DNA of 64,000 nucleotides from Sulfitobacter mediterraneus (GTDB taxonomy: Bacteria > Pseudomonadota > Alphaproteobacteria > Rhodobacterales > Rhodobacteraceae). This document shows positions 1 through 64,000 of this stretch, one piece after another. The notes under the pieces were generated by a model. That model was given only the letters and a program-made list of their open reading frames with translations. It ran no database searches and was not told the origin of the DNA. The translations under genes and the position numbers were made by a program. The DNA lies in assembly GCF_016801775.1 (NCBI RefSeq), contig NZ_CP069004.1, positions 2,542,001-2,606,000 on the forward strand. The letters run 5' to 3'. The stretch's first letter is position 1. The number at the start of each line of letters is the position of its first letter.

Positions 1-539
1 TCCCGCGCCAAACCGGTTTGTGCCATCGCCGCCGCAACCAAGGTTTCTCGCGCCATCGCACCCGCCTCGCGCAGTCGGTCGTACATATCGGGCACGGTTG
101 AAGACCCGCCAGTAAGTTGCAGCCCCAGCAGCTTGCCCGCAACATCGGCAGCTCCGCGTCCTGCTTTTGCAAAGAAGCTGTCGGAAACCGCCGCTATCGG
201 CATCCCCTCAACGGCAACCACGTGGTTGTAATAGGCTGCGGCTGGCGGGCCGGGATCAAGGCGAACTTGCGCCACATCCACATCCAACTCTTCGGCAATC
301 AGATGTGCCTGAACAGAATAGGCACCCTGCCCCACATCCGCACGGGGCGTGATCAGGGTAATGCCATCCCTATCGATCATCACATAGGGATTAAAGGCCA
401 CCTCGCCTGGCGCGAGCTGATCTAAAAGCGGGTTCTCGACCTCGCGTTTGTAAAGATAGGTGCCAAAGGCCACACCGCCCAAAACGGCGGCAGACCCAAC
501 CAGAAAGCTGCGGCGGGCAATCGTGCGCACGCGTCCCAT
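1..539 (-). CDS. Molybdopterin-binding large subunit of a Tat-exported molybdenum hydroxylase (partial, N-terminal part)
   Basis: Only the first ~179 residues lie in the window; the gene runs off the left edge. The N-terminus carries a twin-arginine export signal (RRSFLV, residues ~9-14, then a hydrophobic stretch), so the enzyme probably works in the periplasm. The text after it (GQGAYSVQAHLIAEELDVD, near residues 69-87) is typical of the isoquinoline 1-oxidoreductase/xanthine dehydrogenase-like beta subunit. It starts 2 nt after the stop of the 2Fe-2S subunit gene, so the two form one enzyme: the iron-sulfur protein passes electrons from the Mo cofactor. The substrate, an aldehyde or N-heterocycle, cannot be told from sequence. 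Confidence 0.8.
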   Translation of the reverse strand, partial: MGRVRTIARRSFLVGSAAVLGGVAFGTYLYKREVENPLLDQLAPGEVAFNPYVMIDRDGITLITPRADVGQGAYSVQAHLIAEELDVDVAQVRLDPGPPAAAYYNHVVAVEGMPIAAVSDSFFAKAGRGAADVAGKLLGLQLTGGSSTVPDMYDRLREAGAMARETLVAAAMAQTGLAR

Positions 540-541
540 GA

Positions 542-1000
542 TCAGGCCTCCTGCAACTTGGCAGCGGCGGTCTTCACCGCAGCACGAATGCGTGGGTAGG
601 TGCCGCAGCGGCACAGATTGCCGCTCATCGCGGCATCGATCTGATCATCCGAAGGTTCCGGGTTCAGATCCAGAAAGGATGCGGCCTGCATGATCTGGCC
701 GGACTGACAATAGCCGCATTGTGCTACCTGATGATCCACCCAAGCGGCCTGAACCGCATGCAATGATTGCGGTGTGCCCAACCCTTCGATGGTGGTCACG
801 TCGCCATCCACATCCGCTGCCGCCAATTGGCAGGATCGCACCGCAATACCGTCAACATGCACTGTACAGGCTCCGCATTGCCCAATGCCACAGCCATATT
901 TCGGCCCGGTGATCCCCAATTCGTCCCGCAAAACCCAAAGCAGCGGCATGTCATCTTCGACATCCACAGCGTGCTCTTTTCCGTTGGCGATGAGTTTCAT
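542..1000 (-). CDS. 2Fe-2S subunit of molybdenum hydroxylase (CoxS/IorA type)
   Basis: A 152-residue protein with two iron-sulfur domains: a plant-type ferredoxin fold with [12 protein letters not shown] in the first half and a helical [2Fe-2S]-binding domain with CGYCQSGQI and CRCGTYPRI in the second. This is the standard small subunit of xanthine dehydrogenase/isoquinoline oxidoreductase enzymes. I chose the ATG at 1000 because AGGAG lies 7 nt upstream and the family starts at this point; the frame stays open to 1063 but without family similarity. The molybdopterin subunit follows almost directly. Confidence 0.9.
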
Positions 1001-1102
1001 GGGCGGCTCCTGCTGAACTGTTTCGTTCAATTTAGGAGCGCCGTTTGTGTCGGCAACCCGCAACCTGTTGTGGCTACGGGTTACCTTGGGTCATTTTTCA
1101 GA

Positions 1103-2218
1103 TCAGAATTCGACAACCGCACGAATGCTTTTGCCTTCGTGCATCAGCTCGAACCCGTGGTTGATCTCTTCAAGCTTCAACTTGTGGGTAATCATCGGAT
1201 CAATCTCAATTTTGCCGTCCATGTACCAATCAACAATCTTGGGCACATCTGTGCGGCCCTTGGCACCGCCAAATGCGGTGCCGCGCCAAACACGCCCTGT
1301 CACCAGTTGGAAGGGACGTGTCGAAATCTCGGCACCGGCCGGAGCCACACCGATGATGATGCTTTCGCCCCAACCCTTGTGCGCACATTCGAGCGCGTCA
1401 CGCATCACCTTGGTGTTGCCAGTTGCGTCAAAGGAATAATCGGCGCCGCCCTTGGTCAGTTCAACCAGATGCGCGACCAGATCACCCTCAACCTTGGACG
1501 GGTTCACAAAATCGGTCATGCCGAAATACTTGCCCGTCTCGGCCTTGTCGTCGTTGAGATCCACACCGACAATCTGATCCGCGCCAGCAAGACGCAAACC
1601 CTGAATCACATTGAGACCGATACCGCCCAGACCAAAGACAACACAACGCGCGCCGATCTCGACCTTGGCGGTGTTGATCACCGCGCCGATGCCCGTAGTG
1701 ACGCCGCAACCGATGTAGCAGATCTTGTCAAACGGCGCGTCCTTGCGCACCTTGGCCAGCGCGATCTCAGGCACAACCGTGTGATTGGCGAACGTCGAAC
1801 AGCCCATGTAGTGATGGATGGGCGTACCATCCAGCATGGAAAAGCGGGTTGTGCCATCCGGCAATTGACCGCGCCCTTGGGTGATCCGGATCTTCTGGCA
1901 CAGGTTTGTCTTACCGCTGAGGCAATATTCGCATTCGCGGCACTCGGGCGTGTAGAGCGGGATCACGTGATCGCCCGGTTCCAGTGTGGTCACACCTTCG
2001 CCCACTTCCAAAACAACGCCTGCGCCTTCATGGCCAAGGATGGCCGGGAAGATGCCCTCGGGATCGTCGCCGGAACGGGTGAATTCATCTGTATGGCACA
2101 GACCGGTTGCTTTGATCTCAACCAGAACTTCGCCTTTGCGAGGGCCTTCGAGGTTCACCTCCATGATCTCAAGCGGTTTTCCTGCCTCAACGGCAACGGC
2201 GGCACGGGTTTTCATCAT
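1103..2218 (-). CDS. adhC: S-(hydroxymethyl)glutathione dehydrogenase / class III alcohol dehydrogenase
   Basis: Zinc-dependent, NAD-linked oxidation of S-hydroxymethylglutathione, the cytosolic formaldehyde detoxification step; the family also reduces S-nitrosoglutathione. The 371-residue protein shows the catalytic zinc region GLCHTDEFTRSGDDPEG and GHEGAGVV, the structural zinc lobe with closely spaced cysteines (CRECEYC), and a Rossmann motif (GLGGIGLN). Length fits the family. The start is one of two adjacent ATGs (2218 or 2215) behind GGAGG. Formaldehyde could come from methyl-group oxidation such as that of the demethylase at 6743-9148, but that link is inferred. Confidence 0.93.
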   Translation of the reverse strand: MMKTRAAVAVEAGKPLEIMEVNLEGPRKGEVLVEIKATGLCHTDEFTRSGDDPEGIFPAILGHEGAGVVLEVGEGVTTLEPGDHVIPLYTPECRECEYCLSGKTNLCQKIRITQGRGQLPDGTTRFSMLDGTPIHHYMGCSTFANHTVVPEIALAKVRKDAPFDKICYIGCGVTTGIGAVINTAKVEIGARCVVFGLGGIGLNVIQGLRLAGADQIVGVDLNDDKAETGKYFGMTDFVNPSKVEGDLVAHLVELTKGGADYSFDATGNTKVMRDALECAHKGWGESIIIGVAPAGAEISTRPFQLVTGRVWRGTAFGGAKGRTDVPKIVDWYMDGKIEIDPMITHKLKLEEINHGFELMHEGKSIRAVVEF

Positions 2219-2493
2219 GGGGGTATCCTCCGGAATTGTTTTGCGCAGGAAGCTTAAGGGCGGGCGGCTTGTCAAGGCAAGCAGCACCGCCTGAGGGTTC
2301 AGATGCGACACCTTACGGGAAAGCGTCGGAGCTCTCCGGAGCGGATTCTACCAACCGGCCAAAACACAGCGCTCCGAGGCGGATATAAATCACCATCAGT
2401 GATTAATATCTACGACCGTGACCAATATCTGACAATTCTCTGAATGGTCCGATCGCGACGGCTGCCGTAGAGCTTGGCCAAGAAGGAACACCA

Positions 2494-2715
2494 ATGCAGC
2501 ACCCCAAGCGCACAATAGCCAAAGCATTAACCTGGCAAACATCCGGCCTGCTTATGATGGTAATTCTCGGCTATCTGACCACCGGGTCGATCCGCGCGGC
2601 TGGCGGCCTTGCCCTGGCCAGCTTTGCCACGGGAACGGTCACCTATTTCATCCACGAACGGATTTGGGATCGCATCCGATGGGGTCAAATTTTGCCAAAA
2701 GATCAAGTGAGTTAG
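2494..2715 (+). CDS. Small DUF2061 membrane protein
   Basis: A 73-residue protein with two hydrophobic helices (about residues 17-33 and 36-53) and a charged C-terminal tail (HERIWDRIRWG). The pattern AKALTWQ...TGS....A....ATGTVTYFIHERIWDRI is that of the DUF2061 family of predicted inner-membrane proteins, whose function is unknown. An AGAAGGAA ribosome site precedes the ATG. The stop overlaps the 3' end of the convergent Lrp-family gene by 4 nt. A diverged AATCAC/GTGATT inverted repeat lies in the upstream gap near 2388-2405. Confidence 0.8.
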   Translation: MQHPKRTIAKALTWQTSGLLMMVILGYLTTGSIRAAGGLALASFATGTVTYFIHERIWDRIRWGQILPKDQVS

Positions 2716-3161
2716 CGCACTGGCGCATTCGCCTTAATCCGTCGCAACACCACATTCGTCTGCGCGGAATTCACCGCTGGTTGCACAAACAAGAACCCTT
2801 CGAGAAACTCGTTATAGGCGTCAATGTCACGGCAGAGGATGCGCAGGTGGTAATCGGCCTGCCCCGTGGTCGCATAACATTCTGTCACCTCTTCGCGGCG
2901 TTGGACGGCGGCGATGAACCGGGCCAAGGCTTCGGTGTCATGGCGGGTTAGGTGGACATGCACGATCGCTTCAAACCGCAGGCCCATCCTCTTGGGGTTG
3001 ACGATGGCGGCGTAGCGCTCAACAATTCCAGCCTCTTCCAATGCTTTGACCCTGCGCCAGCACGACGAGGCGGAGATATTCAACTTTTCCGCCAACTGCG
3101 CATTTGGAAGCCGCGAATCCTGTTGAAGAAACATCAGCAGCTTACGATCAATATCATCCAT
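2712..3161 (-). CDS. Lrp/AsnC-family transcriptional regulator
   Basis: 149 residues: an N-terminal winged helix-turn-helix (DDIDRKLLMFLQQDSR, then LAEKLNISASSCWRRVKALEEAGI) and a C-terminal RAM/AsnC ligand domain (EAIVHVHL...VTECYATTGQADYHLRI). Such proteins sense amino acids. The frame runs open upstream to 3617, but the family N-terminus and a GGAG 7 nt ahead fix the start at 3161. It is divergent from the indolepyruvate oxidoreductase gene over 135 bp, so it is probably the local regulator of aromatic amino acid breakdown (inferred). Confidence 0.92.
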   Translation of the reverse strand: MDDIDRKLLMFLQQDSRLPNAQLAEKLNISASSCWRRVKALEEAGIVERYAAIVNPKRMGLRFEAIVHVHLTRHDTEALARFIAAVQRREEVTECYATTGQADYHLRILCRDIDAYNEFLEGFLFVQPAVNSAQTNVVLRRIKANAPVR

Positions 3162-3296
3162 AGAATCTCCGAATATAATCCCCAGATAATCCCTCCATAT
3201 TGAAAGAATTACCCGCAACATTAACGCAAACGCAGAAAGAATGAAGCCGAAATCCAGAAGATCCAGTGTATTTTCCCCAAAAGCTAGGAGTGCGCA

Positions 3297-6200
3297 ATGT
3301 CCCGTCCTGATCACCAGTTCAAAACCTATCAACTTGACGACCGCTATGCGCAGGTGCGCGGCCGCGTCTTCATGACCGGCACGCAGGCACTCACGCGGAT
3401 CATGTTGGACCAAGCACGCCGGGACCGTGATGCGGGCATGAACACGGCCGGTTTTGTCTCTGGTTACCGCGGTTCTCCTTTGGGTGGTTTGGATCAGGAA
3501 ATGTGGCGCATTGCCCCGCGGCTTGAAGAAAACCGCATCAAATTCATGCCCGCCGTGAACGAAGATCTGGGCGCAACCGCCGTTCTGGGCGCACAACAGG
3601 CGCATCTGGACCCCCACGCCGAAGTCGATGGCGTGTTTTCGATGTGGTACGGCAAGGGGCCAGGTGTTGACCGTTCAGGCGATGCGCTCAAACACGGCAA
3701 CGCCTATGGGTCCGCGCCAAAGGGCGGCGTTCTGGTGGTGGCAGGGGACGATCACGGTTGTGTCTCATCCTCCATGCCGCACCAATCGGACGTGGCGTTC
3801 ATGGCGTGGTTCATGCCAACGCTGAACCCCGCATCGGTCGCGGAATATCAAAGCTTTGGCGAATATGGGTTCGCCCTGTCGCGGTTCTCCGGCACTTGGG
3901 TGGGCTTCAAGGCGATCTCCGAAACGGTGGAATCCGGCGCATCCGTCGATCTTTTGCCTGACCGAACCTTCAAACAGCCAGATTACACCGCGCCGGCCGG
4001 CGGGCTGCATGTTCGTTTGGGTGATCTCCCCTCGCCGGGGATCGAGACGCGGATTCATGACAAGCTTGAAGCGGTCGAAGCCTTTGTTGAGGCCAATCCG
4101 ATTGATCGCAAAATCTATGATATCGACGATGCCCCTTTTGGCATTGTCAGCACCGGCAAAGGGCATCTTGATCTGATGGAGGCCCTGCGTCTGCTAGGCC
4201 TCAGCGAAGAGAAATGCCGCGCGCTTGGCATCGACATCTACAAGGTCGGCATGGTCTGGCCCTTGGCCCGCCGCGACGCGCTGGAGTTTGTGAAAGGCAA
4301 GAAAGAAGTCCTCGTGATCGAGGAAAAACGCGGCATTATCGAAAGCCAATTCAAAGAGGCATTCTATGACTGGCCCGGCTCCAAGCCGCAGCGGATGGTC
4401 GGCAAACATGACGAAAACCTCGAAGAGCTGGTGCCGTGGACGGGCGAACTGTCACCGCTGAAGCTGGTGCCAATCATCGCCGCGCGGCTCGATGCGTTTT
4501 TCCCAAGCGAAAAGCTGATGGAGCGCGCCAAAGCTTTGACCAGCACTCCAGTGCCGGTGCTCAACGTGCCGGGGGCGAACCGAACGCCCTATTTCTGCTC
4601 GGGCTGCCCGCACAACACCTCCACCAAGCTGCCCGCAGGGTCCAAAGCGGCCTCCGGCATCGGCTGTCATGTCATGGCCAGTTGGATGGACCGCGACACC
4701 GCCGGATTTGCCCAGATGGGCGGCGAAGGGGTGCCGTGGATTGCCACATCGCTTTTCAACGGTGGCAAGCATATCTTCCAGAACCTTGGTGAGGGCACAT
4801 GGTATCACTCCGGCTCGCTCGCGATCCGGCAAGCGGTCGCGGCCAAGGCCAATATCACCTACAAAATTCTCTACAACGACGCCGTGGCGATGACAGGCGG
4901 GCAACCCGTTGATGGGCCGGTGTCGGTTAGTGGCATCGCCCAAGCCGCCCGCGCCGAAGGTGTCAACCGCATCGCACTTGTCTCGGATCATCCCGAGAAA
5001 TTTACCCGCGCGGATTTTCCCGCTGGGACATCATTCGACCACCGCCGAGATCTGGACACGGTGCAACGCGAATTGCGCGAGATCCCCGGCGTGACGGTCC
5101 TGATCTACGAACAGACCTGCGCAACAGAAAAACGCCGCAAGCGCAAACGCGGGCAGATGGATGACCCCAAACGCTTTGTCATGATCAACGATCTGGTCTG
5201 CGAAGGCTGCGGGGACTGCTCGCTCGAAAGCAATTGTCTGAGCGTTGAACCAAAGAAGACCGAGTTCGGAACCAGGCGGAAGATCAACCAATCCACCTGC
5301 AACAAGGATTATTCCTGCCTCAACGGATTTTGCCCATCCTTTGTCACCATCGAAGGCGGCGAACGGCGCAAGAAATCCGGTGCAGGCTTGGATGTGGACA
5401 GCATGGTCGCAGACCTGCCCCGCCCCAAGTTGCCGACACTGGATCAACCCTTTGACCTGCTTGTAACCGGCGTGGGTGGAACCGGGGTTGTGACCGTGGG
5501 TGCGCTGATCTCCATGGCGGCCCATCTCGAAGGCAAAGGCGCAAGCGTGCTGGATTTCACCGGATTTGCCCAGAAATTCGGAACCGTGCTGGGCTATGTC
5601 CGGTTGGCCAAAAGTCCCGATGCTGTGCATCAGGTGCGGATTGATGAGAGCAGCGCCGATGCGGTCATCGGATGTGACATGGTCGTCAGCTCCGCGCCCA
5701 AGGCCTCGGCCCATTATCGCAAGGGCACACGGATCGTTCTGAACCGTGCCGAAATGCCGACCGGTGATCTGGTGCTGAACCGCGATGCCGATTTGCGCAT
5801 TGACGACCGTGAAGATGTGATCGCAGGTGTGGTTGGTGCAGAAAACCTGTCGGCCTTCGATGCAAACGCCATGGCTGAACGTCTGATGGGCGATGCGGTG
5901 TTTGCCAACGTCATGATGCTGGGCTTTGCATGGCAAAAGAGCTTGGTCCCGGTTTCCCTTGATGCCCTCTGTCAGGCGATAGAGCTGAACGGCGTGGCGC
6001 CGGACAGAAACAAAACCGCCTTTGCCTATGGTCGGATCATGGCCGACAGCCCCGCGCTTCTGACGCAGGACGAGAAAGCGCCGACAACAGACGAAAGCGT
6101 TTCTGCCCTGATCGCGCGGCGCATGGCGTTTCTGACCGACTACCAGAATGCTGCCTATGCCGCCCGCTACCAATCAAAGCTTGAAACCTTTGCACAAACC

Positions 6201-6695
6201 GGGGCGAGCGAGGAACTGATCCGTGCAGCGGCCAAATCCCTGTTCAAGCTGATGGCTTACAAAGACGAATATGAGGTCGCTCGCCTGCATGCCCACTCTG
6301 GCTTTACCGATCAGATCGCGCAGGATTTTGAGGGCGACTACAAGATCAAATACCATCTCGCGCCGCCGCTTTGGCCCACGGGCAAAGACACGCGCGGTCG
6401 GCCTTTCAAGAAAACCTTTGGTCCGTGGATGGGCAATGCCTTTGCCCTTCTGGCCCGGATGAAAGGTCTGCGCGGCACCTGGGCCGATGTGTTCCGATAT
6501 GGCGCGGATCGCAAGCTGGAGATCGCACTGATCGGTTGGTTCGAAGAGGTGATGGAACAGGTCAAGACCGCCGCATTGGACGAGGAGGCCGCGCTTGCCG
6601 TTCTAACCGCCCCGATGGAGATCCGAGGCTACGGACCGGTCAAGGAGAAGGCAGCAGCACAGGCCAAAGAGAAAGTCGCGGCGCTTCTGGGCTGA
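3297..6695 (+). CDS. Fused indolepyruvate:ferredoxin oxidoreductase
   Basis: A single 1132-residue chain that combines the alpha and beta parts of the 2-oxoacid:ferredoxin oxidoreductase. It has an N-terminal pyrimidine-type domain (FVSGYRGSPLGGLDQEMW), a TPP domain (FCSGCPHNTSTKLPAGSKA), a cysteine-rich iron-sulfur stretch (CEGCGDCS...C...C..DYSCLNGFCPSF, about residues 632-680) and a C-terminal gamma-type domain (VTGVGGTGVVTVGALISMAAH). It turns aryl-pyruvates from transaminated aromatic amino acids into aryl-acetyl-CoA with reduction of ferredoxin. TAGGAG sits 7 nt before the ATG. The fused form is usual in proteobacteria. Confidence 0.9.
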   Translation: MSRPDHQFKTYQLDDRYAQVRGRVFMTGTQALTRIMLDQARRDRDAGMNTAGFVSGYRGSPLGGLDQEMWRIAPRLEENRIKFMPAVNEDLGATAVLGAQQAHLDPHAEVDGVFSMWYGKGPGVDRSGDALKHGNAYGSAPKGGVLVVAGDDHGCVSSSMPHQSDVAFMAWFMPTLNPASVAEYQSFGEYGFALSRFSGTWVGFKAISETVESGASVDLLPDRTFKQPDYTAPAGGLHVRLGDLPSPGIETRIHDKLEAVEAFVEANPIDRKIYDIDDAPFGIVSTGKGHLDLMEALRLLGLSEEKCRALGIDIYKVGMVWPLARRDALEFVKGKKEVLVIEEKRGIIESQFKEAFYDWPGSKPQRMVGKHDENLEELVPWTGELSPLKLVPIIAARLDAFFPSEKLMERAKALTSTPVPVLNVPGANRTPYFCSGCPHNTSTKLPAGSKAASGIGCHVMASWMDRDTAGFAQMGGEGVPWIATSLFNGGKHIFQNLGEGTWYHSGSLAIRQAVAAKANITYKILYNDAVAMTGGQPVDGPVSVSGIAQAARAEGVNRIALVSDHPEKFTRADFPAGTSFDHRRDLDTVQRELREIPGVTVLIYEQTCATEKRRKRKRGQMDDPKRFVMINDLVCEGCGDCSLESNCLSVEPKKTEFGTRRKINQSTCNKDYSCLNGFCPSFVTIEGGERRKKSGAGLDVDSMVADLPRPKLPTLDQPFDLLVTGVGGTGVVTVGALISMAAHLEGKGASVLDFTGFAQKFGTVLGYVRLAKSPDAVHQVRIDESSADAVIGCDMVVSSAPKASAHYRKGTRIVLNRAEMPTGDLVLNRDADLRIDDREDVIAGVVGAENLSAFDANAMAERLMGDAVFANVMMLGFAWQKSLVPVSLDALCQAIELNGVAPDRNKTAFAYGRIMADSPALLTQDEKAPTTDESVSALIARRMAFLTDYQNAAYAARYQSKLETFAQTGASEELIRAAAKSLFKLMAYKDEYEVARLHAHSGFTDQIAQDFEGDYKIKYHLAPPLWPTGKDTRGRPFKKTFGPWMGNAFALLARMKGLRGTWADVFRYGADRKLEIALIGWFEEVMEQVKTAALDEEAALAVLTAPMEIRGYGPVKEKAAAQAKEKVAALLG

Positions 6696-6707
6696 TCGGC
6701 GCATGGG

Positions 6708-6731
6708 GCAGAGCATCCCTAAATGCTCTGC
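6708..6731. terminator. Inverted repeat between convergent genes
   Basis: A perfect 9-bp inverted repeat (GCAGAGCAT / ATGCTCTGC) around a 6-nt loop lies in the 47-bp gap between the ends of the indolepyruvate oxidoreductase gene and the demethylase gene. There is no clear T tract on either side, so its role as a bidirectional terminator is likely but not certain. Confidence 0.5.
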
Positions 6732-6742
6732 TCAAATCATCG

Positions 6743-9148
6743 TTATCCGCGCATCACTTGACCCTGCGGGTCATAGGGTGACGGTGCGATCACAGTTGCA
6801 GGCCGTTCGGCCCCAACCACATGCACCGAAAGCGCCGTTCCTTCGGCAGCGCTGCCTCTGTCCACCAATGCCATGGCCAGCGACTTGCCGACACAATGCC
6901 CATAACCGCCAGAGGTCACAAAACCGACCTTGCGCCCGTCATGCCAAACGGGTTCGTACCCGCTGGCATCTGCATCCAGCGCATCAATCTCAAGCGTCAC
7001 CAACAACTTGTCCGGCCCCGACCCGTCGCGTTCTGCCAAAGCGGCATCTTTGCCGACAAAGTCTTTGGACCAATCAATCCAGCGGTCCATCCCCGTCATA
7101 CCAGGCGTATACCCTTGGGTGAATTCCGCCGACCAAATGCCAAAGCTCTTCTCAAGGCGCAGCGACAACAGCGCATTGAAGCCATATTCGATCATGCCGT
7201 GATCTGCCCCCGCTGCCAGCAGGTGATCACGCAGCGCCTTCAGGTCGCCCGCGCGGCAGTGCAGCTCATAACCCAGCTCGCCCGCGACCGACAAACGCCC
7301 CACTTTGCAGCGGATCAACCCCACATCCATCTGCGCACAGCCCATGAACCGCAGGGCATCCAGATCACCATCGCTCAACGCCGCTTGCAAGACCTCGCGT
7401 GATCTAGGACCAGCCAGCGACAGCCCGCCCATTTCGTCACCCAGATCGCGCAGGTTCACGCCGTCCTGCATATGGTCATTAAACCACCGCATGTGCCATT
7501 GGCGCAGGTAGTAGGATCCGGTGATCCACCATGTCCCATCGCCCCAGTTAAAGATCGTCAGATCCCCTTTGAGTCGCCCGTCCTCGCCCAGCATTGGCGC
7601 CAGTTTCGCACGCCCCGGCGCAGGCAGTTTGGAGGCCATCAAATGATTGAGCCAGCTTTCGGCATTCGGGCCAGAAACCTCGAACCGCGAAAACGCCGTT
7701 ATGTCCAGCAGACCAACCCCATCGCGCACCGCACGGCATTCCGCCCCGACGATATCATGCGCATTCGATCGCTTGAGCGATGGCGTTTCCTCAAACCCCT
7801 GCGGTGCAAAGTAAAGCGGCAGCTCAAGATCCCAGCTTTGCCCCCATTTCGCGCCCGCGGCGGTCATGTCGGAATAGACGCCAGTCGTCCTGATCGGACG
7901 GCCAGCGGGCAATTGCTCGTTCGGATAAGTCATCACAAAGCGGCGCGAATAAAACTGCCCCGTGGTCTGCGCGATGTACTGTTTGTTCTCGGCCCAGATG
8001 CCGTAACGGGCCACATCCATACCATAGACATCCGCCTCCGGCTCACCATGGATCATCCACTCCGCAAGGCTTTTGCCCACACCGCCGCCTTGCAGGAACC
8101 CGGCCATAACTGCACAAGCCGACCAATAACCACGCTTGCCCGGAACCGGACCCACCAGGGGATTGCCATCGGGACTAAAGGTAAACGCGCCGTTGACCCA
8201 TGTTTTCACACCCACATCCTGCAACGCGGGATAGCGTTCAAATCCCAGCGTCAGTTCATGTTCAATCCGGTCTGTGTCTTCCTGAAACAGCTCCATCCCG
8301 TAGTCCCACGGGGCACCGTCCATCGCCCAATGTTCCGTGTTCACCTCATAAATGCCCAGCAGAACACCTTTCTGGTCTTGGCGCAGATAAGTGAACCCTT
8401 CGAGGTCCACGGTCATCGGCACCTCAAAATCCAGACCTTCAAGCGCCGGGATGGTGTCGGAAATCAGGTAATGGTGCTTGAGCGGTGCAACAGGCAGCTC
8501 GACACCGGCCATCCGTCCCACCTGTTTGGCCCAAAGACCGCCCGCATTGACCACATGTTCGCAAGAAATCGTGCCTTTTTCCGTCACCACCTCCCACCCT
8601 TGCAGGGTCTGGTTCAGCTCAAGCACGCGGTTGTGTTCAATCACAGTTGCACCGCGTTTCTTGGCCGCGCCTGCGTAGGCATGAACTGTGCCTGTGGTGT
8701 CAATATACCCCTCACGGTCGGCCCACATGCCGCCCAAGAGCCCTTCGCCGGACATGATCGGGTTCAGCGCGACTGCCTCTTCCACACTAACAAGGCGGCA
8801 GTCCTCAATGCCGATGGATTGAAATGTGCGGTAAGCCGATTGCAGCCATTCCCAGCGGTCCGGCGTACCCGCCATCGTCAAACCGCCAGTCATATGCAGC
8901 CCGATATTCTGGCCACTTTCCTCTTCGATCTCGCTCAGCAGATCAATTGTATAGGCCTGCAAAGCCGCGATATTTGGATCGGCGTTCAGCGCATGAATGC
9001 CCCCTGCCGCATGCCAGCTTGATCCGGCGGTCAGAACCGACCGTTCGACCAGCGCAACATCGCTCCACCCAAGTTTGGCCAAATGATAAAGGACCGATGC
9101 CCCGACAACGCCGCCGCCGATAACGACCACTCTGTAGTGCGATTTCAT
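6743..9148 (-). CDS. FAD-dependent demethylase with C-terminal GcvT domain (dimethylglycine/sarcosine dehydrogenase family)
   Basis: 801 residues. The N-terminal half is a DAO-type flavoprotein (VVVIGGGVVGASVLYHLAKLG, then the SSWHAAGG stretch that precedes covalent-flavin members), joined to a FAO_M linker domain and a C-terminal GcvT/aminomethyltransferase domain (GLLDITAFSRFEVSGPNAESWL, later GYTPGMTGMD...KDFVGKDA). These enzymes oxidise N-methyl groups of glycine derivatives and pass the one-carbon unit to tetrahydrofolate. Roseobacters carry several, and the substrate (dimethylglycine, sarcosine or other methylamine) cannot be assigned here. The comE terminator separates it from the upstream sulfonate operon. 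Confidence 0.85.
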   Translation of the reverse strand: MKSHYRVVVIGGGVVGASVLYHLAKLGWSDVALVERSVLTAGSSWHAAGGIHALNADPNIAALQAYTIDLLSEIEEESGQNIGLHMTGGLTMAGTPDRWEWLQSAYRTFQSIGIEDCRLVSVEEAVALNPIMSGEGLLGGMWADREGYIDTTGTVHAYAGAAKKRGATVIEHNRVLELNQTLQGWEVVTEKGTISCEHVVNAGGLWAKQVGRMAGVELPVAPLKHHYLISDTIPALEGLDFEVPMTVDLEGFTYLRQDQKGVLLGIYEVNTEHWAMDGAPWDYGMELFQEDTDRIEHELTLGFERYPALQDVGVKTWVNGAFTFSPDGNPLVGPVPGKRGYWSACAVMAGFLQGGGVGKSLAEWMIHGEPEADVYGMDVARYGIWAENKQYIAQTTGQFYSRRFVMTYPNEQLPAGRPIRTTGVYSDMTAAGAKWGQSWDLELPLYFAPQGFEETPSLKRSNAHDIVGAECRAVRDGVGLLDITAFSRFEVSGPNAESWLNHLMASKLPAPGRAKLAPMLGEDGRLKGDLTIFNWGDGTWWITGSYYLRQWHMRWFNDHMQDGVNLRDLGDEMGGLSLAGPRSREVLQAALSDGDLDALRFMGCAQMDVGLIRCKVGRLSVAGELGYELHCRAGDLKALRDHLLAAGADHGMIEYGFNALLSLRLEKSFGIWSAEFTQGYTPGMTGMDRWIDWSKDFVGKDAALAERDGSGPDKLLVTLEIDALDADASGYEPVWHDGRKVGFVTSGGYGHCVGKSLAMALVDRGSAAEGTALSVHVVGAERPATVIAPSPYDPQGQVMRG

Positions 9149-9229
9149 GCCCGCTCTCCCCTCGCGCTGATTGGGTCAAGCAGACAAGCGCGATCCGCCT
9201 CGCGTCAAGAGCAATCGCGACACGGCCAG

Positions 9230-9262
9230 GAAAAAGGCGCGCACCCGGCGAGGGTACGCGCC
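9230..9262 (-). terminator. Rho-independent terminator of the hpsN-comD-comE operon
   Basis: On the minus strand, 26 nt after the comE stop, a strong stem (GGCGCG and ACCC paired with GGGT and CGCGCC, one mismatch) is followed directly by a run of five T. It fits a standard intrinsic terminator and marks the 3' end of the sulfonate genes. Confidence 0.8.
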
Positions 9263-9287
9263 AATTCTTCAGAAGTATTATTTTAAA

Positions 9288-9842
9288 TCAGGATGCTACG
9301 GCCTTCATAAACCGGTCGCGGATCACCACAGGATCCTTGGTGATCACCGGCACTTTGATGTTACCGCTGTCGCATTTCACCACCATGATCGTCATTTGCT
9401 TGGATGCGATTGCCGCCTCAAGCGCCGGACCGCAGTCCTTGTCTTGCACTTCGACCACATTTTCGCAGCCGCAGGCCGTTGCCACTGCGGCCAGCGATGT
9501 CTTCTTGCCCGCATAGGTCGGTTGATCGCCAGTCGAACCATATGATCCGTTGTCGATGATCATCAGGATGAAATTGTCCGCCACGTTGTTGGCGATGGTC
9601 GGCAAGGTGCCAAAGTTGGTCAGCACGGACCCGTCACCATCAATCGCGATGACCGTTTTTTCCTGCGCCAGCGCCACGCCAAGCCCGATGGAAGACGCGA
9701 GCCCCATGGTGCCCAACATGTAAAAGTTTGTCGGCTGATCGTCGATCATGTGCAATTCCTGACTGGGCAGGCCGATATTGCAGATGACCAACTGGTCGCG
9801 CAGGATCGGCGCGATCTCTTTGAGAATTTCGGAACGGATCAT
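9288..9842 (-). CDS. comE: Sulfopyruvate decarboxylase, beta (TPP-binding) subunit
   Basis: 184 residues with the thiamine-diphosphate motif GDGSVLTNFGTL...NFILMIIDNGSYG and the preceding GTMGLASSIGLGVALAQ segment. With the alpha subunit it decarboxylates 3-sulfopyruvate to sulfoacetaldehyde and CO2 in the cytosol. Its ATG overlaps the comD stop by one base (TGATG), and GGGGAGG inside the comD end serves as its ribosome site. Phosphonopyruvate decarboxylase is the close alternative; the neighbouring hpsN favours sulfopyruvate. Confidence 0.87.
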   Translation of the reverse strand: MIRSEILKEIAPILRDQLVICNIGLPSQELHMIDDQPTNFYMLGTMGLASSIGLGVALAQEKTVIAIDGDGSVLTNFGTLPTIANNVADNFILMIIDNGSYGSTGDQPTYAGKKTSLAAVATACGCENVVEVQDKDCGPALEAAIASKQMTIMVVKCDSGNIKVPVITKDPVVIRDRFMKAVAS

Positions 9843-10339
9843 CAGTAACCTCCCCAGAACGTCGCGTCCGTCAGGATGGCGACAGGTTTGTTGCACATGA
9901 ATGTGTATTTCAGGATCGCATCCAATTCCTGCGCATCTTCTTGCTTGTGAAAGTGGTATGTCGGGATGTTCAACTGGTTGAGAAGAGCCTTGGTGTGCAC
10001 CGCCATTTCAACCTGACAGGCGACCGGCTCTTTCAACTCTCCCCGATAGCTGATCAGCATCGGCAAGGGCATCCGGTAGAACTGTGTCAGTGTAACCAGA
10101 GTGTTCACTGTTACACCGATGGCGGTGTTCTGCATGATGATGGCAGGGCGTTTGCCGCCCATGAAAGCACCGGCACACAGCCCCATGCCCTCGTCCTCTT
10201 TGTTGGACGGAATGTGATAGATCTCTGGCCGGGTCTCGACCTCGTCAATCACGCCGGCCAACTGCTTGCACGGCACGGTCGTTACAAATGAGATGTCATT
10301 GGCGACAAAATCATCAACGATTTGTTTGGATATGGACAA
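9842..10339 (-). CDS. comD: Sulfopyruvate decarboxylase, alpha subunit
   Basis: 165 residues, the PYR-domain half of a split TPP enzyme. It shows the activating glutamate region (SNKEDEGMGLCAGAFMGG, residues ~44-61) and MQNTAIGVTVNTLVTL, both typical of ComD and the N-terminal part of phosphonopyruvate decarboxylases. It sits between hpsN (56 bp upstream) and comE (1-nt overlap), so all three genes are probably one transcript for C3-sulfonate breakdown. Confidence 0.87.
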   Translation of the reverse strand: MSISKQIVDDFVANDISFVTTVPCKQLAGVIDEVETRPEIYHIPSNKEDEGMGLCAGAFMGGKRPAIIMQNTAIGVTVNTLVTLTQFYRMPLPMLISYRGELKEPVACQVEMAVHTKALLNQLNIPTYHFHKQEDAQELDAILKYTFMCNKPVAILTDATFWGGY

Positions 10340-10395
10340 AGGTCTACTCCTGACGGTTCTGAGGTTCGAGATAGGCGTTGGCTGGGACGTGACCG

Positions 10396-11703
10396 TTAGC
10401 CGGACATGCCAAGATCAAACTGCTGGTCAGGAAAGTATTTTGCAAGGCGCACATCGGCGGACCTTGCATGCCCTTCCATCCCTTCCAGACGTGAAATTCT
10501 TGCCGTCGCTTCGGCCACGGGGCGGGCGCCCTCGCGCGTTGCCTTTTGCCAGGTGACGATCTTCATGTACTTGTGGACCGACAGACCACCCGTGTAGGTC
10601 GCCGCCCCAGAGGTGGGCAGAACGTGGTTTGTACCGCTGGCCTTGTCACCAAAAGACACGGTCGTTTCCTCGCCAAGAAACAGTGATCCATATGATGTCA
10701 ATCGATCAAGCCACCAAGGCAAATCGTCAGCCTGCACCGTCAAATGCTCGGGCGCGTATTGATCAGAGACCACTGCCATTTCCTCGCGGTCCGCGCACAG
10801 CACAACCTCAGCGTAATCACGCCAGGCCGCCAGTGCGTTGTCGCGGTTCAGTGTCGGCAGATCGTCGATCATGCCGGGCACCATCGCCATCACGTCATCG
10901 GCCAGTTTCTGGTCATCTGTCACCAGCCAGACCGGGGAATTGTAGCCGTGCTCTGCCTGCGACACGAGATCCGTCGCGACGATATGGGCATCTGCAGTTG
11001 CATCGGCCAATATCAGACTGTCCGTGGGGCCAGCGACCATATCAATACCAACGCGCCCATAAAGAATGCGCTTGGCCTCTGCGACGAATTGATTTCCCGG
11101 ACCTACCAGAATGTTGGCCTTGGGCTGACCAAACAGGCCAAAGGTCATCGCCGCAATCCCCTGCACGCCGCCAATAGCCATGATGCTGTCCGCGCCGCAC
11201 ACATGCGCGGCATAAATGATCGCGGGATTGATCCCCACACCAGGGCGCGGCGGCGAACAGGCCATGATGTGTTTGCAACCGGCAACCTTGGCGGTGGTCA
11301 CGGTCATGATCGCGCTGGCAATATGGCTGTAGCGCCCGCCCGGCACATAACAACCCACGGCATCGACAGGGATCACTTTCTGCCCGGCGGTCAGTCCCGG
11401 TACAACTTCAATCTCGACATCGCCTATGGTGGATTTTTGCGCCTCGGCAAAGCGTTTCACATTGTCATGGGCAAACCTTATGTCCGCTTTGACCTGATCA
11501 GACACCAGCGCACCCGCGGCGGCGATTTCTTCTTTCGACAGGACGATATTACCATCGTACTTGTCGAATTTGGCGGCATATTCCAGCGCCTTTTCTTCCC
11601 CGCCGCTTTCGATTTCGGACAGAATGGTTTGCACAGTTTTCTGCACATCCGAAGATCCGCTCTGCGCTGTCATGCTGGCTTTTTTCAGATATGTCGGGGC
11701 CAT
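10396..11703 (-). CDS. hpsN: Sulfopropanediol 3-dehydrogenase (histidinol dehydrogenase family)
   Basis: 435 residues of the histidinol dehydrogenase fold (VPGGRYSHIASAIMTVTTAKVAG, IGGVQGIAAMTFG, VGPGNQFVAEAKR, EHGYNSPVWLVT). Divergence from true HisD, and the downstream sulfopyruvate decarboxylase genes, point to HpsN, which oxidises (R)-2,3-dihydroxypropane-1-sulfonate to (R)-3-sulfolactate in two NAD-linked steps. DHPS is an abundant phytoplankton osmolyte and sulfoquinovose product. The start at 11703 follows AAGGA at a spacing of about 10 nt; an open frame to 11739 has no family similarity. Confidence 0.85.
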   Translation of the reverse strand: MAPTYLKKASMTAQSGSSDVQKTVQTILSEIESGGEEKALEYAAKFDKYDGNIVLSKEEIAAAGALVSDQVKADIRFAHDNVKRFAEAQKSTIGDVEIEVVPGLTAGQKVIPVDAVGCYVPGGRYSHIASAIMTVTTAKVAGCKHIMACSPPRPGVGINPAIIYAAHVCGADSIMAIGGVQGIAAMTFGLFGQPKANILVGPGNQFVAEAKRILYGRVGIDMVAGPTDSLILADATADAHIVATDLVSQAEHGYNSPVWLVTDDQKLADDVMAMVPGMIDDLPTLNRDNALAAWRDYAEVVLCADREEMAVVSDQYAPEHLTVQADDLPWWLDRLTSYGSLFLGEETTVSFGDKASGTNHVLPTSGAATYTGGLSVHKYMKIVTWQKATREGARPVAEATARISRLEGMEGHARSADVRLAKYFPDQQFDLGMSG

Positions 11704-12039
11704 TTCATGCAGTCCTTTGTTCGAAAAAAATGAGGGCAATCCCCTGCGCCCGCTTTACGAGAAACAGTGGGTTATGCCTGTTCTTGGGGGGCGCTGTGGC
11801 CATTTGCAAGACTTTCAACCGTTTCCAAGCCTCCATTTTCAAAAGCCAAAAACAGGCTTTCGAGGACTGAAATGCAGGGGTCAATTTGGTCCGGATTTGT
11901 CGATTTTTGGATGATTGATGTCGGCAATGCTGAAAATGCCGCGGCTGGGGAGATTCGCCGGATCGGGCGCCGTGTTGCTCTTGACAGTCCCTGCGCCTTT
12001 CACACCCTATGCCTCCACGCAAAACGAAGGGGGCGAGTT
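11704..12039. promoter_or_regulatory. Divergent intergenic region between hpsN and a flavin monooxygenase gene
   Basis: This 336-bp stretch holds no supported gene. It must contain the hpsN promoter on the minus strand and the monooxygenase promoter on the plus strand. A 6-bp inverted repeat (AAAGCC...GGCTTT, 11842-11860) is the only symmetrical site I noticed. No clear -35/-10 pair or known operator could be assigned by eye. Confidence 0.4.
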
Positions 12040-13308
12040 ATGACAGTACTAATTGCCGGAGGCGGGATCGCAGGGCTTGCGCTGGGACTGACTTGTCATC
12101 AGATCGGCGTGCCCTTCAAAGTCTTCGAAGCTGTGCAGACATTGCGTCCCCTGGGGGTTGGCATCAACCTTCAGCCCACTGCCGTCCGTGAACTGATTGA
12201 TCTGGATCTCGAAGGTGAACTGGAACAAATCGGCGTGCGCACCCAGGACTACGGGATGTACACGCGCCATGGCGTGCATGTCTGGACCGAACCGCGCGGT
12301 CATTGGGCCGGCTACGACTGGCCGCAATACTCTGTCCATCGCGGCAAATTGCACATGATGCTCTATCACGCTCTGATCCAGCGGGCCGGACCAGACGCAG
12401 TCGAGACAGGTTGGGCTGCCACCGGATTTGACAACACAGACACAGGCGCAACATTGCACCTGCGTGGCACTGATGGGCAAACGCAGTCATTGGACGGCTC
12501 CGTGGTGATCGGGGCTGATGGCATTCATTCTGCGATCCGCGGCCAGATCGACCCAAAAGGCGGCCCGCCAAAATGGGGCGGCACGATCATGTGGCGCGGA
12601 ACAACGCTAGCCAAACCGTTCAAAACCGGCGCATCCATGGTGATGATTGGCTCAAAGGGGTTGCGCTTTGTATCTTATCCGATCTCGAAGCCGGACCCAG
12701 ACACCGGCCTTGCCGAGATCAACTGGATTGCGACGCTCTTGCAGGATCCAGACGCCGATTGGAACAAGGAAGACTGGAGCCGCGAAGCCGATAAAAACGA
12801 TGTCCTGCCCGCTTTTTCGGTATTTGACCTCGATTGGATCGACATCCCCGGATTGATCCGCGATGCAGGCAAAGTCTACGAATACCCGATGGTAGACCGT
12901 GATCCGATGGACCGCTGGCAACAGGGCTGCGTGACATTGATGGGCGATGCCGCCCATGCCGCCTACCCAGTGGGATCAAACGGCGCTGGTTCAGCCATCA
13001 TCGACGCCCGCAAACTGGGCGCGGCATTCCTTGAACATGGCGTCGGGGCAAAAGCGCTGGAGGTTTATGAAACCGAAATGCGCCCCCAGACTGCACAAGT
13101 GACCTTGATGAACCGCGTGGCTGGCCCCGATTCCATTCTCGATCTGGTCGAGCAACGCGCAGACGGCGCATTCACCGACATTTCCGAAGTGATGAGCAAG
13201 GAAGAGCTTGCCGCGCATGCGGACAAATACAAAGCAGCCGCAGGTTACGGGATCGAAGATACCAATGCGCGGCCACGCACGATTGCCGAAGGGGCAAGAA
13301 TGGGCTGA
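12040..13308 (+). CDS. FAD-dependent monooxygenase (salicylate/PhzS-type, group A)
   Basis: 422 residues. The N-terminal dinucleotide-binding motif VLIAGGGIAGLALGLT starts at residue 3, and the second FAD motif GDAAHAAYPVGSNGAGSAIIDA lies near residue 305, as in NAD(P)H-dependent aromatic hydroxylases. The substrate is unknown. The frame is open back to 11767, but AAGGGGGCGAG before the ATG at 12040 and the family start fix the N-terminus. It diverges from hpsN and could belong to the same regulatory unit, which is only inferred from position. Confidence 0.8.
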   Translation: MTVLIAGGGIAGLALGLTCHQIGVPFKVFEAVQTLRPLGVGINLQPTAVRELIDLDLEGELEQIGVRTQDYGMYTRHGVHVWTEPRGHWAGYDWPQYSVHRGKLHMMLYHALIQRAGPDAVETGWAATGFDNTDTGATLHLRGTDGQTQSLDGSVVIGADGIHSAIRGQIDPKGGPPKWGGTIMWRGTTLAKPFKTGASMVMIGSKGLRFVSYPISKPDPDTGLAEINWIATLLQDPDADWNKEDWSREADKNDVLPAFSVFDLDWIDIPGLIRDAGKVYEYPMVDRDPMDRWQQGCVTLMGDAAHAAYPVGSNGAGSAIIDARKLGAAFLEHGVGAKALEVYETEMRPQTAQVTLMNRVAGPDSILDLVEQRADGAFTDISEVMSKEELAAHADKYKAAAGYGIEDTNARPRTIAEGARMG

Positions 13309-13328
13309 GGACTATAAAAAGACAGGGG

Positions 13329-13871
13329 TTATTCTACTTTGGACAAGAACGCCTTGATCTCACGTTCTACCGCGCCTTGCTTGACCCGCCGGAACACAAG
13401 ATCCAGCCCGCCTTCTGCCAGCGTGCGGTGATATTCCTGCATTTCGTATTCGCCCGCCTCGTTGATAAAAAGCGAGAACGTAGAGAACGTGTCGCCGCTG
13501 ATCCGGGTCCAGACAAACGGCTCACCATTGAGCGGGTCCAGCGGCTCTGGCTTGCCAAAGACGTTGGTTTTCATGGCTGAGCCATAGATGCCATCGCGCG
13601 GGCTTGGCACAAATTCGATGGTATAGACCTTCTGCTTGATCCGCCCGTCGCTCTTGTAGCTGACCGATGTCCAACTCAGCTCGAAACCCTTTTTCGACGG
13701 CTTGATGGTGGTGCTCAGATCGCGGCGCTGCGTTTCGCCATCCTGCACAAACTCAGAACTGCCCTCATAGACGCCCGCAAATCGGTCAATTTCAGCGGCC
13801 AGGGCCACGATCGGCAGAACGCTGAAAACCAGCGCAAGGAGCAGTCGATGAAGCGGCATATAAGATCTCAT
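13329..13871 (-). CDS. Secreted protein of unknown function
   Basis: 180 residues. A signal peptide is clear: short basic start, hydrophobic core LLLALVFSVLPIVALA, likely cleavage after ALA near residue 25. The mature part is mostly beta-like, with alternating polar and aromatic residues (FELSWTSVSYKSDGRIKQKVYTIEFVPS), suggesting a small lipocalin-like or calycin-like barrel, but I do not recognise a family. It is convergent with the monooxygenase gene and stands alone. Confidence 0.65.
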   Translation of the reverse strand: MRSYMPLHRLLLALVFSVLPIVALAAEIDRFAGVYEGSSEFVQDGETQRRDLSTTIKPSKKGFELSWTSVSYKSDGRIKQKVYTIEFVPSPRDGIYGSAMKTNVFGKPEPLDPLNGEPFVWTRISGDTFSTFSLFINEAGEYEMQEYHRTLAEGGLDLVFRRVKQGAVEREIKAFLSKVE

Positions 13872-13936
13872 TTATTATATGTAGTAAAGTTGCGAAAGAT
13901 TACCAGAGGCGGTGATGCACAAGCCCGTCAATACCT

Positions 13937-14683
13937 TCAGATACAGCGCCCGCCATCCACCTCCATGCAGACCCCGGTGACCATGCTGGCCTCGTCCGAG
14001 CACAGGTAGCAGGCGGCATTGCCCATATCTTCTGGTGTGGAAAACCGGCCCAATGGAATGGTCGATAAGAACTTCGCCCGCACTTCAGGGGTGTCTTCAC
14101 CCATGAACATCTTCAGAAGCGGCGTTTCACCTGCAACCGGATTGATCGCATTCACGCGCACCCCGTCGGGGGCCAGTTCCACGGCCATCCCCTTGGTCGC
14201 GTTGTTCATCCATCCTTTGGAAGCATTATACCAGTTCAGACGCGGTCGTGGACTGACCCCGGCAGTGGATGCCACGTTCAGAATCGCCCCTGTTCTGCGG
14301 GCCTTCATCAAAGGCACAATGGATTTCGCAGTCAGATAAACCGATTTGACGTTCACCGCGATCACCTTGTCAAAATCTTCTTCGCTGACCTCTTCCATCG
14401 GTGCGGGCAAATGCGTGGTGCCTGCATTGTTGACCAGAATGTCGATCTGTCCAAACGCGGACAAAGCGGCCTGCGTCATCGCCTCAACATCAGCCGATTT
14501 GGCCACATTGGTGGTGCAGACCCGCACCCCATCGCCCAGTTCTGCCGCCAGCTCCTCTGCCAGCTCGGTGTTCAGATCCGCGATCAAAACCTTGGCCCCT
14601 TCGGCATGAAACTTTCGGACAATGCCAGCGCCAAAGCCCGATGCACCGCCGGTGACGATTGCTGTTTTGTTACCTAATCTCAT
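13937..14683 (-). CDS. SDR-family oxidoreductase (FabG-like)
   Basis: 248 residues, classical short-chain dehydrogenase: cofactor motif TGGASGFGAGI at residues ~12-22, DLNT after beta-2 (NAD preference), NNAG near 85, catalytic Ser in NVASTAG and YNASK (Tyr-Lys pair), C-terminal VDGG. It lies 9 nt after the aldehyde dehydrogenase gene on the same strand, so the pair probably oxidises an alcohol through an aldehyde to an acid. The substrate is unknown. Confidence 0.85.
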   Translation of the reverse strand: MRLGNKTAIVTGGASGFGAGIVRKFHAEGAKVLIADLNTELAEELAAELGDGVRVCTTNVAKSADVEAMTQAALSAFGQIDILVNNAGTTHLPAPMEEVSEEDFDKVIAVNVKSVYLTAKSIVPLMKARRTGAILNVASTAGVSPRPRLNWYNASKGWMNNATKGMAVELAPDGVRVNAINPVAGETPLLKMFMGEDTPEVRAKFLSTIPLGRFSTPEDMGNAACYLCSDEASMVTGVCMEVDGGRCI

Positions 14684-14692
14684 TTGATCCTC

Positions 14693-16147
14693 CTAGCCGT
14701 GCAGCGCCGCGACAGTCTTGAGTTTTGAGAATCCGTAAAGCGCCTCAAAGCCCTTTTCGCGCCCGTGCCCGGACAGACCCGTGCCACCAAAGGGCAGTTC
14801 CACACCGCCGCCCGCGCCATAATTGTTCAAGAAAACCTGGCCCGCCCGCAGCCGTTTGGCCAGCCGCATCTGCCGCGCACCATCGCGCGACCAAACCGAA
14901 GCAACCAGCCCAAAGGCGGTCCCATTGGCAATCTGAACGGCCTCTTCTTCGGTTTCGAACGGAATAACGACCTGCACAGGCCCAAAAATCTCGTCCTGCG
15001 CCAACAGGTGATCAGGCGTCACGCCCGCAAACAAGGTCGGTGCAACATAGGCACCACCGGCGGGCGCATCGGAAACAACCTGACCCTGTGCCGCGATCTC
15101 AAGGTCTTTGCCCCTGGACAGAAACCCTTCAACAATCTCTTTTTGACGCGCTGACACCAGCGGCCCCACATCAAGATCATTCATCGCCGGACCAGCACGA
15201 AGCGCGGAGTAGCGTTCTGCCATGCCGTTCAATACCTCGTCATACCGACTGCGGTGTACCAGAATGCGCGAAGACGCCGAGCAGGTTTGACCCGCATTCT
15301 GAATGCCCGCATTGGTCAGAAACGGCAGCGCCGCACCCACATCCGCGTCCTCAAACACCAATTGGGGTGACTTACCACCCAGCTCTAGCGTGACCGGCAC
15401 AACATTGGCCGCCGCCGCTGTCTGGATCAACTTACCGACCCCGACCGAGCCGGTGAAAGACACATGCCGAACACCGGGATGACCGGCCAAGGCGGCACCC
15501 GCCTCCGCCCCTAGCCCCGGCACCACATTCAGCGCCCCATCCGGCAGCCCGGCGCGGCGGGCAATCTCGGCAAAGGCCAGCGCAGTCAGACAGGCCTCTT
15601 CCGCCGGTTTCAAAACTGCCGCATTGCCCATCGCAAGGGCCGCCCCAACGGAACGCCCGATGATCTGCATCGGATAGTTCCACGGGATGATATGCCCGGT
15701 GACGCCATGCGGCTCGCGAAGAGTATAAACGGTATAGCCATCGAGATAGGGAATTGTCGTGCCATGGATTTTATCAACCGCCCCGGCATAGAATTCCATG
15801 TACCGGGCAAGGGCGATCACATCAGCACGGGCCTGCTTGAGCGGTTTACCCACATCAAGCGCCTCCAGCTGGGCCAGTTCGTCGACATGTTCCAAAACCA
15901 GGGTGCCGATCCTTTGCAGGATCCTGCCACGTTCAAACTGCGGCATCCGGCCCCACGGCCCTGCCAGCGCGGCCTCCGCCGCCTCAACCGCACGATCAAC
16001 ATCAGCCGCACGCCCGCGTGCAATCTCGCACAGGGTTGATCCATCTGACGGATTGCGCAGCACGATGGTCTCACCACCATCCGCCGCATCCCATGTGCCG
16101 CCGATAAAACACAAGCCGGGATCGATGCCTAAGGGTCGCAGGGTCAC
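14693..16147 (-). CDS. NAD(P)-dependent aldehyde dehydrogenase
   Basis: 484 residues. Catalytic Cys in NAGQTCSASSRI (about residue 287), general-base Glu in VTLELGGKSPQLV, and the cofactor motif FTGSVGVGKLI are all present; the C-terminus holds PFGGTGLSGHGREKG. It resembles betaine-aldehyde/gamma-aminobutyraldehyde type enzymes. It is the first gene of a two-gene operon with the SDR. Closeness to the sulfonate genes allows a role on a sulfonated aldehyde, but nothing in the sequence shows that. Confidence 0.85.
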   Translation of the reverse strand: MTLRPLGIDPGLCFIGGTWDAADGGETIVLRNPSDGSTLCEIARGRAADVDRAVEAAEAALAGPWGRMPQFERGRILQRIGTLVLEHVDELAQLEALDVGKPLKQARADVIALARYMEFYAGAVDKIHGTTIPYLDGYTVYTLREPHGVTGHIIPWNYPMQIIGRSVGAALAMGNAAVLKPAEEACLTALAFAEIARRAGLPDGALNVVPGLGAEAGAALAGHPGVRHVSFTGSVGVGKLIQTAAAANVVPVTLELGGKSPQLVFEDADVGAALPFLTNAGIQNAGQTCSASSRILVHRSRYDEVLNGMAERYSALRAGPAMNDLDVGPLVSARQKEIVEGFLSRGKDLEIAAQGQVVSDAPAGGAYVAPTLFAGVTPDHLLAQDEIFGPVQVVIPFETEEEAVQIANGTAFGLVASVWSRDGARQMRLAKRLRAGQVFLNNYGAGGGVELPFGGTGLSGHGREKGFEALYGFSKLKTVAALHG

Positions 16148-16288
16148 GTTTCATCCTCACTGTGGTGTCTGAACTGCACCCAAGCTGCGGCAGAACCACA
16201 TGAATGAACAGCCCAAAATCGCATGAACAGGGTTTCCACGCTGTCCACACTACCACTTCGGGCTTATGTTCAAAATTCGATCGGCAAA

Positions 16289-16301
16289 GTGACTAAGTCA
16301 C
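16289..16301. promoter_or_regulatory. Perfect 13-bp inverted repeat upstream of the SulP gene
   Basis: GTGAC-TAA-GTCAC in the 239-bp divergent gap between the aldehyde dehydrogenase gene and the SulP gene. Its symmetry and position are those of an operator for a dimeric regulator. No regulator gene is adjacent. Confidence 0.35.
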
Positions 16302-16386
16302 CGAAACCCAGGCATCTTTGCAATATGATCAAGACCACCGATCACCCCACGCTTGCGCCTTTCGCGCAGCCTTGCCGGACCACTTC

Positions 16387-18123
16387 ATGAACAGCTCCCT
16401 CAGCAGATTTCTTCCCATCCTCAATTGGGGCCGCAGCTACAACCGCAGCAGTTTCAGCAATGATCTGATGGCGGCCGTGATCGTCACCATCATGCTTATC
16501 CCACAGTCCTTGGCCTATGCCCTGTTGGCCGGCTTGCCGCCCGAGGCGGGGCTTTACGCCTCGATCTTGCCCATCATGCTTTATGCGGTGTTCGGAACCA
16601 GCCGCGCCTTGGCGGTCGGGCCTGTTGCCGTGGTGTCCTTGATGACGGCCGCCACTTTGGGGGAGGTAGCCGCGCAGGGCAGCGCCGGATATGCCGCCGC
16701 GGCCTTGACACTTGCGGCGTTGTCGGGCGCGATCCTGCTTGCGATGGGTCTGTTCCGCCTCGGCTTTGTTGCGAACTTCCTGTCACATCCGGTGATTGCC
16801 GGCTTTATCACCGCCTCCGGTCTATTGATCGCGGCCAGTCAGTTGAAACATATTCTTGGTATTGAGGCGCATGGCCACACGCTGTTGGAACTTGTCACAC
16901 CCCTGATCCTCCATCTGCCGCAAACCAATTGGATCACTCTGACCATCGGCGCCGGCGCAGTGGCATTCCTATTCTGGGTGCGCAAAGGCCTGGCGCCGCT
17001 GCTCTCACGGTTCGGCCTGTCCGAAGGTGTCAAATCAGCCTTGGTCAAGGCCGGACCTGTGGCCGTTGTTGTTGCAACCACCCTGACGGTCTGGGGGTTC
17101 GATCTGAGCCAAAGCGGCGTGCAGATTGTCGGCGCTGTCCCGCAAAGCTTGCCGCCCTTTACCCTGCCCCCTGTCCCCCTTGATCTATTGCAGAAACTGC
17201 TTATGCCGGCCTTCCTGATCTCGCTGATCGGATTTGTGGAATCCATCTCGGTGGCGCAAACACTCGCCGCAAAAAAGCGCCAGCGGATCGACCCGGATCA
17301 AGAGTTGATCGGCCTCGGCGCGGCCAATATTGGCGCGGCGCTCACGGGCGGTTTCCCTGTCACCGGCGGATTTTCCAGATCGGTTGTGAATTTTGACGCA
17401 GGCGCAGAAACCCCTGCCGCCGGAGCCTTTACCGCCATCGGTCTTGCCATCGCAGCGTTGCTGCTGACCCCGTTGATCTTTTTCCTGCCCAAGGCGACAC
17501 TGGCCGCGACCATCATCGTTGCGGTGCTGAGCCTCATTGATTTCTCCATCCTGACTCGCAGCTGGCACTACTCCAAATCCGACTTTGCCGCCGTGGCCGT
17601 GACAATCCTGCTGACCCTTGGCATGGGGGTCGAGGCAGGCGTGACTGCGGGTGTGCTGCTTTCGATACTGCTGCATCTGTACAAGTCATCCAAACCCCAT
17701 ATCGCCGAGGTCGGCCGTGTGCCGGGCACCGAGCATTACCGCAATATTCTCCGTCACAAGGTGATCACTGACCCCACTGTCGTGTCTCTGCGGGTGGACG
17801 AGAGCCTTTATTTCGCAAACGCACGATTCCTAGAGGATCAGATCCACAACCGCGTCGCACGTGATCCGGCGATCCGGCATGTGATCTTGCAATGCTCCGC
17901 CATCAACGCGATTGACCTCAGCGCCTTGGAATCCCTTGAGATGATCAACACCCGGCTCAGGGAAATGAATGTGTGTCTGCATCTGTCCGAGGTCAAAGGC
18001 CCGGTGATGGACCGGCTGGAGGAACAACATTTCTTGCAGGAGATGACTGGCAAAGTGTTCCTGACCCAGTTTGAAGCCGCCCAATATGTCGCCAGCCAAT
18101 CCAGCACAAAGGAGCCATCATAG
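16387..18123 (+). CDS. SulP-family anion transporter with STAS domain
   Basis: 578 residues. The first ~400 form a multi-span membrane domain with the SulP signature region (IPQSLAYALLAGLPPEAGLYASILP) and GFVESISVAQTLAAKKRQRIDPDQELIGLGAANI. The C-terminal ~120 residues are a cytoplasmic STAS domain (VSLRVDESLYFANARFLED, HVILQCSAINAIDLSALESLEMI). Family members carry sulfate, bicarbonate or dicarboxylates. I chose the ATG at 16387 because the protein family begins there; the ribosome site is weak. Confidence 0.87.
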   Translation: MNSSLSRFLPILNWGRSYNRSSFSNDLMAAVIVTIMLIPQSLAYALLAGLPPEAGLYASILPIMLYAVFGTSRALAVGPVAVVSLMTAATLGEVAAQGSAGYAAAALTLAALSGAILLAMGLFRLGFVANFLSHPVIAGFITASGLLIAASQLKHILGIEAHGHTLLELVTPLILHLPQTNWITLTIGAGAVAFLFWVRKGLAPLLSRFGLSEGVKSALVKAGPVAVVVATTLTVWGFDLSQSGVQIVGAVPQSLPPFTLPPVPLDLLQKLLMPAFLISLIGFVESISVAQTLAAKKRQRIDPDQELIGLGAANIGAALTGGFPVTGGFSRSVVNFDAGAETPAAGAFTAIGLAIAALLLTPLIFFLPKATLAATIIVAVLSLIDFSILTRSWHYSKSDFAAVAVTILLTLGMGVEAGVTAGVLLSILLHLYKSSKPHIAEVGRVPGTEHYRNILRHKVITDPTVVSLRVDESLYFANARFLEDQIHNRVARDPAIRHVILQCSAINAIDLSALESLEMINTRLREMNVCLHLSEVKGPVMDRLEEQHFLQEMTGKVFLTQFEAAQYVASQSSTKEPS

Positions 18124-18194
18124 CGGCATAGCGCCCCTTTACGCCGTAAAGCCAATATCGCAAGTTCGGGCGAAGTCTCCGCAAAGGAATGATG

Positions 18195-19709
18195 ATGGCA
18201 AATCCGCTTTTCGACGCTCTGTTTGGTCGCCACCAAGGCAAGGAAACGCCGTTTCTGCATTTGCCAAACGGCCAGACCGTGACCCATGCGGCATTTCTGG
18301 CCCGCACAGCGCGGTTTGCCAATGCCTTTGCCAAGGTTGGCCTGACCCCCGGAGACAGAGTTGCCGTTCAGATCGAGAAATCCGCCGATGCGCTGGCGCT
18401 TTTTGCCGCCTGCGTGCAGGCCGGTCTGGTTTTTCTACCTCTGAACACCGCCTACAAACCTGCCGAAGTAGACTATTTCGTCAGCAACTCTGGTGCGCGG
18501 TTGTTGGTTTGTGATCCCGACAAGGCCGACGGCCTGACACCCGTGGCCATGGACGCCGGCGCGCGGCTGGAAACGCTGGACGGATCGGGCGGCGGCACCT
18601 TGGTGGAACTGGCCGAAGCGCAACCTGACAGCTTTCAAACGGTCGACAGATCTGCTGACGATCTGGCCGCGTTCCTTTATACCTCTGGCACAACAGGGCG
18701 GTCCAAAGGCGCTATGCTCAGCCAATCCAATCTGCTGAGCAATGCGGAAACCCTCAAGGATTTCTGGCGCTTTACCAATAATGACGTTCTGCTGCATGCC
18801 TTACCGATCTTTCACACACACGGGTTGTTTGTGGCGACAAATATCATCCTGCTTTCGGGCGGATCGATGGTGTTCCTGCCCAAGCTTGATGTGGATGAAT
18901 TGATCCGGTTCATGCCTCGCGCCACAAGTTTGATGGGGGTGCCGACGTTCTACACCCGGCTGCTGGATCATCCCGATTTCACCAAAGACCTGACCGCACA
19001 TATGCGGCTCTTTATTTCTGGGTCTGCCCCGCTTTTGGCGGAAACTCACAAGGCGTTTGAGGCCCGAACAGGCCACCGGATCTTGGAACGCTACGGAATG
19101 ACCGAAACCAATATGAACACCTCAAACCCCTATGACGGGGAGCGCCGCGCAGGCACGGTTGGCCATCCCCTGCCGGGGGTCGAGCTGAAGGTGACGGACC
19201 CGGACAGCGGCGCAACCCTGCCGGATGGCGAGATAGGCGTGATCGAAGTACGCGGGCCAAATGTGTTTCAGGGCTATTGGCAGATGCCGGAAAAGACCGC
19301 CGCAGAACTGCGCAGCGACGGGTTCTTTATCACTGGCGATCTGGGCCTGATAGACGATCAGGGCTATGTGCAGATCGTCGGGCGCGGCAAGGATCTGATC
19401 ATATCGGGCGGCTACAATATCTACCCCAAAGAGATTGAGCTGGTGCTGGACGAACAGCCGGGCGTGCTCGAATCGGCTGTGATCGGCGTACCGCACGACG
19501 ATCTGGGCGAGGCGCCGCTGGGCGTTCTGGTGCGGGAAAAAGGCGCGGAGCCGGACAGCGAGGCGATCTTGGCGCAACTCAATTCCGATTTGGCGCGATT
19601 TAAATGTCCGCGAAAATTGATCGTGGTGGACGCCCTGCCGCGCAACACCATGGGCAAGGTTCAAAAGAACGTGCTGCGCGAAACCTATGCGGATGTATTT
19701 GGGCGCTAG
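18195..19709 (+). CDS. matB: Malonyl-CoA synthetase (acyl-CoA synthetase family)
   Basis: 504 residues of the ANL adenylating family: P-loop-like YTSGTTGRSKGAMLSQ, motif RYGMTETNMNTSNPY, GYWQMPEKT, and FFITGDLG...GRGKDLIISGGYNIYPKEIE, with the C-terminal lysine in NTMGKVQKN. The overall text is typical of MatB, which makes malonyl-CoA from malonate, ATP and CoA. Three ATG codons follow each other at 18189, 18192 and 18195; AAGGA at 18184-18188 gives proper spacing only to the third. No malonyl-CoA decarboxylase gene is adjacent. Confidence 0.82.
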   Translation: MANPLFDALFGRHQGKETPFLHLPNGQTVTHAAFLARTARFANAFAKVGLTPGDRVAVQIEKSADALALFAACVQAGLVFLPLNTAYKPAEVDYFVSNSGARLLVCDPDKADGLTPVAMDAGARLETLDGSGGGTLVELAEAQPDSFQTVDRSADDLAAFLYTSGTTGRSKGAMLSQSNLLSNAETLKDFWRFTNNDVLLHALPIFHTHGLFVATNIILLSGGSMVFLPKLDVDELIRFMPRATSLMGVPTFYTRLLDHPDFTKDLTAHMRLFISGSAPLLAETHKAFEARTGHRILERYGMTETNMNTSNPYDGERRAGTVGHPLPGVELKVTDPDSGATLPDGEIGVIEVRGPNVFQGYWQMPEKTAAELRSDGFFITGDLGLIDDQGYVQIVGRGKDLIISGGYNIYPKEIELVLDEQPGVLESAVIGVPHDDLGEAPLGVLVREKGAEPDSEAILAQLNSDLARFKCPRKLIVVDALPRNTMGKVQKNVLRETYADVFGR

Positions 19710-19715
19710 GCGGCG

Positions 19716-20771
19716 TCAGACCTCTGCCAGATCATGAACCGTCCGCGCGTCGCTGGCGGTGCCTGTGTTCACCGTGCTCGCCGGCTCAAGCAGAACCACC
19801 TCGCAACTTTCTGACAATGCCACGGGGCAATGTTCAACGCCGCGCGGCACCACGATAAATTCACCCTCTTCAATGATCTCTTCGCGGTCGCGAAATTTCA
19901 TCAAGAGCCGCCCGCGATGGACCAGAAACAACTCATCCTCATCGTGATGGAAATGCCATGTGAAATTTCCGGAAAACTTGGCCAACTTGATCTGCATATT
20001 GTTGATTTGCCCGGCAACGCGCGGCGCCCATGTTTCCTCAAAGGACCCAAAGGCGCGGTCGAGGCTCTTTTTGCCAAATGGTGACAAATGCCCGTTCAAC
20101 TCAGCCACGTCGCGGACAATTGCGCCCAATTGCGTTGCCAGATCATTGGCTTCGGCCGGGTACAGCCCGTCCAGTGCTGCGGTGCCAATGGTGAAACCGG
20201 CAGCCCCTGCATTCTTCACATCTGCAATCCGCGACGGGTCGGCAATCGATCCGGCCGCGATCACCGGTTTACCGGCTGCCTCACACACAGCGCGGATCAA
20301 CTCAGGCACATCCGTCTTGGACCGATACGCCAGCAGATCCAGTCCATCCACCCCGTCCCGAGCCGCCAATTCTGCCGCGCTTTTGGCGATCTCTTCGATA
20401 CTGCCTTGCAGCACGCTGGGGTGCCCCTCAATCCGACCGGGAAACGGATAGTAGGCGATGCCCCGCCCCGCCAGAACCGGCAGCACCTCATCGACACGTG
20501 TACCGCCAAGCAAAACATCGACACCGATCTCAACAGCCGCACGGGCAGAGCGGACTTCGCTGTCCTGATCAAGAGAAACCACCTCAAGATAAGACGTCGC
20601 GCCCTTGGCCTTGATCGTCTTGTTCAACTCTTTGAGCGCGGCAACCGGCAAGCCGACATCCTTAAACCCCACATGCCGCACACCCAATGCCAGAGCGGTC
20701 GCAAGATGCGCCGCCGCATCTTCCACCGTTCGGTCGTTGCGGGTCAGCATAAAGATAAATCGCAGGCCCAT
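19716..20771 (-). CDS. TIM-barrel / cupin fusion protein of unknown function
   Basis: 351 residues with two parts. Residues ~1-225 look like a phosphate-binding (beta/alpha)8 barrel of the HisA/NanE kind, ending in KPVIAAGSIADPSRIADVKNAG and GFTIGTAALDG. Residues ~240-345 are a single cupin with the metal motif HFHHDEDELFLVHRG and a second part PRGVEHCPVA. GGGAGG 7 nt before the ATG supports the start. The gene converges on matB with 6 nt between stops. I know no characterised protein with this architecture; the cupin part alone resembles stand-alone mannose-6-phosphate-isomerase-like cupins. Confidence 0.7.
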   Translation of the reverse strand: MGLRFIFMLTRNDRTVEDAAAHLATALALGVRHVGFKDVGLPVAALKELNKTIKAKGATSYLEVVSLDQDSEVRSARAAVEIGVDVLLGGTRVDEVLPVLAGRGIAYYPFPGRIEGHPSVLQGSIEEIAKSAAELAARDGVDGLDLLAYRSKTDVPELIRAVCEAAGKPVIAAGSIADPSRIADVKNAGAAGFTIGTAALDGLYPAEANDLATQLGAIVRDVAELNGHLSPFGKKSLDRAFGSFEETWAPRVAGQINNMQIKLAKFSGNFTWHFHHDEDELFLVHRGRLLMKFRDREEIIEEGEFIVVPRGVEHCPVALSESCEVVLLEPASTVNTGTASDARTVHDLAEV

Positions 20772-20871
20772 GTGATGGCCTCCCTAATGGTGATGCGGAT
20801 GCTGTTGATACTTAGACAATATACATCGCATCGCCATCCGCAAAGAGGACCGAACCCCTACGGTGGCTGGC

Positions 20872-21270
20872 CTAGACCAGCGCCCGTGTGATCATGACCC
20901 CGGCCCAAGCAGAAAACCCAGTGAGGACCCCACCCCAAAGACTGTCAACGACGACCTGCGTCATCGACCAGTCACGCAGGGTCGCATAGTTGGTAAACTC
21001 GTAGGTGCCATAGGCCATCAGACCAAGCAGCGCGCCGCCAATCAACGCCGCAACCGGATTACCGTCCCGCAAAGCAGGCAATGACACAAACCAAAGCAGG
21101 CCCGCGACATAACCAAGATAAAACACCGCCGCCGGCACAACACGGAACGGATCGGCATAAAGATGCGCGATGTGCCGGTCGAACACTGGTTTGATCAACA
21201 GTCTCAGACCCACGGCATCCGCAGCAAAAAACACCAGAACGGTCGAGAGGTACAGAACAAGAATTTTCAT
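20872..21270 (-). CDS. DUF2177 membrane protein
   Basis: 132 residues, four predicted membrane helices (about 4-22, 45-65, 75-92, 110-130), with the family text FFAADAVGLRLLIKPVF, YGTYEFTNYATLRDW and VVVDSLWGGVLTG. Function unknown. It is the last gene of the minus-strand operon that starts at 25217 and is 27 nt after the SDR gene. DUF2177 proteins often sit with Cfa/DUF1365/flavoprotein genes, which supports membership in the RpoE-controlled lipid unit. Confidence 0.83.
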   Translation of the reverse strand: MKILVLYLSTVLVFFAADAVGLRLLIKPVFDRHIAHLYADPFRVVPAAVFYLGYVAGLLWFVSLPALRDGNPVAALIGGALLGLMAYGTYEFTNYATLRDWSMTQVVVDSLWGGVLTGFSAWAGVMITRALV

Positions 21271-21297
21271 GGTTTTGCGTCTTTCATCAATCTGGGG

Positions 21298-22035
21298 TTA
21301 GCGGGTCAAACGCCCGGTTAGAGGCAGAGCCGCCCAATAGGGCAGCGCACTCAACCACTTGAGCGGCCATGTGAGGCGGCGCGGGAAATGCACTTCGAAG
21401 GAACGGCCCATCAGTCCTTTGATGATCTCCTCCGCAGCACGTTCTGGGGTCACCATGGCGGGCATGTCAAAATCGTTCTGCGCGGTCAGTCGGGTCTCAA
21501 CAAAACCGGGGTTGATCAGCCTGACGTCCACCTTTCCCGAGAGTTCAGCCCTGAGGGTTTCGGCAAGGTTGATGACCGCCGCTTTGGTCGCGGAATAGAT
21601 CTGTCCTTGCGGCAATCCGATGTAGCCTGCCACCGATCCACAAAGCGCCATCTGCCCGCCCGCACGCAATACCTTTGGTGCCACCTGCGCCACATGAAAG
21701 GTTCCGGCCAAATTCACGGTAACAATCTGTTCGGCCTTGTTAGGGTCCAGATCTGCAAGCTTTCCAGGGTCGTAGATCGCCGCCAGGTGCACAACGCGGT
21801 CAACCGGCCCGATCTTTGCGATGGCATCCGACGCGCGATCAAGGCTGGCACGATCCGACACATCCAGCGGCTGCGCCACATGGTCCGGTCCCAGTTCAGC
21901 CGCAAATGCCTCAAGCTTGTCTTCGGACCGTGCTGACAGGATCAGACGTGCGCCTTTGGCCGACCAAGCGCGGGCCAGGGCCGCGCCGATCCCGTCACTG
22001 GCCCCGATGATCCAAATGATCTCACGCTCAGACAT
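21298..22035 (-). CDS. SDR-family oxidoreductase in the RpoE-linked lipid operon
   Basis: 245 residues. Cofactor motif IIGASDGIGAALARAW at residues ~9-24, SARSEDK after beta-2, catalytic Ser in CGSVAGYIG and YSATK. It resembles long-tail SDRs acting on lipids or ketones. Its start overlaps the end of the Cfa-type gene by 8 nt, so translation is coupled. The C-terminal stretch (RRLTWPLKWLSALPYWAALPL) is hydrophobic and may attach to the membrane. Confidence 0.82.
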   Translation of the reverse strand: MSEREIIWIIGASDGIGAALARAWSAKGARLILSARSEDKLEAFAAELGPDHVAQPLDVSDRASLDRASDAIAKIGPVDRVVHLAAIYDPGKLADLDPNKAEQIVTVNLAGTFHVAQVAPKVLRAGGQMALCGSVAGYIGLPQGQIYSATKAAVINLAETLRAELSGKVDVRLINPGFVETRLTAQNDFDMPAMVTPERAAEEIIKGLMGRSFEVHFPRRLTWPLKWLSALPYWAALPLTGRLTR

Positions 22036-23185
22036 GGCTCAGCTCCACTTGGACAACATCCGTTTGAGCCGCTTTGAACGAAGCGGCGCAGGCACCAAGG
22101 TAATAGCGCCAGCTCCGCAGAAAAGCGTCGTCATATCCAAGCGCCCGGATTTTGCCGGTTTTTTCTTCAATCCGCGCATCCCAGGCCGCGCAGGTGCGTG
22201 CGTAATCCTGACCAAAGGCAAGGCTGTCCGTGACCTTCAAACCGGCCCGCTCTGCCTGCTGGCGGATCGCCGCATCACACAAAAGCAAACCGCCCGGAAA
22301 TGTATGCTGCCTGATATAATCTGCAGTGCGCCGATAGGTGTCGAAATAATCGTCTGACACCGTTATCGCCTGGACCACGGCACGCCCCCCGTCGGCGAGC
22401 CGGTCCTTGAGCATCGCAAAATAGGTCGGCCAATATTTCTGGCCGACCGCTTCGATCATCTCGATGGACACGATACCATCATACTTGCCATCGCTGTCAC
22501 GGTAGTCCTGCAACCGGATGTCGGCCCGTCCGTCCAGACGGGCATCGGCATAACCTTTTTGACTGCGTGAAATGGTCAGGCCGGTCACATAACGCCCGCT
22601 GTCCGCCGCCCGCTCCGCGAAACCACCCCAGCCGCAACCGACTTCAAGCACATTTTCAGCCTCGCCAAGACGGTTCAGAATGCGGTCGTACTTGCGGTTT
22701 TGCGCCCGCAGCAAATCATTATCACCCGCCGCGAACATGGCGGAGGAATAGGTCATGCCCTCGTCCAGCCAGAGTTGGTAAAACTCGTTGCCAACATCGT
22801 AGTGCGCGCGGATATTGCGGGCTGCACCACTGCGCGAATTGGCGCGCAAAATCTGGTTGACCACACGATATTTCAGGTTTGACCAAAAGCCCGCATAGGC
22901 ATAGCCGCGAAACTGGTCGAGATTGCGAATGGCAACTTCAACCAGATCAGCGATGGAAGAGGTTTCCCAAAGGCCCGAAACGTATGTTTCACCCAATCCG
23001 ATATCCCCACGCGCCGCTATGGATGTGACGACGGACCAATCGTAAATGCGCATCTCAGCGGCCGGAGATCCTACGCCAAAATCGTAGATCTCGCCTTCAG
23101 GCGTGCGCAGGCGCAGACTGCCGGTGGTGATCCGTTCACATGTGTCGAGAAAGTCCCGCTTCACACGGTTTGTAAGAAAAAGCAT
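22028..23185 (-). CDS. Cyclopropane-fatty-acyl-phospholipid synthase family methyltransferase
   Basis: 385 residues, SAM-dependent: AHYDVGNEFYQLWLDEGMTYSSAMF and the SAM-binding motif VLEVGCGWGGFAERA, then IVSIEMIEAVGQKYW. The family adds a methylene or methyl group to the double bond of unsaturated acyl chains in membrane phospholipids. In Rhodobacter sphaeroides, as I recall, Cfa-family enzymes of the RpoE regulon contribute to methylated and furan fatty acids; which product is made here is open. The start at 23185 shares one base with the DUF1365 stop. Confidence 0.88.
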   Translation of the reverse strand: MLFLTNRVKRDFLDTCERITTGSLRLRTPEGEIYDFGVGSPAAEMRIYDWSVVTSIAARGDIGLGETYVSGLWETSSIADLVEVAIRNLDQFRGYAYAGFWSNLKYRVVNQILRANSRSGAARNIRAHYDVGNEFYQLWLDEGMTYSSAMFAAGDNDLLRAQNRKYDRILNRLGEAENVLEVGCGWGGFAERAADSGRYVTGLTISRSQKGYADARLDGRADIRLQDYRDSDGKYDGIVSIEMIEAVGQKYWPTYFAMLKDRLADGGRAVVQAITVSDDYFDTYRRTADYIRQHTFPGGLLLCDAAIRQQAERAGLKVTDSLAFGQDYARTCAAWDARIEEKTGKIRALGYDDAFLRSWRYYLGACAASFKAAQTDVVQVELSHV

Positions 23186-23940
23186 CAGCTTACCTCGGTC
23201 TTGGGCGGTGTTGGACGGGACCGGTAGTTGGCCCCTTTGAGTTTCAGGATCAGCGCCTGCCAATAGATCAGCCCGATGGTGCGCATTGCCCCAAGCGGAC
23301 GGCGCAGGCTGGCTTTGATCAGGTCCGGGCTTGTCATCGGAACGCGGGGGCCGGACAGTGTCGCGACAACTCCCTCCTCACCATTTTTGTGAATGATCCG
23401 GATGGCAATTTGATCTTCGCGGATGTCGAACCCGAATTGGTAATGTCCTGCGACGTCCTGATAGGGCGACACATGCAGCCATTTCGGCTTTTCGATGCGG
23501 CTTTCACTGGTGATCGGCGCAAAATCCGGCAAATGGCACAGATAGCTGTGACGGTCATGGAACGGCGTGGAGACTTCAGCAATCACCGCAACCAGATCCG
23601 ACCCCCTGAAGGCCAGCCAGAAACTGACCGGGTTAAAGACGTAGCCCAAGAACCGCGGCTGGGTCAAAAGACGCAGATCCACGCCGTGGTCCGGCAAACC
23701 ATTGGCCCGCAACGCTGCCCGCGCCCATGCAGAACCACGGCCGGCCCCAAGTGGGCCACCGTGATCCACGTCATGCACCGCGCTGAAATTGAACCTGTTG
23801 CGGGAAAACAAGAACGGACTGCGCTGATCCTGCTCGGGGTCGATCAACACGTAATCGACGCCATAGCGGAAACCATGCCGCACCGCACCCTTGCGGGTAT
23901 GGGTTGTCACCCCTGAGATATATTCCGGCGTTGATGTCAT
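23185..23940 (-). CDS. DUF1365 protein
   Basis: 251 residues with the family text GVTTHTRKGAVRHGFRYGVDYVLIDPE, LRLLTQPRFLGYVFNPVSFWLAF and HVSPYQDVAGHYQF. DUF1365 proteins almost always sit between a flavin-dependent amine-oxidase-like gene and a Cfa-type gene, as here, and are thought to help modify fatty acyl chains; the chemistry is not settled. Its ATG overlaps the stop of the flavoprotein gene by 4 nt. Confidence 0.88.
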   Translation of the reverse strand: MTSTPEYISGVTTHTRKGAVRHGFRYGVDYVLIDPEQDQRSPFLFSRNRFNFSAVHDVDHGGPLGAGRGSAWARAALRANGLPDHGVDLRLLTQPRFLGYVFNPVSFWLAFRGSDLVAVIAEVSTPFHDRHSYLCHLPDFAPITSESRIEKPKWLHVSPYQDVAGHYQFGFDIREDQIAIRIIHKNGEEGVVATLSGPRVPMTSPDLIKASLRRPLGAMRTIGLIYWQALILKLKGANYRSRPTPPKTEVS

Positions 23941-25217
23941 GCGAACTGCCGATCCATCAAACGGGCAATCCGCGCGGCGCTGGCAAATCCGTCCTCATGA
24001 AACCCGTGGCGCGTGTAGGCTCCCGCAAACCATGTGTTGTTCTGCCCCTGCAGATCACGCAACTTCTGCTGGGCGTTCAGCGCAGCAGCATCAAAAACCG
24101 GATGGCGGAACGTCTTTTGATCGTAAATCAATTCATCGGGCACCCGATCAGACGGATTCAGTGAGACAAAGAGCGGATCTGTCTCGGGAATGTTCTGCAA
24201 CCGGTTCATCCAATAAGTCACACCAATCGCTGGCTCCGGCCGCGTGGTGTCGGCCTTGTAAACCCAACTGGACCAAACCGATTTGTTCTTGGGCATTTGC
24301 GCAGTGTCACGGTGCAGGATCATCTGGTTGTCCTGAAACCGGATCGCGGATAACGCGGACTGCTCTTGCGGAGTTGACCGTTCCAGAATCCGCAAGGCCT
24401 GATCGGGATGGCAGGCAAAGATCACCTGGTCAAAGGTTTCGTCCGGGGCTCCGGCGGTGTGAACCGTGCTTTGGGTCCCGGTCCTGCTGACACCTTGCAC
24501 AGGTGTACCTGTGCGAAGCGCCACTCCGCGCCCGCGCAGATGCGCTTCCAAACGGCGCACATATTCGATGCTGCCACCATCAACCGTCCACCATTGATGC
24601 TGACCAAATGTGCTCAGCAAGGCGTGGTTGCGAAAAAACTGGATCAGCGCACGCGCCGGAAAAGACCGGATCTTGTCTGGCGGCGTTGACCAGATCGCAC
24701 CGCAAAGCGGCATCAGGTAATAGCGCTGAAACCAATCGCCCAATTTCAGATCGTCCATAAACTCTCCGATTGTGGCGTCCGTATCGCCGGTCGTTTCCTC
24801 AGCCTTTTTGTTGAACCGCAGGATATCGGCCAGCATGCGGGTAAAGCCGGGCCGCATCAGATTGCGTGGCTGGGCAAACAGTGCCGCGATGGTGTTCAAA
24901 CCGTATTCGATCCGGCCATCATCAATCGACGCCCCGAAACTCATGTCACTTTTGGCCACTGGTACGTCCAGATCCTGGAACATTCGGGTCAGATGTGGGT
25001 AATTGGCATAGTTGAAAACGATAAACCCGGTATCGACAGGCTGATCCCCATTCAGGCCCGCCATGACTGTGCGGGCATGGCCGCCCAATCGCGGCGCGGC
25101 CTCATAAACTGTAACCGCATGATGCGGCGCCAACAGGTAGGCCGCAGCCAATCCAGAGATCCCTCCACCAATGATAGCGACACGTTGCGGGCGGATGGGA
25201 AGGGCATCAAATGACAT
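23937..25217 (-). CDS. FAD-dependent amine-oxidase-like oxidoreductase of the lipid operon
   Basis: 426 residues with N-terminal FAD motif VAIIGGGISGLAAAYLLA (residues ~13-30), VYEAAPRLGGHARTV, and the middle text VDTGFIVFNYANYPHLTRMFQDLDV typical of the protoporphyrinogen-oxidase-like proteins paired with DUF1365 and Cfa. It is the first gene of a five-gene operon. The predicted RpoE promoter at 25242-25271 would give a leader of about 18 nt carrying GGAG, which fits this start well. Confidence 0.87.
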   Translation of the reverse strand: MSFDALPIRPQRVAIIGGGISGLAAAYLLAPHHAVTVYEAAPRLGGHARTVMAGLNGDQPVDTGFIVFNYANYPHLTRMFQDLDVPVAKSDMSFGASIDDGRIEYGLNTIAALFAQPRNLMRPGFTRMLADILRFNKKAEETTGDTDATIGEFMDDLKLGDWFQRYYLMPLCGAIWSTPPDKIRSFPARALIQFFRNHALLSTFGQHQWWTVDGGSIEYVRRLEAHLRGRGVALRTGTPVQGVSRTGTQSTVHTAGAPDETFDQVIFACHPDQALRILERSTPQEQSALSAIRFQDNQMILHRDTAQMPKNKSVWSSWVYKADTTRPEPAIGVTYWMNRLQNIPETDPLFVSLNPSDRVPDELIYDQKTFRHPVFDAAALNAQQKLRDLQGQNNTWFAGAYTRHGFHEDGFASAARIARLMDRQFA

Positions 25218-25241
25218 GTAGGCTCCAGTGCTTATTCCCTC

Positions 25242-25271
25242 TGGTTACGAGACGCGAAAAAAATTGGATCA
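25242..25271 (-). promoter_or_regulatory. ECF (RpoE) promoter of the lipid-modification operon
   Basis: On the minus strand, TGATCC (25271-25266) is followed after exactly 18 nt by TAACCA (25247-25242). TGATCC is the -35 hexamer known for Rhodobacter RpoE promoters. It lies 24 nt before the start of the flavoprotein gene and is the mirror image of the rpoE promoter. Confidence 0.72.
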
Positions 25272-25275
25272 AAAA

Positions 25276-25305
25276 TGATCCGACTTTTATCGCCCCCCGT
25301 AATGA
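25276..25305 (+). promoter_or_regulatory. ECF (RpoE) autoregulatory promoter of rpoE-chrR
   Basis: TGATCC at 25276-25281, an 18-nt spacer, then TAATGA at 25300-25305. Spacing and hexamer equal those of the divergent promoter; the two -35 boxes face each other across AAAA. The leader to the rpoE start at 25376 would be about 63 nt. Confidence 0.75.
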
Positions 25306-25375
25306 GATTATGCTGATTGCGAGCCTAAATATCCCAACCACGCTCAAACCGCCCCCTGCGCGGTTTGGAAAGGAC

Positions 25376-25942
25376 ATGACACAGGTGACGAAACCGTCAG
25401 CCCAAGTCTCTCCACAGACAACGTGGATGCTATTGGTCCGCGACCAACGCGACCGCGACGCCTTTGCGATGCTGTTTGATTTTTTTGCACCGCGCCTAAA
25501 GGGTTTCATCATGCGGTCCGGCATGGGCACCGGGCAAGCCGAAGAGATCGTGCAAGAGGTGATGCTGACCGTCTGGCGCAAGTCAGCGCAATTTGATCCC
25601 GAACGCGCTCAGGTTTCAGCATGGATTTATCAGATCGCCCGCAACCGCCAGATCGACGTAATCCGTAAAGAAAACCGCCCCCTTCCCGAAGAACTGGCCG
25701 AGGATCCAGAGACCGAGCCAGACGCCGGTCAGATCCTCGCCGTGGAGCAAGAGGCGGGGGCACTGAAGAAAGCGTTATCGCTGCTCAAACCCGATCAACG
25801 TGAAATTATTGAAAAGGCCTATCTCGGAGAGCTGACCCATCAGGAGATCCGCACCCAGACCGGCCTGCCGCTTGGCACAATAAAATCCCGCATTCGACTG
25901 GGATTGGAAAAGTTGCGCCATGAACTCAAGGACATGCGTTAA
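25376..25942 (+). CDS. rpoE: RNA polymerase ECF sigma factor RpoE (ChrR-controlled, ECF11 type)
   Basis: 188 residues with sigma region 2 (FAMLFDFFAPRLKGFI...AEEIVQEVMLTVWRKSAQFDP, DVIRKENR) and region 4 (ALSLLKPDQREIIEKAYLGELTHQEI, LPLGTIKSRIRLGLEKLR). It directs transcription of the photooxidative (singlet oxygen) stress regulon when released by ChrR. The frame is open from 25211, but the predicted promoter lies inside that stretch, and GGAAAGGAC precedes the ATG at 25376. chrR follows with no gap. Confidence 0.93.
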   Translation: MTQVTKPSAQVSPQTTWMLLVRDQRDRDAFAMLFDFFAPRLKGFIMRSGMGTGQAEEIVQEVMLTVWRKSAQFDPERAQVSAWIYQIARNRQIDVIRKENRPLPEELAEDPETEPDAGQILAVEQEAGALKKALSLLKPDQREIIEKAYLGELTHQEIRTQTGLPLGTIKSRIRLGLEKLRHELKDMR

Positions 25943-26578
25943 ATGACCGCAATAAATCATCATATCCCTGACGATCTGCTGGCCGCCTATGCCGCTGGCA
26001 CTTTGCCGCATGCCTATGCGGTGGTCGTGGCCGCCCATGTTTCGCTGTGCCTGGATTGCCGCGCAGGATTTGAAGCGCATCAAATGGCAGGCGGCGCCAT
26101 TTTGGAGACCGCCACCAGCGAAGCTGTGTCAGGTGATCTGAAGCACAGCACCTTGGCCCTGCTGGACGAACCTGTACCGGTCGAGAAAACCTATGCGCGG
26201 TCAGGTGTGTATCCCGGACCTGTGATGGAAGCCCTCAAGGGCAAGCCGCCGCGGTGGAAGTCTCTGGGCCTTGGCGTGCGGCAGTGCATCCTGTCCGGTG
26301 ATCGCGACGGATCAGTGCGGCTTCTTTATATTCCCCCCGGTCAGGCTGTGCCGGATCACTCCCACAACGGATTGGAACTGACATTGGTTCTGCAAGGCAG
26401 TTTCAGCGATGAAACCGGGCGGTTCGGTGTGGGCGATCTGGAAGTCGCGGATCAGGATCTGGAACACACACCCATTGCGGATGCTGGCCCCCCTTGCATC
26501 TGCCTGGCGGCGACGGATGCACCGCTTCGTTTCAGTGCCCTGTTGCCGAGACTGCTCCAGCCGTTGTTCAAAATCTGA
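25943..26578 (+). CDS. chrR: Anti-sigma factor ChrR (ZAS + cupin)
   Basis: 211 residues. The N-terminal zinc anti-sigma domain has His6/His7, His32 and the C36-x-x-C39 pair (HVSLCLDC) that bind zinc and hold RpoE. The C-terminal cupin domain (PDHSHNGLELTLVLQGSF, then H...HTP) has the metal-binding His/His/Glu set needed for the response to singlet oxygen. ATG follows the rpoE stop directly, so the pair is co-translated at matched level. The layout equals that of the R. sphaeroides rpoE-chrR locus. Confidence 0.93.
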   Translation: MTAINHHIPDDLLAAYAAGTLPHAYAVVVAAHVSLCLDCRAGFEAHQMAGGAILETATSEAVSGDLKHSTLALLDEPVPVEKTYARSGVYPGPVMEALKGKPPRWKSLGLGVRQCILSGDRDGSVRLLYIPPGQAVPDHSHNGLELTLVLQGSFSDETGRFGVGDLEVADQDLEHTPIADAGPPCICLAATDAPLRFSALLPRLLQPLFKI

Positions 26579-26813
26579 TCATCGGTTTGCGGCTCCTAAC
26601 GAATCCTGCAGGTTGAGCTGCTGCCTGTCCTTTTCCGGACAGCAGCGGCCATCGGACCCTTTGCCCCAATGACCTATTTGACAGCCACGTGAGGCGTTTG
26701 CCGGCAAACCGCCAGCCACAAATGTAACGCCCATGCCCGGATCACAAAGATCCCGCGACGGTCGCATTGAACGTAGTGGTTATGCGTAACCACTTGATCC
26801 ATTTGGGAAGAAG

Positions 26814-26889
26814 TGGTGAGCCGTGTTGGGTTCGAACCAACGACCTACTGATTAAAAGTCAGTTGCTCTACCAACTGAGCTAACGGCCC
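26814..26889 (-). tRNA. tRNA-Lys (anticodon TTT)
   Basis: Read on the minus strand the gene gives a full cloverleaf: acceptor GGGCCGT paired with ACGGCTC (one G-T pair), D-arm with AGCTCAGTTGGTAGAGC, anticodon arm CTGACTTTTAATCAG with TTT, T-arm with GGTTCGAACC, and an encoded CCA end. Length 76 nt with CCA. Confidence 0.97.
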
Positions 26890-26993
26890 ACTGGGCGCGT
26901 ATCTAGAAAGCTAGAGGGGCAGGGTCAAGCCCAAAAACAGGAAAATGCCTGGACATGCTGGATTACTTCGCGGCGCATCGTTATATGCGCCGA

Positions 26994-27827
26994 ATGTGCT
27001 CTGAAAACACCGATAATCTGCCCTTTATGAAGATGCATGGGTTGGGCAACGACTTTGTCGTTGTGGATGCGCGTGTGCAGACGCGGGTGATCACGCCCGA
27101 AATGGCCAAAGGAATCGGTCATCGGCACTTTGGCGTGGGATTCGATCAGCTTGCACTGATCACAAGGGGCAAAGGTGACGCCCATCTGACGTTTTTCAAT
27201 TCTGACGGATCTTTGTCTGCCGCTTGCGGGAATGCCACACGCTGTATCGCGCGGTTCATCATGGATGAGACCGGCAAGTCCGAACTCCACCTGACCACGG
27301 ATCGCGGGGATTTGGCGGCGAAAGACGCAGGTAACGGACTAACCTCTGTCAATATGGGCCTGCCACAACTTGATTGGACCGAAGTGCCATTGGCACGGCA
27401 AATGGATACGCTGGCGCTGCCCATTGATGGCAGTCCGACCGCCACCGGCATGGGAAATCCGCATTGCACCTTCTTTGTCGATGACGTGATGGGGGCAAAC
27501 CTCGAAGAGATCGGACCACGGATCGAGCATCACCCGCTTTACCCCGAACGTACCAACGTACAAATTGCGCAGATCATTGGCCCCGACCACATCCGCATGC
27601 GGGTCTGGGAGCGCGGCGTTGGTGTGACACTGGCCTCTGGTTCCTCCTCCTGCGCCACTGCCGTTGCGGCGGCGCGGCGGGGGCTGACGGGACGACAGGT
27701 CCGCATTGATCTGGATGGTGGCACGTTGCACCTGAATTGGGCCGAGGACGGCGTCTGGATGACCGGACCGACCTCACATGTGTTCAGTGGCGTATTCACG
27801 ACCGCCTTTCTGGACAGCCTGAAATGA
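26994..27827 (+). CDS. dapF: Diaminopimelate epimerase, with serine at the second catalytic position
   Basis: 277 residues; interconverts LL- and meso-diaminopimelate for lysine and peptidoglycan. Present are MHGLGNDFVVVDAR, the first catalytic cysteine in SAACGNATRC (Cys78), and GMGNPHCTFFVDD. The second catalytic motif, usually ACGSGAC or ACGTGAC, reads ASGSSSC: Ser215 (codon TCT at 27636) stands where the second cysteine should be, while Cys220 matches the later conserved one. In-frame ATGs at 26955, 26985, 26994 and 27027 are all possible starts, and no strong ribosome site decides; I chose 26994 from family length. mtaB overlaps by 4 nt. Confidence 0.85.
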   Translation: MCSENTDNLPFMKMHGLGNDFVVVDARVQTRVITPEMAKGIGHRHFGVGFDQLALITRGKGDAHLTFFNSDGSLSAACGNATRCIARFIMDETGKSELHLTTDRGDLAAKDAGNGLTSVNMGLPQLDWTEVPLARQMDTLALPIDGSPTATGMGNPHCTFFVDDVMGANLEEIGPRIEHHPLYPERTNVQIAQIIGPDHIRMRVWERGVGVTLASGSSSCATAVAAARRGLTGRQVRIDLDGGTLHLNWAEDGVWMTGPTSHVFSGVFTTAFLDSLK

Positions 27828-29080
27828 AACCCCCGGTCTTTTCCAACCACGGTTGCCGCCTCAACGCCTACGAGGTGGAGGCGATGAAGGATCTCGCCGG
27901 GCAGGCCGGGCTTGAGAACGCGATTGTCGTGAACACTTGCGCCGTCACGGCAGAGGCCGTGCGCAAGGGCCGGCAGGACATCCGAAAGCTGCGCAAGGCC
28001 CATCCTAACGCCCGCCTGATCGTCACAGGCTGCGCCGCACAGACCGAGCCAGACACCTTTGCCAAAATGGAAGAGGTCGACGCCGTCATTGGCAACACCG
28101 AAAAGATGCGCCCCGAAACATGGCTCGGGCTGGCCGCGGATTTTATCGGTGAAACAGAGGCCGTGCAGGTCGATGACATCATGTCCGTCACCGAAACTGC
28201 CGGACATTTGATCGACGGGTTCGGCACCCGAAGCCGGGCCTATGTACAGGTCCAGAATGGCTGTGATCACCGCTGCACCTTCTGCATCATCCCCTATGGC
28301 CGTGGCAATTCACGCTCCGTCCCCGCAGGCGTGGTGGTGGACCAGATCAAACGTTTGGTGGGCAAAGGTTTTAACGAGGTCGTGCTAACCGGTGTTGATC
28401 TGACCTCTTGGGGCGCGGACCTGCCAGCGACCCCCAAACTGGGTGATCTGGTCATGCGCATCCTGCGGCTGGTGCCCGACCTGCCCCGCCTGCGCATCAG
28501 TTCGATCGACAGCATCGAGGTGGACGGAAACCTGATGCAGGCCATCGCGACAGAGCCGCGTCTGATGCCGCATTTGCATCTGTCGCTCCAGCATGGGGAT
28601 GACATGATCCTCAAACGGATGAAGCGGCGGCACCTGCGCGATGACGCGATCCGGTTTACGGAAGAGGCCAAGCGCCTGCGCCCGGATATGACGTTCGGGG
28701 CCGATATCATTGCGGGGTTCCCGACGGAGACAGACGCACATTTCGAAAACTCGCTCAAGCTGGTCAAAGACTGTGATCTGACATGGCTCCATGTGTTCCC
28801 CTATTCCAAAAGGGAAGGCACACCGGCCGCGAAGATTCCAAATCAGGTGAACGGGACAGTGATCAAAACCCGTGCTGCGCAATTGCGGGCCGCTGGCGAT
28901 GCGCAGGTGCAGCGGCATTTACAGGCGCAGATAGGCAAGACCCATCGTATCTTGATGGAAAACCCGACCATGGGCCGGACCGAGCAGTTTACAGAGGTGA
29001 CCTTTGCGCAGCCACAGACCGAAGGGCAGATCGTCACCACTGCCATCTTTGGGCAATCCGGCAACCAACTCACCGCCTGA
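27824..29080 (+). CDS. mtaB: tRNA (t6A37) methylthiotransferase
   Basis: 418 residues, radical-SAM methylthiotransferase that makes ms2t6A at position 37 of ANN-decoding tRNAs. The N-terminal UPF0004 domain has cysteines 11, 39 and 70 (NHGCRLNAYE, NTCAV, TGCAAQ) for one cluster; the radical-SAM triad is Cys147, Cys151, Cys154 (CDHRCTFC). A C-terminal TRAM-like tail follows. The NHGCRLN start and lack of a MiaB-type ending favour MtaB over MiaB. Coupled to dapF by ATGA. Confidence 0.9.
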   Translation: MKPPVFSNHGCRLNAYEVEAMKDLAGQAGLENAIVVNTCAVTAEAVRKGRQDIRKLRKAHPNARLIVTGCAAQTEPDTFAKMEEVDAVIGNTEKMRPETWLGLAADFIGETEAVQVDDIMSVTETAGHLIDGFGTRSRAYVQVQNGCDHRCTFCIIPYGRGNSRSVPAGVVVDQIKRLVGKGFNEVVLTGVDLTSWGADLPATPKLGDLVMRILRLVPDLPRLRISSIDSIEVDGNLMQAIATEPRLMPHLHLSLQHGDDMILKRMKRRHLRDDAIRFTEEAKRLRPDMTFGADIIAGFPTETDAHFENSLKLVKDCDLTWLHVFPYSKREGTPAAKIPNQVNGTVIKTRAAQLRAAGDAQVQRHLQAQIGKTHRILMENPTMGRTEQFTEVTFAQPQTEGQIVTTAIFGQSGNQLTA

Positions 29081-29126
29081 ACCGTTTAATCTCAAAGGTT
29101 CGGGCGGGTTTCATTACACACATCAC

Positions 29127-29161
29127 AAAAAAGCCTCCGCAGTTTCCTACGAAGGCTTTTG
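29127..29161. terminator. Bidirectional terminator between mtaB and the cytochrome c1 gene
   Basis: AAAAGCCT at one side and AGGCTTTT at the other form a stem with A runs 5' and T runs 3' on both strands, placed in the 100-bp gap between the convergent mtaB and petC genes. It can stop transcription from both sides. Confidence 0.75.
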
Positions 29162-29180
29162 AGTTCCGGCTTAGGCCAGC

Positions 29181-29972
29181 TTAGTCGCGGTTTTTATATT
29201 TCACCGGCGCCCAAAGGCGTTTGTTGGTCAAATACAGCAGAACCGAAAGCAGGGTCAGGAACAGCACACCGGCAAAACCAGCTTGCTTGCGCGCCATCAT
29301 CTTGGGTTCAGCGGTCCACATCAGGAACGCGGAAACATCTTCGGACAGGTGATGCAGATCGTTGGCATGGCCATCGATGAATTCAACAGATTCATCGTCC
29401 AGCGGTGGTGCCATGGCAATCCAGCCACCCGGAAACGCGGTGTTCTCATAGAAGGTCACACCGGCTTGTTCCTTGGTCTCACCTGTATAGCCATTCAGCA
29501 GTGCCGCAATATACTCCGCGCCGCCCATGCCTTTGAAGAACTGGTTGATGCCAAGGCCGTAAGGGCCATGAAAACCCGCCCGCTTTTTTGCCATCAGCGA
29601 CAGATCAGGTGCAGTTTCCAGGTTGGATTCCGGAAAGTGGTCCACAGGTGTTGCCGCGCGGAAATCATCGAGATCGGCATCAAACACTTCGAACTGTTTG
29701 GCGTATTCGATGACCTGATCTTCGGGCAACTGAGGGCCGCCCTCATCACCAAGGGTTCGGATCGCCACGTATTTCAGACCGTGACAAGCCGCACAGACCT
29801 CGGTGTAGATCTGCAAACCGCGCTGAAGTTGGTTCACGTCATAGGCACCAAACGGGCCGTCAAACGAGAAATCGATGTTCTCGATGTGTTGTTCGCCACC
29901 ACCGGCGGCCATTGCGCCGGAAGTGCCAAGGCCAAGCGCAACAAGCGCGGACAGGGTCAGTTTCTTGATCAT
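29181..29972 (-). CDS. petC: Cytochrome c1 of the bc1 complex
   Basis: 263 residues. Signal peptide ([22 protein letters not shown]), heme-binding CAACHGL, the MAPPL stretch with the likely axial methionine, and a C-terminal membrane anchor ([22 protein letters not shown]) followed by positive residues. It carries electrons from the Rieske protein to cytochrome c in the periplasm. I chose the ATG at 29972: AAGGA lies 7 nt upstream; GTG at 29987 and ATG at 29978 are poorer. Third gene of the bc1 operon. Confidence 0.93.
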
Positions 29973-29983
29973 TGTCATGTCCT

Positions 29984-31324
29984 TCACTCCGCCGGTTTTG
30001 CCGCTGCGTCAGCATCGGCTTTGTGGGCGTAATGTGCATCGAAATCTTCTTCGATGGTTGCCGGTTGCGGCAGCGGTTTCTCGATCACGCCAAGCAGCGG
30101 CAGGATTACCAGGAAGTAGGCAAACCAATAGGCCGATGCAATCAGCGAGAAGCTCGCATAAGGCTCCTCGGCCGGCATCGCACCCAGCCACATCAGGGCG
30201 AAGAAGTCGATCACCAGCAGGGCGAACCACCATTTGAACATCGGGCGATAACGGCCCGAACGTACGCTGGATGTGTCCAGCCATGGTACCAGCGCCATCA
30301 CTGCGATCGCGCCGAACATTGCCAGAACCCCAAAGAACTTGGCGTCAATGATACCGCCGGTCACGAAGGACGCGATCTGTACGACCCAAACCTCAGAGGT
30401 GAACGCCCGCAGGATCGCGTAGAATGGCAAGAAATACCATTCCGGCACAATATGCGCAGGTGTCGAAAGCGGGTTCGCTTCGATGTAGTTGTCCGGGTGG
30501 CCCAGATAGTTTGGCATAAAGCCAACGATGGCAAAGAACACCGCGAGGATCACGGCAAGCGCGAACAGATCCTTGATCACGAAGTAGGGCCAGAACGGCA
30601 GCGTGTCTTTCTCTGCTTCTTCCTTTGAGCCGCGGCGCACTTCAACACCTGTTGGGTTGTTGTTGCCGGTGCTGTGGAAGGCCCAGATGTGAACCGCAAC
30701 AAGCGCAGCAATCACGAAGGGCAGCAGATAGTGCAAGCTGAAGAAGCGGTTCAATGTGGCATTGTCCACCGCAGGTCCGCCCAGCAGGAAGGTTTGCAGG
30801 CTTTCACCCACGAAGGGGATCGCGCCAAACAGGCCGGTGATCACAGTCGCGCCCCAGAAGGACATCTGACCCCATGGCAGAACGTAACCCATAAAGCCGG
30901 TCGCCATCATCAGCAGGTAAATCAGCATACCGATGATCCAGGTGATCTCGCGCGGGGCTTTGTAAGACCCGTAATAGAGACCGCGGAAAATATGCGCATA
31001 AACTGCAACAAAGAACAGCGATGCGCCGTTCATGTGCAGATACCGCAGCATGTAGCCGCCGTTCACGTTGCGCATGATGTGTTCAACAGACGAAAACGCC
31101 AGATCGACATGCGGTGTATAATGCATAACCAGAACGATACCGGTGACGATCTGAAGCGCCAGACAGAACGTCAGCACAATACCCCAGATCCACATCCAGT
31201 TCAGGTTCTTGGGTGTGGGGATCATCAATGTATCATAGAGCAGGCCAACGATGGGCAGGCGGCTGTGCAGCCACTTTTCGCCGTTTGACTTTGGCTCGTA
31301 ATGGTCGTGAGGAATTCCAGACAT
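29984..31324 (-). CDS. petB: Cytochrome b of the bc1 complex
   Basis: 446 residues with eight expected membrane spans. N-terminal NLNWMWIWG, the four heme histidines in the second and fourth helices ([19 protein letters not shown] and [24 protein letters not shown]), and [14 protein letters not shown] for the Qo site (PEWY). It oxidises ubiquinol and passes electrons through two b hemes across the inner membrane. It lies between the Rieske and c1 genes, 12 nt after the former. Confidence 0.96.
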
Positions 31325-31336
31325 TGGTGTGCTCCC

Positions 31337-31894
31337 TTAACCCAGTTTGATCGTGGTTTCATCCACGAATTCAGCGACAGGCACCGGCAGGTTGGTCGGC
31401 GCTGGCCCTTTGCGGATACGGCCCGCGGTGTCGTAGTGTGAACCGTGGCAGGGGCAGAACCAGCCGCCAAAGTCACCGGCATCGCCCAAAGGCACACAGC
31501 CAAGGTGCGTACACACACCCATCATCACCAACCATTCGCCCGCTTCATCCAGCGTGCGGTTCTCGTCGGACGCATCCACGGAACCAAGGTTGTCATTCTG
31601 TGCCACCGGATCGGGCAGGTCAGACAAAGCCACGGCGCGGGCTTCGTCGATCTCTTCTTGAGTGCGGCGACGGATGAAAACCGGTTTGCCGAGCCACTTC
31701 ACAGTCAACTGGGTGCCGGGTTCAACATCGGCAACATCCACACGGATAGAGGACAGCGCCAGAACGTCAGCAGATGGATTCATCTGATTGACAAGCGGCC
31801 AGGCAACAGCACCGGCGGCTACAGCACCGGTTCCGGCGGTTGCGTAATACAGGAAATCCCTCCGGGTGCCTGCGTGATCATCTGCTTGGGACAC
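31337..31894 (-). CDS. petA: Rieske iron-sulfur subunit of the bc1 complex
   Basis: 185 residues. A twin-arginine type N-terminus and membrane anchor ([25 protein letters not shown]) is followed by the soluble head with cluster ligands in [10 protein letters not shown] and CPCHGSHYD. The start is a GTG at 31894: GGAG sits 7 nt before it and the protein then begins [13 protein letters not shown], as in Rhodobacter relatives. An upstream TTG at 31918 is possible but poorer. First gene of the petABC (fbcFBC) operon. Confidence 0.94.
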
Positions 31895-32069
31895 GGGTTT
31901 ACTCCACTTCTCGGCCAAAACGGGCCATCAGACATAGAGGCGGCGCGAATGCGCCACCTGACTTCAAGCGGTATCTAACGGGCCAAAGCGAGTCCGTCCA
32001 GATGGCAATGCCGCGCAAAGGGTCGCAGTTTGCCGAAGAAACCGGAAAAATGGCCGTTTGAACAAAAAA

Positions 32070-32681
32070 TTAACCCGCTGGCGGGACAGTTGCCTGCATC
32101 GACGGGCGCGAATCAAAAGTCTGGAACCAAGCGGCCAATGCATCATTGCCCTTGCGCCAACCACGCGCGTCCAAACGGAAATCCAGATAACCCAGCGCAG
32201 AACCCACCGCGATCTGGCCGATATTCATCGGAGCAGACAGCTGGCTCATCCAACGTGTGTTCAATGCAGCACAGGCGCGTTCAATTTTGCCCCATTGCCC
32301 CTCGATCCAGGCATCCATACGGATCTCTTTGGGGCGCAGACGCGATTCATAGACCATCAACAGGGCCGCATCGAGAATCCCGTCCGCCGTGGCTTCGAGC
32401 GTCAACAGATCCCAGCGTGCCGCGCCGCTGCCATAAAGACCAGCCTTGGCGCGATCATCCAGATAGGCGCAAATCACCCGGCTGTCATAGATCGACGGGC
32501 CATCGGACCGTTCCAGTGCAGGCACTTTGCCCAGCGGATTTTGTGGCAACAATCCAACAGCCGGCGCCAGAGGCGTCCCGTGCTGTTCTTCCAGCGTGAC
32601 ATCATCAAGCTGGCCGGTTTCATGAAGCAAAACCATGATTTTGCGGACATAGGGGGAAGTCGGCGAATAGGCGAGTTTCAT
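32070..32681 (-). CDS. Glutathione S-transferase family protein
   Basis: 203 residues. N-terminal thioredoxin-like domain (MKLAYSPTSPYVRKIMVLLHET, then NPLGKVPAL and DSRVICAYLDD) and an all-helical C-terminal domain. The active-site region YSPTSPYVRK has serine residues and no cysteine, as in many bacterial GSTs of this type. The substrate is unknown. AGGAG 8 nt upstream sets the start. Confidence 0.85.
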   Translation of the reverse strand: MKLAYSPTSPYVRKIMVLLHETGQLDDVTLEEQHGTPLAPAVGLLPQNPLGKVPALERSDGPSIYDSRVICAYLDDRAKAGLYGSGAARWDLLTLEATADGILDAALLMVYESRLRPKEIRMDAWIEGQWGKIERACAALNTRWMSQLSAPMNIGQIAVGSALGYLDFRLDARGWRKGNDALAAWFQTFDSRPSMQATVPPAG

Positions 32682-32753
32682 GCAGGTCTCCTGATAAGAT
32701 CGACCAAGTATTGCGCCGCAATGCCATGGGCGCAATCACTGCATTGTACCAAA

Positions 32754-33377
32754 TCAACCCTTGGGTACACCGCGCATCATGGCGGCGATCACATGCGCTT
32801 CCGATCCAAAACCGAAGGCTTCAATCTGGCCCGCGGCGGCATCGCGCACCGCATCAGGCTTGTTCTGGCCCAGCTTCCACGTCCCATCGACACCCGACAC
32901 CCTGATCCGGCAAGGCACAATCATGCGCATCATCTTGTCCAGCGCATCCGGTGTCATCTTGCTGGTTTTCCATGGCGGCTTGGGCAGAAGCCGATCCTCA
33001 TAGAAGGCCGATTGCCGGTCGAGCAGAGCCAGCAACTCCTCTTGTGGTCGCCGCTCAAGAACACCCGTCAGATGCACCGCGACATAATTCCAGGTCGGAA
33101 CCTGATCTGCGAATTCGTACCAATCAGGAGAGACATAAGTATCGCCACCTGACACCGCCAAAGTCACAGGTATCGGTTCTTTCAAGGCGCGGACAATCGG
33201 ATTGGACCGCACCAGATGCAAATCAGCGACAGCGCCATCTTCGGACAGCAGGAAAGGAATATGGCTCAGCATCGGCGCATCCGCACCCTGCGCCGCCAAA
33301 ACGCCAAAGCCCCGCTCGCGGGCAAACGCAACGTTCCGTGCATCGTCGGCATCGTGAAATATCGGATTGGGATGCAT
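32754..33377 (-). CDS. FMN-binding negative transcriptional regulator (PaiB family)
   Basis: 207 residues with the family text AFARERGFGVLA, LSHIPFLL, LHLVRSNPI, ISPDWYE-like VSPDWYEF, VPTWNYVAVHLTG and KLGQNKP. It has a split-barrel FMN-binding fold. Members are called negative regulators after Bacillus PaiB, but the enzymatic role is unclear. It is divergent from the FMN riboswitch and ribH, with 69 bp between its start and the riboswitch. Confidence 0.85.
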   Translation of the reverse strand: MHPNPIFHDADDARNVAFARERGFGVLAAQGADAPMLSHIPFLLSEDGAVADLHLVRSNPIVRALKEPIPVTLAVSGGDTYVSPDWYEFADQVPTWNYVAVHLTGVLERRPQEELLALLDRQSAFYEDRLLPKPPWKTSKMTPDALDKMMRMIVPCRIRVSGVDGTWKLGQNKPDAVRDAAAGQIEAFGFGSEAHVIAAMMRGVPKG

Positions 33378-33446
33378 GGCGCGTTCCTTTGCAAATCACT
33401 CATTTTCGCTCTTGCAGAGTTTTGCATGACATTGCAACGTGGCGCT

Positions 33447-33588
33447 ATTCTCAGGGCGGGGTGAAATTCCCCACCGGCGGTATGCAGGGCAAGACCTTGC
33501 GAGCCCGCGAGCGCAATTCCACTAAGGGATTGGTCAGCAGATCTGGTGAGATGCCAGAGCCGACGGTCATAGTCCGGATGAAAGAGAA
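33447..33588 (+). ncRNA. FMN riboswitch (RFN element)
   Basis: The conserved pieces of the RFN aptamer appear in order: TTCTCAGGGCGGGGTGAAA, TCCCCACCGGCGGTA, GAGCCCGCGAGCG, GGTCAGCAGATCTGGTG, AGAGCCGACGGTCATAG and TCCGGATGAAAGAGAA. A short hairpin (AGGGG/CCCCT, 33601-33615) follows before the ribH ribosome site. No T tract follows it, so control of translation seems more likely than termination. Confidence 0.96.
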
Positions 33589-33668
33589 TGCGGCATTTTC
33601 AGGGGTCTCGCCCCTGTCTGTGGTCGTGATCGCCTTGGGTGGACGTGTCTGAACCAAAGGAGATCATT

Positions 33669-34118
33669 ATGACACAAGGCAATACAGCCCCCGCCCGCTT
33701 CGCATTTATCAAAGCTCAATGGCACGCAGATATCGTTGATCGCGCGCTTGAGGGGTTTTGCGAACTTATTCCCGCCGCGCAGGTCGATGTTGTCGATGTG
33801 CCCGGCGCATTTGAATTGCCACTGATGGCGCAGACCCTTGCACGCACGGGGAACTACAGCGCCGTTGCCTGTGCCGCCTTTGTTGTGGATGGCGGCATCT
33901 ATCGCCATGATTTCGTGGCCGCTGCTGTGGTTGAAGGGTTGATGCGGGTTGGCTTGGACACTGGCGTACCTGTGCTGTCGGTGTCTCTGACCCCGCATCA
34001 CTATCAGGAAACCGACCATCACAATGCGATCTACCGTACGCATTTTGTTGAAAAAGGCCGCGAAGCCGCCCGCGCCGCCCTCAAGATCGCCGAGGTGGAA
34101 ACAGCGCTGGCGGCCTGA
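33669..34118 (+). CDS. ribH: 6,7-dimethyl-8-ribityllumazine synthase, type II
   Basis: 149 residues; condenses the ribitylamino-uracil with dihydroxybutanone phosphate in the penultimate riboflavin step. Motifs RFAFIKAQWHADIVDRAL, VDVPGAFELPL and AAFVVDGGIYRHDFVA match the RibH2 (type II, decameric) group of alphaproteobacteria; the usual GVIRGxTxHF of type I enzymes is replaced by VVDGGIYRHDF. GGAG 6 nt before the ATG. It stands alone under the FMN riboswitch, which suggests an extra lumazine synthase apart from a main rib operon. Confidence 0.9.
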   Translation: MTQGNTAPARFAFIKAQWHADIVDRALEGFCELIPAAQVDVVDVPGAFELPLMAQTLARTGNYSAVACAAFVVDGGIYRHDFVAAAVVEGLMRVGLDTGVPVLSVSLTPHHYQETDHHNAIYRTHFVEKGREAARAALKIAEVETALAA

Positions 34119-34176
34119 CCCGATGTTGCCCTAACAGCCGTCCCGGCGGTCTTCACATTGCCGGGGCACCGCCAAA

Positions 34177-34220
34177 CCGTTTCCTTTAAAGGAAACGGAC
34201 CGAAGTCTTTAAAGACTTCG
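34177..34220. repeat. Twin-hairpin intergenic element, copy 1
   Basis: Two perfect palindromes side by side: 34177-34198 (CCGTTTCC / GGAAACGG around TTTAAA) and 34201-34220 (CGAAGTC / GACTTCG around TTTAAA), joined through GGACCG and followed by CCACC. It lies between the convergent ribH and thiQ genes and can act as a two-way terminator. Copy 2, at 38790-38834, has the same joints but different stems. Confidence 0.8.
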
Positions 34221-34261
34221 CCACCGCGCAGCCAAACAGCACGACCTGACAGGTGCGCCTT

Positions 34262-34954
34262 TCAACCCAAATATGACCGCAGCGCCGGCGGCGGGTTATC
34301 CATCAACGCCGCCGCCGGTTGCGGAGCCTCGGCCCGGCCTTCGGCGACAAACACCACCTGATCGGCTATGCGCCGCACGTCTTCTGGGGCATGTGTCACC
34401 ATGATCAGCGCCGCGCCGGTTTCGGCCACCAATTCAGCCACCAGATCCAACATCTCATTGCGCAGGGCCGGACCCAGAGCCGCGAAAGGTTCGTCCAGCA
34501 GGACAAGTGGCCGGGCCTGCACCAACACCCGCGCCAGTGCTGCACGGCTTTGTTGACCACCCGACAAGGCCGCTGGCCGCTTGCCGCTGTGCGTTTCAAG
34601 TCCCACCCGGCGCAGCGCATCCTGCACCTTGGCTTGCTCCGCGCCCGACAGCCGCAAATCAGGACGCAGGCCAAGTCCCACGTTCTGCTGCACCGTCAGA
34701 TGCGGAAACAGGTTGTTGTCCTGAAACAGCATCGTCATGGGCCGTTGGCCCGGATCATCCTGCGTAATATCCCGTCCCTGCCAAAGGATCCGGCCCGATT
34801 GCAACGGCACAAACCCACAAAGCGCGCTGAGCAAGGTTGATTTGCCTGCCCCCGACGGACCGATCACGGCATATCGCTGCGCCTGATTCAGTTCCAGATC
34901 CGCAGCCAGGGAAAAATCACCCAACACAATTTCTGCCTGCTCAACTTTCAGCAT
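34262..34954 (-). CDS. thiQ: Thiamine ABC transporter, ATP-binding protein
   Basis: 230 residues: Walker A GPSGAGKST (residues ~33-41), Q-loop LFQDNNLFPHLTV, signature LSGGQQSRAALAR, Walker B PLVLLDEPFAAL. It drives thiamine/TPP import. Its start overlaps the thiP end by 14 nt, and the whole operon follows a TPP riboswitch. Confidence 0.92.
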   Translation of the reverse strand: MLKVEQAEIVLGDFSLAADLELNQAQRYAVIGPSGAGKSTLLSALCGFVPLQSGRILWQGRDITQDDPGQRPMTMLFQDNNLFPHLTVQQNVGLGLRPDLRLSGAEQAKVQDALRRVGLETHSGKRPAALSGGQQSRAALARVLVQARPLVLLDEPFAALGPALRNEMLDLVAELVAETGAALIMVTHAPEDVRRIADQVVFVAEGRAEAPQPAAALMDNPPPALRSYLG

Positions 34955-36476
34955 GCCAGCGTCCTCCCCTGTCGCAAAGCCAGAATATTCCCAAGGCCAG
35001 TGCCAATAAGATCAAGGCCGCCCCCGCCGCCGCTTCCATTCGGTAGGCGCCCATCAACCGATACATCTGAAGCGGTAATGTTGCCCGTTCCTGATCAGCA
35101 AAAAGCGCAATCACACCCAGATCGCCCACCGACAATGCACCCGTCAATCCGGCGGCAAATCCCAATTGCGCCCGCAGACGTGGCAAGATCACCCATCGCC
35201 AAAGCGGCCAGCCTTGCAGGCCAAGCGAGACAGAGAGCCGCCCGAAATCTGCCAGGGTATCGCGCAGACGCGGCACCAAAATTCGCAACGCAAAGGGCAG
35301 CGCCATCAAGGCATTGACCAAAGCCGTGACCGGTAAGGCCAGATCTGACGGGTTCATCACAGGATTGATCAAAATGAACCAGCCCGTGCCGATCATCAAA
35401 GGGGACGCGGACAAGCCCAGCAAACCTATGGCCTCCACCCCGCCTCTTTGGCGGCTGGCGATCCAGCCCGCCATCGGCAGCGCCAAAAGGCACAGCGTCA
35501 GCACGCTGATCACCGCCACAAACACCGACAGCCCCGCCGCATGCCAGACCGCGACAGGCACCTTTGCAAGCCCCGCAACACCGCGCAGCACAACCGCCGC
35601 CAGCGGCAGCAACAAAAACAGCGCCGCCAAGGTGATCACCGCCCCGTCCCGCGCACGTTGCACGCCGCCCCGCGCATCCCAACGTTGCAGCGTCCGGTCC
35701 TGACCACCGCCCAATGAGATTGACGGAATGATCCACAGCGCCACCAATGCAGCGCCCCCTGCCAACACCAGCTGCACCAAAGACAAAAGCGCCGCTCGCG
35801 ATAAGTCAAAATCAAACAGGAACGCCTGATAAATTGCCAGTTCAAGCGTTGTGGCCCTTGGACCGCCACCAAGCGTCAGCGCAACGGCAAAACTGGTCAG
35901 GCAAATCACGAAAATCAACGCCGCCACCCCCGGCACAACTTGGCGCAGCAGGGGCCATTCCAGAGTCAGAAAAATCGCACGCGGCCCAAGGCGCAATTGG
36001 GCAGCAAGGCGATACCGCTCTGCCGGGATACTTTGCCACCCTTGCAGGATCAGCCGTGTCGCCAAGGGCAGGTTGAAGAATACATGGGCCAAAACCACGC
36101 CGTGTAGTCCGTAGATCGAGACCTCAGGCAGCCCTACTAGGCCAAGCAATTGGTTCATCCAGCCCGATCTGCCGAACACCGTCAACAACCCGAGCACAGC
36201 CACAATCACGGGCAGAATGAACGGCGCACCCAGCAGCGTCACCAGCAAGGTCCGACCTGCAAACCGCCGCCGCGCCAACGCACGGGCGACCGGAATGGCC
36301 AAGAGTGTTGAAATCATCGAAGACAAGACAGCCTGCCAAACGGTGAACCGCACAGCCGCCCAATCAGAGCGCAGAAAACCCGCGCCGGGCTCTGCCCGGG
36401 ACATCACCGCGAGCAAAGCAGCAAGCACCAGCGCTGCGACCAAAATCGCAGCACCGATACCCGCAGCATGTCTCAT
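34941..36476 (-). CDS. thiP: Thiamine ABC transporter, permease
   Basis: 511 residues with two BPD-permease halves and about a dozen membrane spans; the coupling loops are in GWQSIPAERYRLAAQLRLGP (first half) and LPRLRDTLADFGRLSVSLGLQ (second half). ThiP is a fused permease of this size. The ATG at 36476 overlaps the thiB stop (ATGA); an in-frame ATG at 36497 would add seven residues. Confidence 0.9.
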   Translation of the reverse strand: MRHAAGIGAAILVAALVLAALLAVMSRAEPGAGFLRSDWAAVRFTVWQAVLSSMISTLLAIPVARALARRRFAGRTLLVTLLGAPFILPVIVAVLGLLTVFGRSGWMNQLLGLVGLPEVSIYGLHGVVLAHVFFNLPLATRLILQGWQSIPAERYRLAAQLRLGPRAIFLTLEWPLLRQVVPGVAALIFVICLTSFAVALTLGGGPRATTLELAIYQAFLFDFDLSRAALLSLVQLVLAGGAALVALWIIPSISLGGGQDRTLQRWDARGGVQRARDGAVITLAALFLLLPLAAVVLRGVAGLAKVPVAVWHAAGLSVFVAVISVLTLCLLALPMAGWIASRQRGGVEAIGLLGLSASPLMIGTGWFILINPVMNPSDLALPVTALVNALMALPFALRILVPRLRDTLADFGRLSVSLGLQGWPLWRWVILPRLRAQLGFAAGLTGALSVGDLGVIALFADQERATLPLQMYRLMGAYRMEAAAGAALILLALALGIFWLCDRGGRWHAES

Positions 36477-37450
36477 TGCGACAACGCGCCGAGCCATTCT
36501 TGCAATGCCGCATCACGTATGGCTGGCACCTCTGCGGCGGGGATCAACCGCGCGTTTTCAGGTTGCACAAGCGCCTCGAATCCTTTGGGCAAACCGCCAC
36601 TGGGCATCACCGCCGGATACATCCAGTTGGTTGTTGGCAGAATGGATTGCGCCACGTCTGACACCATGAAGTTCAAGAACGCCTCGGCCAGCTCTGGCTG
36701 ATCGCTGTTTGCCAGACGCCCGGCCACTTCGACCTGCATGTAGTGACCTTCGTCAAACACGGCGGCGGCTTTGCTTTCGTCCTCTTCTGCAATGATGTGA
36801 TAGGCAGGCGAGGTTGTGTAGCTCAGCACCATGTCGGCTTCGCCCTCAAGGAACAGACCATACGCCTCGGACCAGCCTTTGGTCACGGTCACGACATTGT
36901 CGGCCAAGCCCTGCCAGATGGCTTCGGCCTCGTCACCATAGGCATCCTTGACCCACATCATCAGCCCCAAACCGGGGGTCGAGGAACGCGGATCCTGAAT
37001 GACAATTTTCACGTCACTTTCGCCCAGCGCCTTGAAATTTGTGGGCGGTGTCATGTCCGTGTTGTGCACAAAGGCAAAGTAGCCCCAGTCATAAGGCGCA
37101 AAAACCGCATCGTCCCAAGTGATCGGCAAGGCATAATCGGCGCTCACAGATGTTTCAGTGAACAATCCGGTGTCCTTCGCTGCGGCGATCAGGCCGGTAT
37201 CAAGCCCAAGCACCACATCTGCGTCAGACCGCGCGCCCTCAAGCTTGAGCCGCGCCAAAAGCGCCGCGCCATCGCCCATTCCGACAAATTTCAGATCGCA
37301 AGCACAGTTTTCCTCAAACGCCTTTTCGATCTGCGGGCCCGGCCCCCAGTCAGAAACAAAACTGTCATAGGTATAGACTGTCAGCACTGGTGTTTCGGCA
37401 ATCGCTGCCGAGGCCCCAAGCAAGCCCGCTGCAAGTGTAAGATACTTCAT
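36473..37450 (-). CDS. thiB: Thiamine ABC transporter, periplasmic binding protein
   Basis: 325 residues. Signal peptide (KYLTLAAGLLGASAAIAET) with cleavage near residue 18, then the binding-protein text TVYTYDSFVSDWGPGPQIEKAFEENC, YDWGYFAFVHNT, IQDPRSSTPGLGLMMW and LSYTTSPAYH typical of ThiB. It captures thiamine and its phosphates. GGAGG 5 nt before ATG. First gene of the riboswitch-controlled thiBPQ operon. Confidence 0.93.
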   Translation of the reverse strand: MKYLTLAAGLLGASAAIAETPVLTVYTYDSFVSDWGPGPQIEKAFEENCACDLKFVGMGDGAALLARLKLEGARSDADVVLGLDTGLIAAAKDTGLFTETSVSADYALPITWDDAVFAPYDWGYFAFVHNTDMTPPTNFKALGESDVKIVIQDPRSSTPGLGLMMWVKDAYGDEAEAIWQGLADNVVTVTKGWSEAYGLFLEGEADMVLSYTTSPAYHIIAEEDESKAAAVFDEGHYMQVEVAGRLANSDQPELAEAFLNFMVSDVAQSILPTTNWMYPAVMPSGGLPKGFEALVQPENARLIPAAEVPAIRDAALQEWLGALSQ

Positions 37451-37499
37451 CGCATCCTCCTTTTGCGGCGAAAGGGAAAAAGGATGGATGATTGTCCAG

Positions 37500-37585
37500 A
37501 CCTTCCCTCCGCCGGTGTTAACCGGTTCAGGTTCAACGGGTCCATGCAAATGCACATCTCAGCTCAATCGAGCCCCCCGAGGTAT
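37500..37585 (-). ncRNA. TPP riboswitch (THI element)
   Basis: On the minus strand, upstream of thiB, the aptamer pieces are in order: ACCTCGGGGGGCT, GAGCTGAGATG, GGACCCGTTGAACCTGA, CCGGTTAACACCGGCG and GGAGGGAA. About 50 nt separate it from the thiB start, so binding of TPP can mask the GGAGG ribosome site. Confidence 0.96.
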
Positions 37586-37680
37586 CGCCATCGTTAGGAG
37601 CATGTACAAAGGGATGCAAGCCAAAACCCCTTGAGACACAGCACCGCGCCCGTTAATGCAGAGCCAACAGGAGTGCATTT

Positions 37681-38784
37681 ATGTCGATGAACAGCTTTGG
37701 CCATCTCTTCCGCGTGACCACTTGGGGCGAAAGCCACGGCCCGGCCTTGGGCGCAACCGTTGACGGATGCCCGCCCGGAGTTCCGGTCACAGCCGAGATG
37801 ATCCAGCACTGGCTCGACAAACGCAAACCCGGCCAGAACAAGTTTACCACCCAGCGGCGCGAGGCCGATGAGGTCAAGATCCTGTCTGGTGTATTTGAAG
37901 GTGTAACCACCGGCACCCCGGTTCAGTTGATGATCGAAAATACCGATCAACGGTCCAAGGACTACGGCGATATCAAGGACAAGTTTCGCCCCGGACATGC
38001 AGATATCACCTATTTCCAGAAATACGGAATCCGCGATTATCGCGGCGGCGGGCGGTCCTCTGCGCGCGAAACGGCCTCCCGCGTGGCGGCGGGTGGATTG
38101 GCCCGCGAGGCCATCAAGGCGATGGCGCCGGATGTTCAGATCACCGGCTACATGGTGCAGATGGGTCCGCATCAGATTGACCGCACTGCCTTCGATTGGG
38201 ACCAGATTGAGCAAAACCCGTTCTGGGTGCCAGATGCACAGGCCGCATCAGACTGGGCGACCTACCTTGATGGGTTGCGCAAATCCGGCTCCTCCGTCGG
38301 GGCAATCATCGAGGTGGTCGCGCGCGGCGTGCCTGCAGGCATAGGCGCACCGGTTTACGGCAAACTTGACACCGATCTGTCCGCCGCAATGATGAGCATC
38401 AATGCCGTCAAAGGTGTCGAAATTGGCGAGGGCATGTCAGCGGCGATGCTAACGGGAGAGGCCAACGCGGATGAGATTTACATGGGCAACGACGGACAGC
38501 CCCGATTCTCGTCAAACCACGCGGGTGGTATTCTGGGCGGGATCAGCACCGGACAAGACATCGTCGTGCGCTTTGCCGTCAAACCAACCTCCAGCATCCT
38601 GACCACCCGCAAAACCATCACCAAGAGTGGTGAGGAAACCGAGATCATCACCAAGGGCCGCCATGACCCCTGCGTGGGTATTCGCGCCGTTCCTGTGGGT
38701 GAGGCGATGATGGCCTGTGTGATCCTCGACCACCTGTTGCTGCACCGCGGACAGGTTGGGGAAAACCGCGGCATCATCGGCTGA
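37681..38784 (+). CDS. aroC: Chorismate synthase
   Basis: 367 residues; FMN-dependent conversion of EPSP to chorismate, the last step of the shikimate pathway. Motifs [43 protein letters not shown] and [19 protein letters not shown] are all intact. AGGAG is 8 nt ahead of the first ATG; a second ATG comes two codons later. It is divergent from the TPP riboswitch and is followed by twin-hairpin copy 2. Confidence 0.97.
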
Positions 38785-38789
38785 GGGCG

Positions 38790-38834
38790 CGGAAAATTTC
38801 AAATTTTCCGGACCGGACTTTTCAAAAAAGTCCG
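38790..38834. repeat. Twin-hairpin intergenic element, copy 2
   Basis: Two hairpins directly after the aroC stop: 38790-38810 (CGGAAAATTT / AAATTTTCCG) and 38814-38834 (CGGACTTTT / AAAAGTCCG), joined by GGACCG and followed by CCACC. The joint and tail are the same as in copy 1, while both stems have different bases that still pair. Likely the aroC terminator. Confidence 0.8.
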
Positions 38835-38886
38835 CCACCCTACCCACACGCTTGCACTTTCCCGATCAGAGGCGCATGACTTCGGC

Positions 38887-39861
38887 ATGCCCGCCAGTCT
38901 GACGCAAAACCGCCCCGGCCGTGCCATCGCGCTTAAACTTTGTGCGATCTTTCTGTTCATGGTCATGGCCGCGCTGATCAAGGCCGCATCGGGCCAAGTC
39001 CCTCCGGGGCAGGCTGTCTTTTTCCGCTCATTGTTTGCGATACCGATCATCGGCCTCTGGCTCTGGCAAAGCGGGCATTTGCACGATGGGCTCAAGGTCA
39101 ACAACCTCTTCGGGCATATCTGGCGGGGTCTGTTTGGCACCACCGCCATGGGCCTGACCTTTGCCGGGCTTGCCTTGTTGCCCCTGCCTGAAGTCACGGC
39201 CATCGGCTATGCCACGCCGATGTTCACCGTCATATTCGCAGCGTTGTTTCTGGGTGAACGGGTGCGCCTTTTTCGCCTGTCGGCTGTGGCGCTTGGGTTG
39301 ATTGGAGTGATGATCGTGATTGCCCCGCGCCTGTCTGTGGACGCCAACTTTAGCGCCGCCGCGACCTATGGCGCGTTGATGGTGTTGGCGGCGTCCATTC
39401 TGCGATCCTTGGTGCAAATCCACGTACGGCGGCTTGTGCAAACCGACAGCACCTCGGCCATCGTCTTTTACTTTTCGCTGACGGCCACCTGCCTGTCCCT
39501 GCTGACCCTGCCATTGGGCTGGCTCATTCAAACACCTGCCCTTACATGGACCGCGCCCGGCATAGAGGTGTTGGGCCTGATCATCTGTGCGGGTCTGATC
39601 GGAGGCGTCGCGCAGATCCTTGTCACATCCTCCTTCCGCTTTGGCAGCGCTTCGATGCTGGCCCCCTTTGACTATTCCTCGATGATCTTCGCCAGCCTCA
39701 TTGGTTGGGTGGTGTTCAGCGAAGTGCCCACAGCAACAATTCTGCTTGGTGCCGGGCTTGTCATTGCCGGCGGCGTGCTGATTATCTGGCGCGAACGGCA
39801 ATTGGGGGTGGACAGGAGCAAATCAAAGCCCAATGTCCCCCCACCAGGCACCCCCGGTTAA
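38887..39861 (+). CDS. EamA/DMT-family transporter
   Basis: 324 residues with ten predicted membrane helices in two EamA repeats (first: FLFMVMAALIKAASGQVPPGQAVFFRSLFAIPII; second ends FSEVPTATILLGAGLVIAGGVLIIWRE). Exports or imports small metabolites; substrate unknown. A proline-rich cytoplasmic tail ends 13 nt before cobO. The ribosome site is weak. Confidence 0.82.
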   Translation: MPASLTQNRPGRAIALKLCAIFLFMVMAALIKAASGQVPPGQAVFFRSLFAIPIIGLWLWQSGHLHDGLKVNNLFGHIWRGLFGTTAMGLTFAGLALLPLPEVTAIGYATPMFTVIFAALFLGERVRLFRLSAVALGLIGVMIVIAPRLSVDANFSAAATYGALMVLAASILRSLVQIHVRRLVQTDSTSAIVFYFSLTATCLSLLTLPLGWLIQTPALTWTAPGIEVLGLIICAGLIGGVAQILVTSSFRFGSASMLAPFDYSSMIFASLIGWVVFSEVPTATILLGAGLVIAGGVLIIWRERQLGVDRSKSKPNVPPPGTPG

Positions 39862-39874
39862 AGGAGAGAACCCC

Positions 39875-40474
39875 ATGTCCGAGACAGCAGACCACAAAGA
39901 AAAAATGCAAAAGCGTCAGGCCGAGCAGCGCAAGAAAGTCGCAGAGCTTCAGGATCCTGAAAAGGGGCTGGTACTGGTCCACACCGGCGCGGGCAAAGGC
40001 AAAACCTCCAGCGCCTTTGGCGTGGTGGTGCGGGCGCTTGGTTGGAAACAGCGGGTGGGCGTGGTGCAGTTCATCAAGGGCAAATGGAAGACCGGCGAAC
40101 GGCTGTTCTTTGACCGTCTTGAAGAGGTCACATGGCACACTATGGGCGAAGGCTTTACCTGGGACACCCAAGACAAAGAGCGTGACATTGCCGCCGCACA
40201 GGCGGCCTTTGCCAAGGCCCGCGAAATGATGGAAAGCGGCGATTATGATCTGGTGGTCCTGGACGAGATCAACATCGCGATGCGCTATGAATACATCAGC
40301 GTCGAAGACGTGATCGCGGGTCTGGACGCCCGTGCCAAGGACACAGGCGTGATCCTCACGGGCCGCGATGCCAAGCCGGAACTTTGCGCCTATGCCGATC
40401 TGGTGACAGAGATGACCGAGGTCAAACACCCGTTCAAGGCAGGCATCAAAGCCCAGCGCGGTGTCGATTTCTGA
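39875..40474 (+). CDS. cobO: Cob(I)yrinic acid a,c-diamide adenosyltransferase
   Basis: 199 residues; ATP-dependent adenosylation of corrinoids for coenzyme B12. P-loop TGAGKGKTSSAFG (residues ~44-56), LGWKQRVGVVQFIKGKWKTGE, LVVLDEINIAMRY and the C-terminal HPFKAGIKAQRGVDF are those of CobO/BtuR. GGAGAG precedes the ATG at 39875. The stop overlaps the next gene's start by one base. No other cobalamin gene is in the window. Confidence 0.93.
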   Translation: MSETADHKEKMQKRQAEQRKKVAELQDPEKGLVLVHTGAGKGKTSSAFGVVVRALGWKQRVGVVQFIKGKWKTGERLFFDRLEEVTWHTMGEGFTWDTQDKERDIAAAQAAFAKAREMMESGDYDLVVLDEINIAMRYEYISVEDVIAGLDARAKDTGVILTGRDAKPELCAYADLVTEMTEVKHPFKAGIKAQRGVDF

Positions 40475-41241
40475 TGGCGACTGCCAAACACGCCAAGGTC
40501 GCGCTGATCACTGGCGCGGCACGGGGGATCGGGCTGGCCACAGCGCACCTGATGGTCAAAGACGGCTGGAAAGTTGCGCTGCTGGATCGCGACGCTGACG
40601 CGTTAAAAGCCGCGGCGGCAGAGTTTGACGGCGCCGCGTTGGACTTGCTGTTCGACGTTTCCGACCCGCAAGCCGCGCCACAAGCGATCCGGGCTTGCAT
40701 CGATCATTTCGGGCGGCTCGATGCCTTGGTCAACAATGCCGGCGTTGCGGATTTTGGTCCTATCGAAGAAACCGACTTTGCCCGCTGGCGAAGGGTGATG
40801 GAAACCAATCTGGACGGCGTGTTTCTGATGACGCAAGCCGCGACAGAGGCGCTCAAAGACAGTGCTGGTGCGATCGTCAATATCGCTTCAATCTCTGGCT
40901 TGCGGGCCTCGACGCTTCGGGTTGCCTACGGCACATCCAAGGCCGCTGTGATCCACCTGACCAAACAACAGGCCGCAGAACTCGGGGAATATGGGATTCG
41001 CGTAAATGCCGTTTGCCCCGGCCCCGTGCGCACAAAACTTGCCATGGCAGTCCACACACAGGACATTATCGACGCCTACTATGATGCGATCCCACTGAAC
41101 CGCTATGGGTCGGAGCAGGAAATTGGTGAGGTCATCGCGTTCCTGTGCAGTGAAAAGGCCAGCTATGTCACTGGCCAGATCATCGCATCAGATGGCGGGT
41201 TTGAAAGCACAGGCGTAGGCCTGCCTGCGCTTCGCAAATAA
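40474..41241 (+). CDS. SDR-family oxidoreductase, next to cobO
   Basis: 255 residues. ITGAARGIGLATAHLM at residues ~12-27, Asp after beta-2 (LLDRDAD; NAD type), NNAGVADF, Ser in NIASISG and YGTSK, C-terminal ASDGGFESTGVGLP. It begins at the TGATG junction with cobO, so it is translated with it, though a role in cobalamin metabolism is not suggested by the fold. Substrate unknown. Confidence 0.85.
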   Translation: MATAKHAKVALITGAARGIGLATAHLMVKDGWKVALLDRDADALKAAAAEFDGAALDLLFDVSDPQAAPQAIRACIDHFGRLDALVNNAGVADFGPIEETDFARWRRVMETNLDGVFLMTQAATEALKDSAGAIVNIASISGLRASTLRVAYGTSKAAVIHLTKQQAAELGEYGIRVNAVCPGPVRTKLAMAVHTQDIIDAYYDAIPLNRYGSEQEIGEVIAFLCSEKASYVTGQIIASDGGFESTGVGLPALRK

Positions 41242-41254
41242 TGTGGTGCGGGGG

Positions 41255-42124
41255 TCAGGCCCGCACCAGCTTTTCATAGCTTTCCGCGATGTCGCGGGTC
41301 AGGGCGCCGACCTCAAAGTTGAAATCACCGATCTGGCCCACTGGGGTCACTTCCGCCGCTGTGCCGGTCAGCCAGCATTGCTCAAACCCTTCAAGCTCTT
41401 CTGGCATGATGTGGCGCTCGTGTACGGTGATGCCTTTCTCCTTGAGCATGCCAACAACTGTCTGTCGCGTGATCCCGTTGAGAAAGCAATCCGGATCGGG
41501 CGTGTGTACTTCGCCATCTTTTACGAAAAAGATGTTCGCGCCCGTCGCCTCGGCCACATAGCCGCGATAGTCGAACATCATCGCATCTGAACAACCCTTT
41601 GCCTCTGCTGCGTGTTTGGACATGGTGCAGATCATATAGAGGCCCGCCGCCTTGGCATGGCTTGGGATCGTCTCGGGGCTGGGGCGCTTCCATTTGGAGA
41701 TATCCAGTTTGGCGCCCTTCATCTTGGCATCCCCGTAATAGGCGCCCCATTCCCATGCGGCGATGGCCAGGCGCACAGGGTTACGAGCCGAGGCCACGCC
41801 CATGTCTTCGCCCGCGCCACGCCACGCGATAGCACGCACATAGGCATCAGACAGCCCGGATTTGGCCAGAACTTCGACCTTGGCCGCTTCGATCTCGTCC
41901 ACGGTCCATGGGATCTGGAAATCAATCATCTCGGCCGAGCGGCGCAACCGCTCTGAGTGTTCGCGACTCTTGAAGATCTTGCCGTTATAGGCCCGCTCTC
42001 CTTCAAACACCGAAGACGCATAATGCATCGCATGGGTCAGGATATGCACATTGGCGTCGCGCCAGTTGACCATTTCACCATCCAACCAGATGAAACCATC
42101 CCGATCATCATATGCTCCAGCCAT
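41255..42124 (-). CDS. ilvE: Branched-chain amino acid aminotransferase
   Basis: 289 residues, PLP fold type IV. The lysine in PSHAKAAGLYM is the expected PLP-binding residue; GYVAEATGANIFFVKDG and LNGITRQTVVGML complete the signature. It reversibly transfers amino groups between glutamate and leucine, isoleucine or valine keto acids. GGAGG gives good spacing to the ATG at 42124, not the one at 42130. Confidence 0.92.
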   Translation of the reverse strand: MAGAYDDRDGFIWLDGEMVNWRDANVHILTHAMHYASSVFEGERAYNGKIFKSREHSERLRRSAEMIDFQIPWTVDEIEAAKVEVLAKSGLSDAYVRAIAWRGAGEDMGVASARNPVRLAIAAWEWGAYYGDAKMKGAKLDISKWKRPSPETIPSHAKAAGLYMICTMSKHAAEAKGCSDAMMFDYRGYVAEATGANIFFVKDGEVHTPDPDCFLNGITRQTVVGMLKEKGITVHERHIMPEELEGFEQCWLTGTAAEVTPVGQIGDFNFEVGALTRDIAESYEKLVRA

Positions 42125-42159
42125 TTGCATTCCTCCAACTTAGCGGGATATTTTTCGAA

Positions 42160-42183
42160 TATTGCGCAATAAATGGCCCATTT
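42160..42183. promoter_or_regulatory. Adjacent palindromes in the ilvE-petP divergent region
   Basis: A 12-bp perfect palindrome (TATTGCGCAATA, 42160-42171) touches a 6+1+6 inverted repeat (AAATGG-C-CCATTT, 42171-42183). They lie 36 nt before the ilvE start and about 100 nt before the petP start. Such sites could bind the MarR-type PetP, but there is no direct evidence. Confidence 0.4.
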
Positions 42184-42282
42184 GGTCATTTAATTACGCA
42201 AAAGCTGCGATTCCCTAGCCTTTCGTCCTTGGAGTGTCAACAAGGCTGACGTAATGTCTGCACACCAACACATGAGGACATT

Positions 42283-42795
42283 ATGGCAGACGGACGCGGC
42301 CCCGCAAGCAGCAGTGGCGAGAGCCTGCTTTTTCTGACGGATGAACAGCTGAGGCAGGCGATAGAGGCAATGTTCTTTGCCTATCGCGGCTTTACTGCGG
42401 ACCCGGACCGTATCCTGGTCGACATGGCCTATGGCCGGGCCCATCACCGTGCCATCCACTTTATCAACCGGGCGCCGGGCACAACGGTGAACAACCTGTT
42501 GAATATCCTTGGCGTCACGAAACAGTCACTCAACCGTGTGTTGCGGACCCTGATCGCAGATGGTCTTGTCGAAAGCAGGGTGGGTCGCAACGACAAACGC
42601 GAACGCCACCTTTACCTGACGGATGCGGGCCGCGCCCTGGAACAGACCCTGTCTGATGCCCAACGCGCCCGGATGCGCACAGCGTTCCGCGATGCCGGTC
42701 CCGAAGCGGTGGCCGGATTTCGCACTGTATTGGAGGCGATGATGGATCCTGAAATGGGCGCAAGCTACACGCGGCTCAAGGAAAGCGGATCATGA
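42283..42795 (+). CDS. petP: MarR-family transcriptional regulator, PetP type
   Basis: 170 residues with a winged helix-turn-helix (HRAIHFINRAPGTTVNNLLNILGVTKQSLNRVLRTLIADGLVESRVGRNDKRERHLYLTDAG). In Rhodobacter capsulatus the petP-petR pair was linked to expression of the cytochrome bc1 genes. Here too a MarR gene overlaps an OmpR-type response regulator gene by 4 nt, which is why I use the name. AGGAC precedes the ATG. Confidence 0.82.
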   Translation: MADGRGPASSSGESLLFLTDEQLRQAIEAMFFAYRGFTADPDRILVDMAYGRAHHRAIHFINRAPGTTVNNLLNILGVTKQSLNRVLRTLIADGLVESRVGRNDKRERHLYLTDAGRALEQTLSDAQRARMRTAFRDAGPEAVAGFRTVLEAMMDPEMGASYTRLKESGS

Positions 42796-43493
42796 TGGAC
42801 ATGGACGCCCATCTGCTGATCGTGGATGACGATGAGCGCATTCGCACACTGCTCCAGAAATTCTTGATGCGAAACGGGTTTTTGGTCACTGCGGCCCGTG
42901 ATGCCGCCCATGCGCGGCGCATTCTGGCAGGGCTGGATTTTGACCTGATCGTTCTGGATGTGATGATGCCGGGCGAAGATGGCCTGTCGCTCACCCAATC
43001 GCTGCGCGAGACAATGCAGACACCGATCATGCTGCTGACCGCCAAAGGCGAGACTGGCAACCGGATCGAAGGGCTTGAGGCAGGCGCCGATGATTATCTG
43101 GCCAAACCCTTTGAACCCAAGGAACTTCTGCTGAGGATCAACGCCATTTTGCGCCGTATGCCGGACACGAGCGCACAAGATGCCGCGCCCAAGGTGCTGT
43201 CGCTCGGGCCGATCCGCTATGATCTGGAACGCGGCGAGATGTGGCAAGGGGATGACCTCGTGCGACTGACCGCTACCGAAGTGCAATTGATGAAAATCTT
43301 TGCCGCGCAGCCCGGTGCGCCGCTCAGCCGTGCCAAACTGGTTGAGGAATTGGGCCGCGATCGCGGGCAGGCACAGGAACGTGCGGTAGACGTACAAATC
43401 ACCCGCTTGCGCCGCAAGATCGAGGATAATCCCAAACAGCCGCGCTATCTTCAAACGGTGCGCGGCGCGGGTTATATGCTGGCGCCGGATTGA
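42792..43493 (+). CDS. petR: OmpR-family response regulator, PetR type
   Basis: 233 residues: receiver domain (LLIVDDDERIR, phosphoacceptor Asp in LIVLDVMMPGEDG near residue 57, T and K switch residues in MLLTAKG and DYLAKPF) and a C-terminal winged-helix DNA-binding domain (RLTATEVQLMKIFAAQPGAPLSR...DVQITRLRRKIEDNPKQPRYLQTVRGAGYML). No histidine kinase gene is adjacent, as known for petPR. Coupled to petP by an ATGA overlap. Confidence 0.88.
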   Translation: MMDMDAHLLIVDDDERIRTLLQKFLMRNGFLVTAARDAAHARRILAGLDFDLIVLDVMMPGEDGLSLTQSLRETMQTPIMLLTAKGETGNRIEGLEAGADDYLAKPFEPKELLLRINAILRRMPDTSAQDAAPKVLSLGPIRYDLERGEMWQGDDLVRLTATEVQLMKIFAAQPGAPLSRAKLVEELGRDRGQAQERAVDVQITRLRRKIEDNPKQPRYLQTVRGAGYMLAPD

Positions 43494-43524
43494 TAAAAAG
43501 TCCGGGTTTGGCCAGCGCCGCGAA

Positions 43525-43557
43525 GGGGGGCCAGCCCCCCTGACCCCCCGAAATATT
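43525..43557. repeat. G/C-run hairpin with AAATATTT, Rhodobacterales-type intergenic repeat
   Basis: Six G, CCAG, six C, TGA, six C, then GAAATATTT, in the 153-bp gap between petR and xseB. The G and C runs can pair in two ways. Similar G/C-run plus A/T blocks are common behind genes in Rhodobacterales (from memory). It may end the petPR transcript. Confidence 0.55.
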
Positions 43558-43646
43558 TAAGGCCAAAAAGAAAGATGACCCGCGCATCTGGCAGGCCTTT
43601 CGCTTCGCCGTTAATGTGGCCGGGAATTTGACAGAAAGGCACTGAC

Positions 43647-43889
43647 ATGTCCGAGACATCCGTAGATGAGATGAACTTTGAAACTGCGATGGCGGAGCTG
43701 GAAAAAGTTCTCGGTCAGCTGGAGCGGGGCGATGTGGCGCTGGACGAATCGATTGCGCTTTATGAGCGCGGCGCGGAATTAAAGGCGCGGTGCGAGGCTA
43801 AGCTGAAAGAAGCCGAAGAAAAGGTCGCGGCGATCACTTTGGACGCCGATGGCAATCCTGTGGGGGCCAAGCCTGTTGAAGGTCTCTGA
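43647..43889 (+). CDS. xseB: Exodeoxyribonuclease VII small subunit
   Basis: 80 residues, two helices: MNFETAMAELEKVLGQLERGDVALDESIALYERGAELKARCEAKLKEAEEKV fits XseB closely. It partners XseA (not in the window) in degradation of single-stranded DNA. Start of the xseB-ispA-dxs block typical of Rhodobacterales. Confidence 0.93.
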   Translation: MSETSVDEMNFETAMAELEKVLGQLERGDVALDESIALYERGAELKARCEAKLKEAEEKVAAITLDADGNPVGAKPVEGL

Positions 43890-44775
43890 GATAGACGGAT
43901 CAACCGCGCGGTTGCCTTTCGCGCAGGCGCTTGGCGCGGCGCAGGATGTGGCCGCGCATTGGATTGGCGCAACCCTTGCCAAGGACAGCAGCGAGATCGC
44001 GCAAGCCATGGGATATGCCACCCGCGGCGGCAAGGGATTGCGCGCGTTTTTGGTGTTGGAAAGCGCCCGGATCTGCGGATGCAGCGCTGCGCAGGCCGGA
44101 CCGGCGGCGGGCGCGATTGAGGCGCTGCATGCCTATTCTCTGATCCATGATGATCTGCCTTGCATGGATGATGACGACCTGCGCCGCGGCCAGCCGACAG
44201 TGCATCGCAAATGGGATGAGGCCACGGCGGTATTGGCAGGCGATGCCTTGCATTCATTGGCGTTTGAATTGCTTGGTGATGTGGTGTGCGATCCGGCACA
44301 GAAGATGGATCTGGCCGTTAGCCTTGCAAGAGCGGCGGGCGTGGCTGGCATGGTCGGCGGACAAGCGATGGACATCGCGGCAGAAACCGCTGCGCTGCCT
44401 TTGACATTGGACGAGATTACTGCGCTTCAGGCCGGAAAAACCGGTGCCTTGATTACATGGTCTGCGATGGCCGGGCCGCGCATGACCGGCACGGATGGCA
44501 CCGCGTTCAAATCCTATGCTGACGCACTTGGCCTCGCCTTTCAGATCGCCGATGATATTCTCGATGTGGAAGGTGATGCAGCCGTGGTTGGCAAAGCCAC
44601 GGGCAAGGACGCGGGCGCGGGTAAGGCCACCTTTGTGTCGCTGCTGGGGCTGGATGGGGCCAAAAGCCGCGCCTCTGACCTGGTGCAATCGGCCTGTGAT
44701 GCCCTATCTTCATATGGTGACGATGCCGAAACCTTGCGAGAGGCCGCTCGCTTCGTTATTGCCCGCGAGAAATAA
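43849..44775 (+). CDS. ispA: Farnesyl diphosphate synthase (polyprenyl synthetase)
   Basis: 308 residues; head-to-tail condensation of IPP with DMAPP and GPP. First aspartate-rich motif in HDDLPCMDDDDLRRGQPTVH, second in FQIADDILDVEGD, plus GGKGLRAFLV near the N-terminus. The start is uncertain: ATG 43849 overlaps xseB by 41 nt, and TTG at 43876, behind a GGGGG run, would give a smaller overlap. Confidence 0.9.
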   Translation: MAILWGPSLLKVSEIDGSTARLPFAQALGAAQDVAAHWIGATLAKDSSEIAQAMGYATRGGKGLRAFLVLESARICGCSAAQAGPAAGAIEALHAYSLIHDDLPCMDDDDLRRGQPTVHRKWDEATAVLAGDALHSLAFELLGDVVCDPAQKMDLAVSLARAAGVAGMVGGQAMDIAAETAALPLTLDEITALQAGKTGALITWSAMAGPRMTGTDGTAFKSYADALGLAFQIADDILDVEGDAAVVGKATGKDAGAGKATFVSLLGLDGAKSRASDLVQSACDALSSYGDDAETLREAARFVIAREK

Positions 44776-44796
44776 ATCACCCGGAGGGGGGTTCAA

Positions 44797-46725
44797 ATGA
44801 CCGACCGACCTGTCACCCCGCTGCTGGACCGCGCCAAGCGGCCCGCCGACCTCAAACAATTCAGCGATTCTGAACTGACCACGCTGGCCAGGGAACTGCG
44901 TCAGGAAACCATTTCTGCGGTTTCGGTAACCGGTGGGCATTTGGGGGCAGGTCTGGGTGTTGTTGAACTCACCGTCGCCCTGCATGCGGTCTTTGACACG
45001 CCACGCGACAAGATAATCTGGGACGTCGGGCATCAGTGTTATCCGCATAAAATCCTGACCGAGCGACGAGACCGCATTCGCACCCTGCGTCAGAAGGATG
45101 GGCTTAGCGGGTTCACCAAACGCAGTGAAAGCCCCTATGATCCTTTCGGCGCGGCCCACAGCTCAACCTCGATCAGCGCGGCACTTGGCTTTGCCGTGGC
45201 GCGGGATCTGGGCGGAAACATCCCCGAAGGGCTGGGCGATGCGATTGCAGTGATTGGCGATGGGTCGATCTCGGCCGGAATGGCCTATGAGGCGATGAAT
45301 AACGCGGGCCATCTGGGCAAGCGGATGATCGTCATTCTCAATGACAACGAGATGTCGATTGCGCCACCCGTTGGCGCAATGTCCAGCTATCTCAGCCGTC
45401 TTTATGCCGAAGAGCCTTTTCAGGATTTCAAAGCCGCCGCCAAAGGTGCAGTGAGCCTGTTGCCTGAGCCCTTCCGCGAAGGGGCGAAACGGGCCAAGGA
45501 CATCCTCAAGGGCATGGCCGTTGGCGGCACCTTGTTTGAACAACTTGGTTTCTCATACGTCGGGCCGATTGATGGACACGACATGAACCAACTGCTGCCC
45601 GTGCTGCGCACGGTCAAGGAACGCGCCACCGGGCCGATCCTGATCCATGTGCTGACCAAAAAGGGCAAGGGATACGCCCCCGCCGAGAAGGCCCGAGACA
45701 AGGGCCATGGTGTTGCCAAGTTCAATGTGGTCACGGGCGAGCAGAAAAAAGCGCCCTCCAACGCGCCAAGCTACACCTCGGTTTTTGCGCAAAGCTTGCT
45801 GCAAGAAGCGGCGGAAGACGACAAGATCTGCGCCGTGACCGCCGCCATGCCCGACGGCACCGGATTGAACCTCTTTGCAGAACGCTATCCCTCGCGGTGC
45901 TTCGATGTGGCGATTGCCGAACAGCATGGCGTGACCTTCTGTGCCGCGCTGGCCGCAGGCGGAATGAAACCCTTTTGCACGATGTATTCGACCTTCCTTC
46001 AGCGCGGGTATGATCAGGTGGTGCATGACGTGGCGATCCAGCGTTTGCCGGTCCGTTTCGCCATTGACCGCGCCGGACTGGTGGGCGCGGATGGCGCGAC
46101 CCATGCAGGCGCTTTCGATATCGCCTATCTGGCCAACCTGCCGGGGTTTGTGGTCATGGCCGCTGCCGACGAGGCGGAACTGAAACATATGGTCGCCACC
46201 GCAGCGGCTCACGACGACGGACCCATCGCCTTTCGTTTTCCCCGTGGCGAAGGGCGCGGCGTTGATATGCCGGAGCGTGGCGCGCCGATTGAAATCGGCA
46301 AGGGCCGGATGATCACCCAAGGGTCCAAAGTGGCGCTGTTGTCCTTCGGAACACGGCTGGAAGAGGTCGAAAAAGCCGCCGAAGCATTGGAGGCCAAAGG
46401 CATCACACCGACGATTGCCGATGCCCGTTTTGCCAAACCACTGGACCGCGATTTGATCCTGTCATTGGCCGCGGATCACGAGGCACTGATCACCATCGAA
46501 GAGGGCGCTGTTGGCGGCTTTGGCAGCCATGTAGCGCAGCTGCTTGCAGATGAGGGTGTGTTTGACGAGGGGCTGAAGTACCGCTCCATGGTCTTGCCGG
46601 ACACGTTTATTGATCAAGCCAGCCCGGCAGACATGTATGCCGTGGCCGGAATGAACGCCGAACACATCGAGGCAAAGGTTTTGGAGGTTCTGGGCATTGC
46701 CAGCCTTGGGGCGCAGCGGGCCTAG
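44797..46725 (+). CDS. dxs: 1-deoxy-D-xylulose-5-phosphate synthase
   Basis: 642 residues; TPP-dependent condensation of pyruvate and glyceraldehyde-3-phosphate, the entry step of the MEP isoprenoid pathway. Motifs [38 protein letters not shown] (TPP), YVGPIDGHD and [22 protein letters not shown]. Strong GGAGGGGGG ribosome site. Follows ispA by 21 nt; its TAG stop shares CTAG with the stop of the convergent channel gene. Confidence 0.96.
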
Positions 46726-47513
46726 GGCTTTTTCTGCTGCTCCAAAAGCTGTGCCAATTGCCCCTCAATCACCAGCAAACGCGCGGTGACGTCATCGCGG
46801 TAGGCCCCGGTTTCGGCGTCCGCTTCTTCGTGGTGGGCGTCTTGCATGGAATTCACGATCAGACCCACCAAGAGGTTCACCACGGCAAAAGTGGTGACCA
46901 TGATGAAGGGAATGAAGAACATCCAAGCGAGTGGGTACACCTCCATCACCGGACGCACGATGCCCATTGACCAGCTTTCAAGTGTCATGATCTGGAACAG
47001 GGAATAGGCCGACAGGCCCAGCGTGCCAAACCAGTCAGGAAAGCTTGCCGCAAAAAGCTTGGTCGAGATCACCGATCCGATGTAAAAAATCAGCGCCATC
47101 AGGGAAAAGACCGAGGCCATGCCGGGCAAGGCGGTGATGAACCCTTCGACAACGCGGCGCAGACGCGGCGCGGCGGAAACCAGTCGCAGCACCCGCAGGA
47201 TGCGCAATGCCCGCAACGCCGAGAAACCCTGAGCCGCAGGCACCAAAGACACGCCAACAATGACAAAATCAAAGATGTTCCATCCGTCGCGGAAAAACCG
47301 AAGCCGGTAGGCGAACAATTTGGCCAGCAACTCCAGCACAAAAATAGCAAGACACAGCCTGTCCAACGTCAGGATCAAACCACCGGCGACATCCATCGCG
47401 GTCCTGGAGGTCTCAAGGCCAAGCAGCACGGCATTGAAAACAATCACCGACATAATTGCGGTGCCAAATTTTTTCGCCGCCAAAAACGCCTGAAGTCGTT
47501 GCTGTACCGTCAT
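46722..47513 (-). CDS. NaChBac-type voltage-gated sodium channel
   Basis: 263 residues, six-helix ion channel subunit that forms tetramers. The S4 voltage sensor has arginines every third residue ([20 protein letters not shown], about residues 102-121). The pore holds the selectivity filter TLESWSM, the same as in well-studied bacterial Nav channels, and the C-terminus is a likely coiled coil ([19 protein letters not shown]). AGGA is close to the ATG at 47513. Confidence 0.9.
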
Positions 47514-47579
47514 ATTCCTGCCTATGCCACTTTTGCCCCTATATGGCGTTGGCCGGGTGCCGGAACAAGCCCGCACGGA

Positions 47580-48164
47580 TCAAAGCAATGAGACCCCCGC
47601 AAATATGCTGAGCGCAACAGCGCAATACCCCAAAAGCACGTAGACCCCGTCATGTGTCAAAAGTCCAAAGACCAGCAACGCGACGGTGGCCGCCCCGATC
47701 GAGGTGACCAAAGGCAGGATTTCCAACAAGGGCCAAGCCAGTGGGAGTGCGGCGCAAATGGCCAGGGTGATCCAACGCATCACACTTCTGGTCAGAAATT
47801 GCAGCCGCATCTGCGAATGTCGGTCCAGAAACGCGCAGGGTTTTCGCATCCAACGCACCGCCTGAAGCAATCGCTCGGATCGAAAACGCTGACGCAACAG
47901 GATTTCCGGCAACCAAATACGTTTGCGCCCGGACAATGCCTGCACGGCCATCGTGACAATGATCATCGCCGCGAGGCTTGGCATCCCCGGAATTCCGGAA
48001 AGTGGCGATACCATCAGCAGCGCAATAAGCAAAATAAAGGGTGTGATCGCCCGGTTGCCAAACTGGCGCAGCAGATCGCGAAAGGACACTTTGCGATCCT
48101 GCCCCGCCTCTTCCAAACCATCGAGCATTTCTGTCAGTCTATGGTCTGTATCAGGCGCGGGCAT
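47580..48164 (-). CDS. exoD: ExoD-family exopolysaccharide protein
   Basis: 194 residues with membrane segments in the middle and C-terminal part and the family text LLRQFGNRAITPFILLIALLMVSPLSGIPGMPS. ExoD of Sinorhizobium meliloti affects exopolysaccharide and nodule invasion; the molecular role is not known. It is 4 nt after the SDR-type gene and belongs to the polysaccharide group. Confidence 0.82.
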   Translation of the reverse strand: MPAPDTDHRLTEMLDGLEEAGQDRKVSFRDLLRQFGNRAITPFILLIALLMVSPLSGIPGMPSLAAMIIVTMAVQALSGRKRIWLPEILLRQRFRSERLLQAVRWMRKPCAFLDRHSQMRLQFLTRSVMRWITLAICAALPLAWPLLEILPLVTSIGAATVALLVFGLLTHDGVYVLLGYCAVALSIFAGVSLL

Positions 48165-48168
48165 GTGA

Positions 48169-49029
48169 TCAACTTGAGGTTTCCCGTTTCAAAAGGTCGG
48201 TCAGACCACTTCGATAATCGGGGTATTGCGGTTGCCAACCCAACGCCTCTTTGATCCGATTGTTCCTGACCTTCTTGCTTTCTGCATAAAAGCTGCGGGC
48301 CATCGGGGTCATCTCAGCGGTTTCAAAATCCATCGCTGGCGGCAATGGCACATCCAAAAGGGTGGCCGCATATCCGATAACATCTTGCGGCGGCGCGGGG
48401 TCATCATCGCACAGATTGTAGATCGCGCCGGGCTGCGGGGTGGCGATTGACAACTCAAGCGCCAGAGCGATGTCTTCCACATGAATTCGTGAGAACACCT
48501 GCCCCTTTTTGATGATCCGCCGTGCGGTGCCCTTGCGCACCTTTGCAAAGGGGCCGCGACCGGGGCCATAGATCCCGGCAAGACGGAAGATGTGCAGCGG
48601 CAAATCAGGGATTTCCTGCCACGCCGTCTCGGCGCTGACACGGGCCAATCCACGCTTTGTGGCGGGGGTCAAAGGCGTATCCTCATCTACCCAATCACCG
48701 CCGTGATCTCCGTAAACACCGGTTGTCGAAAGATACCCCGCCCAACGCAGATGCGGCGCTGCTGCGGCGATCTCATCGCGCAAAACGCCAAGCACCGGAT
48801 CGCCGTCTGGGCCTGGCCCTGCAGAGATCAGAATATGCGGCACCTGCGAAAAAAGCGGGGCGATATCCGTGCCGGGCCATAGCAGAGGTTCCACACCGGT
48901 CGCCGCAATGTCATCCAGTTTGTCCGCGCTGCGCGTTGTTCCGATGATCCGCCAGCCCTGCGGAATCAGCCGCTCGGCCAACGCGCGGGCGCTGTATCCG
49001 TGTCCCAAAGAAAGAAGCGTTTTGTCCAT
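48169..49029 (-). CDS. NAD-dependent epimerase/SDR (YeeZ-like)
   Basis: 286 residues, atypical extended SDR: GHGYSARALAERL in place of the classical GxxGxxG, STTGVYGDHGGDWVDEDTP, FRLAGIYGPGRGP. Related proteins lack the canonical YxxxK, as seems true here, so enzymatic function is uncertain. The ATG at 49029 is preferred over the TTG two codons earlier. Confidence 0.78.
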   Translation of the reverse strand: MDKTLLSLGHGYSARALAERLIPQGWRIIGTTRSADKLDDIAATGVEPLLWPGTDIAPLFSQVPHILISAGPGPDGDPVLGVLRDEIAAAAPHLRWAGYLSTTGVYGDHGGDWVDEDTPLTPATKRGLARVSAETAWQEIPDLPLHIFRLAGIYGPGRGPFAKVRKGTARRIIKKGQVFSRIHVEDIALALELSIATPQPGAIYNLCDDDPAPPQDVIGYAATLLDVPLPPAMDFETAEMTPMARSFYAESKKVRNNRIKEALGWQPQYPDYRSGLTDLLKRETSS

Positions 49030-49075
49030 CTGCAATACCTGCCCCTTTGCGCCCCGCGCATCAAGAGGGCAATGG

Positions 49076-49693
49076 TCATCTGAATCTGCCTGAGATCAGT
49101 ACTGACACCGTGCGCCAAAGCAATTTTATGTCCAGGCAAAGGCTTTGATTGCGCTGATAGATCAAATCCAGCTTTGCCTTGCACGGTACAAAAACCCGCG
49201 CATACACCGCATCTGTTTCGGACGCGGTGTAACAGTGTTGCAGGCGGTGCTCCTCCACTCCGTGACAAATGATGCTGGCCAGCCCCGTCACACCCGGACG
49301 GTTTTGCAGAACATCCGCGTAGAGATTCGGAAAACGCTCAACATAAGCCCGCAATGGCGGGCGCGGCCCGACAAAGCTCATGTCACCGCGCAGGATGTTC
49401 CACAATTGCGGCAGCTCATCCAACCGAAACCGTCGCAACCAACGGCCGCTTGGGGTCAATCGGTTGGCCTTGTCGCCGCCGGTCACCCCCTGATCATGGA
49501 TATCCTCTTTCATGCTCCGCAATTTCCAGAGCCTAAAGGCACGGTGCGGGGTTTTCATCCGTTCCGAGACAAAGAAAACCGGCCTGCCCTCGGCCGCCAA
49601 AAGCCACAGCAGCAAGACCACCATTGGGGCAATCAAAAGCGTGATCAACACCAGCGCCATCACCAGGTCAAACATGCGCTTGGACAGAGTCAT
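49076..49693 (-). CDS. Bacterial sugar transferase (undecaprenyl-phosphate type)
   Basis: 205 residues. One N-terminal membrane helix (LVMALVLITLLIAPMVVLLLWLL) and the sugar-transferase core (FRLWKLRSM, then GRWLRRFRLDELPQLWNILRGDMSFVGPRPPL). It loads the first sugar phosphate onto the lipid carrier for surface polysaccharide. It overlaps the upstream epimerase gene end by one base at 49693. Confidence 0.88.
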   Translation of the reverse strand: MTLSKRMFDLVMALVLITLLIAPMVVLLLWLLAAEGRPVFFVSERMKTPHRAFRLWKLRSMKEDIHDQGVTGGDKANRLTPSGRWLRRFRLDELPQLWNILRGDMSFVGPRPPLRAYVERFPNLYADVLQNRPGVTGLASIICHGVEEHRLQHCYTASETDAVYARVFVPCKAKLDLIYQRNQSLCLDIKLLWRTVSVLISGRFR

Positions 49694-50577
49694 CAAATGG
49701 CTCGGGCCTGCGGTTTTTCCCAACCGCGCCATTCCGCAACCAGATCATCAGGGCTCGCGCGTGGCACCCGAGCCCCCAGCACCTGACCAAGCACATCCAC
49801 GTTCAGCGTTACATCAGGGATCACATCATCCCCTGCGTCTCGATAGGTCCATGACAACCCCGCAGCATTCAAGAGCGTGCCTGCCTCTATCGCCCCGCGC
49901 AGCGCAACGTTCAAAACCGGCGGCACGTGTGGCATGAGGGTGAGCCGATGGATTATCGCAGCCAGATCGGCCCCCCCGATGTAACTGCGGCGCGGGGTCG
50001 TGCCGTCGGGCAATTGATCAAGCTGCATCGCATTGTGCCAACCGCCAAGGATTGCATCAGCGCCAGCCACATTGCCGATCCGCAGCGACGTGACAGGCTG
50101 ATCCAAAGCGATGCCGATGGCATGGGCTTCTTCCTCCATTCGCAATTTTGAACGTCCATAGGCACTGATCGGGCAGGGCCGGGTGGCTTCGCCCAAGGCA
50201 CCGGCCTGTTTGCCATAAATCGCGGCGGAAGATGCCAAAAACACCCGTGGGCATCCGGCGGCCTTTGCGGCCTGAACCGCGGCGCAGGCAAGATCGCTGT
50301 TCACTCCGAAATCGACAGGAGCTGTTGCCAGGCCATTCGGCACAACCCCAGCCAGACAAACCACCGCCCTTTTGCCCCGCGCCGCCACAATAAGAGCATT
50401 TCGATCCCTCAGAGGGTCAAACCACAAGTCCCCCATTCCAATTTGCCGGCTTTGGCCAATCAAACCATGACCGGCCGGCCAATACTGGCAACACATACGG
50501 CCCAACCGGCCGCCCGCGCCGAGCAGCAGAACCGGCCCATGTCTATCTGTGATCGTGGCGGTGCCTGAACCTATCAT
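49693..50577 (-). CDS. NAD-dependent epimerase/dehydratase
   Basis: 294 residues, extended SDR with LLLGAGGRLGRMC at the N-terminus and Tyr-x3-Lys in YGRSK; SSAAIYGKQAG precedes it. It probably alters a nucleotide sugar used by the adjacent sugar transferase, with which it is translationally coupled. The exact reaction is unknown. Confidence 0.8.
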   Translation of the reverse strand: MIGSGTATITDRHGPVLLLGAGGRLGRMCCQYWPAGHGLIGQSRQIGMGDLWFDPLRDRNALIVAARGKRAVVCLAGVVPNGLATAPVDFGVNSDLACAAVQAAKAAGCPRVFLASSAAIYGKQAGALGEATRPCPISAYGRSKLRMEEEAHAIGIALDQPVTSLRIGNVAGADAILGGWHNAMQLDQLPDGTTPRRSYIGGADLAAIIHRLTLMPHVPPVLNVALRGAIEAGTLLNAAGLSWTYRDAGDDVIPDVTLNVDVLGQVLGARVPRASPDDLVAEWRGWEKPQARAI

Positions 50578-50627
50578 TGCTTCAGGCTATCGGCGGAATG
50601 GTTAATAGATGATTGATATCTGAACCG

Positions 50628-51875
50628 TCAGAGTGCGATCCGCTTGTCCTTGGGCACAAGCGCGTTGATCTGCGCAATATGTTCGGGAAGGCATTTGGTC
50701 AGGAAATCATATTGCGCAACCGCATGCGCCCGTGCCGCGCCGCCCAGACGGGCAAAGTCATCGGGCCGCGCCAGCACATCCACCACTTGCGCGGCCAGCG
50801 CATCATGGTCAAAGAAATCAACAAGCATCCCGGTTTCGCCATGGGTCACAGCCTCGCGCACGGAAGGAACATCAGAAGCCACGATCTTTGCCCCCATCGA
50901 CATCGCCTCAAGCAAGGACCACGACAAAACAAAAGGCATCGACAGATAGATGTGGCAACTGCTGATCTGGATCAGCTTGCAAAAATGGTCATAGGGCACC
51001 TGCCCCAGAAAATGCAGGCGCTCCCAATTGAGATCTTTGCCAACTTCGGCCTCCATCTCTGCACGCAATCCGCCCGGCGTCTTGGCCTTACCGCCGTAGG
51101 ACACATCATTACCGCCCACGATCAGGATACGCGCATTGGGCCGTTCGCGTTGAATGCGCGGCAATGCCCGCATCAATGTGTGAAACCCGCGCGTGCGTTC
51201 CAGATTGCGCGCGACATAGGTTACCACCTCATCTTGCGCCGTCAGGGGCTTGTCCAATCGTCCCAGTCCAACCTCTGCTGTTGGGTCAGGCTGCAGCAAA
51301 TCCGTGCGAATGCCATCATGGCAAACATAGAATTTCTCGTGAAACCGTTTGGGAAACCGATCCTTTTGCCAAACCGTCGGACATTGGCCCAAATCAACTG
51401 TTTCGATATTGGCCAGAGGCACGGCGTTGCGGGCCTGCATTAAGAATGGTGCATGATCCGTTGGCGGCTCTGCTGGATCAAAGCCAACGGTCCCACCCGT
51501 CATGTTGTAGTAATATTCGAAGAATCCGATGATTGGCACATCTGGCCAGATCTGCTTGAAAAACGTCAGTTCCCCCCAACCGACATGCCCGATGACGATG
51601 TCAGGTTTGAACCCTTCCTCCTGCTCCAGCTTTCGCGCCGCCGTCGCCGCGCCAAAACCTGCACCAGTCGCCGCTTCCCACACCTTTGACAGGCCATAGG
51701 CATCTTTGGCTGGGGTCCGGTGCGGCTTGTAAATGCGGGTCTCGACACCAGGAAAAGATGGCGCATTTCGACGTTGGGTCAAAAAATAGATCCGATGCCC
51801 GCCCTGCGCTGCCAACCATTGCACAAGCTCGCGATATTGGCCCGGCATGTTCTGATGGACAAATAGGACATTCAT
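50628..51875 (-). CDS. Glycosyltransferase family 4
   Basis: 415 residues, GT-B fold. N-terminal MNVLFVHQNMPGQYRELV and a GT4 donor-binding part with the text FVLSWSLLEAMSMGAKIVASDVPSVREAV near the C-terminus. It should transfer a sugar in surface polysaccharide synthesis. The frame is open to 51989, but the family begins at 51875. Its gene is separated by 50 bp from the epimerase. Confidence 0.86.
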   Translation of the reverse strand: MNVLFVHQNMPGQYRELVQWLAAQGGHRIYFLTQRRNAPSFPGVETRIYKPHRTPAKDAYGLSKVWEAATGAGFGAATAARKLEQEEGFKPDIVIGHVGWGELTFFKQIWPDVPIIGFFEYYYNMTGGTVGFDPAEPPTDHAPFLMQARNAVPLANIETVDLGQCPTVWQKDRFPKRFHEKFYVCHDGIRTDLLQPDPTAEVGLGRLDKPLTAQDEVVTYVARNLERTRGFHTLMRALPRIQRERPNARILIVGGNDVSYGGKAKTPGGLRAEMEAEVGKDLNWERLHFLGQVPYDHFCKLIQISSCHIYLSMPFVLSWSLLEAMSMGAKIVASDVPSVREAVTHGETGMLVDFFDHDALAAQVVDVLARPDDFARLGGAARAHAVAQYDFLTKCLPEHIAQINALVPKDKRIAL

Positions 51876-52027
51876 ATCAAAGACCTGCGTTTGAGGGTGT
51901 TGTGCGCAGATAACCAAAGCGCGTTCACCTTGGCAACGCAACCGGACGTTTAACGCCACCTCTTTTTTGCGCTCTTTATCACGGAACAAGGCCGGACGCC
52001 TTCGAAATCACAACAAACGCGGCCCGC

Positions 52028-53020
52028 TCACTTGGTGTACATCTGCTTTTTGAAGGCTCTTGTCCGTTTCGTCGCGGCTGCACTGCCATCGTGGAAAGAC
52101 CCAAACCATTTGTCCCAAGGCATCTCTACTGTGCCGTAGTTGCATTCAAAATACCGATGATGCAGCTGATGAAAGAAATCACCCATCTTTGCCTTCTCCT
52201 GATTCCGGACCACCAGTTGATCAAAGCCGGAGTGTGAGAACACCGGATGCACCGATTGCACATAGCCATGAAACAGGACGTGGATCGGGTGACTGGGCAC
52301 GATCAGATGAATCGCAAAGTTCGTGTAAAACAGCAGGTGCTCAAATGGGTGCATTGAAATGCCGGACCACGGTCCAACATTGACATTCCGATGATGCAAG
52401 GCATGGGCATGCTTATATATCGCAGGCACATGCAACAGTCGATGAACCCAGTAAAAATGAAACGAAGACCAGATCACCAGAAACGGGAACAGCAACAAAA
52501 ACAAAACCGGATTGTCCGGGAACATCATCGCGGGCGCATGGCCGTTCGCCATCATCCAGAACACACCCCATTGGGCCGCCGTCCAAAGGGTGACACCACT
52601 GATCAAGGTCCAGAACATATTGTCCCAAACCTGATTGCCAAAGGTATAGGTGCCATTGCCACGGGCCAGATCACGTGCATCGTATTTGGTCTGGTTTCCC
52701 TGTTTTCGCCAATGGTAGAGCCACATATGCAGCCCGCCCGCACAGATAACCTGCGGCAGCAGATTGGCCAGCCACACCCGCACCATCCAACCGGCCTGAA
52801 AACTCTGCATCGTGTCTAACGCGGGCAGTAGCGTGAAATAGACGGCGACGGAAAACGCTGCGGTGATCGTGATGGTTGAAATGGTCAACCAATAGGCGGC
52901 ATACCACCGCAACACGGCCATGGGCTGCGGTGGCCAATCAAAAAGCGGGTTGTTTCGAACCGGCCCAGGATGATGGTGCCAGCGGTCCGCCTCTGCACCG
53001 ATATCCGGTTCAGTGGTCAT
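52028..53020 (-). CDS. Fatty acid hydroxylase / sterol desaturase superfamily protein
   Basis: 330 residues, several membrane spans and the histidine boxes that bind a di-iron centre (HRLLHVP, HALHHRN, HQLHHRYFE). Members hydroxylate or desaturate lipids. The start overlaps the aldolase gene end by 11 nt and has AAGGG 7 nt upstream, so the two are co-translated. The pairing with a class II aldolase is unusual. Confidence 0.85.
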   Translation of the reverse strand: MTTEPDIGAEADRWHHHPGPVRNNPLFDWPPQPMAVLRWYAAYWLTISTITITAAFSVAVYFTLLPALDTMQSFQAGWMVRVWLANLLPQVICAGGLHMWLYHWRKQGNQTKYDARDLARGNGTYTFGNQVWDNMFWTLISGVTLWTAAQWGVFWMMANGHAPAMMFPDNPVLFLLLFPFLVIWSSFHFYWVHRLLHVPAIYKHAHALHHRNVNVGPWSGISMHPFEHLLFYTNFAIHLIVPSHPIHVLFHGYVQSVHPVFSHSGFDQLVVRNQEKAKMGDFFHQLHHRYFECNYGTVEMPWDKWFGSFHDGSAAATKRTRAFKKQMYTK

Positions 53021-53765
53021 AATCGGACCCTTCACCGTCCAATATCGCTTTGAGTTCTGCCAGATGCCGCGCGTCTTGCTCGGGGTAATTCTCCAGCTCC
53101 TGCGCGGTCTTTTCGGCGATCTCGTCAGAAATGCGCCGCAGCGGCAAGCCGGTTTGCAGAGCCTTGATGTAGGTTTCTGCCGCCCGTTCGAAATAATAGA
53201 GCCTATTAAAGGTATCCGCGACTGTATCCCCGATCACCATTACCCCATGAGAGCCCATGACCATGACCTTTTGCTTGGGGTCCGTCAGCAGTTCCGCACA
53301 GCGCGCGCCCTCATCCTCAAAGGCCAGACCGCCGTAGTTTTCATCAATCACAACACGGTTAAAGAAAGTACAACAATTCTGATCAATCGGAGGCAGGCGA
53401 CTGTCTTGCAGACAGGCAAGAACGGTCGCGTAGATCGAATGCACGTGCATCACACAACGGGCATGCGCACAGGCGCGATGCACCCCGCCATGAAGACCCC
53501 AGGCCGTGGGATCAGGCGCATTAGGGCCTGATAATGTCTCTGGATCGTTGGCATCAACCATCAACAGATCACTGGCGCGGATACGGGAAAAATGAACTTG
53601 GTTTGGGTTCATCAGGAACTGCGTACCGTCGTCATTCACCGCAAGGGAAAAGTGGTTGGCGACCCCCTCATGCATGTCAAGGCGCGCGGTCCAGCGGAAT
53701 GCCGCAGCAAGATCCACCCGTTCTTGCCAGTGATCCATGTTTTGCCGAATTTGTGTCACGCTCAT
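53010..53765 (-). CDS. Class II aldolase/adducin family protein
   Basis: 251 residues with the fold's metal histidines in HGGVHRACAHARCVMHVHS and MGSHGVMVIG, plus ARLDMHEGVANHFSLAV near the N-terminus. Family members act on sugar phosphates (fuculose, ribulose) or as decarboxylases; the substrate here is unknown. AAGGGAC is before the ATG at 53765. It lies between the VOC gene and the hydroxylase gene. Confidence 0.85.
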   Translation of the reverse strand: MSVTQIRQNMDHWQERVDLAAAFRWTARLDMHEGVANHFSLAVNDDGTQFLMNPNQVHFSRIRASDLLMVDANDPETLSGPNAPDPTAWGLHGGVHRACAHARCVMHVHSIYATVLACLQDSRLPPIDQNCCTFFNRVVIDENYGGLAFEDEGARCAELLTDPKQKVMVMGSHGVMVIGDTVADTFNRLYYFERAAETYIKALQTGLPLRRISDEIAEKTAQELENYPEQDARHLAELKAILDGEGSDYDH

Positions 53766-53831
53766 GTTTTGTCCCTTCGTTTGTTTCACTCTGCCGGGAA
53801 GCCCGAAAAAGAACCTCTCAAAAAACGACAT

Positions 53832-54251
53832 TCAGAGTGGTCGACTGGCAACCCAGGCGTATCCATTCTCACACAAGATATAGGCTTCGCGCAGGCCGTG
53901 TGGTTTGTCTGTCGGCTCTTGTAAGACGGTGCCGCCCGCCGCTTCGGCCTTGGCACAAGCTGTTTCCGGGTCTGTGTCATACAGCCGGATCTCGATCCCG
54001 CCTCCACGTGGAGGGTTTTCGGGCAGAAGACCAAGCAGCGGATTGGAATGATAGGTGCCATCACTGTGCAGTTGGAAGACCTGATCGCCGTACTTTACGA
54101 TCGCAAAATCTGCGGTCGGCTGAAACGCCTTCATGCCAAAAACAGTGTCTAAAAAGGCGATTTGCGCCGAAACATCCCGCACCAAAAGGTTCAATCCGAT
54201 GCCCCGCAAACTGGCACCAAACTCCTCGGCTGAGACCTTGTCGAAATCCAT
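53832..54251 (-). CDS. VOC (glyoxalase/dioxygenase) superfamily protein
   Basis: 139 residues, one pair of beta-alpha-beta units of the VOC fold: LNLLVRDVSAQIAFLDTVFGMKAF, GGIEIRLYDTDPETACAKAEAAGGTVLQEPTDKPHGLREAYI. Function and metal ligands cannot be fixed. First gene of a likely three-gene operon with the aldolase and hydroxylase; its start lies 49 bp from the divergent adenine deaminase start. Confidence 0.82.
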   Translation of the reverse strand: MDFDKVSAEEFGASLRGIGLNLLVRDVSAQIAFLDTVFGMKAFQPTADFAIVKYGDQVFQLHSDGTYHSNPLLGLLPENPPRGGGIEIRLYDTDPETACAKAEAAGGTVLQEPTDKPHGLREAYILCENGYAWVASRPL

Positions 54252-54300
54252 CTGTTCTTTCCTCGGTTGAACCCGCTCAAACCGTGTGTCACCTTGGGCC

Positions 54301-56103
54301 ATGACGCAAGAAATTTTTCCCTCATGGCCCGATGTCGCCCCTCAACTGGTCAACGTGGCTGCCGGGCGCAGCCCTGCTGATACGATCATCACCGGCGGCC
54401 AATGGGTCAATGTACACACCCGTGAAATCCTGCCTGATCACGATATCGCCATTGTCGCCGGTCGCATTGCCTTTGTAGGGCCAGACGCCAGCCATTGCCG
54501 TGGTCCAAGCACGCAGATTATCGACGCCAAAGGCCGCTATATGATCCCCGGTCTGTGCGACGCGCATATGCACATCGAAAGCGGGATGCTGACACCGGCA
54601 GAATTTGCCCGCGCCGTGATCCCCCATGGCACAACATCCATGTTCACCGATCCCCATGAGATCGCCAATGTTCTGGGTCTTGAGGGCGTGCGCATGATGC
54701 ATGACGAGGCCCTGATGCAGCCCGTGAACATCTTTACCCAGATGCCATCCTGCGCCCCGTCCGCGCCCGGAATGGAGACGACAGGCTTTGAAATCAGCGC
54801 AGAAGATGTGGCCGAGGCCATGCAATGGCCCGGTATCATTGGTCTCGGCGAAATGATGAACTTTCCCGGTGTCAGCAACGCTGACCCACAAATGCTGGCC
54901 GAGATTGCCGCAACCCAGCGGGCAGGCAAAACGGTAGGCGGGCATTATGCGTCGCCCGACCTTGGGCCCGCTTTTGCAGCCTATGTCGCAGGCGGGCCGG
55001 CGGACGATCACGAAGGCACCTGTGAGGCCGACGCAATTGCCCGGATGCGGCAGGGGATGCGGTCGATGATCCGTCTGGGTTCTGCATGGTATGATGTCGA
55101 AACCCAGATCACCGCGATCACGGAAAAGGGGCTCGATCCGCGCAATATGATCCTGTGCACCGACGACAGCCATTCGGGCACATTGGTCAACGACGGGCAT
55201 ATGAACCGGGTCGTGCGACACGCCATCGATTGCGGCTGTGATCCGGTTGTTGCCTTGCAAATGGCCACGATCAACACCGCCACGCATTTCGGGTTGGAAC
55301 GCGATATCGGGTCTTTGACCCCCGGCCGCCGTGCGGATGTTGTGCTGACTTCAGACCTCAAAACCCTCCCCATAGAGACTGTTATTGCCCGCGGACAGAT
55401 CGTAGCCGAGGCAGGCGAATGCCTGGTGGACTGTCCACATTACGATTGGCCCGAAGCGGCCCGGAAAACCGTGAACATGGCCAGGGATCTGACCCGTGCA
55501 GATTTCCGTATTGATGCGCCCAAAGGGGCAAACGCCGTAACCGCAAATGTCATCGGAGTGGTGGAAAACCAAGCACCCACACGGGCCTTGAAATTCGAAC
55601 TGCCGGTAACCGATGGACAGGTCCAAAGCACCGGAGAGGTTTGCCAGATCGCGTTGGTCGAACGCCACCGCGCAACAGGCGGGGTGGTCAACGCCTTTGT
55701 GTCCGGCTTTGGCTATGACGGCAACATGGCGATGGCCTCGACCGTGGCGCATGACAGCCACCATATGATTGTTGTCGGCACGGACCCTGAACAGATGGCG
55801 TTGGCGGCAAACCGGCTGCGCGAGGTCGGCGGCGGCATTACCATTTTCCGTGATGGAGCAGAACTTGCGTTGGTTGAGCTGCCGATCGCAGGTCTTATGT
55901 CTGACAGCCCCGCAACCGAAGTCGCCGCCAAGGCCGAGCAGATGATGCAGGCCATGCGCGACTGTGGCTGTACCCTGAACAACGCCTATATGCAGCATTC
56001 CCTGCTTGCGTTGGTTGTCATCCCCGAGTTGCGGATCTCTGACCTTGGGTTGGTCGATGTCCGGTCCTTTGAATTTATCCCCGTGTTAGAGCCTCATTCA
56101 TGA
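54301..56103 (+). CDS. ade: Adenine deaminase
   Basis: 600 residues of the amidohydrolase fold: metal histidines in GLCDAHMHIESGML, HGTTSMFTDPHEIANVLG, GHYASP, and the aspartate in CTDDSHSG; C-terminal half with VTDGQVQ and DCGCTLNNAYMQHSLLAL. It deaminates adenine to hypoxanthine. An ATG at 54301 is the likely start; a GTG at 54286 is in frame. It overlaps amn by 4 nt. Confidence 0.92.
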   Translation: MTQEIFPSWPDVAPQLVNVAAGRSPADTIITGGQWVNVHTREILPDHDIAIVAGRIAFVGPDASHCRGPSTQIIDAKGRYMIPGLCDAHMHIESGMLTPAEFARAVIPHGTTSMFTDPHEIANVLGLEGVRMMHDEALMQPVNIFTQMPSCAPSAPGMETTGFEISAEDVAEAMQWPGIIGLGEMMNFPGVSNADPQMLAEIAATQRAGKTVGGHYASPDLGPAFAAYVAGGPADDHEGTCEADAIARMRQGMRSMIRLGSAWYDVETQITAITEKGLDPRNMILCTDDSHSGTLVNDGHMNRVVRHAIDCGCDPVVALQMATINTATHFGLERDIGSLTPGRRADVVLTSDLKTLPIETVIARGQIVAEAGECLVDCPHYDWPEAARKTVNMARDLTRADFRIDAPKGANAVTANVIGVVENQAPTRALKFELPVTDGQVQSTGEVCQIALVERHRATGGVVNAFVSGFGYDGNMAMASTVAHDSHHMIVVGTDPEQMALAANRLREVGGGITIFRDGAELALVELPIAGLMSDSPATEVAAKAEQMMQAMRDCGCTLNNAYMQHSLLALVVIPELRISDLGLVDVRSFEFIPVLEPHS

Positions 56104-57563
56104 CCAAAATCCTGACCCCGAATGCCCGTCCTTCGGAAGAATTCACCGATGCCACTGCCGCCGTTGACCGGTTGACGGAGCTGTATATGGAAGCAACCGG
56201 TTTCCTGCGCGATCAGTTCAACGCAGCGATGCAGGACACGCCGCAAGAGGTTCGGATCCGTGCCTTTTATCCAGAGGTCCGGTTTCGCACCTCAAGCTAT
56301 GCCCGTGTTGATACGCGGCTGGCATTTGGGCATGTCTCGTCGCCAGGCACATTTGCGGCCACCATCACCCGGCCAGACCTGTTTCGCAATTACCTGATCC
56401 AACAGATCGGCCTACTGCTTGAGAACCACGGGCAGCCGGTGATCATTGGTCCATCTGACACGCCGATCCCCGTGCATTTTGCCGTGACCGGCGAAAGCGC
56501 CATGGAGATCCCGCAGGACGGGGCGGCCGAATTCACCTTGCGCGATGTCTTTGATGTGCCGGACCTGAGCACCACAAACGATGACATCGTGAATGGCACC
56601 TATGTACCGCAAGACGACGTGCGCCCACTTGCCCCCTTCACGGCACAGCGGGTGGATTATTCCCTGGCCCGTCTGGCGCATTATACAGCGACGGACCCGG
56701 AACATTTCCAGTGTCACGTCCTGTTCACCAACTACCAATTCTACGTCACAGAGTTCGAAGAATATGCGCGGGCGCAATTGAACGATCCTGACAGCGGCTA
56801 CACCTCTTTTGTCTCGACCGGAAATGTCGAAATCACCGCGGGCGACACGCCATTGGGCGAGACACAAAAAACCCCGCAAATGCCCACCTACCACCTCAAG
56901 CGGAAAGACGGCTCGGGGATTACACTGGTTAACATCGGTGTCGGCCCATCCAACGCCAAGACGGCCACAGACCATATCGCCGTGTTGCGCCCCCATGCAT
57001 GGTTGATGGTTGGTCACTGTGCGGGTCTGCGTAACAGTCAGGCCTTGGGTGATTTTGTATTGGCCCATGCTTATCTGCGCGAAGATCACGTGCTGGATGA
57101 CGATTTGCCAGTCTGGACCCCGATCCCGGCGTTGGCCGAAATCCAGATCGCGCTGGAACGCGCCGTGGCGCAAGTGACCCAGCTCGAAGGGTATGAACTC
57201 AAGCGTGTGATGCGTACAGGCACCGTCGCGACCATCGACAACCGCAATTGGGAATTGCGCGATCAATCCGGCCCAGTGCAACGGCTCAGCCAATCGCGGT
57301 CCATCGCCCTCGATATGGAAAGCGCGACCATCGCCGCCAACGGCTACCGTTTCCGGGTGCCTTACGGGACATTGCTATGTGTGTCCGACAAGCCGCTGCA
57401 CGGTGAGTTGAAACTGCCCGGCATGGCGTCGGATTTCTATAAAACACAGGTCGCACGGCATTTGATGATCGGAATTCGGGCAATGGAATTGCTGCGTTCG
57501 ACCCCGCTTGAGCGCATTCACAGCCGGAAATTGCGCTCGTTTGACGAAACCGCCTTCCTTTAA
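56100..57563 (+). CDS. amn: AMP nucleosidase
   Basis: 487 residues; hydrolyses AMP to adenine and ribose 5-phosphate. N-terminal AMP-nucleosidase domain (AFYPEVRFRTSSYARVDTRLAFGHV) and a C-terminal nucleoside-phosphorylase-like domain (VNIGVGPSNAKTATDHIAVLRPHAWLMVGHCAGLR, ALDMESATIAANGYRFRVPYG). It directly supplies adenine for the upstream-encoded deaminase, with which it is coupled (ATGA). Confidence 0.94.
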   Translation: MTKILTPNARPSEEFTDATAAVDRLTELYMEATGFLRDQFNAAMQDTPQEVRIRAFYPEVRFRTSSYARVDTRLAFGHVSSPGTFAATITRPDLFRNYLIQQIGLLLENHGQPVIIGPSDTPIPVHFAVTGESAMEIPQDGAAEFTLRDVFDVPDLSTTNDDIVNGTYVPQDDVRPLAPFTAQRVDYSLARLAHYTATDPEHFQCHVLFTNYQFYVTEFEEYARAQLNDPDSGYTSFVSTGNVEITAGDTPLGETQKTPQMPTYHLKRKDGSGITLVNIGVGPSNAKTATDHIAVLRPHAWLMVGHCAGLRNSQALGDFVLAHAYLREDHVLDDDLPVWTPIPALAEIQIALERAVAQVTQLEGYELKRVMRTGTVATIDNRNWELRDQSGPVQRLSQSRSIALDMESATIAANGYRFRVPYGTLLCVSDKPLHGELKLPGMASDFYKTQVARHLMIGIRAMELLRSTPLERIHSRKLRSFDETAFL

Positions 57564-57579
57564 AGGCCAAAAACAGCAG

Positions 57580-57604
57580 AAAATCGCATGTTTTGCGGTT
57601 TTTC
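57580..57604 (+). terminator. Terminator of ade-amn
   Basis: A stem AAAATCGCA / TGCGGTTTT (one G-T pair) around a 5-nt loop, ending in TTTTT, 17 nt after the amn stop. Confidence 0.7.
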
Positions 57605-57692
57605 GCGCCACTATTCGTTGTGTTATCCTACAACATACCGTTACATTCCGCTCACAGGGCCCTAAATTCGGGCGGTCTAAGGAGATAAAAAG

Positions 57693-57983
57693 ATGGCAAC
57701 CAAACCTATGACAAAGACTCAGCTCGTCGCCGCATTGGCAGATGAAATGGGCACAGACAAAAAATCTGCAGGCGCAGCGCTGGACGCGGTTTGCAACCTG
57801 ATCACACGCGAAGTGTCCGGTGGCGGCGCAGTGACCCTGCCCGGTGTTGGCAAGATCTACTGCCGCGAGCGCCCAGAGCGCATGGTCCGCAACCCTGCGA
57901 CCGGTGAACAGTTCAAGAAAGAAGCGGACAAGGTTGTGAAAATGACCATCGCCAAAGCGCTGAAAGACAGCGTCAACGGCTAA
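57693..57983 (+). CDS. HU-family DNA-binding protein
   Basis: 96 residues: MTKTQLVAALADEMGTDKKSAGAALDAVC, then the beta-arm region with TLPGVGKIYCRERPERMVRNPATGEQ, and KVVKMTIAKALKDSV. The arm contains cysteine and arginine residues and lacks the common GRNPxTGE form only by small changes (RNPATGE kept). Small nucleoid protein that bends DNA. AAGGAG is before the ATG. Its terminator follows at 58004. Confidence 0.93.
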   Translation: MATKPMTKTQLVAALADEMGTDKKSAGAALDAVCNLITREVSGGGAVTLPGVGKIYCRERPERMVRNPATGEQFKKEADKVVKMTIAKALKDSVNG

Positions 57984-58003
57984 ACCCCGCAAGCTTGAGT
58001 TTC

Positions 58004-58031
58004 AAAGGGTCGCCATTTGGCGGCCCTTTTT
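58004..58031 (+). terminator. Terminator of the HU gene
   Basis: GGGTCGCC / GGCGGCCC (one T-G pair) around ATTT, followed by TTTTTGTTTG. It lies 20 nt after the HU stop; on the other strand it also ends near the clpP 3' end. Confidence 0.85.
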
Positions 58032-58049
58032 GTTTGTTTTAAGGGGCGA

Positions 58050-58637
58050 TCACTTCAGTTGGTCAATGCCATTGATGATGTGCCCGACCAAACCATAGTC
58101 CTGCGCCTCGCTGGCCCTGAGCCAGAAATCGCGGGCGGTATCAGCGGCGATTTTTTCAGGGGTCTGGCCTGTCGCCTCGGCAAACAGCTGATCAAATCGT
58201 TCACGCATGATGCGGATCTGCTCGGCCTGGATCATCATATCTGTCGCCTGCCCGCCAATCCCGCCGGAAGGTTGGTGCAACAGGAAACGGGTGTTGGGCA
58301 GACAATAGCGGTTTTCCTTTTCTGCTCCCACAAAGATCAGCGCGCCGGCACTGGCCACCCAGCCAGATCCAATTGTTCGCACCTTCGGCCGAATGAACTT
58401 GATCACGTCATGAACCATATCGCCCGATTCCACATGGCCACCGGGCGAGGAAATATAGACGTTGATCGGATCGTCGCTTTCTTCTGCCAGGGCCAGCAGA
58501 TGCGTGACCGTACGCTGTGCCAGCTTGTCGTTGATTTCACCCGTGATCACCACATTGCGGCTTTTGAAGAACAAAGCACTGATGCGGTCGCCATCGGCCT
58601 TTTCCGATTGGGTGTCGTCCAACAAATTGATCTGCAT
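58050..58637 (-). CDS. clpP: ClpP-family serine protease (second, stand-alone ClpP)
   Basis: 195 residues. Catalytic Ser in GWVASAGALI, His in RFLLHQPSGG and Asp in TARDFWLRASEA complete the triad; YISSPGGHVESGDMVHDV is the usual oxyanion-region text. It degrades proteins as a tetradecamer with a Clp ATPase. The gene has no tig, clpX or clpA neighbour and the ASAG active-site text differs from the common ASMG, so it is probably a paralogue of the housekeeping ClpP. GGAGGAGG precedes the ATG at 58637. Confidence 0.87.
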   Translation of the reverse strand: MQINLLDDTQSEKADGDRISALFFKSRNVVITGEINDKLAQRTVTHLLALAEESDDPINVYISSPGGHVESGDMVHDVIKFIRPKVRTIGSGWVASAGALIFVGAEKENRYCLPNTRFLLHQPSGGIGGQATDMMIQAEQIRIMRERFDQLFAEATGQTPEKIAADTARDFWLRASEAQDYGLVGHIINGIDQLK

Positions 58638-58777
58638 GAATGCCTCCTCCTTGCTATTCACAAGCAACGCTATCGTTGCACGCGGGGGTTGTCCATCGAC
58701 CCCACCGGCGCCAATCCGCCCCTTGCCCTTGGCTGCAATCTGGGAAACTGTCGCGCTGAAAGACCAAAGGGGCTGAG

Positions 58778-59647
58778 ATGGATATTCGTGCAATTCTGAT
58801 GGGTCTCATCTTTGCAATGATGTGGTCGTCGGCCTTTACATCTGCGCGGATCATTGTTGCGGATGCCTCGCCCCTGTTTGCGCTTTCGCTCCGCTATTTG
58901 GTGTCTGGCCTCATCGGAGTCGGGATTGCGCTGGCATTAGGACAAAGCTGGCGGCTGACCCGGGCACAATGGCGGGCGACCGCGATCTTTGGCGTCCTGC
59001 AAAATGCGATGTACCTTGGGTTGAACTTTGTCGCGATGCAAAACATCGAGGCGTCGCTGGCCGCGATCATCGCCTCTACCATGCCTTTGATCGTCGGATT
59101 TGCCGCCTGGGTTCTCTATGGTGAACGGCTTAAGCCGCTGGGTGTGGCAGGTTTGGTGGCAGGTGTTGTTGGTGTGGCCATCATCATGGGTGCCCGACTC
59201 AGCGGCGGTGTTGACTTGACGGGTGTTGCCCTCTGCGTGATCGGTGTGCTCGCGCTTTCCGCTGCAACGCTGTTGGTGCGCGGTGCCACATCCGGCGGCA
59301 ATTTCCTGATGATTGTGGGACTGCAAATGTTGGTGGGCTGTGTTGCCTTGTCTGTCGCCACACTGCTGTTCGAAACGCCACGGATCAACCCAAGCTGGCC
59401 ACTGGTCATTGCCTTTACCTACACCTGCCTCGTGCCGGGTTTGGCTGCAACGGTGGTTTGGTTCTGGCTGGTCAACCGGATTGGCGCCACACGTGCAGCC
59501 ACCTTCCACTTTCTCAACCCGTTTTTCGGTGTTCTGGTCGCCGCAGTCCTGCTCAATGAATCGCTCGGCTGGCGCGAAGCCTTGGGTGTTTTGATCATCA
59601 CAATTGGAATTCTGGCGGTTCAAATCTCGAGGCAAAGTCGCCAATAA
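58778..59647 (+). CDS. EamA/DMT-family transporter, second copy
   Basis: 289 residues with ten predicted membrane helices in two EamA repeats (MWSSAFTSARIIVADASPLFALSLRYLVSG; GATRAATFHFLNPFFGVLVAAVLLNESLGW). Moves small metabolites across the inner membrane; substrate unknown. AAGGGGCTGAG lies before the ATG. Divergent from clpP over 140 bp. Confidence 0.84.
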   Translation: MDIRAILMGLIFAMMWSSAFTSARIIVADASPLFALSLRYLVSGLIGVGIALALGQSWRLTRAQWRATAIFGVLQNAMYLGLNFVAMQNIEASLAAIIASTMPLIVGFAAWVLYGERLKPLGVAGLVAGVVGVAIIMGARLSGGVDLTGVALCVIGVLALSAATLLVRGATSGGNFLMIVGLQMLVGCVALSVATLLFETPRINPSWPLVIAFTYTCLVPGLAATVVWFWLVNRIGATRAATFHFLNPFFGVLVAAVLLNESLGWREALGVLIITIGILAVQISRQSRQ

Positions 59648-59717
59648 GACGTAAAGCTATCGTTTTTTGCCGCAGACCGCGCTCGGCCCGGTTGCAAAAC
59701 GTGCAAAAGCTAGCGCC

Positions 59718-60725
59718 ATGAACAGCGCCCGCCTCATAGATCAGACCACCGCTCCACGGTCTTATGCCTTCGTGCTTCTGCCGGGGTTCTCGACGTTGGG
59801 CTTTTCTTGCGCACTGGACACGTTGGCCCTGGCCAACCACCACCCTTCTGGCCAGAAGTTTTATAAATGGCGGCTGATCTCGGAAACCGGAACGCCGGTT
59901 CGCGCTTACAATGGTGTGAGCATCGAAGTGGACAGCGGCCTGACGGAACTGGATCGAAACGAAACTTTGATCGTCTGTGCCGGTGAAAATGCTGGCCGTG
60001 GCAGCACCAAACCATTGCTCAACTGGCTCCGCCGTGAGACTCGCAAGGGCATGGACTACGGTGCATTGTCATCCGGCACCTATACGCTGGCATTGGCCGG
60101 TTTGATCGGTGGAAAGCGGGTCACGACCCACTGGGAATACAAGACAGCACTGGCCGAAATGTTGCCTGACGTGATCATGGAAGACACGCTTTATTCCGTC
60201 GACGGCCGGGTCTTTACCTCAGCTGGCAACGTGGCCTCGATGGATCTGATGCTGCACCGCGTCAACAAGGACTACGGCAACGACATCGCAACATGGGTGG
60301 CCGATCAGATGGTCTATACCGTGCCGCGGCTCCACAGCCAGAAACAGCGCATGTCGCTGCAGTCACGGCCCGAAGTGCGCAATGCCAAGCTGTTGCTGGC
60401 GCTGCAGATCATGGAAAACAACCTCGAAGACCCGCTGCGTCCTGATGAGATTGCAGGCGTCGTCAGCCTCAGCACCCGGCAGCTGGAGCGTTTGTTCGCA
60501 AAGTACCTCAGCACCTCTCCAAAACGGTATTATTTGCACCTGCGTCTCGAAAAGGCGCGGAACCTGCTGCGCCAAACAGACTTGTCAGTGACAGATGTCT
60601 GCGTCGCCTGCGGTTTCAAATCGCTGTCGCATTTTTCAAAGAGCTATCGCTCGGCCTATGGCATTCCCCCGGGCATGGAGGCCTCTGACGGTAAAGTGTT
60701 GTGGTCAGATTCGGTGCATCGCTGA
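59718..60725 (+). CDS. GlxA-family AraC-type transcriptional regulator
   Basis: 335 residues: an N-terminal DJ-1/PfpI-like domain (residues ~15-195) and a C-terminal AraC double helix-turn-helix (LRPDEIAGVVSLSTRQLERLFAKYL, SVTDVCVACGFKSLSHFSKSYRSAYGIPP). The nucleophile position of the DJ-1 fold seems to hold serine (ALSSGTYTLA) not cysteine, as in many regulators that only bind ligands. Relatives control choline, carnitine or arginine metabolism; the ligand here is unknown. The ATG at 59718 is chosen by family length. Confidence 0.85.
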   Translation: MNSARLIDQTTAPRSYAFVLLPGFSTLGFSCALDTLALANHHPSGQKFYKWRLISETGTPVRAYNGVSIEVDSGLTELDRNETLIVCAGENAGRGSTKPLLNWLRRETRKGMDYGALSSGTYTLALAGLIGGKRVTTHWEYKTALAEMLPDVIMEDTLYSVDGRVFTSAGNVASMDLMLHRVNKDYGNDIATWVADQMVYTVPRLHSQKQRMSLQSRPEVRNAKLLLALQIMENNLEDPLRPDEIAGVVSLSTRQLERLFAKYLSTSPKRYYLHLRLEKARNLLRQTDLSVTDVCVACGFKSLSHFSKSYRSAYGIPPGMEASDGKVLWSDSVHR

Positions 60726-60879
60726 TCCTGCGTCGCCCAAAAGCCCTTTCGTTTTAGATAAGCCTTCGCCCCGCAGCTGCCAGTGGCCATCACATATCAG
60801 TGCTCAAGCGCTACAAACCCTTTGAATTTCCTGCCGTCGCCCCATCTAATGTGCCAACAGCATCGACAGGAGGATCTCC

Positions 60880-61329
60880 ATGCCCCGCTACGAAAAAAAC
60901 CCGGACGCCATCGCGGCCCTTTCGCCCGAAGAGTTTCACGTGACACAAGAAAGCGGCACCGAACGCCCCGGCACGGGCAAGCTGCTCAACAACAAAGAGC
61001 CAGGCATCTATGTCGATATCGTATCGGGTGAGCCGCTGTTTGCCTCGTCCGACAAATACGAATCCGGCTGCGGCTGGCCCAGTTTCACCAAACCCATCGA
61101 ACCGGCCCATGTGGCAGAATTGCGCGATGCCAGCCTTGGCATGATCCGCACCGAGGTGCGCAGCACCCACGGTGACAGCCACCTTGGCCATGTGTTTCCC
61201 GACGGTCCTCCCGACCGCGGCGGGCTGCGCTATTGCATCAATTCCGCTTCCTTGCGGTTTGTACACCGCGATGACATGCAGGCCGAGGGGTATGGCGACT
61301 ACCTGAACCAAGTGGAGGACATCACATGA
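60880..61329 (+). CDS. msrB: Peptide-methionine (R)-S-oxide reductase
   Basis: 149 residues; reduces the R-epimer of methionine sulfoxide. Motifs [24 protein letters not shown] and [11 protein letters not shown] with the catalytic cysteine. The paired CxxC zinc motifs of other MsrB forms are absent. GGAGG before the ATG. It overlaps msrA by 4 nt. Confidence 0.95.
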
Positions 61330-61835
61330 GCAACGAACGCGCAGTACTGGCAGGCGGCTGTTTCTGGGGCATGCAGGATTTGATCCGCAAACGTCCCGGC
61401 GTGGTCTCCACACGTGTCGGTTACACGGGCGGCGACGTACCCAACGCCACCTACCGCAACCACGGCACCCATGCCGAAGGGATCGAGATTATCTTTGATC
61501 CTGCCAAGACGTCATATCGCGAGTTGCTGGAGTTTTTCTTTCAAATACATGACCCCACAACAGTCAACCGGCAAGGCAACGACATCGGCATGAGCTACCG
61601 ATCAGCGATCTACTTTACCGACGAACAGCAAAAAGAGACCGCGTTAGACACGATTGCGGATGTCGAAGCCTCCGGTCTCTGGCCTGGAAAGGTCGTCACC
61701 GAAGTCGAGCCTGTGAGCGATTTCTGGGAAGCAGAGCCAGAGCATCAAGACTATCTGGAGCGCCAGCCCAATGGCTACACATGCCACTTCGCGCGGCCCG
61801 ATTGGGTGCTCCCGAAACGCGCCGCAGCGGAATAA
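61326..61835 (+). CDS. msrA: Peptide-methionine (S)-S-oxide reductase
   Basis: 169 residues; reduces the S-epimer of methionine sulfoxide. GGCFWG active site at residues ~11-16 (Cys13), [25 protein letters not shown], and [25 protein letters not shown]. Coupled to msrB by ATGA, so both epimers are repaired from one transcript. Confidence 0.95.
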
Positions 61836-61861
61836 GATCTGGGTCGGGTGAATTGCCCGGC

Positions 61862-63868
61862 CTACCCCTCCGCCACGCGCGGACGCCCTGCCGCCTCGAC
61901 AGTAACGGTCGCTTCAACGAAAACTTCACGCGCCTCAACGCCTGCCGTGCGGATGTCCCGGCTCACAGTGATCTGGATGTCCTGAGCACCTGCTTCCAAC
62001 GCCTGTGCTTGCGCTGCGTCTCTCAGAACAGTCTCTAACAAGGCCAAGGCGCTGTCTTGATCCCCAAAATCCTTTGGACCATCAGCCAGATGCACTCGGT
62101 ACTTTCCTTCGCTGGGCGATGTGACCGTTCCGCTTTGCCGCATCGTGACGCGCCCGACAACCGCCCCGATTGCGTTTGCCACGCCCGCATGCTCAGGCAA
62201 GATCATGCGCGTGCCTAATCGCTCTCCTACCGCAGGGTAATAGCTCGGCGCAGAGGCGCCAAGACCCACAACATCCACCGCCAACCCCGTGTTCAATCGC
62301 ACCAAACCTTGATGCCCTGACATGCCCCGTTGCATCAAAACATGCCGCGCCAGAATATCCGGCGCAACGTCAAATCCTGGATCTTCTTCGGCAAAAGCAG
62401 TCTCTAATAGAGCCAAAGCGGTCTGATGCGTCAATTGATCAATGATCATTTGCGCAATGTCATCTTCGCTGTTGGACAGCACATCACCAGCGCCGGTCCG
62501 CCGCCGCCCGAACAAGCGCAAGGCCTTGCGGGCCGCGCCAGTGTCCCATTCCATCACCCGGCCCAAAACATGGCTGGCATCTGACGGCGTCACTCCGGCA
62601 ATCTGGATTTGTCCACGCTCCACCAGCCGTTTGAGCGCGCCCAGTTCGACCCGCGACCGAATGATATCACCCAGAGGGTGCACCTGATTGCCAATTCGTT
62701 CCAACAGCGCCAGTTCGCGCGTGCCGAGACCCTCTTTGGTCTGCCCTGCAACCGCCCGCACAAAACGCGCATCATGCTCGCCCGGGGCCACGCTGCGCAA
62801 TTGCGAATCCAGCGCGGCATGTACAACATCCGGCGCATCGACGGCGATCAAGGAAATCGGCAAAACGCGGCGCGGGCCCAGTGTCACCCCGCCTTGCAAC
62901 CCTTCGGATTGAAAATGCACCTCGCTGTCCCCGCCAAGCCCGGTGGTGCGCATCGCAACAGCTTCGACCATCGTGCGATAGGGGCCAACCCGCGCCCCGG
63001 CAGGGTCAATCTGAGGCTTTCCGCCCTTGATTAGAGCCACATCCGTGGTCGTTCCACCAATGTCGCTGACCAAGGCATGATCCACACCCGTCATCCAACG
63101 CGCTCCAACGATCGAAGCCGCTGGGCCACTCAAGATCGTCTCAATGGGACGTTCCCGAGCCTGTCCTGAGGAAATAAGCGCGCCGTCCCCGCGCACCACC
63201 ATGAGAGGCGCAGTGGTACCGATCTGCTGCAGCACATCTTCTGCCCGCCCGATCAGCCGGTCAATCATACCAATCAACCGGGCATTCAAAACCGCAGTCA
63301 TCGCGCGTTTGGGACCGTTCAACTTGGCCGACAATTGATGCGACGACGACACAGGCTTGCCCGTTATCTCAGCCACCAATTGCGCCGCGCGAAGCTCATG
63401 CGCCGGATTTCGCGTGGCAAATTGACTGGCGACAGCGAAACCGCTGACATCACTCTTATGTGTCTCTAAAAAGCTGACGAGAGCCGCCTCATCAAGCGGT
63501 TGCGCCTCACCGCCGGCGTGGTTATGCCCGCCCGACAAGACCAACGCCGGGTCCCCCTTGAGCGCCTCGGCCAGTCCGTGCGCCTCAAGATCGCGCGCCC
63601 GAAAGCCGATGTAGATCAGGGCGACGCGGCCGCCTTGCCCTTCGACCAAAGCATTGGTGGCCAGTGTGGTGGACAGGGACGCCAGCGCAATTTCTTCAGG
63701 TGCAATCTGGGCCGTTTCGAGCACAGACCGGACCGCATTGCCAACACCAATGGCCAGATCCTGCCGGGTGGTTAACGACTTGGCCGAAGCGATCACCGTG
63801 GTCTCATCCCGGACCAGAACCGCATCCGTGTACGTCCCACCCGTATCTACGCCCAATAGCACCGCCAT
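61862..63868 (-). CDS. Hydantoinase A / oxoprolinase family protein
   Basis: 668 residues. N-terminal ASKHA-type ATP fold (LLGVDTGGTYTDAVL; the second domain has VSDIGGTTTDVALI near residue 270), and hydantoinase A text (STTLATNALVEGQGGRVALI, RTTGLGGDSEVHF). Such proteins hydrolyse cyclic amides with ATP, usually with a HyuB partner. No HyuB gene is in the window next to it. GGGAGAGG precedes the ATG. Confidence 0.87.
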   Translation of the reverse strand: MAVLLGVDTGGTYTDAVLVRDETTVIASAKSLTTRQDLAIGVGNAVRSVLETAQIAPEEIALASLSTTLATNALVEGQGGRVALIYIGFRARDLEAHGLAEALKGDPALVLSGGHNHAGGEAQPLDEAALVSFLETHKSDVSGFAVASQFATRNPAHELRAAQLVAEITGKPVSSSHQLSAKLNGPKRAMTAVLNARLIGMIDRLIGRAEDVLQQIGTTAPLMVVRGDGALISSGQARERPIETILSGPAASIVGARWMTGVDHALVSDIGGTTTDVALIKGGKPQIDPAGARVGPYRTMVEAVAMRTTGLGGDSEVHFQSEGLQGGVTLGPRRVLPISLIAVDAPDVVHAALDSQLRSVAPGEHDARFVRAVAGQTKEGLGTRELALLERIGNQVHPLGDIIRSRVELGALKRLVERGQIQIAGVTPSDASHVLGRVMEWDTGAARKALRLFGRRRTGAGDVLSNSEDDIAQMIIDQLTHQTALALLETAFAEEDPGFDVAPDILARHVLMQRGMSGHQGLVRLNTGLAVDVVGLGASAPSYYPAVGERLGTRMILPEHAGVANAIGAVVGRVTMRQSGTVTSPSEGKYRVHLADGPKDFGDQDSALALLETVLRDAAQAQALEAGAQDIQITVSRDIRTAGVEAREVFVEATVTVEAAGRPRVAEG

Positions 63869-63935
63869 ACGTGCCTCTCCCTTATGTTCCAGCTAGGATT
63901 TACCGTGATAGGCGGTGGCGTCCAGCCCAATTGCG

Positions 63936-64000
63936 TCACCCGGCGGTCAACCGCGCCATCGCCCAACGGGCCGCCTCCGCCACGGTGGGATCCGCGTCGT
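63936..64000 (-). CDS. 3' end of a gene, possibly epoxyqueuosine reductase (partial)
   Basis: Only the last 20 codons and the stop are visible; the rest lies beyond the right edge. The readable end is DPTVAEAARWAMARL, like the C-terminal HEAT-type helix of QueG, which often ends with such a WAL-rich repeat. This is weak evidence and other helical-repeat proteins would fit too. Confidence 0.4.
   Translation of the reverse strand, partial: DADPTVAEAARWAMARLTAG

Follow-up and report, generated by a model that had tools for sequence, protein, structure and literature searches.

Putative divergent RpoE-type promoters between rpoE-chrR and a furan-fatty-acid-type operon, with a conserved, predicted leaderless start of rpoE

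Can a short palindrome between two divergent genes serve as the start point of both, and how would the two transcripts then begin? The question is raised by a window of Sulfitobacter mediterraneus DNA, i.e. the whole stretch of 64,000 nucleotides that was analysed (contig NZ_CP069004.1, positions 2,542,001 to 2,606,000 of the forward strand). In this window GGATCA (25266-25271), AAAA (25272-25275) and TGATCC (25276-25281) form an inverted repeat whose positions were verified. An earlier note on this DNA had described it as two head-to-head TGATCC hexamers 4 bp apart, and all of its coordinates are correct. Outward of each hexamer lie 18 nt and then TAA (TAATGA at 25300-25305 on the right, TAACCA on the left). 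The pattern GGATCANNNNTGATCC has a single occurrence in the window, with a mean of 0.00 in 100 shuffles. The looser pattern TGATCC-N17..19-TAA occurs twice, with a shuffle mean of 0.55, and since 11 of the 100 shuffles contain at least two such sites, the TGATCC/TAA half is weak on its own. A second genomic occurrence of GGATCANNNNTGATCC (C3:108970) was rejected as a promoter pair and attributed to chance; it lies in a reading frame among type-II-secretion-like genes, which were named by eye from the translation.

The TAA-starting hexamers had been proposed as -10 boxes. The 18 nt and the TAA are present, but the conserved -10 element is CGTA, 16 nt after TGATCC. In R. sphaeroides the same cognate pair of sigma and anti-sigma factor, sigma-E (RpoE) and ChrR of group ECF11, goes with the published motif TGATCC-N15-GCGTA, as given in the available text of PMC5036791. 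Both sites in the window follow this motif exactly, including the N15 spacing, apart from CCGTA (right) and TCGTA (left) in place of GCGTA, and the earlier assignment of TGATCC to the -35 of Rhodobacter RpoE agrees with it as well. In the genome itself TGATCC-N15..17-CGTA is found at 21 sites, two of which are the present pair, as against 2 for the reversed control; some of the remaining 19 places may mark other members of the RpoE regulon. The features of the locus, apart from the starts of rpoE, are as follows.

20872..21270, minus strand: DUF2177 membrane protein (domain search)
21298..22035, minus strand: short-chain dehydrogenase, 245 aa (domain search; size as RSP1087)
22028..23263, minus strand: CMAS-family methyltransferase (domain search; start uncertain, the ORF overlaps its neighbour)
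23185..23940, minus strand: DUF1365 protein, 251 aa, UfaO-like (RSP1090) (domain search; size)
23937..25217, minus strand: flavin amine-oxidase-like protein, UfaD-like (RSP1091 in R. sphaeroides) (Pfam Amino_oxidase; class, position)
25246..25271, minus strand: left RpoE-type promoter, -35 TGATCC at 25266-25271, N16, -10 CGTA at 25246-25249 (exact pattern match)
25272..25275, no strand: AAAA between the -35 boxes, shared upstream A-tract (position check)
25276..25301, plus strand: right RpoE-type promoter, -35 TGATCC at 25276-25281, N16, -10 CGTA at 25298-25301 (exact pattern match)
25310..25942, plus strand: rpoE, long form, ECF sigma factor, 210 aa (Sigma70_r2 and r4, run from 25376 on)
25943..26578, plus strand: chrR, ChrR-family anti-sigma factor (TIGR02451 and Cupin_7 above cut-off)

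The best solved relative of the window RpoE is the R. sphaeroides protein (2q1z). ChrR scores 202 bits with TIGR02451 (cut-off 124.5) and 47 bits with Cupin_7 (cut-off 27), and its zf-HC2 match is just under the cut-off; the cognate RpoE and ChrR are both encoded in this genome. The left operon fits RSP1091-1087 of R. sphaeroides in domain class, order and size, the two being likened by their descriptions rather than by protein alignment. RSP1090 is given with 750 bp and RSP1087 with 245 aa in the accessible text, and according to the accessible part of PMC7380195 furan fatty acid synthesis involves RSP1091 as UfaD and RSP1090 as UfaO. Taken from its first TTG, the CMAS reading frame shares 79 nt with the DUF1365 gene, and the true CMAS start is probably further in. 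As judged from the sequence, it is well supported that the two sites are divergent RpoE-type promoters, i.e. that the right arm leads to rpoE-chrR and the left arm to the lipid operon. The earlier note had assigned the arms in the same way, and the motifs are conserved with both neighbours in relatives. From the motif match both arms can be expected to depend on RpoE.

Relatives were collected in the following manner. Among 100 family genomes searched for RpoE, 99 had a match at E <= 0.001, and the 70 best loci were used, weaker or partial matches being left out. To these were added the best 80 of 571 RpoE loci found in the named genome contigs and, from a search with R. sphaeroides RpoE as the query that matched 202 genomes, the 30 top-scoring loci. 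Removal of 8 duplicates from these 180 family loci gave 172 distinct ones; all counts are per locus and uncorrected for relatedness. The right promoter reaches a score of at least 9 of 10 in 165 of the 172 loci (7 are without), and 132 of the 165 carry a divergent amine-oxidase-like gene. Of 394 family genomes, 70 contain the two-sided pattern TACG-N16-GGATCA-N1..30-TGATCC-N16-CGTA (at 71 places in all) and none contains its reversed control. Gap sizes in that search were read by eye from the coordinates and include one gap of 10. The position relative to rpoE was checked in the 14 genomes common to both searches, the other 56 of the 70 being counted for presence alone, and in 13 of the 14 the two-sided site adjoins the RpoE match (coordinates compared by eye); in the remaining genome, G086, it lies about 2.2 kb off.

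The left arm goes with the lipid gene. A left promoter (score at least 8, within 150 nt) was found in 128 of the 132 loci with a divergent lipid gene, leaving 4 without, and in 2 of the 33 loci that lack ufaD; control windows placed 400-550 nt upstream gave 4 in 165. In other words, the right promoter stays where the lipid gene sits elsewhere. These counts also bear on the idea that a dimeric regulator uses the palindrome as its operator, in place of two -35 boxes. The perfect inverted repeat, with arm centres 10 bp apart, would suit such a protein, but loci without ufaD seldom have a left arm and still keep the right one, and the distance between the arms reaches 142 nt in relatives, each arm retaining a CGTA-like -10 at 15-17 nt; we regard an operator as very improbable.

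Upstream of rpoE in locus L048 neither the lipid gene nor a left promoter was found. ATCAAAAATGATCC is kept there, likely as the remnant of a tight pair.

The distance between the two -35 boxes was obtained in 130 of the 132 divergent loci, the 2 without a gap value being dropped. A gap of 3-9 nt, with the mode at 4-5, occurs in 43 of the 130, namely 3 nt in 1 locus, 4 nt in 21, 5 nt in 11, 6 nt in 2, 7 nt in 6, 8 nt in 1 and 9 nt in 1. No locus has a gap of 0-2 nt, and the wider ones run from 11 to 142 nt, with three further values of 370, 909 and 917 nt that are probably not true pairs. The 4-bp gap of the earlier note is thus present in the window and not general in the family, and since the gap is so variable, tightness is apparently not needed for function. 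The spacers of the 43 tight loci are 93% A/T, and 31 of them consist of A/T only. A combined tree of RpoE and the lipid protein comprises 127 loci, the three of the 130 whose gap exceeds 150 nt being excluded; on it the tight gap occupies 42 of the 64 rows of one clade as against 1 of the 63 rows of the other. The state changes at least 13 times on this tree, 6 of the changes being forced by well-supported branches, so the tight pair is mostly clade-bound with several gains or losses.

Outside these 172 loci, the genus nearest R. sphaeroides was treated separately (L234-L237). The gene is present in 4 of its 5 genomes, with RpoE identities of 98, 93, 84 and 83%. L235 (98%) and L236 (93%) have both promoters, with gaps of 31 and 32 nt; the gaps in L234 and L237 are about 67 and 72 nt. 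L235 thus shares the head-to-head promoter motifs with the window and differs from it in the gap between the -35 boxes (31 nt there, 4 here).

Does the tight spacing then mean anything? Two independent RpoE promoters may merely lie close together, the 4-bp gap being a short intergenic space filled with ordinary A-tracts and devoid of regulatory meaning. The spread of gaps from 3 to 142 nt and beyond, also in the R. sphaeroides genus, is what independent promoters would give, and in the wide loci the 5 nt upstream of the -35 are likewise A/T-enriched (54% right, 65% left, the comparison value in the right N16 spacer being 33%). On the other hand, 32 of the 130 gaps measure 4-5 nt and none 0-2 nt, and the tight gap persists across a diverged clade. 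We give this explanation a chance only a little below even. At a 4-bp gap the centres of the hexamers are 10 bp apart, about one helical turn, and the usual footprint of RNA polymerase makes it unlikely that two polymerases fit on such a site. The chances that two holoenzymes are not on the DNA together at this gap appear evenly balanced to us, and competition between the arms, as the earlier note had suggested, would fit the 4-bp geometry.

The palindrome could also be read as an intrinsic terminator acting in both directions. Hairpins of 8 pairs (plus strand) and 6 pairs (minus strand) with T-rich tails can be drawn, and the 501 bases scanned contain 3 terminator-like sites where shuffles have a mean of 0.5. 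Nevertheless, the element sits between two divergent gene starts, the stems have just 3 G-C pairs each, and where the gap is long the short hairpin cannot form, yet the promoters are retained. A terminator is therefore the least probable of the readings weighed here, with hardly any likelihood left.

We return to the divergent RpoE-type promoters and to how the right transcript would begin. This concerns two further features.

25310..25312, plus strand: predicted transcription start and leaderless ATG of rpoE (10 nt after the T of CGTA)
25368..25387, plus strand: internal start (Shine-Dalgarno GAAAGGA at 25368-25374, GTG at 25385-25387, with ATG 25376 between)

The conserved, predicted leaderless start of rpoE, which the earlier note did not contain, is the most informative result of this work. 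In 162 of the 165 promoter-bearing family loci the T of CGTA is followed at 10-13 nt by an ATG that shares the reading frame of rpoE and opens a stop-free extension, with a spacing of 10 nt in 155, 11 nt in 4 and 13 nt in 3; the exceptions are L115, L148 and L156. The remaining two frames of the 162 extensions contain a stop in 136 and 102 cases. That no stop occurs in the rpoE frame of these 162 follows from the way they were chosen; without such a choice, 1 of the 163 in-frame ATGs (L156) runs into a stop. The distance from this ATG to a fixed rpoE codon ranges from 36 to 71 codons across the loci, i.e. the frame has been kept through many changes of length. Bacterial transcription usually starts at a pyrimidine-purine step. 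In about 99% of the loci the ATG is directly preceded by T or C. ATG 25310 has its A 9 nt past CGTA, which equals the 9 nt between the S. meliloti ECF motif TGTCACA-N16-CGTC and its mapped start, according to the accessible text of PMC3616915. Given the conserved spacing and frame and the preceding pyrimidine, the rpoE mRNA most likely begins at the start codon, i.e. it would be leaderless from ATG 25310, with no room for a Shine-Dalgarno sequence. The exact 5' ends of both transcripts are predicted from spacing; that of the right transcript, 25310, is the fifth base after TAATGA, whereas the earlier note had expected the sixth to eighth. ATG 25310 is 22 codons upstream of ATG 25376 and would give a sigma factor longer by 22 residues.

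As second residue of the long RpoE, 147 of 162 loci have Leu, Met, Phe, Ile or Val; in the lipid protein, whose start was readable in 115 loci, it is Ser or Pro in 109. Within 25310-25318 and the corresponding positions in relatives, codons 2-3 are thus biased, unlike those of the lipid gene, with TTG in 62, ATG in 23 and CTG in 22 of 162, often followed by Thr. Initial transcription, leaderless translation and an N-terminal degradation signal are candidate causes of this bias.

The long form is already present in databases, so that the long frame in itself is no novelty: among the best 120 of 1379 protein database matches, 45 have 210 aa and 18 have 183-189 aa. No report of a leaderless rpoE-chrR mRNA was found in a literature search that took in few subscription papers, and the accessible parts of PMC3616915 and PMC4842269 gave no statement on the RpoE-ChrR gene start.

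Could the ATG at +1 be accidental and rpoE be translated solely from the internal start (GTG 25385 or ATG 25376)? GAAAGGA in the window is a suitable Shine-Dalgarno sequence, and a clear internal Shine-Dalgarno start is seen in 64 of 162 loci, the window included. Moreover, an ATG near +1 is missing from L235 and L236, which come closest to R. sphaeroides RpoE. Against this, the ATG at +1 is conserved in spacing and frame in 162 of 165 loci although the length of the extension, measured to a fixed codon, varies from 36 to 71 codons, and exclusive use of the internal start is in our view unlikely. The two starts may in fact both serve in part of the family, since internal starts with a Shine-Dalgarno sequence are in excess in the rpoE frame. 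Start codons in the extension that are preceded by a Shine-Dalgarno match of at least 5 nt occur in frame in 64 of 162 loci, as against 10 and 4 in the other frames; counted per start codon, the shares are 68 of 548 in frame versus 11 of 380 and 4 of 124. Use of both starts is what we infer from these counts. As to a promoter of its own for the short form, a scan of 25100-25600 for the sigma-70 consensus, which addresses this promoter type only, found none.

At 25346-25366, within the rpoE extension, there is an inverted repeat AAACCGC-N7-GCGGTTT that ends just before the internal Shine-Dalgarno sequence. To judge by its position, it could hide the internal start.

How far does the leaderless start reach? 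In the R. sphaeroides genus an in-frame ATG is also lacking in L237, and in L234 one follows at 16 nt. Beyond the family, 65 loci were drawn from matches in 135 genomes, 25 of them the best-scoring and 40 hand-picked. A promoter with a score of at least 9 is present in 44 of the 65, and 18 of the 65 are without such a promoter. An in-frame open ATG at 8-13 nt follows in 22 of the 44 promoter-bearing loci; with GTG admitted, a start at 9-13 nt follows in 26 of the 44, most commonly at 11 nt, and 18 are without. From this pattern and that of L234-L237 the leaderless rpoE start seems to be old in the Alphaproteobacteria and to have been lost near the model species R. sphaeroides, with the reservation that the sample is partly hand-picked. 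The ATG at +1, present here and absent from the R. sphaeroides-type loci L235 and L236, also means that results from R. sphaeroides may not carry over to its relatives.

Overall, transcription of a light-stress sigma factor gene and, divergently, of a membrane-lipid operon seems to set out from a single short piece of DNA. A divergent, compact promoter of the sigma-E (ECF11) type, with a leaderless rpoE mRNA to the right and a furan-fatty-acid-type operon to the left, is in our judgement quite probably the correct explanation. RpoE freed from ChrR would bind either of the two head-to-head -35 boxes, which share one A-tract. Transcription to the right would be autoregulation of rpoE-chrR; the mRNA would have its 5' end at ATG 25310, give or take 1-2 nt, and code for RpoE with 22 additional N-terminal residues, and the second, Shine-Dalgarno-led start inside the extension may yield a short form. 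Transcription to the left by RpoE would give the mRNA of the furan-fatty-acid-type operon, with a short leader into which a Shine-Dalgarno sequence would fit.

The core regulon of R. sphaeroides includes rpoE-chrR and the furan-fatty-acid genes among its targets, and ChrR turnover under singlet oxygen is reported to depend on the latter (both from the available text of a review, PMC6852236); RSP_1090 and RSP_1091 are named in this role in the accessible part of PMC10673084. The two arms would therefore supply, on one side, the sigma factor and its brake and, on the other, the release of the brake. If the arms share one site, and perhaps exclude each other there, release of the sigma factor would be coupled to its replacement, and competition between the arms, if true, would add a balance between sigma supply and brake release. 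The leaderless extended start predicts a different kind of sigma factor translation under stress.

Back-to-back divergent promoters with two -35 boxes head to head are a general class. Here, by contrast, both arms use the same ECF sigma factor, and it is encoded by one of them. We found no report of divergent overlapping promoters for an ECF sigma factor and its anti-sigma factor in a search that reached a minority of the subscription papers, and nothing on back-to-back divergent promoters together with a sigma factor in the accessible portions of that literature. An mRNA that starts exactly at the AUG of a regulator is described for the acuR-acuI-dddL operon of R. sphaeroides in the available text of PMC3017554; the regulator is a different one, and the 5' end is mapped there and predicted here.

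A further likeness is to Streptomyces coelicolor sigma-R, in the accessible sources likewise an ECF sigma factor with a zinc-binding anti-sigma factor (RsrA there, ChrR here). Its promoter sigRp2 is sigma-R dependent. From this upstream promoter a longer, unstable isoform, sigma-R-prime, is made, as stated in the available part of PMC4921905. The extended frame in the window likewise begins at a predicted autoregulated promoter, as in the SigR/SigR-prime type. The N-terminal extension comprises 55 residues in sigma-R-prime and a predicted 22 here, and instability and a second promoter are known for the Streptomyces system. The likeness, as an analogy, is one of logic and not of descent.

A wider proposal, possible but rather doubtful in our estimation, joins these points. 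Alphaproteobacterial rpoE would produce a leaderless, N-terminally extended sigma-E from its autoregulated promoter and a short form from the internal start, so that stress-induced and basal sigma-E would differ as proteins. The extended form would be a convergent counterpart of Streptomyces sigma-R-prime, missed because its start was apparently lost around R. sphaeroides. In many roseobacters, moreover, the rpoE promoter would stand back to back with the promoter of the lipid genes for ChrR turnover, and sigma factor release and resynthesis would compete for one DNA site.

Two-sided RpoE-type promoters were also seen in other settings. In one genome such a site lies about 2.2 kb from rpoE (G086:C7:188426-188507, locus L218), and no lipid gene was found within 1.5 kb of that rpoE. 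Another genome has two of them about 5.5 kb apart (G206:C33:245060-245131 and 250623-250696).
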